From: a virus
IMG/VR virus record: IMGVR_UViG_3300035703_000443
Span: 1 to 21,269 of that record
Reading direction: 5' to 3' (one strand)
Length of the DNA stretch: 21,269 nucleotides
The first letter of the stretch is position 1, and each line of letters opens with the position of its first letter. Below are positions 1 through 21,269 of the stretch, one piece after another. The position numbers and the translations under genes are program-made. The notes beneath the pieces were generated by a model. That model saw only the letters and a list, made by a program, of their open reading frames with translations. It was not told where the DNA came from and searched no databases.

Positions 1-10
1 ATTTAAATCA

Positions 11-38
11 GAGGGGTCTTGACACCCCTCTTTTTTTT
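11..38 (+). terminator. Rho-independent terminator of an upstream gene
   Basis: A perfect 7-bp stem (GAGGGGT at 11-17 with ACCCCTC at 24-30) encloses a 6-base loop and is followed by eight T (31-38). The T-run lies only on the + strand side, so it should end a rightward transcript entering from the left. Its loop, 3' arm and T-run are shared with the sigma-70 promoter at 19-47. Confidence 0.9.
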
Positions 39-47
39 ATGTATAAT
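19..47 (+). promoter_or_regulatory. Consensus sigma-70 promoter inside the terminator
   Basis: TTGACA (19-24) and TATAAT (42-47) both match the bacterial consensus exactly and are separated by exactly 17 bases. The predicted transcription start is near 54, followed by a GAGG ribosome site (58-61) and an ATG at 71, so the leader would be very short. It should drive the small ORF and thyX as an early, host-polymerase operon. The -35 box spans the terminator loop and the start of its 3' arm. Confidence 0.85.
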
Positions 48-70
48 TACCTTTGTTGAGGTTCATAAAG

Positions 71-247
71 ATGGATAGAGAAAAGCTTAAGCTGATTGTC
101 AGAAACCTTGAGTCTCTGGTAGAATGTCTTAAGTCAGAAATTTATTCTGATGTAGATTCATATAAAATGAGTTATGAGGATATAGTTCCTCACCTTGCCG
201 ACTATGATGAAATTTTTGAGGATAGTGATTTAGATGACTATGAATGA
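71..247 (+). CDS. Small acidic protein of unknown function
   Basis: This is a 58-residue ORF. ATG at 71 is preferred over an in-frame TTG at 53 because GAGG at 58-61 lies nine bases before it and the predicted transcription start (about 54) leaves no leader for the TTG. The N-terminus is a basic, probably helical segment (MDREKLKLIVRNLESL). The C-terminus is strongly acidic (EIFEDSDLDDYE). No catalytic motif or membrane segment is visible. It is the first gene behind the consensus promoter and its 3' end overlaps thyX by 14 bases, so the two are likely co-translated. Small acidic early phage proteins are often host-takeover factors, but nothing here shows that; the function is unknown. Confidence 0.75.
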   Translation: MDREKLKLIVRNLESLVECLKSEIYSDVDSYKMSYEDIVPHLADYDEIFEDSDLDDYE

Positions 248-1007
248 GAAAAAAATGAAACCAATTAAATCAAAAGATCTTCTTGAACTTGATAAGAGAC
301 TTCAGGTAGTTAAACTTCAATGTTATCCAATTCCAGAACAAGTTATTTGGCAAGCGGGTAAAGGAGATTATTCTGAGGTTCCAATTCACGAAGTTAAAGT
401 TCCCGGACCTCAGGAATGTGGAGAGTGGATTGTCGAACAACTTCTCGCAAATGAAAGAGGTCACTGGGGGCCATTAGAACATCCTGGAATTACTTTTTCA
501 GTATCCGGTTTTGTTCATAATGTAATTGTACAGGCAAGAACTCATCGTATTGGAACCTCTTGGGATGTTCAATCGCAACGCTATACTGGAAAGAGAGTTG
601 TGAAAGTTGCTAAGGGTGAACTTGATATTGAGGATGTCTTCTACGTGCGCCCTGAGGGGTTCTACACCAACCGTAAGGGCAAGAAGTATGAATGGACCGA
701 AGAGCACCGACAACGCAAGTTAGAGAGGATTCTAGGTGAGTGTCAGGAGTATGCTGAGTATTATGAACAAGGTATGTGTGAAGAGCATATTCGTGATTAT
801 CTTCCACAAGCAATTCGACAGAATTTTGTAGTTTCTTTTAATCTACGTTCTGTTCTTCACTTTATGGATCTTCGTTCTAAACTTGATGCTCAAATTGAGA
901 TTCAAGTACTGTGTGATGCTTTTGTTCCAGAACTACAGAAATGGTCACCAAATGTTTGGAAGTATTATGAAGAAAAAAGGTTACATCGTGCTCGTTTAGG
1001 TCCTTAA
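234..1007 (+). CDS. thyX: FAD-dependent thymidylate synthase ThyX
   Basis: ThyX methylates dUMP to dTMP using methylene-tetrahydrofolate and reduced FAD, supplying dTTP for phage replication. The 257-residue ORF shows the family block HWGPLEHPGITF (77-88). It also has the substrate-binding stretch RTHRIGTSWDVQSQRY (102-117) and a C-terminal block LRSVLHFMDLRSKLDAQIEI containing the conserved HF-x-LR and AQ-x-EI elements. The signature differs from the textbook RHRxxSxNExSxR: there is one extra residue before the first Ser, and D-V stands where N-E is usual. ATG at 240 or 255 are alternative starts, the latter with GAG six bases upstream. It overlaps the preceding small ORF by 14 bases. Codons around 630-735 look more GC-rich than their surroundings, which may mark a recombination patch. 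Confidence 0.93.
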   Translation: MTMNEKKMKPIKSKDLLELDKRLQVVKLQCYPIPEQVIWQAGKGDYSEVPIHEVKVPGPQECGEWIVEQLLANERGHWGPLEHPGITFSVSGFVHNVIVQARTHRIGTSWDVQSQRYTGKRVVKVAKGELDIEDVFYVRPEGFYTNRKGKKYEWTEEHRQRKLERILGECQEYAEYYEQGMCEEHIRDYLPQAIRQNFVVSFNLRSVLHFMDLRSKLDAQIEIQVLCDAFVPELQKWSPNVWKYYEEKRLHRARLGP

Positions 1008-1010
1008 TTA

Positions 1011-1018
1011 AATAAATA
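1011..1018 (+). promoter_or_regulatory. Possible T4-type late promoter
   Basis: AATAAATA matches the T4 late element TATAAATA at seven of eight positions. It lies between the thyX stop and the homing endonuclease start (1044). The spacer is very AT-rich, so a chance match is possible. A weak stem-loop, TGGTAG (1021-1026) with CTATCA (1034-1039) including one G-U pair, follows it. Confidence 0.4.
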
Positions 1019-1043
1019 AATGGTAGAGTAAAACTATCATATT

Positions 1044-1754
1044 ATGGTTTCACACTATATTTACAAAATAACTAATACTTTAAATAAAAAGATTTATGTT
1101 GGAAAAACTAAAAATCCAAAAGTTAGATGGAGACAACATAAATGTCACTCTAAAAAGAGGAACACAAAATTATATTATGCTATGCGAAAATATGGCATAG
1201 AAAATTTTACATTTAAAATTTTAGAGGAGTGTTTAGAAAGTCAAGTAAATGAAAGAGAAACATACTATGTTTCTCTTTTGGAACCATATTATAATATGAC
1301 TAATGGTGGTGATGGTGGGGGATTTTTAAACAAAAAACATGGAGATAATTGGAAAAGTGCAATTAAACGAAGCAATTCTAAAAAAGTTGCTTGTTATGAC
1401 TTAGAAGGAAATCTCATAAAAGTTTATGAAAGTTGTAGAGAAGCTTCTTATGACATCTTTAATAAAGACACTAGAGGTATAGATGCTGTAACTAGAGGAG
1501 AATATCAAACTTATGGTGGTTACCAATGGAAATCTTTTGATATAAATCCAATTTTAAAAATTGAACCATACAAAAGAACATCACATAACATTAGAAAAAT
1601 TGGAAAATATGATTTATCCAATAATTTAATAGAAGTATATGATAGTATGACTATTGCTGCTAAAAAGAATAATGCTTCGACTTCAAAAATAACTCTAGTA
1701 TGTCAAGGAAAAAGAAAAACACACTCTGGACATATTTGGAAATATATTGTATAG
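1044..1754 (+). CDS. GIY-YIG homing endonuclease with NUMOD1 repeats
   Basis: A free-standing homing endonuclease of 236 residues. The GIY-YIG nuclease core is at the N-terminus: YIYKITN (5-11), IYVGKT (17-22), arginines in RWRQH (28-32) and the acidic NERETYY segment (69-75). The C-terminal half holds two copies of a DNA-binding module resembling NUMOD1, at about 114-163 (ACYDLEGNLIKVYES, ending GGYQWK) and 186-233 (GKYDLSNNLIEVYDS, ending SGHIWK). Such enzymes cut a related phage allele and spread by repair; the T4 Seg enzymes are the known parallel. It sits just behind thyX and interrupts an otherwise tight operon, so the target may be the thyX 3' region or the following ORF. It is more AT-rich than its neighbours. 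The ribosome site is weak. Confidence 0.9.
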   Translation: MVSHYIYKITNTLNKKIYVGKTKNPKVRWRQHKCHSKKRNTKLYYAMRKYGIENFTFKILEECLESQVNERETYYVSLLEPYYNMTNGGDGGGFLNKKHGDNWKSAIKRSNSKKVACYDLEGNLIKVYESCREASYDIFNKDTRGIDAVTRGEYQTYGGYQWKSFDINPILKIEPYKRTSHNIRKIGKYDLSNNLIEVYDSMTIAAKKNNASTSKITLVCQGKRKTHSGHIWKYIV

Positions 1755-1777
1755 TATTTTGAAAACTAACAAGTAAA

Positions 1778-1936
1778 ATGAAGACCTGGTGTTTAAAAGA
1801 TCATTTAACTGGTCATATTTTTAAAATTATTCTTACTCAAGAAGAACTTGATAATTTTTTCAAAAAAAATCCAAATATTAGTGAGTGTATTGATTGCATC
1901 GAATGCGAGGATGCACCTTCTATTACCATCGAATAA
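1778..1936 (+). CDS. Small cysteine-containing protein of unknown function
   Basis: This 52-residue ORF begins MKTWCLKDHLTGHIFKI and ends in an acidic tail. It has cysteines at position 5 and in the cluster ECIDCIEC, where two pairs are separated by two residues, which could bind a metal. The middle (LTQEELDNFFKKNPNI) looks helical. Synonymous-looking codon use and a clean ATG-to-TAA frame with no competing ORF support it. The next gene starts 28 bases later and also looks like a small conserved phage ORF. No family was recognised with confidence; the pattern is loosely like small FmdB-type zinc-ribbon proteins. Confidence 0.6.
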   Translation: MKTWCLKDHLTGHIFKIILTQEELDNFFKKNPNISECIDCIECEDAPSITIE

Positions 1937-1939
1937 ATA
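1932..1939 (+). promoter_or_regulatory. Possible T4-type late promoter before the TTG-start ORF
   Basis: AATAAATA (seven of eight to TATAAATA) overlaps the stop codon of the 52-residue ORF. A start near 1945 would leave the GGAGG ribosome site (1954-1958) and the TTG start (1965) in a short leader. The spacing is good, but the sequence is AT-rich. Confidence 0.35.
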
Positions 1940-1964
1940 TCTGCATATACAATGGAGGTTTAAA

Positions 1965-2213
1965 TTGCCAACATATCCCGTAGTTAATAAGGAAACTGGT
2001 GAACAAAAAGAAGTGACAATGAGTGTCCTTGATTGGGACCAATGGAAACAAGACAATCCTCAATGGGAAAGAGATTGGTCTGATCCAAGCACTTGTCCTT
2101 CATCTGCAGAAGTCGGTGAAGTATATGATCGTCTTCGTAAAACTCATCCTGGATGGAATGATGTTCTACACAAAGCATCTAAAGCTCCAGGTTCAAAAGT
2201 AAAACCAGTTTGA
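1965..2213 (+). CDS. Small conserved phage protein with TTG start
   Basis: An 82-residue protein starting at TTG (1965), chosen because a strong GGAGG (1954-1958) lies six bases upstream and no in-frame ATG fits. It begins MPTYPVVNKETGEQKEV and is rich in Trp (W-D-W, W-E-R-D-W, GWNDV), with a basic C-terminus KAPGSKVKPV. The opening MPTY and hairpin-like turn recall FmdB-type zinc ribbons, but the CxxC pairs of that family are absent, so this is only a resemblance. A similar protein is, from memory, common in marine T4-like phages, where it carries no known function. It lies just before phoH. Confidence 0.7.
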   Translation: MPTYPVVNKETGEQKEVTMSVLDWDQWKQDNPQWERDWSDPSTCPSSAEVGEVYDRLRKTHPGWNDVLHKASKAPGSKVKPV

Positions 2214-2218
2214 TTATT

Positions 2219-2977
2219 ATGCCAACTAAGAAAAGAAACACTCCTCAAAATCCAGTTCCTTTTGGTATGAGTAATAGGCAAATGAAAAGAAAGAAGCCAA
2301 TCAATCTTGACCTGATGAGAATTGTCGATCCTTTGACAGACAATCAAGAATTGCTATTCCAAGCATATAAGAAGAATCAAAACATTGTTGCATACGGTGC
2401 AGCAGGTACTGGTAAGACTTTTATTACTCTTTATAATGCATTGAAAGATGTACTTGACGAAAGATCACCATACGAAAAAATTTATATTGTACGCTCCCTT
2501 GTGGCAACTAGGGAGATTGGTTTCCTTCCGGGTGATCATGAGGATAAATCCTCTCTTTATCAGATTCCATATAAGAACATGGTAAAGTATATGTTTGAAA
2601 TGCCAGATGATTCTGCATTTGAAATGTTGTATGGAAACCTCAAGACTCAAGGTACAATTAGTTTTTGGAGTACTTCTTTTATTCGTGGAACTACCTTAGA
2701 CAACGCAATCATTATTGTTGATGAATTTCAAAACTTGAATTTTCATGAACTTGATAGTATTATTACTCGTGTAGGAGAGGACTCTAAGATTATGTTCTGT
2801 GGTGACGCAACACAATCTGACCTCGTAAAAACTGCAGAGAAGAACGGTATTATTGATTTTATGAGAATTCTGAATGTCATGCCATCTGTTGATGTAATTG
2901 AATTTGGTGTTGAAGATATTGTTCGTTCTGGCCTATGTAAAGAATATCTAATTGCAAAAGCGGAATTGAATCTATGA
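2219..2977 (+). CDS. phoH: PhoH-like P-loop ATPase
   Basis: A 252-residue ATPase of the PhoH group. The Walker A motif is GAAGTGKT, following a PhoH-type lead-in (PLTDNQELLFQAYKKNQ). The Walker B motif is AIIIVDEFQN, and further PhoH-like blocks are IVRSLVATREIGFLPGD and KIMFCGDATQSDL. The start is ATG 2219 (MPTKKRNT), since the longer frame needs a TTG with no ribosome site. PhoH-like genes are frequent in marine phages. Despite the name, their role in phosphate stress is unproven, and RNA or nucleic-acid handling is plausible because the fold resembles superfamily-1 helicases. The stop overlaps the exonuclease ATG by four bases, so the two are translationally coupled. Confidence 0.92.
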   Translation: MPTKKRNTPQNPVPFGMSNRQMKRKKPINLDLMRIVDPLTDNQELLFQAYKKNQNIVAYGAAGTGKTFITLYNALKDVLDERSPYEKIYIVRSLVATREIGFLPGDHEDKSSLYQIPYKNMVKYMFEMPDDSAFEMLYGNLKTQGTISFWSTSFIRGTTLDNAIIIVDEFQNLNFHELDSIITRVGEDSKIMFCGDATQSDLVKTAEKNGIIDFMRILNVMPSVDVIEFGVEDIVRSGLCKEYLIAKAELNL

Positions 2978-3654
2978 CATTTGTTCATCATAATTTTCTA
3001 GGTGATATTGAATTAGACTGTAAAACAACAGAAAGCATCCGTCTCTATAATCTTCCTAATGGAGATTGGGTGCCTTCTATTACATCAGTGACTTCTTTTT
3101 ATAATCGACAAATCTTTGCTAAGTGGAGAGAAAGAGTTGGTATTGAAGAAGCAAATAGAATCACTAAGAAAGCAACAGCAAGAGGAACTGATTTTCACCA
3201 AGTATGTCAAGATTATCTTGAAAACAAGGAGTTAAACTGGGATGATTATCAACTCCTGACAAAACACATGTTCCATCATGCTAAACCATATCTTGATAAG
3301 ATAAATAATATTCATGCAATTGAAAGAACACTCTACTCAGAATATCTTGGTCTTGCAGGAAGAGTAGATTGTATTGCAGAATATGATGGTGAACTTGCTG
3401 TCATCGACTTCAAGACATCAGAAAAAATTAAACCTGAAGAGTGGATTGAAAATTACTTTGTACAAGAAACATTCTATGCAGCAGCATATTATGAGCTCAC
3501 AGGTCAGGTAGTTAAAAAACTTATTACACTAATGGTTACTCCTAGTGGAGAAGTGAAAGTATTTGACAAAAGAAACAAAGGCGATTATATTAAACTATTA
3601 GTTCGTTATATTAAAGAATTTGTACATCACAATACTGGGTCAAATGGAGAATGA
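2974..3654 (+). CDS. PD-(D/E)XK exonuclease, RecB/MGME1-like
   Basis: A 226-residue nuclease of the RecB-family PD-(D/E)XK superfamily. The core is GLAGRVDCIAEYDGELAVID followed by FKTSEK: the Asp of GRVD and the D-x-K of IDFKT give the metal site. A downstream QETFYAAAYYE supplies the Q-x3-Y motif typical of RecB-like exonucleases. An N-terminal block (VPSITSVTSFYNR, ARGTDFHQVCQDYL) matches the usual helical lead-in with its conserved His. It probably degrades host or phage DNA ends during replication or recombination. It is coupled to phoH by a four-base overlap, and its 3' end contains the promoter and start of gene 33. Confidence 0.88.
   Translation: MTFVHHNFLGDIELDCKTTESIRLYNLPNGDWVPSITSVTSFYNRQIFAKWRERVGIEEANRITKKATARGTDFHQVCQDYLENKELNWDDYQLLTKHMFHHAKPYLDKINNIHAIERTLYSEYLGLAGRVDCIAEYDGELAVIDFKTSEKIKPEEWIENYFVQETFYAAAYYELTGQVVKKLITLMVTPSGEVKVFDKRNKGDYIKLLVRYIKEFVHHNTGSNGE
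3563..3591 (+). promoter_or_regulatory. Sigma-70-type promoter for gene 33
   Basis: TTGACA (3563-3568, perfect) and TATATT (3586-3591, five of six) are separated by exactly 17 bases. It lies inside the end of the exonuclease gene. The predicted start is near 3598, 46 bases before the gene 33 ATG. It would express gene 33, gene 59 and the following genes from host polymerase. Confidence 0.6.
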
Positions 3655-3901
3655 GTTAGAGAAAGTACTAGAGAGTAAATTCTTCTGCCCTTCTCGGTTT
3701 GCACAGGAGATCGAATCTCTGGTGCAGACAAATGAAGATATGAACTATATTGATGCAATTGTTTACTTTTGTGAGAAGAATAACATTGATGTAGAATCAG
3801 TTCCTAAGTTGATTTCAAAACCACTAAAGGAAAAGATTAAATATGAAGCAATGGAACTTAACTTTCTTAAGAAAACTTCCCGTGCAAAATTGATTTTTTG
3901 A
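3644..3901 (+). CDS. 33: Late transcription co-activator gp33
   Basis: In T4, gp33 binds RNA polymerase and links the late sigma gp55 to the sliding clamp gp45. This 85-residue ORF has the cyanophage gp33 pattern: an N-terminal FFCPSRFAQEIESLV, a central NYIDAIVYFCEKNNID and a basic C-terminal block KPLKEKIKYEA. It ends with NFLKKTSRAKLIF, whose hydrophobic tail would fit clamp binding as in T4. ATG 3644 is chosen over an in-frame TTG at 3620 because it gives the family's usual N-terminus. It overlaps the exonuclease stop by 11 bases and abuts gene 59. T4 also has 33 next to 59 and 32, so the order supports the call. Its partner promoters (TATAAATA-like) are present in this window. Confidence 0.85.
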   Translation: MENELEKVLESKFFCPSRFAQEIESLVQTNEDMNYIDAIVYFCEKNNIDVESVPKLISKPLKEKIKYEAMELNFLKKTSRAKLIF

Positions 3902-4498
3902 ATGATGCCCGTTGATGCTTATAGGCAGTATCTTGCCTTAAAGAATCACTTTACTAAAGATAGTTATGACTATCATAAGTATTGTGGTAAAAGTCGTGCT
4001 ACAGTGCAATCTTTCTATAAACGGAAGGACCGATTCTGGTTTGAAAAGATTGCAAGACAAAAGACAGATCAAGAAGTTGTTGAATTCTTTGTATCAAACT
4101 TTATCACCTGCACTGATCCAAGTAAGCTTTGGATAGGAGAAATGATACGCGAAGGTGAAAGTAGATACGAACAATGGAAGAAAAGAAATCAATCACTTTC
4201 TTATGTCTTCAAAGAAGAAACTCAAAGTTTATTTGAGAATAAAAAAGTCGATGATGTATTTGACTGTTCTAAAGGTCATCCAGTAATTCTTAAAAATTTC
4301 CTGAGCGGTAAAATTAGCCCCGAAACAATGGTGATTTATGATAAAATTTTCCTGTTCGGTAAACATTTTGATAAGAAACTCCAGGATCCAGTGTGGGAAA
4401 CCGTCAGTAAAAAGATCAAAAAGTACAGTCCATTCCTAAATATTGATGTACTTAAATATCGTAAAATCTTAAAAGAAGTTGTTTTGGGAGATCAATGA
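3902..4498 (+). CDS. 59: Helicase loader gp59
   Basis: gp59 loads the replicative helicase gp41 onto gp32-coated forks. This 198-residue protein shares the T4 gp59 lead-in of Tyr and His residues (AYRQYLALKNHFTKDSYDYH, then KY). It also shares the KRKDRFWFEKIA block, equivalent to KRRDKYFFQKL in T4, and the aromatic, basic, all-helical character. Later blocks such as FFVSNFI, DPSKLWIGEM and PETMVIYDKIF also line up in order. Length is near the T4 protein (about 217). The start could be the first or second ATG of the ATGATG pair (3902 or 3905). It directly follows the gene 33 stop and overlaps the next ORF by four bases (ATGA). The 33-59-32 neighbourhood matches T4. Confidence 0.85.
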   Translation: MMPVDAYRQYLALKNHFTKDSYDYHKYCGKSRATVQSFYKRKDRFWFEKIARQKTDQEVVEFFVSNFITCTDPSKLWIGEMIREGESRYEQWKKRNQSLSYVFKEETQSLFENKKVDDVFDCSKGHPVILKNFLSGKISPETMVIYDKIFLFGKHFDKKLQDPVWETVSKKIKKYSPFLNIDVLKYRKILKEVVLGDQ

Positions 4499-4839
4499 GT
4501 TTCTTTAATTCCGAAGTCGTCCGTGCAGAGATGACTGAAATATCTGAAATGCAAGAGGAAGTATACAAAAATGTATTTGAATTTCCTCGTATGAGTAAAG
4601 AACAAAAACTTCATCATGTTAATCTTCTAGATAAACTTCTAGAAAAACAGAAGGTGCTGTATACTCGTTTGAGTTTATCTGACGATCCTCAAGCAAAGGA
4701 AATGAAAAATCGTATTGCCGAGTCAGCATCACTAATGGGTCTTCCTGCAAATGTTGATATGAATGTGATCTTCAACAATATGAGCAAGATGCTGGAAGCA
4801 ATGCGCGAAAGGATTGACGAAACAGGTTCAGACCTGTAG
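4495..4839 (+). CDS. DUF1825-like helical protein
   Basis: A 114-residue, probably all-helical protein starting MSFFNSEVVRAEMTEISEMQ. The F-x-SE-x-V-x-x-E opening, the long helix with KLHHVNLLDKLLEKQ, the R-x-SLSDDPQA turn and the C-terminal MNVIFNNMSKMLEAM resemble cyanobacterial DUF1825 proteins, whose role is unknown. This would be a host-related protein kept by cyanophages. It lies between gene 59 and gene 32 and overlaps gene 59 by four bases, so it may work in replication or recombination; that is inference from position only. Its 3' end contains the gene 32 promoter. Confidence 0.7.
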   Translation: MSFFNSEVVRAEMTEISEMQEEVYKNVFEFPRMSKEQKLHHVNLLDKLLEKQKVLYTRLSLSDDPQAKEMKNRIAESASLMGLPANVDMNVIFNNMSKMLEAMRERIDETGSDL

Positions 4840-4842
4840 AAT
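4814..4842 (+). promoter_or_regulatory. Sigma-70-type promoter for gene 32
   Basis: TTGACG (4814-4819) and TAGAAT (4837-4842) each match the consensus at five of six positions, with exactly 17 bases between them. The predicted start is near 4849, giving a leader of about 39 bases. Within the leader GAGG (4877-4880) lies seven bases before the gene 32 ATG. A dedicated promoter suits the high demand for gp32. Confidence 0.6.
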
Positions 4843-4887
4843 AACGAAGTACACAAAGGCCAAATCCGTACAACACGAGGTAATCCA

Positions 4888-5826
4888 ATGTCTTTTAACG
4901 ACCTTAAAAAGCAATCTTCTCTTGGTTCGCTGACTGCGAAACTGGTAAAAGAAGTAGAGAAGATGAGTACAACTTCTGGTGGCGCTGATGAGCGTCTCTG
5001 GAAACCTGAAATGGATAAGACTGGTAATGGTTTTGCAGTTATCCGTTTCCTTCCTGCACCCGAAGGTGAAGAAATTCCCTGGGCAAAACTTTATACTCAT
5101 GCCTTCCAGGGCCCTGGTGGTTGGTATATTGAAAACTCTCTGACTACTCTTGGTCAGAAAGATCCTGTTTCCGAATACAACCGTGAACTCTGGAACAGTG
5201 GTCATGATGCAGATAAAGAAACTGTGCGTAAGCAGAAGCGTAAACTGTCTTACTACAGCAACATTTATGTTGTAAAGGATCCTGCTAATCCTGCAAACGA
5301 AGGTAAAGTCTTCCTCTTCAAGTATGGTAAGAAGATCTTTGATAAGATCATGGAAGCAATGCAACCAGAGTTTGAGGATGAAACTCCTATCAATCCTTTT
5401 GACTTCTGGCAAGGTGCTAACTTCAAACTCAAAATCGTAAAGAAAGATGGGTATTGGAACTACGATAAGTCAGAATTTGATCGCGTTGCACCACTCCTGG
5501 ATGATGATGATGCTCTTGAAGCCCTCTGGAAGAAGCAATACTCGCTCGCAGCAGTAACTGCTCCTGATCAGTTCAAGTCCTACGAAGATCTTGAGAAGCG
5601 TCTCAAGTATGTTCTGGGTCAAAAGAGTGCTCGTGCTGCAATTCAAGAACAAGAAGATCAGTATGAGTCCTATGCTCAAACTCCTTCTCAAGAAGAAAGT
5701 GTGATTGCTGAACTGGAACAATCCTTTGCTCGCTCTAAGTCACCTTCTCTTCCTGTGGTAAACAAGGAAACTGATGAAGATGAGGATGATGCACTCTCAT
5801 ACTTCCAGCGTCTAGCAGAAGATTGA
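4888..5826 (+). CDS. 32: Single-stranded DNA-binding protein gp32
   Basis: gp32 coats single-stranded DNA at forks and recombination intermediates and contacts gp59, gp41 and the polymerase. The 312-residue ORF has three parts. A basic N-terminal cooperativity segment (LKKQSSLGSLTAKL) comes first. The OB-fold core follows, with FAVIRFLPAP, WYIEN, NIYVVKDPANPANEGKVFLF and KYGKKIFDKI in T4 order. An acidic tail (KETDEDEDDALSYFQRLAED) ends the protein. The T4 zinc site is gone: His71 remains, but the three cysteines are replaced (Ser84 and the Asp92/Ser95 region). The codons look more GC-rich than those of its neighbours, as expected for a highly expressed gene. It has a good GAGG site and its own promoter. 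The stop abuts the gene 53 stop. Confidence 0.95.
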   Translation: MSFNDLKKQSSLGSLTAKLVKEVEKMSTTSGGADERLWKPEMDKTGNGFAVIRFLPAPEGEEIPWAKLYTHAFQGPGGWYIENSLTTLGQKDPVSEYNRELWNSGHDADKETVRKQKRKLSYYSNIYVVKDPANPANEGKVFLFKYGKKIFDKIMEAMQPEFEDETPINPFDFWQGANFKLKIVKKDGYWNYDKSEFDRVAPLLDDDDALEALWKKQYSLAAVTAPDQFKSYEDLEKRLKYVLGQKSARAAIQEQEDQYESYAQTPSQEESVIAELEQSFARSKSPSLPVVNKETDEDEDDALSYFQRLAED

Positions 5827-6495
5827 TTACTGGAATAATCTAATATTATCTCCTTTCTTCAAGGTAGCATTCACATACTGAGTGCTACCTTTTTTATATG
5901 GCATGATTTGTTCCATGTCATTTAGGACAACATTAATATAAGTTGGTTTTAGAACAAAGATATTTCTCTTATCATTTTGAATCTTTTCTTCATAATCATA
6001 GTTGGTTACTTCTCTAGTAATATTTGATTGAGTTACTGTCTGTCCAAGATTTGGATCAAAATAAGAGATACTAAAGTTTTGTGGAACAATCAAACCTTCT
6101 TTTGCGATTGTTGCTCCAGAAGAATTTTTGACTCCAGTGCATTCATAATGATGAATCTCATTTAAGGTTTCTTCATCTCCATACTTATTAATCAAGTAGT
6201 TGTAGAATGATTGTTGAGTTAATGGCCATTCTGTTTGAACATTAATGATGTTGTTCGCAATTAAAATTAACCAATCAAGAGTTTCATCATCATAAACTTT
6301 ATACGCGACATTATCTGGTCTCTCATCGCCAATGATTTGATACTTTGTAAAGAAGGAAAGATCGCCAAAGATATCATCACGAAGTTTTCCTCTTTTGAAA
6401 AGATTCTTTACTCTTGTGTAATCTGATATTTTACGACCATCTTTAGTCGTGTTGACATATTCGAAATCTGGAACCTGGCGGAAGTAACTTGGCAT
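5827..6495 (-). CDS. 53: Baseplate wedge protein gp53
   Basis: gp53 is a baseplate wedge component that joins neighbouring wedges. This 222-residue ORF begins MPSYFRQVPDFEYVNTTKDG. It shows the gp53 pattern of YTRVKNLFKRGKLRDDIF, followed by YKVYDDETLDWLILIANNI and EWPLTQQSFYNYLINKYG. The second half (ECTGVKNSSGATIAKEGL onward) ends with a beta-rich, LysM-like region. T4 gp53 is similar in size (about 196). It starts one base after the gene 48 stop. The TAA stop directly touches the gene 32 TGA on the other strand, and its last codons contain the hairpin that probably terminates gene 32. Confidence 0.85.
   Translation of the reverse strand: MPSYFRQVPDFEYVNTTKDGRKISDYTRVKNLFKRGKLRDDIFGDLSFFTKYQIIGDERPDNVAYKVYDDETLDWLILIANNIINVQTEWPLTQQSFYNYLINKYGDEETLNEIHHYECTGVKNSSGATIAKEGLIVPQNFSISYFDPNLGQTVTQSNITREVTNYDYEEKIQNDKRNIFVLKPTYINVVLNDMEQIMPYKKGSTQYVNATLKKGDNIRLFQ
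5862..5895 (+). terminator. Terminator of gene 32 within the gene 53 antisense
   Basis: An 8-bp perfect stem, AGGTAGCA (5862-5869) with TGCTACCT (5883-5890), is followed by a T-run (5890-5895) on the + strand only. It lies about 36 bases after the gene 32 stop and inside the 3' end of gene 53, so the same bases encode gp53. The 13-base loop can form a further short TCA/TGA pairing. Confidence 0.8.
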
Positions 6496-6496
6496 T

Positions 6497-7861
6497 TTAG
6501 TAACCTATATTATCTGTTGGGATATTATTACTTTTATTTTCGGTATCATAATAATCTGTATTATAGATTGGATCAAGTTCACTAAATCTTAATGATAATC
6601 CATATGAGGTCATTGTTCTTGATCCATCATTGAATGTCATATAAGATCCGTCAGGTGTATAATCAACATCACAACTAAGTAAGGCACAAGTTTTTATTCT
6701 TCCTATGGAAGGGTGATTTTTTAGTGGTTTTCCATCGTTTCCATAAGTTACATATTTAATATCAAAAACAAGTGGAGATTTTAGAAATATATTGTCTGAA
6801 GATGTTCTGACTGACATTGCTTCTTTAAAAAATCTAATAATGCTTCTAACTTCTGTTGCTTCTTTTTCTTCTCTTGGTGATAATCTGAATGTAAAATTGA
6901 AAGGTCTTAATTGTGGACCATTAAATAACAATTCTAAGTTTGGATTTAGAATGGCACCAGATGCCCTTGACAAGAGACCACTAATACCAACTGCTTCTTG
7001 AGCTAGATATAATTTTAATGCATTTCCATAATCAGTATTTCCTTTTATTTTTTGTGCTATCTTTCCTAAGATATTAGAAACATTATTTCCAAGTTCACCT
7101 GCATCCTCACTACCCATAAATGTTAATGATGAACCAGCAGCGTATGCTTGAATAGCATTTAGTGTAGATCCAGACCAATCAACACTATTACTGTCACTAA
7201 TTCCTGATTGTATTGGTAATGTTACTTGACCTTTTATTTCTCCTAGATCATTTCTTTGTATTACTTTTTTTCCTCTTTCAAATGTTGGTGTTATATTACT
7301 TCCCTTTATTTCTTTTAGTGTAAATACAATTCTATCTTGAGTGTTTGTTCTTAAATCGTATGGATATGCATATGATCCAAAATCTTTTCTTCCACTTGAT
7401 TCTCCTATAGTGATTGTTGATGATTTAATCTCTGTTGGATTATCGACAGATGGATCTACAGCTGGATCTCTAGATGATCCTGTTGATTCCGAATCAGAAG
7501 AACCATCTGTTGCCAAGTTAGTTCCAAGAACTTCGTTTATTTTTATATTTCCTCCGCCTGCTAAACCTCCTATTCCTCTGTTTACAACTGGAACTGCTTG
7601 TTCAGTAATGGTTTTTCTTGCATTTGCTGTAAAATACTGTATTTCTTCCTTACTTGCATTTGAGGTGTTTGTATATCCTCCACCTTTTGCAATACTTCCT
7701 ATATTTACTTCTTCGTCCTGTCCCGCTGCATTCTTACCTTTTCTGAATATTGTAGTAACACCATCTGTTATGGTTACATAATATCCTTGTGCTTTGACTG
7801 AATTGTTTTGAAAAGGTTGTGGAAAATAAAGTGGTGGATTATCTTTATAGATAGTTGTCAT
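6497..7861 (-). CDS. 48: Baseplate tail-tube cap gp48
   Basis: gp48 caps the baseplate centre and seeds the tail tube. The 454-residue ORF has a variable, Gly/Ser-rich first half with a serine/aspartate-rich low-complexity patch (SDSESTGSS). Its conserved second half has the tube-type fold: PNLELLFNGPQLRPFNFTFR, LSPREEKEATEVRSIIRFF and DVDYTPDGSYMTFNDGSRTM, ending SLRFSELDPIYNTDYYD. T4 gp48 is shorter (364), the difference being in the first half. The start has a strong GAGGAGGAG site (7867-7875), five bases away. Gene 53 follows after one base, as expected for a wedge and cap module. Confidence 0.85.
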   Translation of the reverse strand: MTTIYKDNPPLYFPQPFQNNSVKAQGYYVTITDGVTTIFRKGKNAAGQDEEVNIGSIAKGGGYTNTSNASKEEIQYFTANARKTITEQAVPVVNRGIGGLAGGGNIKINEVLGTNLATDGSSDSESTGSSRDPAVDPSVDNPTEIKSSTITIGESSGRKDFGSYAYPYDLRTNTQDRIVFTLKEIKGSNITPTFERGKKVIQRNDLGEIKGQVTLPIQSGISDSNSVDWSGSTLNAIQAYAAGSSLTFMGSEDAGELGNNVSNILGKIAQKIKGNTDYGNALKLYLAQEAVGISGLLSRASGAILNPNLELLFNGPQLRPFNFTFRLSPREEKEATEVRSIIRFFKEAMSVRTSSDNIFLKSPLVFDIKYVTYGNDGKPLKNHPSIGRIKTCALLSCDVDYTPDGSYMTFNDGSRTMTSYGLSLRFSELDPIYNTDYYDTENKSNNIPTDNIGY

Positions 7862-7923
7862 CAGAACTCCTCCTCAGTTACAAGAGGATTAATCATCTCA
7901 AATTTTTGTAGAGTATGAGACAT
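7861..7923 (-). CDS. Possible 20-residue leader ORF before gene 48
   Basis: The frame ATG (7923) to TGA (7861) encodes MSHTLQKFEMINPLVTEEEF. Its stop shares its last base with the gene 48 ATG (TGATG) and it contains the gene 48 ribosome site. It has no clear ribosome site of its own, and its ATG overlaps the candidate late promoter, so a transcript from there would start inside it. It could simply be leader sequence. Confidence 0.25.
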   Translation of the reverse strand: MSHTLQKFEMINPLVTEEEF

Positions 7924-7928
7924 TTATA
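7921..7928 (-). promoter_or_regulatory. Late promoter for genes 48 and 53
   Basis: On the minus strand TATAAATG matches TATAAATA at seven of eight positions. The predicted start is near 7915, about 54 bases before the gene 48 ATG, leaving the strong GAGGAGGAG site in the leader. It lies in the only intergenic gap (7862-7948) of this part. Confidence 0.55.
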
Positions 7929-7948
7929 ACTGTTTTTTATCTATTTAG

Positions 7949-8332
7949 TTATGGTTTCTTCAGAAATCTTGCATAAGGTAGAGATCGAAGATATTCAATC
8001 TCATTATTTTTTATAATATGCAGTGGACCAGCAACTTCTTGCCAGGTATAATTTCTTACAGTTCCCCAATGAAAATTTAATCCACGGAATCCCCATTTCT
8101 GAATATCAATACATGCAATTAGTGGGTGAATATCAAACATGATATTTGGAGTTTTTGCAATGTAGATAAATGTATAATACTTCCCAACATCTGGTATAAA
8201 CTCAGTTTCACGAAATACTTCAAGAATTTCCATCATAATAGAATCTGGATCTGTGAGACCTTTAATTCTTTTCTTAAGTTGATTCACTCTAGGTGAAGAA
8301 GATCTAATATCCTTACCAAAACCTTCTGCCAT
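7949..8332 (-). CDS. Conserved cyanophage protein of unknown function
   Basis: A 127-residue protein beginning MAEGFGKDIRSSSPRVNQLK. A basic, helical start (KKRIKGLTDPDSIMMEILEVF) is followed by an aromatic, beta-rich middle (VGKYYTFIYIAKTPN) and a Trp-rich stretch WGFRGLNFHWGTVRNYTWQE. From memory this pattern occurs in other marine T4-like phages beside genes 4, 48 and 53, with no assigned role. The position suggests a structural or assembly function. There is no signal peptide or membrane segment. Its ATG shares one base with the stop of the homing endonuclease upstream (TAATG), so translation is coupled; before the endonuclease inserted it was probably coupled to gene 4. Confidence 0.8.
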   Translation of the reverse strand: MAEGFGKDIRSSSPRVNQLKKRIKGLTDPDSIMMEILEVFRETEFIPDVGKYYTFIYIAKTPNIMFDIHPLIACIDIQKWGFRGLNFHWGTVRNYTWQEVAGPLHIIKNNEIEYLRSLPYARFLKKP

Positions 8333-8979
8333 TACTTGATACCTTTAATAAATTTTCCACCTTCTTTAAGAATATAATATCTAGAAAGTCCGGTTTGTTT
8401 TATTGCCTCAGTCATAGATTTATATACTTTATTATTATATTCTACTGATTTTGCAGCATATGATTTATCTTTCATAAATTCACTGTGTCTTTTATGCTTT
8501 TCTTTATCAGTTCTATTTCTTTCTGCCATTTTTTTCAAATTTTCAGTATAATAAGATAATGGCCTTGGATTATTTTTTAATTTTTCTTTGTGCGAATTTG
8601 AAATTTTTTGTCTTGTTTCTAAACTAACTGGATTACCTTTTCTACCCTTTAGTGCAGCACTCATTTTTGCTTTAACTTCTGGTCTTTTTGTTGGACTATT
8701 ATCTCCATACATTTTAGGAGGAGCATTACCACCATCAGCGATATTCATCAATATACCAGTTCCATCACATTTTTTACCAAAAATAGCAATCATATAAATT
8801 TCGTGTTTGAATGCTTCTTTTTCAGTAAGATTTTGTTTTAATTTTATTATTCTGCTTCTATCTTTTGGGGGATTGCAATTTTTACCTCTATGGTCATATA
8901 ATCTATTTTCTTTTCCTTTTCCAATATAGTAAGGAATACCCTCGTCATTTAAGTAAGCATATGTATAATAATTGTTCAT
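8332..8979 (-). CDS. GIY-YIG homing endonuclease with NUMOD3 module
   Basis: A 215-residue free-standing homing endonuclease unlike the one behind thyX in its C-terminal half. The nuclease core has YTYAYLNDEGIPYYIGKGKE (5-24), an RLYDHR segment and an acidic KEAFKHEIYMIA block. A NUMOD3-type DNA-binding element follows: GDNSPTKRPEVKAKMSAALK (92-111), then GRKGNPVSLETRQKISNSH. The C-terminus (EYNNKVYKSMTEAIKQTGLS) resembles the IENR1/NUMOD1-like helix-turn-helix. It is inserted between gene 4 and the 127-residue ORF, 23 bases after the gene 4 stop, and reads in the same direction. The one-base overlap with the next gene shows a precise fit into the operon. The family is clear; the cleavage target is not. 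Confidence 0.9.
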   Translation of the reverse strand: MNNYYTYAYLNDEGIPYYIGKGKENRLYDHRGKNCNPPKDRSRIIKLKQNLTEKEAFKHEIYMIAIFGKKCDGTGILMNIADGGNAPPKMYGDNSPTKRPEVKAKMSAALKGRKGNPVSLETRQKISNSHKEKLKNNPRPLSYYTENLKKMAERNRTDKEKHKRHSEFMKDKSYAAKSVEYNNKVYKSMTEAIKQTGLSRYYILKEGGKFIKGIK

Positions 8980-8986
8980 TTTAAAA

Positions 8987-8994
8987 TATTTATT
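8987..8994 (-). promoter_or_regulatory. Weak late promoter-like motif
   Basis: AATAAATA on the minus strand, in the short gap before the homing endonuclease. A transcript would start about one base before its ATG, leaving no ribosome site, so the motif may be inactive for this gene or serve the 127-residue ORF downstream. Confidence 0.25.
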
Positions 8995-9002
8995 CTCTGT
9001 TA

Positions 9003-9452
9003 TTATTTAGAATAACCAAATAGTTCGTTTTCTGTGATAACCTTGAATTCAATTAATCTATCAGCACAGAACTCCTGAGCTGCTTTCCATTTTGCTTGGT
9101 TGACTGCATAAGTCTTCATTTCATATAACCAAGATTTAGTTTTTCTTTTTGGAACTTTTGGTTCCATTGTCTGTCTCTTTGGTTTCACTTCAATAACGTA
9201 AGTTTTAATTTCACCATTTTGTTCTTTCACCTTGATAATAAAATCAGGAAAGTATCTGTGAACTTTGTTATCAACTGGTGAGCGATATGGAATCCAGAAT
9301 TCTTCACTGCCCCATTCCAAAACATTCTCATTCAGATCGCACCAGTGGCAAAACTTTCTCTCCCAACTACTGCGACATATAATATTGTTTGGATCACCTT
9401 TATATTTTTTTGGAAAGGATGGTTTGTATTTGCTTTTTAAACTTTCTCCCAT
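9003..9452 (-). CDS. 4: Head completion protein gp4
   Basis: gp4 acts at head completion, before tails join. The 149-residue ORF starts MGESLKSKYKPSFPKKYKGD; ATG 9452 is used rather than the longer frame to 9527 because the late promoter lies between them. It has the gp4 block CRSSWERKFCHWCDLNENV, followed by HRYFPDFIIK and YVIEVKPKRQT. Glu31, Asp70 and Glu88-x-Lys90 form a TnsA-like PD-(D/E)XK nuclease pattern, as noted for the T4 gp4 family. T4 gp4 is 150 residues. It is the first gene of a leftward late operon (4, endonuclease, unknown ORF, 48, 53). Confidence 0.9.
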   Translation of the reverse strand: MGESLKSKYKPSFPKKYKGDPNNIICRSSWERKFCHWCDLNENVLEWGSEEFWIPYRSPVDNKVHRYFPDFIIKVKEQNGEIKTYVIEVKPKRQTMEPKVPKRKTKSWLYEMKTYAVNQAKWKAAQEFCADRLIEFKVITENELFGYSK

Positions 9453-9481
9453 ACCTTGTCTACATAATATATAAGCAAAAA

Positions 9482-9489
9482 TATTTATA
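9482..9489 (-). promoter_or_regulatory. Perfect T4-type late promoter for gene 4
   Basis: The minus strand reads TATAAATA exactly. The predicted start is near 9475, giving a leader of about 23 bases before the gene 4 ATG (9452). It directly abuts the divergent + strand gene starting at 9491. Confidence 0.8.
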
Positions 9490-9490
9490 G

Positions 9491-10255
9491 ATGGCCGAGC
9501 CACAACCACAAGTAACTTCAATGTCAAAGATTAAGAGTAAGTTGATGAGACCTGCTCTTACATCAAATTTTTTGTGTGAATTTGCACCACCATCTGCACT
9601 TACGACCAGTGGATTTATAAGAGATAGAGTTGATGCTGGATTTATTGGTGCAAACTATGATAGAGAAAATCAAGAATTGGTCACACTATCTTGTTCTGAA
9701 GCATCTCTTCCTGGTTCTTCTCTAGCAACTCACGAAATTAATAATGATTTTACTGGAGTAACTGAAAGACATGCTTACAGAAGACAGTATGATGATAGAG
9801 CCGACTTCACTTTTTATGTTGATTTAGAATATCGCATCATTGACTTCTTTGAAAACTGGATGTCATATATTGTCGGTGAAAGTGAGATATCTGTACAACA
9901 ACAAAGAAATTATTCTTATAGAGTTAATTTTCCTAACGATTATAAAACGGATAACTTATATATTACTAAATTTGAAAAGGATTATCTAGGAAGACAATTG
10001 ACATATCAGTTTATCAATGCATATCCTATCAGTGTAACTTCCATGCCTGTTTCATATGATGCATCTCAATTATTAAAATGCACCGTTTCATTTACTTATA
10101 GTCGTTATGTAATAACGCGACCCAAAACTTTATATAATAATCTTTTGACGACGCAGATTAATAGAGAGAATGAACTTCGTAATCAAGGATTTAATGTACC
10201 TGAAGGTGGAATAGACCTGGGGGCATTTATTAGAAACAATCCTCCAGTTCAATAA
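9491..10255 (+). CDS. Tail-tube-fold baseplate protein (gp54/gp19-like)
   Basis: A 254-residue protein with a tube-type beta fold: KIKSKLMRPALTSNFLCEF, then LVTLSCSEASLPGSSLATHE, a DFTFYVDLEYRIIDFFENWM stretch and a C-terminal AYPISVTSMPVSYDASQLLK leading into CTVSFTYSRYVI. The PISV-x-x-x-x-x-SYD element is shared with T4 gp54 and tail tube proteins. It lies just before gp26 and the tape-measure genes, like the tube gene V before G and H in lambda. It may be the tube initiator (gp54 role) or a second tube protein; the sequence alone does not decide. No ribosome site is visible before ATG 9491 or the later in-frame ATG at 9521. Confidence 0.7.
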   Translation: MAEPQPQVTSMSKIKSKLMRPALTSNFLCEFAPPSALTTSGFIRDRVDAGFIGANYDRENQELVTLSCSEASLPGSSLATHEINNDFTGVTERHAYRRQYDDRADFTFYVDLEYRIIDFFENWMSYIVGESEISVQQQRNYSYRVNFPNDYKTDNLYITKFEKDYLGRQLTYQFINAYPISVTSMPVSYDASQLLKCTVSFTYSRYVITRPKTLYNNLLTTQINRENELRNQGFNVPEGGIDLGAFIRNNPPVQ

Positions 10256-10261
10256 TAAATA
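10254..10261 (+). promoter_or_regulatory. Late promoter for gene 26 operon
   Basis: AATAAATA (seven of eight to TATAAATA) overlaps the stop codon of the tube-fold gene. The predicted start near 10267 leaves the AGGA site (10281-10284) in the leader, four bases before the gene 26 ATG at 10289. Confidence 0.5.
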
Positions 10262-10288
10262 ATCACACTGAAACTTCTATAGGATATT

Positions 10289-11008
10289 ATGCCTTTACCA
10301 AAGATCGCTACGCCAACATATGAGTTGGAATTACCTTCAACTGGACAAACAATTCAGTACAGACCATTTTTAGTTAAAGAAGAAAAACTTTTAGTATTAG
10401 CACTTGAGAGTGAGAATACAAAAGAGATTACAACTGCAATCAAGAATGTAATTAAATCTTGTATTAGCACAAAAGGAATTAAAGTAGAAACTCTTCCTAC
10501 ATTTGATATTGAATATTTGTTTCTCAATATCAGAGGTAAATCGGTAGGAGAAGAAATTGAGGTCAATATTATTTGTCCAGATGATGGTGAAACTTATGTT
10601 CCTGTGAAAATTAATATTGATGATATTCAAGTACAAAAGCAAGAAGAACACACGAACAAAATTAAAGTCGATGATTTTATTGTGATGGAGATGAAGTATC
10701 CATCTCTTGATCAATTTATCAAGAGTAATTTTGATTTTGGTTCTGACAGTTCTATGGATCAATCATTTGATCTTGTTGCAGCATGTATCGATAAAATTTA
10801 CAATGAAGAGGAAGTTTGGACAGCATCTGATTGCACTAAGAAAGAACTTGTTGATTTTCTTGAGCAGATGAATTCTTCTCAGTTCAAAGAAATTGAGAAG
10901 TTCTTTGAGACGATGCCAAAACTTTCTCATGAAGTAAAAGTTAAAAATCCAAAGACCGAAGTTGAAAGTACTGTGGTGCTGGAGGGTCTCTCAAGTTTTT
11001 TCGCATAG
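10289..11008 (+). CDS. 26: Baseplate hub assembly protein gp26
   Basis: gp26 is needed for assembly of the T4 baseplate hub. This 239-residue ORF starts MPLPKIATPTYELELPSTGQ and shows the cyanophage gp26 blocks QYRPFLVKEEKLLVLALES, FDIEYLFLNIRGKSVGEEIE, MKYPSLDQFI and FFETMPKLSHEV. It ends VLEGLSSFFA. T4 gp26 is 208 residues. By order and character it corresponds to the lambda gpG type of tape-measure chaperone. It overlaps a -1-frame extension through a slippery site in its last codons, so two products are likely: gp26 and a longer fusion. The next genes are tape-measure-like, which fits a chaperone role. Confidence 0.85.
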   Translation: MPLPKIATPTYELELPSTGQTIQYRPFLVKEEKLLVLALESENTKEITTAIKNVIKSCISTKGIKVETLPTFDIEYLFLNIRGKSVGEEIEVNIICPDDGETYVPVKINIDDIQVQKQEEHTNKIKVDDFIVMEMKYPSLDQFIKSNFDFGSDSSMDQSFDLVAACIDKIYNEEEVWTASDCTKKELVDFLEQMNSSQFKEIEKFFETMPKLSHEVKVKNPKTEVESTVVLEGLSSFFA

Positions 11009-11026
11009 CACTGGTCCACATGGACC
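10981..11026 (+). promoter_or_regulatory. Programmed -1 ribosomal frameshift signal
   Basis: Three elements occur in the order known from E. coli dnaX. A Shine-Dalgarno-like GGAGGG is at 10981-10986. A slippery heptamer T-TTT-TTC (10996-11002) is in the correct register, nine bases later. A perfect 5-bp hairpin, GGTCC (11013-11017) with GGACC (11022-11026), lies downstream. The zero frame stops at TAG (11006-11008), between heptamer and hairpin. The -1 frame is open to TGA 11185-11187. Confidence 0.75.
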
Positions 11027-11187
11027 TTGAGAGTTACTTTAAACTTAATTTCTCCTTGATGCAGTATCATAAATATTCATTAACTGAGATTGAAAATATG
11101 ATTCCTTGGGAAAGGGACATTTATGTTGAATTATTAAAAGCGCATTTAGAAGAAGAAAAAACAAAGCAACAGCAAAATGGGACCTGA
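11002..11187 (+). CDS. -1-frame extension of gp26 (lambda T-domain-like)
   Basis: This segment has no good start of its own. Read in the -1 frame from the slippery site it adds 61 residues to the first 238 of gp26, giving a 299-residue fusion. The extension has an aromatic start (DLESYFKLNFSLMQYHKY) and a helical SLTEIENMIPWERDIYVELL. It ends in a charged tail EEEKTKQQQNGT. The L-T-E-I-x-x-M-x-x-W pattern is typical of the T domain of lambda GT and P2 E', which bind the tape measure protein. An internal ATG (11020, 55 residues) exists, but it lies in the hairpin and lacks a ribosome site. T4 places gene 51 here, so it may be a gp51 equivalent. It overlaps the next gene by 11 bases. Confidence 0.75.
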   Translation, partial: RIALVHMDLESYFKLNFSLMQYHKYSLTEIENMIPWERDIYVELLKAHLEEEKTKQQQNGT

Positions 11188-13396
11188 CGATCTGGATGAC
11201 CTACTAGCAAGCATATTGGCGGAGGGTAAAAAAGAATCCGCCCTTGCTTTGTATGAGGGAACCAGAGAGGATGATCTTGTTAGTGAAGATATAGACGAAA
11301 GAATATTAAGGATACTTGGACTTGATGAAGTTTTTGATATTGATTATGGAACTTATTTAACGCTTCTTCGTGAGAAGTTGGTTGAATCTAGAATGGTTGA
11401 TAAAAAGTTATCAACTGAAGAAAGTATGCTTTTGACAGATGAGTTCAAAAGAGTTCGTGGAAATGTTGGTAGATTTAAAATCAAAAGAAAGAGAATAACA
11501 TCTGAAAATATAGGGGTGACGGGCCCTATTCGAGTATCTACTGAAAAGTTTTATCTCACATCTAAGGCAATAATTCCACAACCTCCAGTTGCTGTTGGAG
11601 AATCATCTGAAGATATTAGAAGTATTGAAGGAGCAATCGATAATATATTAAAAAGTTTAACAGATCAAAATAAACTTGCTAAAAAGAAAGCAGACGAAGA
11701 AAGAAAGTTAGACGAACAAAAAAGAAGAATAAAGAGAGAAGCAGAATTAGAAAAACCAATTCAAAAAGCAGTAGCACTTGTTAAAAAAATAATAGCACCT
11801 TTTCAAAGTATTCTGGATAGAATCATGAGATTCATTCAGTTTACCTTACTTGGATATTTTGTTGATAAAGTTTTAAAGTGGTTTGCTGATCCTGCAAATG
11901 AGAGAAAGATTAAAATCCTAGGAAGATTCTTGAAGGATTGGTGGCCATCTTTAGCATTTGCTGCTGGGTTATTCCTAACACCTCTTGGTAAATTTGTTCG
12001 CACTACTCTCACTTTACTGAGGACTTGGGTGCCACAGATTGCAAAATTTATGTTGGCGAATCCATATGTATTTCCTACTGCAGTTGCAACAGTTGGTGCG
12101 GCCGCGAAGATAAAAGAATCCGAAAGGATGAAACCACTTACTCAAAAATCTCAAGAGGAAATAGATAAGACGCTGAAAAGTAAAGAATCTCCTTGGTATC
12201 AAAAACTTGGAGCATCTTTCGCAGGACAAAGTTTGAATGCTCCTGGGGGTCCTGCAAATCCAATTGGACTAACTGCTCCCGGTGGAATGTATAGTGGTGG
12301 AGGTCAAGTTAGAAGAAGATCTTTCTTTGGTGGCGGTGTAGTTGATAAAATTATAAATGTCAATGATATTGCTTTTAATGAAGGTGGTGGAATTGATGAT
12401 GATAGTGGTGTAAGAATTACTGGAGCTGGTCCTGATACTCAGTTAATTGCAGCTGCACCTGGTGAAGTTGTAATGTCTAAAAAAGCAGTAGATAAGTATG
12501 GTGCAAACTTTTTTCTTGGTTTGAATAAAAGAGCGGGTGGAACTAATATTCCAAAAATGGTTAATAATATTCAACTTGCCTCTGGTGGTGGAATAATCAA
12601 TAAAGTAATTAATTCCTTCCAAGGAGGAGGTATTGTACAAAATACCTCTAACTCCTTTAGAGGTAGTAATATGGTTCAAAATACCTCTAACTCCTTTAGA
12701 GGTAGTAATATGGTTCAAAATACCTCTAATTCTTTCCAAGGTGGAGGAATAATTGGCGCTCTTGGTAGAATTCTTCCCGGAACTGGAAGAGTAATGGCAC
12801 CGCAGGGAATGAATCTTGGATATCAAAATAAGTTTTTAGGAATGAATATTGGTGGAGTAAAAAATCTACCACTCAATCAAACATATTCACCTTCAGCAGT
12901 TAAACGATATAATACAAGTCCAACTGCCCCAAGTTCACTAGTCAAATTTGGAACCGGACCTCTTGCAGAAAGACATGTAAGTATTCCAAAATCATCTTCT
13001 AGTGCAATACCACCAAGTAGTATTTCCAGACCACCGATATCAAACTCACCGACTGGTCTTAATTTGAATCTGAAGCAGAATATACAAACCATACAAGGTG
13101 CTGCAAAAAGACAAGAGCAGATGATGCGAGAGCTGGGAGTTAAACCGTCTGGATATGTAAATCTTCGTGGACAACCTATCAATCTTGGTCCACAATCAAG
13201 GTCTACTGCTCCAGGAACTCCTGTCATTTCTAGCAAAACTCAAATGATTGTTCTTCCACCAACAACTTCTGTAGCACAAAAACCAGCAACTCCAACAATA
13301 TCTGGTACACAAATACCAGAATTTAGTATTGTTGCAAACACGGGATATAGATCTATGATTTCTGATACTCTTGGTATCGCAGATCTTGTAGGATAG
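11177..13396 (+). CDS. Tape-measure-like tail protein 1
   Basis: A 739-residue protein following the gp26 chaperone pair, in the position of a tape measure protein (gp29 role). The N-terminus (MGPDDLDDLLASILAEGKKE) is acidic and helical. A charged coiled-coil region is at about 165-195 (KKKADEERKLDEQKRRIKRE). A hydrophobic stretch at about 210-310 begins RFIQFTLLGYFVDK (218-231) and includes FAAGLFLTPL. The second half is Gly/Ser/Asn-rich, with GEVVMSKKAVDKYGANFFLG and a 13-residue tandem repeat. The FTLLGY segment recurs in the next gene, so the two look paralogous. No enzyme motif was seen. It overlaps the frameshift extension by 11 bases. Tape-measure identity is inferred from position, length and composition. 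Confidence 0.7.
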   Translation: MGPDDLDDLLASILAEGKKESALALYEGTREDDLVSEDIDERILRILGLDEVFDIDYGTYLTLLREKLVESRMVDKKLSTEESMLLTDEFKRVRGNVGRFKIKRKRITSENIGVTGPIRVSTEKFYLTSKAIIPQPPVAVGESSEDIRSIEGAIDNILKSLTDQNKLAKKKADEERKLDEQKRRIKREAELEKPIQKAVALVKKIIAPFQSILDRIMRFIQFTLLGYFVDKVLKWFADPANERKIKILGRFLKDWWPSLAFAAGLFLTPLGKFVRTTLTLLRTWVPQIAKFMLANPYVFPTAVATVGAAAKIKESERMKPLTQKSQEEIDKTLKSKESPWYQKLGASFAGQSLNAPGGPANPIGLTAPGGMYSGGGQVRRRSFFGGGVVDKIINVNDIAFNEGGGIDDDSGVRITGAGPDTQLIAAAPGEVVMSKKAVDKYGANFFLGLNKRAGGTNIPKMVNNIQLASGGGIINKVINSFQGGGIVQNTSNSFRGSNMVQNTSNSFRGSNMVQNTSNSFQGGGIIGALGRILPGTGRVMAPQGMNLGYQNKFLGMNIGGVKNLPLNQTYSPSAVKRYNTSPTAPSSLVKFGTGPLAERHVSIPKSSSSAIPPSSISRPPISNSPTGLNLNLKQNIQTIQGAAKRQEQMMRELGVKPSGYVNLRGQPINLGPQSRSTAPGTPVISSKTQMIVLPPTTSVAQKPATPTISGTQIPEFSIVANTGYRSMISDTLGIADLVG
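12638..12754 (+). repeat. 39-base tandem repeat with hairpin units in tape-measure-like gene 1
   Basis: Two near-identical 39-base units (12638-12676, 12677-12715) encode QNTSNSFRGSNMV twice, and a third, diverged copy follows. Each unit carries an inverted repeat, CCTCTAA with TTAGAGG around a 5-base loop, so each can form a hairpin in RNA or single strand. It looks like a recent in-frame expansion. Confidence 0.85.
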
Positions 13397-13400
13397 GAAT

Positions 13401-16340
13401 ATGGCAACTATAGATTCTAAAAAACTTTTACCAGCAGGAAAACCAGGTAGTTCGATAGTAGAATCACAGAAACCACTATTGATTCCTGTAAATAATGTCA
13501 TTTTTAAAAAAGATGTCAAGATTTCGCAGAAACTTTTAAAACCTGCAGATGAAGAAAAAGATTCTGGTGGTAGTTTAGTTGTCATCAGGAAGAAAGTTTT
13601 AAAGATAAGTGATGTTATAAACAGCACATATCTGATTGAACAGAATGAGAATAATCGTAAAAGAAAAGAAAGAGAAAGACAAAAGTCAGAAGAAAGAGAA
13701 AAGAAACTAGAGACAAGGAAACCAACGAAATCTGATGAAAAAAATCTAGCAAAATTATCTTTGCCTGGTGGAAGTATTCTTGATACGATTAAAAGATTTC
13801 TTGGATTTACTTTACTTGGATATCTATTTGATAAGTACAATCAGTTTTTGCCTAAACTTGTTGAGTTTACTAAGTTAATAACGCCAGTAGCACAGTTTAT
13901 CGAAACATTTGCAAAAAATGCTGTTAACAGTGTGATCAATTTCATTGATTTGGGATATCGTGCATATGACAGTGTTAACAAAATGATAAAAGATGTTGGT
14001 GGTGAAGGTGCTGCTAAACAATTTGAGCAATTTTCTACTGAATTTAATAAGTTATTGAATGGTGCCATTGCTGCTGCGATGTTAGTTGCTAGCACTGCTC
14101 CTAGATCACCTGGAGGAGTTGCTGGTGGATTAGGTGCAAGTGCATCTAGAGGAATGGGCGGAGCGGTTCCAAAACCTACCAGTGGATTTGGTGCAGGAAC
14201 TGCAATGACTCCTGGCAGGTATCGTCTTCCCGGACAAGCTAAAGCAGGTGGAAGTTTTAATTCACAATTGGCAAGAAAAGGTTTGACCTTTGAACAATCA
14301 GTTGCGGCTCAACAAGCATCAAAACAGGCATCGAAACAAGTAGCAAAACAATCTTTGAAATCATTGGTTGCCGTACCAGTTATTGGTGCATTAATTGGTT
14401 TTATTATTGACACTGTTGTCTTCAGAGAGAAACCAAGCAGAGCAGCTGCTGGTGCAATCGGAAGTGCTATTGGACAAGGTATAGGTATTGCTTTAGCTGG
14501 TTCAACCACCTTTGGACTTGGTGCAGGTATTGGTATGTTTGTTGGTGGATTTGCTGGTGACTGGTTAGGTAAAACAATATATGATGGTTTGACTGGATTT
14601 AAACCAGCGCCAACTGAAGCAAGAGCACAAGGTGGTCAGGTATCTGGTGGGCAATCTAGAGTTTCTCCTACGAGAAGAATTAGAACAACTCAAGCAAGAC
14701 AAAGAAGATCTTATGTTCCACAAAAAACACAACCTGGAAAAGATGTTGGTGGAAAGCAAAAGATAGAACAACTGTATGGTAAAGATGAACCGGGAAAGAG
14801 AAGTGCATTGAGAGCTCTTAGAAAGAGTTCTGAAGATCTCAAGAAGATGAGATCATTAAATGGTGTTGCTGGTGCGATGTTTGGTGCCGGTATTGATATG
14901 TCATTGGGACAAAAACCAGATAAAAAACTTGCAGCATCATTGGGAAATACTTTTGGTTCTGTGATTCAAGCAGCGGTTGATGCGGAGTTAGATTCTTCAT
15001 TTAATGATATTTCCAAAACTATCGCAATGGCAAATGGTGGAGTAGTTCCATCAAGAGAAATTAAAGGTGGTATGAGTATTGGTGAAAAGATTGGAAAATA
15101 TATTTCAAATGCATTTTCTATTGCTCTTGAAAGTTCTGCTTCTAAAGTATTGCAAAACTTAAACCAAGAGTTTAATTTGGAAGGTGGTGCTCCTGGTGGT
15201 ATGGATGGTGGTGCTGGTGGTGGCGGAGGTGATGGTGGAGGTGATGGTGGAGGAGGAGGTCAGTTTACAGGTTCTGCTGCTAACATACCTCCAGAAGGAA
15301 AGTCGTTATTAGATGCTATTGCTGGTTCTGAATCTGGAGGATATAACTCTAGGTATCCTTCTAAAACCTTTGATAATAATTGGGTTGATCATCCAAGAAT
15401 CAGTGAGCGTATTTTGAGTGGTCCAAATAAAGGAAAAACAAGTGATGCAGCTGGTAGATATCAGTTTTTGTCATCAACTTGGGATCAGTATAAACCTGGA
15501 AAAGCATTTACTCCAGAAAATCAAGACATTGCAGCATATAGATTGGCAATCGCTGCATATGGTTATGGTGAATCTGGACTACTTAAAGATCTTAAAAGTG
15601 ATCCAGCAAAAGTTGCAAGAAAGTTGAGTGGAACATGGACTTCTTTGCCTGGTGGAATAGAACCAAATAATGCTACAAATGGGTTTTTATCTAGATTTGA
15701 AAAGAGTGTAAAAAGATATAAGGAAATGGGACAACCTTTAAGTTCAAAAGATGTTAAAAAATTCAGTAAATCTAGTATAACAAGTTTTTTTGGTCAGAAG
15801 GAATCTTTTCGCAAAAAACCTCATGAAGGTATGGACATTGCTGCTCCACAAGGAACTCCAATTTCTTTTGGTATGGGTGGAGAAGTTATTGGTGTTTGGA
15901 GAACTAATAGTGGATCAAGAGATGCAAATGGTGGATATGGAACATACATGGACATCAAATTTTCTGATGGTAGGATTGCTAGGATAGCTCACTTGAGTAG
16001 CATACCTGCATCTTTAAAAAAAGGAAGTAAATTTAAGTCAAATCAAATAATAGCTTATTCTGGTGGTGAAGAAGGAAAACCTGGATCTGGAAGATCTGGT
16101 GGCCCTCATATACATCTAGAACAACTCTCTAAACCAATGGGTATTGAGGAGACAACAAAGGGCAAATTTGATCCATTAAAAGGAGGTATATTTGATATAA
16201 TTCAACAAGGCGGAACTAAAGTATCACTAGCACCATCACAACAATCAAAAGAAATTGCATCACTTCAACAAAATCCTTCTTATGGATTAGTTGAAAATAA
16301 TACCTTCGTTCTGCAGGAGCGATTAGTTTACATTAGTTAA
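13401..16340 (+). CDS. Tape-measure-like protein 2 with transglycosylase and M23 peptidase domains
   Basis: A 979-residue multidomain protein. It has a basic coiled coil at about 75-120, then RFLGFTLLGYLFDK (132-145) and hydrophobic, Ala/Gly-rich segments to about 400. A Gly-rich linker lies at about 595-620. The first enzyme domain (about 635-770) resembles the lambda R lytic transglycosylase (GH104): IAGSESGGY with probable catalytic Glu644, then DAAGRYQFLSSTWDQY (682-697) and TWTSLPGG. The second (about 785-930) is an M23 endopeptidase with His808-x3-Asp812, His864 and His903-x-His905. These would cut glycan strands and peptide bridges of the host wall during DNA entry. T4 instead carries its lysozyme on gp5. 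It starts four bases after the previous gene. Confidence 0.87.
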   Translation: MATIDSKKLLPAGKPGSSIVESQKPLLIPVNNVIFKKDVKISQKLLKPADEEKDSGGSLVVIRKKVLKISDVINSTYLIEQNENNRKRKERERQKSEEREKKLETRKPTKSDEKNLAKLSLPGGSILDTIKRFLGFTLLGYLFDKYNQFLPKLVEFTKLITPVAQFIETFAKNAVNSVINFIDLGYRAYDSVNKMIKDVGGEGAAKQFEQFSTEFNKLLNGAIAAAMLVASTAPRSPGGVAGGLGASASRGMGGAVPKPTSGFGAGTAMTPGRYRLPGQAKAGGSFNSQLARKGLTFEQSVAAQQASKQASKQVAKQSLKSLVAVPVIGALIGFIIDTVVFREKPSRAAAGAIGSAIGQGIGIALAGSTTFGLGAGIGMFVGGFAGDWLGKTIYDGLTGFKPAPTEARAQGGQVSGGQSRVSPTRRIRTTQARQRRSYVPQKTQPGKDVGGKQKIEQLYGKDEPGKRSALRALRKSSEDLKKMRSLNGVAGAMFGAGIDMSLGQKPDKKLAASLGNTFGSVIQAAVDAELDSSFNDISKTIAMANGGVVPSREIKGGMSIGEKIGKYISNAFSIALESSASKVLQNLNQEFNLEGGAPGGMDGGAGGGGGDGGGDGGGGGQFTGSAANIPPEGKSLLDAIAGSESGGYNSRYPSKTFDNNWVDHPRISERILSGPNKGKTSDAAGRYQFLSSTWDQYKPGKAFTPENQDIAAYRLAIAAYGYGESGLLKDLKSDPAKVARKLSGTWTSLPGGIEPNNATNGFLSRFEKSVKRYKEMGQPLSSKDVKKFSKSSITSFFGQKESFRKKPHEGMDIAAPQGTPISFGMGGEVIGVWRTNSGSRDANGGYGTYMDIKFSDGRIARIAHLSSIPASLKKGSKFKSNQIIAYSGGEEGKPGSGRSGGPHIHLEQLSKPMGIEETTKGKFDPLKGGIFDIIQQGGTKVSLAPSQQSKEIASLQQNPSYGLVENNTFVLQERLVYIS
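15183..15260 (+). repeat. Glycine-rich low-complexity linker
   Basis: About 26 codons, mostly Gly with Asp and Ala (runs such as GGAGGGGGDGGGDGGGGG), built from GGT/GGA repeats. It separates the tape-measure-like part from the wall-hydrolase domains and probably acts as a flexible hinge. Such DNA can change length by slippage. Confidence 0.8.
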
Positions 16341-16356
16341 ATAGTAATAAAAAGAT

Positions 16357-17706
16357 ATGGGAAGCAAGGAGTCACTACAGTTTAATAAGTTTGAAGTTTT
16401 TTCAAACAAGAATAACAAATCAGTAGATATTAGATCTATTCCGAGGATAGAATATCGTGAAAGTGTTTTGTCTCCTTTTGTAATCATAACGGCTCAAATT
16501 GTTGAAACTGGCAATACGATGTCTGCTGATGATGGTTCTAGTGCAACAGTATCTGCTCTTGAAGGACTTAATCTACAAGGAACTGAAAAAGTTTTATTTG
16601 AAATAGAAGATGCCAATGGAAATAAAATAAAACTTACTGATGATAACGATCTTAGAATTGCTACAGTATCGAGAGTTGCACAATCATTTAAAAATATTTC
16701 ATATCAACTTAATATAGTTTCTAAAGAAGCATATGACAACACTCTTCTCGATACTAGAGTGAGAACTAAGTTTGACGGAAAAATATCTGATTGTGTTAGA
16801 AGAATATTAACTGAATTTTTAAAAACAGAAAAAGATTTAGAGGTTGATGAAACAACAAATACTTATGAAAAGTGGGGTGTAGATGATTATCCATTCGATA
16901 AAATATTACACCTTCAGCAGATTTCAATTCCAAACATAAAAGATGCACTTGGAAAAACATCTGGATATCTTTTCTGGGAAACATCAGAGGGTTATAAGTT
17001 TAAATCATTAGATAATCTTTTTAAAATTTCTGGTAGTTTTCCTAGATACACTGATAATCGCGGAAGAAAAATCAAAAACTATATTGAAAATAAAAAAGTT
17101 GATCGTTTAAATGTTCCTCAGGGATTTGATGATAAGATACTATACTCTAAGATTGATAGAACAATTGATGCACTTGGTCAGTTTGAATCTGGTGCATATG
17201 GAACAGTTCTAGAATTCTTTGATGAAGTAAATAAAACTTACACAAAAAAAGATCCTTTTATACCACCTCCAGATGGCAACGGTGAAATTGCTGGAAAAGA
17301 ACTTCCACAATTTAACCAAGAGTATCAAGGAAAAGCAACAACTAGAGTGGTTGCTCAGAGAGATGTTGGCCAAACTTTTAGTTCTGGTGATTCTATAGAA
17401 AAACAAGTAGAAAAAAATACACTAGAAGGTATTTCTGTTGAAGATGTTTTGCAACAATCTCAGCAGAATTTTAGGCAGAAATTTAATATGTCGGCAGAAA
17501 TTATAATACCTGCTGATTTCAGTCTACATGCAGGTGATTTGGTCTATTGTGAGTTTCCAGAATTATCAACAAAAAGCACTCTCACAAAAACACCTAAAGA
17601 TAGTGGTATATATATGATATCGGATCTATGTCATTATGGTGATAAAGCACAAACTTATACAGGATTGCGATTGGTAAGAGATTCTTTCGGAGTAAAGGTA
17701 ACCTAA
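16357..17706 (+). CDS. Baseplate hub protein, gp27-like
   Basis: A 449-residue protein with features of the gp27/gpD/VgrG hub fold. It starts LQFNKFEVFSNKNNKSVDIR with an early beta barrel (PFVIITAQIVETGN). A central helical part follows (KISDCVRRILTEFLKTEKDL), then TSGYLFWETSEGYKFKSLDN, the usual hub element where a tube-like domain meets the barrel. The C-terminal IIPADFSLHAGDLVYCEFPE and GIYMISDLCHYGDKAQTYTG resemble the last hub domain. T4 gp27 is 391 residues. It follows the tape-measure-like genes and precedes structural genes that could form the puncturing device. The match is structural-pattern based, so moderate. Confidence 0.7.
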   Translation: MGSKESLQFNKFEVFSNKNNKSVDIRSIPRIEYRESVLSPFVIITAQIVETGNTMSADDGSSATVSALEGLNLQGTEKVLFEIEDANGNKIKLTDDNDLRIATVSRVAQSFKNISYQLNIVSKEAYDNTLLDTRVRTKFDGKISDCVRRILTEFLKTEKDLEVDETTNTYEKWGVDDYPFDKILHLQQISIPNIKDALGKTSGYLFWETSEGYKFKSLDNLFKISGSFPRYTDNRGRKIKNYIENKKVDRLNVPQGFDDKILYSKIDRTIDALGQFESGAYGTVLEFFDEVNKTYTKKDPFIPPPDGNGEIAGKELPQFNQEYQGKATTRVVAQRDVGQTFSSGDSIEKQVEKNTLEGISVEDVLQQSQQNFRQKFNMSAEIIIPADFSLHAGDLVYCEFPELSTKSTLTKTPKDSGIYMISDLCHYGDKAQTYTGLRLVRDSFGVKVT

Positions 17707-17707
17707 C

Positions 17708-17923
17708 ATGGAAAGAAGCATTCAACAACATATTAATGATGATAGAGATGAGTTGGACAATCCACAACTTTCTTCACAGCGTCGTCGTCACTTAGAGGGT
17801 GAACTTGATTCTTTAGAAAGATATCAAGTAAATCATCCAGATGATGATCATGATCCAACACCTTTAGAATTATTCTGTGATGAAAATCCAGATGCATCAG
17901 AATGCCGAATTTATGAGGATTGA
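17708..17923 (+). CDS. cp12: CP12-like Calvin-cycle regulator
   Basis: A 71-residue acidic protein. Its C-terminus, TPLELFCDENPDASECRIYE (51-70) then Asp71, is the CP12 signature: Cys57 and Cys66 with eight residues between, the NP turn and ECR-x-Y-x-D end. In CP12 this part binds GAPDH, and the whole protein bridges GAPDH and phosphoribulokinase to switch off the Calvin cycle in the dark. The N-terminal cysteine pair of standard CP12 is missing, so this is a C-pair-only form. The N-terminal half (QRRRHLEGELDSLERYQ) is charged and helical. Cyanophages are known to carry cp12. Here the gene lies between hub and structural genes, one base after the hub stop and overlapping the next ATG, so it should be made late. 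Confidence 0.82.
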   Translation: MERSIQQHINDDRDELDNPQLSSQRRRHLEGELDSLERYQVNHPDDDHDPTPLELFCDENPDASECRIYED

Positions 17924-20199
17924 TGTCAGAATCAGCACAAAATAGATATTTTAGAAGACAATTAGGAAAGAGACTTGGTAAATCTATCATTGGTATAGGT
18001 CAAGTTGTCTCTGAGGAGTTTGAAGTTGCTCAGAGACAACAAGGCAAATTTACTTCTTATAAGGAACAGGCATCCGGAGTTCTTCTTAATAAGTATAAAG
18101 TAAGAATTTGCTCTGCAACAAATGATAATGATCAAGTTAATGATTTAATAGATGCTTATGGACAAGCACCTACTTCTGGTTTGCGTGGAGAAGCATGTCC
18201 AACTCCGGCATATCCAGTAAATACCTATGTAACAATATTTCAAGATCCATTAACTGAACTTTACTATATTGAACATGCACATGTAAACACAAAAGTAGAT
18301 CTTCCAAAAGTAAAGGAGTTTGCTGGGTGTGGGGCCGCAAGTGGATTTATACCTGGATCTATAAGTTTTAAAGTTCCTCAAGATTGTATAAATCCAGAAG
18401 AAAGTGGGGTTGCTCCTGGTTCAGAAGTTCCAAGAAATACAGTTCCAAGTCAAGCAGATGAGAAACAAAATAGTCATAATGAAAGTGTAGAAATACCAAG
18501 TCCTTGTATTCCTGTTGATACTGCTGCAATCAACAAAGAACTTGAAGGTCTGATTAAGTTTGTTGAGGGACTCAGAACTGGTGTTTTGGGTAAGGATAGT
18601 TTTCTTCAAACAAGTCAAGAATTTTTGGGAGAAGTTCAATCTAAAGTAGATCAAGCATCCAAAGCAATTGCAAATGCTATTACTTGGTTGATCAATGAAA
18701 TCCGAAAGGAGGTTATGAGGAGAATAAATGGAATTGTTAACAATACTGTAGGTAATGTTTATTTAAATGCGAGATATGCTATATTCGAAGCAAACGATGA
18801 AGCTTTAAGTTTAATATCTTGTCTCTTTTTAAAAATTTTAAATAATCTTGCAAATGTTATTGCAGATTTTCTAAGTGCTTTCATTGATAGATTTTTGAAT
18901 ACTGGTTTATGTGTAATAGAATCTTTTCTGACAGCACTTTTAGGAAGCATCCTATCACAAATCGTAGTCGCAATTAATCAAATTCTGGGAGGCCTTTCAA
19001 GTTTAATAGGTTCTGCAATCAGTTTAACTAATGATATCATTGGATTTATTGAATCAATTATTGATTTTCTTTCCTGCGATGTTGAGCAACTTTGTCCGGT
19101 TACTAATGAGTGGAACTTTCTTGAAGGTGGGGTTGATTCATCTCAGTTTTCTCTCTCTACTCTTGATTTTAGATCGGTATTTGAAAGTGCAAAGGACTTT
19201 GCAGAAACTGCAATAGCACTCGGTCGGATACCTGGAAATATTTTAGAAAATGATTTTATAGTAGATGTTCAAGCAGCATTAGATGCTGCTGAAGGATGCA
19301 TTGGACTTTTCCAATGTGGAGTTCCTACTGTATCCTTCTGGGGTTCTGATGGTTCTGGAGCTACTGGTAATGCCGTCGTAAATGCTATCGGAGAAATAAT
19401 AGGAATCAATATCGTAACTCCTGGAAAAGGATATTCTTCTCCACCAGTTATTTCTATAAATGATGCTTGTGGAACAGGAACTGGTGCATATGGGACCGCA
19501 GTGATTGGCGATGTATATGTTAAACCTGATGGCACTGCAGTTCCAATTGATCAAACTCCTGGACCTGATGATACGTTAGAAACAGGTGTCATTGATGTTA
19601 TTATGAATAATACTGGTTATGGATACTTACCAAGTCCTGATGGTAGTGTTGGTGGTATGGGAAGAACAATTGCAAATCCTGATCAGACTTTAGTAAGAAG
19701 AGGTGATACTAAAAAGTGGGAAGGACCTTTTAATCCTGGTGAAGTTGTGGACATTAGAGTTGGTGATACTGTTAGACTTCCTGGTATACCTGAATATATT
19801 TCTGATGAAAATACTTCTGTTACAACTCCACCAGCACCTGACCGTATCTCATCAAATTCATCTTCTTCAGTATATCCTGTTGTTACTTCTATTGGTGGAG
19901 TTTATATTGAGGATCCTGGATTTGGATTTGGTGAAGGAGATACTATTAGTATAACTCCAGATAATGGTGCGGAGATTGTTCCTGTGATAGGTGGTAATGG
20001 TAGAATTATAGATGTTAATATTATAAATCCTGGTATTGGATTTGCAACTATTCCAACAATAAAACTAAATACCAATACTGGATATAATGCTACCTTGATT
20101 CCAATTCTTTCCTTTAAGAGAGTTGGTGAAGATGATGCATTTACTGTTCCTGTTGGGACACAGTTGATTCGGGTTGTAGATTGTGTAGGTAAGAACTGA
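17923..20199 (+). CDS. Large virion structural protein with hydrophobic segment and PG repeats
   Basis: A 758-residue protein; ATG 17923 follows GAGG (17915-17918) and overlaps the CP12 stop by one base. The N-terminus is basic (NRYFRRQLGKRLGKSIIGIG). Residues about 290-390 form a long hydrophobic, probably helical block (CLFLKILNNLANVIADFLSA and ALLGSILSQIVVAINQILGG) that is unusual for a fibre. The last third has at least four beta repeats with a PG-x-GY/F core, at about 497, 558, 660 and 700 (TPGKGYSSPPVISI, NTGYGYLPSP, DPGFGFGEGDTISI, NPGIGFATIPTIKL). These occur in phage fibre and adhesion proteins. It could be a tail tip or baseplate spike that reaches the membrane; this is inference. 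Many cysteines are present. No close family was recognised. Confidence 0.7.
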   Translation: MSESAQNRYFRRQLGKRLGKSIIGIGQVVSEEFEVAQRQQGKFTSYKEQASGVLLNKYKVRICSATNDNDQVNDLIDAYGQAPTSGLRGEACPTPAYPVNTYVTIFQDPLTELYYIEHAHVNTKVDLPKVKEFAGCGAASGFIPGSISFKVPQDCINPEESGVAPGSEVPRNTVPSQADEKQNSHNESVEIPSPCIPVDTAAINKELEGLIKFVEGLRTGVLGKDSFLQTSQEFLGEVQSKVDQASKAIANAITWLINEIRKEVMRRINGIVNNTVGNVYLNARYAIFEANDEALSLISCLFLKILNNLANVIADFLSAFIDRFLNTGLCVIESFLTALLGSILSQIVVAINQILGGLSSLIGSAISLTNDIIGFIESIIDFLSCDVEQLCPVTNEWNFLEGGVDSSQFSLSTLDFRSVFESAKDFAETAIALGRIPGNILENDFIVDVQAALDAAEGCIGLFQCGVPTVSFWGSDGSGATGNAVVNAIGEIIGINIVTPGKGYSSPPVISINDACGTGTGAYGTAVIGDVYVKPDGTAVPIDQTPGPDDTLETGVIDVIMNNTGYGYLPSPDGSVGGMGRTIANPDQTLVRRGDTKKWEGPFNPGEVVDIRVGDTVRLPGIPEYISDENTSVTTPPAPDRISSNSSSSVYPVVTSIGGVYIEDPGFGFGEGDTISITPDNGAEIVPVIGGNGRIIDVNIINPGIGFATIPTIKLNTNTGYNATLIPILSFKRVGEDDAFTVPVGTQLIRVVDCVGKN

Positions 20200-20816
20200 T
20201 GGCAGAAGAAAAAGTTTATTCTTTTAATGGATTCTCTACAACTGAAGGAGAAGTTCGTCTTGGTGATGTGATGAAGAACAATGCCAAAATGGCAGTCATT
20301 GTTCGTAATATATTTCCAACTTCTTTCAGAAGATCTCATTACATGGGTCTTCAGATGACTGGAAAACTTGCTGGTTCCACTATCAATAGTGCTCCTGCAA
20401 CTTATCAAATACTTTGTGGAGAACAACCAGTTAATGGAGTTTCATTTGTTGCATATGCAGAAAATGGCGACATGATCATTGGAGCTCCGAAAGGAAGAAT
20501 ACGAATGTTTGCTCAAGACATTGATATCATTGCTTCTGGAAATGGAACAGATACTGGATGGGTTAATGTTCTATCAAATGCAAAAGTTAATGTTGAATCT
20601 AATACTGTACAGTTGCAATCTTCAGATGCTTTAAGTTTGGGAACTGAAAGAAACTTGAATCTAAATGTTCCTGGTAGATATAAAATCACTTGTGGTTCAA
20701 TGAAAGTTGTTGAAGGTGCAGATGTTTCTCCAGTTACAAGTCCTTTAGGAAGTGGTGTAAATACTATTAAGCAACAACTAGAAGGTCTTAAAAAGTTAAT
20801 TGAGAGTATAACATAA
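20199..20816 (+). CDS. Structural protein with beta-helix-like region
   Basis: A 205-residue protein overlapping its neighbours by one base on each side (TGATG and TAATG). The first half has mixed strands (EVRLGDVMKNNAKMAVIVRN). The second half is rich in alternating hydrophobic residues (RIRMFAQDIDIIASGNG, KVNVESNTVQLQSSDALSLG, RNLNLNVPGRYKITCGSMKV), like a beta-helix or the gp5 C-terminal needle. The C-terminus is a helix (NTIKQQLEGLKKLIESI). Together with the gp27-like hub it may form the membrane-puncturing device. No lysozyme domain is present, unlike T4 gp5, and the wall hydrolases are in the tape-measure-like gene 2. Confident it is a virion gene, less sure of the exact role. Confidence 0.7.
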   Translation: MAEEKVYSFNGFSTTEGEVRLGDVMKNNAKMAVIVRNIFPTSFRRSHYMGLQMTGKLAGSTINSAPATYQILCGEQPVNGVSFVAYAENGDMIIGAPKGRIRMFAQDIDIIASGNGTDTGWVNVLSNAKVNVESNTVQLQSSDALSLGTERNLNLNVPGRYKITCGSMKVVEGADVSPVTSPLGSGVNTIKQQLEGLKKLIESIT

Positions 20817-21269
20817 TGGAAGTCGGAGATCTACATGTAGGTAAACAACTACAAGTTGTTTCAAATCTTCCCGGAGGAGTTCCAGGACCACCTAATGTGG
20901 CACATGGAGCTGGTGCTGCAGCTATTCCAGGTTCTGCTTGGATTGATGGTTCTCTTCATGTTGGTTCGCCTGTTTTTCTGACGGCAGAAACTTGTGTAGG
21001 ATTTGCAAGACCTCCAATAACAAATACCAAAGCATCTTTAGCAAAATCTATTTTAGCGGTTACAAGTAGGGGATTTTCTCCAACTCCTATTGATATTTTA
21101 TTTGGTGATCCTGCTGGACCAGTTGGCATTACATGTTTTACTGAAATAATAAACATTACAAATAACACCTCTATTAATATACTATCACCAACCACTAATG
21201 GAATTGGAATCTTAAATTGGTTTGGTGCAAAAACTTTAACAGGAGTTGTCGCAGAAACTGGAGCAGAAG
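20816..21269 (+). CDS. Structural protein, cut by the window edge
   Basis: The frame from ATG 20816 runs to the end of the window without a stop (151 complete codons). It starts MEVGDLHVGKQLQVVSNLPG and is rich in Gly, Pro and Ala (GPPNVAHGAGAAAIPGSAWI), followed by DGSLHVGSPVFLTAE and beta-rich repeats. The two -LHVG- segments suggest a short internal repeat. It overlaps the previous stop by one base (TAATG). The composition fits a baseplate or fibre protein similar to those of other marine T4-like phages. The C-terminus and full length are not visible. Confidence 0.7.
   Translation, partial: MEVGDLHVGKQLQVVSNLPGGVPGPPNVAHGAGAAAIPGSAWIDGSLHVGSPVFLTAETCVGFARPPITNTKASLAKSILAVTSRGFSPTPIDILFGDPAGPVGITCFTEIINITNNTSINILSPTTNGIGILNWFGAKTLTGVVAETGAE

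Follow-up and report, generated by a model that had tools for sequence, protein, structure and literature searches.

Gene 26 in the window, the whole 21,269-nucleotide stretch of viral DNA that was analyzed (IMG/VR record IMGVR_UViG_3300035703_000443), very probably encodes a tail assembly chaperone (TAC) in two forms, the longer of which would arise by a -1 slip of the ribosome at the heptamer T TTT TTC, as judged from sequence comparison and a structure model. The small gp51-like open reading frame at its end is best read as a -1-frame continuation of gp26 and not as a gene of its own.

Under the proposed mechanism, most ribosomes would stop at the TAG at 11006 and release TAC-N, a short form of 239 aa that resembles lambda gpG. 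A minority would slip back by one base at T TTT TTC, where tRNA-Phe could re-pair to UUU in both sites, aided by the internal SD-like GGAGGG and, in the clade of the window, by a downstream hairpin. The slipped ribosomes would read 61 more codons, giving a 299-aa fusion (TAC-NC, gpGT-like) whose helical C-domain would recruit the tape measure, with the N-domain coating it. Slippage and its rate, tape-measure binding and a role in length control are what we infer here.

The gene 26 junction in the window

The features of the junction and its two flanking genes are as follows.

9491..10255, + strand: tail-tube-like protein (PF23849 Phage_TTP_2, 2e-17; phrog_45 tail tube, 7e-38)
10289..11008, + strand: gp26 homologue in the zero frame, putative TAC-N, short product of 239 aa (PF12322, phrog_150)
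10981..10986, + strand: GGAGGG, putative anti-SD-like stimulator, 9 nt 5' of the heptamer
10996..11002, + strand: T TTT TTC, slippery heptamer that reads as X XXY YYZ in the gp26 frame
11002..11187, + strand: -1-frame extension, putative gp51-type C-domain of the TAC-NC fusion (phrog_634, phase and gp51 homology)
11006..11008, + strand: zero-frame stop codon TAG of gp26, from the sequence
11013..11026, + strand: downstream hairpin GGTCC-ACAT-GGACC, with a 10-nt spacer from the heptamer
11020..11022, + strand: first ATG of the -1 frame, from the sequence; possible independent start without an SD
11177..13396, + strand: next gene, presumed tape-measure position, by synteny

Gene 26 ends in A AGT TTT TTC GCA TAG, and the order of elements at its 3' end is GGAGGG, TCTCTCAAG, TTTTTTC, GCA, TAG. 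The initial annotation had proposed a frameshift here from a heptamer in the correct register, GGAGGG nine bases upstream, a GGTCC/GGACC hairpin downstream and a 61-codon open -1 frame leading to a 299-residue fusion, and each of these was found in the sequence as claimed. The -1 frame contains no stop codon from 10966 until TGA at 11185-11187. Counted from CGC at 11002-11004, the extension comprises 61 codons plus the stop, and a shift at the heptamer gives a product of 238 + 61 = 299 residues. The CDSs of the window contain 35 in-frame slippery-type heptamers, and the sole long -1 frame (63 codons) opens at the gp26 site, the runner-up reaching 24 codons. A chance origin is very unlikely because just one of the 35 heptamers opens such a frame.

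No ATG, GTG or TTG was found in the -1 frame of the window 5' of 11020, and the ATG at 11020 is not preceded by an SD, which agrees with the earlier claim that this frame lacks a ribosome site. The arms of the hairpin occupy 11013-11017 (GGTCC) and 11022-11026 (GGACC), and the first ATG, which the initial annotation had placed in the hairpin, is divided between the ACAT loop and the stem.

Conservation of phase, heptamer and coding constraint

The gp26 and gp51 proteins of the window, together with the gp51 proteins of divergent isolates, served as queries to collect relatives from IMG/VR, and about 20 annotated isolates were also taken into the comparison set. Phase was assigned by profile searches in all forward frames at 343 non-fused loci. 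In 341 of them, the extension was in the -1 phase and overlapped the 3' part of gp26, with at least 7 nt open 5' of the gp26 stop. After removal of identical junctions, 271 unique junctions were retained, and the in-phase heptamer T TTT TTN was present in 266 (250 TTC, 15 TTT and 1 TTA). The set of 168 clusters on which the codon constraint was measured had been selected for the heptamer, so that its invariance there is by construction and 266/271 is the unbiased figure. Conservation in relatives, on which the earlier proposal depended, therefore holds and reaches beyond cyanophages to Vibrio, Aeromonas, Stenotrophomonas and Pseudomonas phages; variants of the heptamer were observed in Agrobacterium and Pseudoalteromonas phages. 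In groups such as L278 and L311-L314, only 7 nt of open -1 frame precede the gp26 stop, beginning at the heptamer itself, which leaves no other place for a shift. Phenylalanine codons of gp26 are 69% TTT and 31% TTC, so codon preference alone would not maintain TTT TTC.

Transcriptional slippage on the T6 run could also make the -1 product, given that the core of the site is a T-run and that 14 junctions read TTT TTT followed by the T of the stop codon. This origin is highly improbable: the T-run is almost invariably followed by C despite the preference for TTT among Phe codons, the register is always X XXY YYZ, an SD-like element lies at ribosomal spacing, and runs of six bases are short for polymerase slippage.

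The only clear exception in phase was phage S-SCSM1 (L163, MK867354.2, 2473-2503), in which 11 nt inserted directly behind the gp26 stop interrupt the -1 frame and place the extension in the +1/-2 phase. The heptamer was missing from five of the 271 junctions, namely, those of CBA120, LIMEstone1 and VAP7 (Ackermannviridae), one Klebsiella phage with the same gene order and Vibrio phage D528. The junction reads ATT TTC ATT TAA, without the heptamer, at L166, L179, L181 and L182 (Ackermannviridae CBA120, LIMEstone1 and rabagast, and the Klebsiella phage). Extensions of the CBA120 or kuttervirus type have no standard start codon, with TAATT where LIMEstone1 has TAATG. At L090 (approximately 1380-1450), the gp26 frame is broken 5' of an intact heptamer, probably by a sequencing indel.

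Ribosomes might instead reach the extension by termination-reinitiation after the gp26 stop, in which case it would be a stand-alone gp51 gene starting at ATG 11020. An ATG near the start of the extension was indeed found in 159 of the 271 junctions, as in the window itself, a separate CDS is annotated in P-SSM2 and others, and TAATG or TGATG overlaps occur in some phages. However, in 87 of the 271 junctions the -1 frame is free of ATG, GTG and TTG up to the conserved YYxxNF motif, and a further 25 have only GTG or TTG. The isolates without an ATG in this region include syn9, S-CAM4 and ACG-2014d, and the extensions of S-CAM4, ACG-2014d and CBA120 have no annotated gene. An SD-like 4-mer preceded the ATG of the extension in 15 of 159 cases compared to 116 of 270 for the gp26 start. 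A separate gene would also leave the conservation of the heptamer unexplained, and the constraint on the -1 frame extends 5' of the ATG. In the 12 columns from the gp26 stop to the ATG at +14, the ratio of amino acid changes to base changes for the -1 frame was 0.411 versus 0.522 after column shuffling (4/300). The other two frames gave ratios of 0.58 to 0.60 over the same columns and contained stop codons in 37/168 and 19/168 lineages. The codons between the heptamer and the ATG of the window thus evolve as -1-frame codons, and reinitiation at a stand-alone gene has very little probability.

Comparison across the relatives shows that the site is conserved, that the -1 frame is under coding constraint and that the extension needs no start codon. 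With the -1 phase, the heptamer and the start-less extensions all recurring in the family, the earlier proposal of a -1 frameshift joining gp26 to the extension is well supported. As to existing annotations, gp51 of syn9 (L177, 2534-2677) begins at an internal codon with loss of conserved residues, and the extension is unannotated in S-CAM4, ACG-2014d, CBA120 and rabagast.

Candidate stimulatory elements

The initial annotation had likened the site to the three parts of E. coli dnaX. All three are present in the window, and the heptamer and the SD-like element are family-wide, but a strong hairpin is confined to the clade of the window. The anti-SD duplex 5' of the site averaged -6.99 kcal/mol over the 168 clusters, compared to -5.62 kcal/mol under a null of synonymous randomization that preserved the encoded amino acids and phage codon usage, and none of 100 randomizations was as low; the duplex of the window is at -9.8 kcal/mol. 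The SD-like signal was significant solely against synonymous codon choice. An apparent covariation between GAA and GGG among the SD-like codons was rejected, its effect on duplex energy not being significant when codons were shuffled between sequences (14/100).

In the clade sharing the ATG at +14 (109 clusters), the minimum free energy of the downstream hairpin had a mean z of -2.63 against synonymous shuffles, with -3.4 for the window, compared to -0.78 elsewhere in the family and -0.08 in a control stretch downstream. The stem covaries in this clade, with G-C, A-T and G-T at positions +8/+19 and C-G, T-A and T-G at +10/+17, to an extent reached in none of 1,000 shuffles, which do not preserve phylogeny. 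Against dinucleotide shuffles, the hairpin region of the window was unremarkable (z of -1.5). RNAalifold returned no consensus structure on the ungapped junction set because the position of the hairpin varies among lineages, and the hairpin was therefore assessed by synonymous-shuffle tests on each sequence and by pair counts at fixed columns. A long-range stem around the heptamer, CTCTCAAG/CTTGAGAG, was considered as well; it is present in the window and pairs partially in a fold, but it was discarded because relatives such as L001 do not have it. The SD-like element and the hairpin, which exceed the synonymous null across the family and, clearly, in the clade of the window alone, respectively, are candidate stimulators of the shift.

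The retained ATG at +14 bears on whether the clade of the window also makes a freestanding C-domain, initiated at the hairpin-bound AUG, alongside the frameshift fusion. This possibility overlaps the frameshift explanation and is unlikely. The ATG is retained by 109 of 168 clusters and sits within a hairpin stronger than the synonymous null, but most of these starts are without an SD, the same protein persists in relatives that lack the ATG, and conservation of a methionine alone is no sign of initiation. In an elaborated form, which is doubtful to the same degree, this clade would produce gp26, the fusion and a free C-domain from AUG 11020, the hairpin would promote the shift as well as control the start, and a single duplication in the T4 lineage would have put two genes in the place of frameshifting.

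The chaperone fold and its counterparts in T4 and other systems

The gp26 homologue matched PF12322 (T4_baseplate, 3.1e-78) and phrog_150 (4e-83), and its AlphaFold2 model was confident (pLDDT 86.7, pTM 0.80). The four best PDB matches of the model were all TACs, namely, 3fgx (Z 8.0), the HK97 TAC 2ob9 (Z 7.8, 84 aligned residues, rmsd 3.9), YqbN 3klu (Z 7.4) and the PLE TAC 5ir0 (Z 4.9), and the next was an unrelated structure at Z 2.5. The Z values come from realignment of Foldseek PDB matches, which cover approximately the first 95 residues of gp26; values near 8 are middling and, by the alignment tool's own note, may be coincidental, which is unlikely here because four TACs and nothing else reach that level. 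The first three structures are treated as tail assembly chaperones (PMC9603447) and 5ir0 is the TAC of PLE1 (PMC12987554). Neither the gp26 nor the gp51 profile found a relevant match among PDB chain sequences. The model thus argues for a TAC fold in the N-domain of gp26, and the chaperone identity proposed earlier is supported, with the correction that the small ORF is a homologue of the gp51 C terminus. This 55-aa ORF (11020-11184) matched phrog_634, the "baseplate hub assembly catalyst" (2e-26). It aligned in addition to the 40 C-terminal positions of phrog_150, a profile built partly from long forms.

The gp51 protein of T4-type phages matched PF12322 over residues 1-201 (4e-55), was weakly similar to T4 gp26 by BLAST (1e-5) and was homologous to the cyanophage extension over approximately its last 46 residues (hhalign E value of 4.5e-10). 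From these matches, T4 gp51 is a full-length gp26 homologue carrying the C-domain of the extension, that is, a natural in-frame long form. T4 (Straboviridae hub assembly chaperones) thus resembles the window in having gp26 as the N-domain and gp51 as the N-domain plus C-domain. Unlike in the window, gp26 and gp51 of T4-type phages are separate genes on opposite strands, and in an unrooted tree of the N-domain frameshift gp26, T4 gp26 and T4 gp51 (T4-type loci L161 and L346-L354) formed three separate groups. T4 encodes the short form in gene 26 and the long form in its paralogue, gene 51. The simplest history is a single gene duplication on the branch to T4, after which a short and a long gene took over from frameshifting; we infer this direction, the tree being unrooted. 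Foldseek and VIA-align detected no TAC match for the T4 gp51 model, perhaps because it was built on seven sequences, and this was not counted against the assignment. T4 gp51 is needed for assembly yet absent from the particle (PMC3004832).

For cyanophage and marine vibriophage, gp51 was described as lacking the first approximately 200 residues, in a text with no mention of a frameshift (PMC3037559, Sullivan et al. 2010). The proteins would be short because gp51 is the -1-frame tail of gp26 and no short separate catalyst, which amends the annotation of a gene that is nearly core in marine cyanophages, a group that ranks with the most abundant phages of the oceans. For the T4 hub factors, this would mean a common and testable function, with gp26 as the short and gp51 as the long tail assembly chaperone, and one frameshift gene versus two genes offers a natural comparison of how the short-to-long ratio is set.

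Frameshifted TACs are established for lambda-like phages, and the lambda heptamer is G GGA AAG. Like lambda gpG/gpGT and the other siphophage TACs, gene 26 of the window would yield a short and an extended form from a single start through a -1 shift close to its 3' end; it also shares the TAC fold of the N-domain and a locus between the tube gene and, here presumed, the tape-measure gene. It differs from lambda in the heptamer T TTT TTC, approximately 140 additional residues after the TAC core of gp26, an extension of approximately 60 aa and a contractile T4-type tail. The TAC of Pseudomonas phage Adele and the Vandenendeviridae likewise has a conserved myophage -1 frameshift at a polyT site (GTTTTT) with the continuation annotated as a separate gene, but belongs to another family with another motif, and the available part of that account reports no SD-like or hairpin element (PMC12846349). 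In E. coli dnaX, an SD-like element upstream and a hairpin downstream likewise flank a slippery heptamer; the window departs from it in having T TTT TTC in place of A AAA AAG, a 10-nt spacer, a clade-specific hairpin and an unrelated function.

TAC genes were reportedly identified in T4-like phages by Vladimirov, Gautam and Davidson in 2022 (Virology 566:9, doi 10.1016/j.virol.2021.11.003). In two later papers, that work is cited for T4-like phages that carry one short and one fused long copy (PRFect, PMC10885494) and credited with polyT slippery signals in the TAC-N genes of T4-like phages (PMC12846349). The earlier statement that no description of such a frameshift in T4-like cyanophages was known therefore stands only in part: as far as these citations go, T4-like TAC genes and polyT signals are already in the literature, but the frameshift is only partly recognized. 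With the frameshift principle and the T4-like TAC assignment already known, the added value lies in the comparative scale and the corrected annotation.

The order of tube, chaperone, extension and tape measure, also part of the initial annotation, was borne out upstream by the tail-tube-like gene. Downstream, the identity of the tape measure is weakly supported in the window, where the 739-aa product of 11177..13396 gave a weak phrog tape-measure match (0.38), and better in Vibrio phage D481, whose syntenic gene matched phrog_4200 (1.1e-6). The presumed tape-measure gene contains a 39-bp tandem repeat at 12631-12729 (2.5 copies, 96% match) that encodes SFRGSNMVQNTSN-type repeats. Elsewhere in the window, homing-endonuclease-like genes were found at 1044-1754 on the + strand, with GIY-YIG and NUMOD1 domains, and at 8332-8979 on the - strand among head and tail structural genes, with a NUMOD3 match only. 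The gene at 9003-9527 on the - strand, in the gp4 head-completion position, matched a TnsA-like endonuclease N-terminal domain (7e-25).
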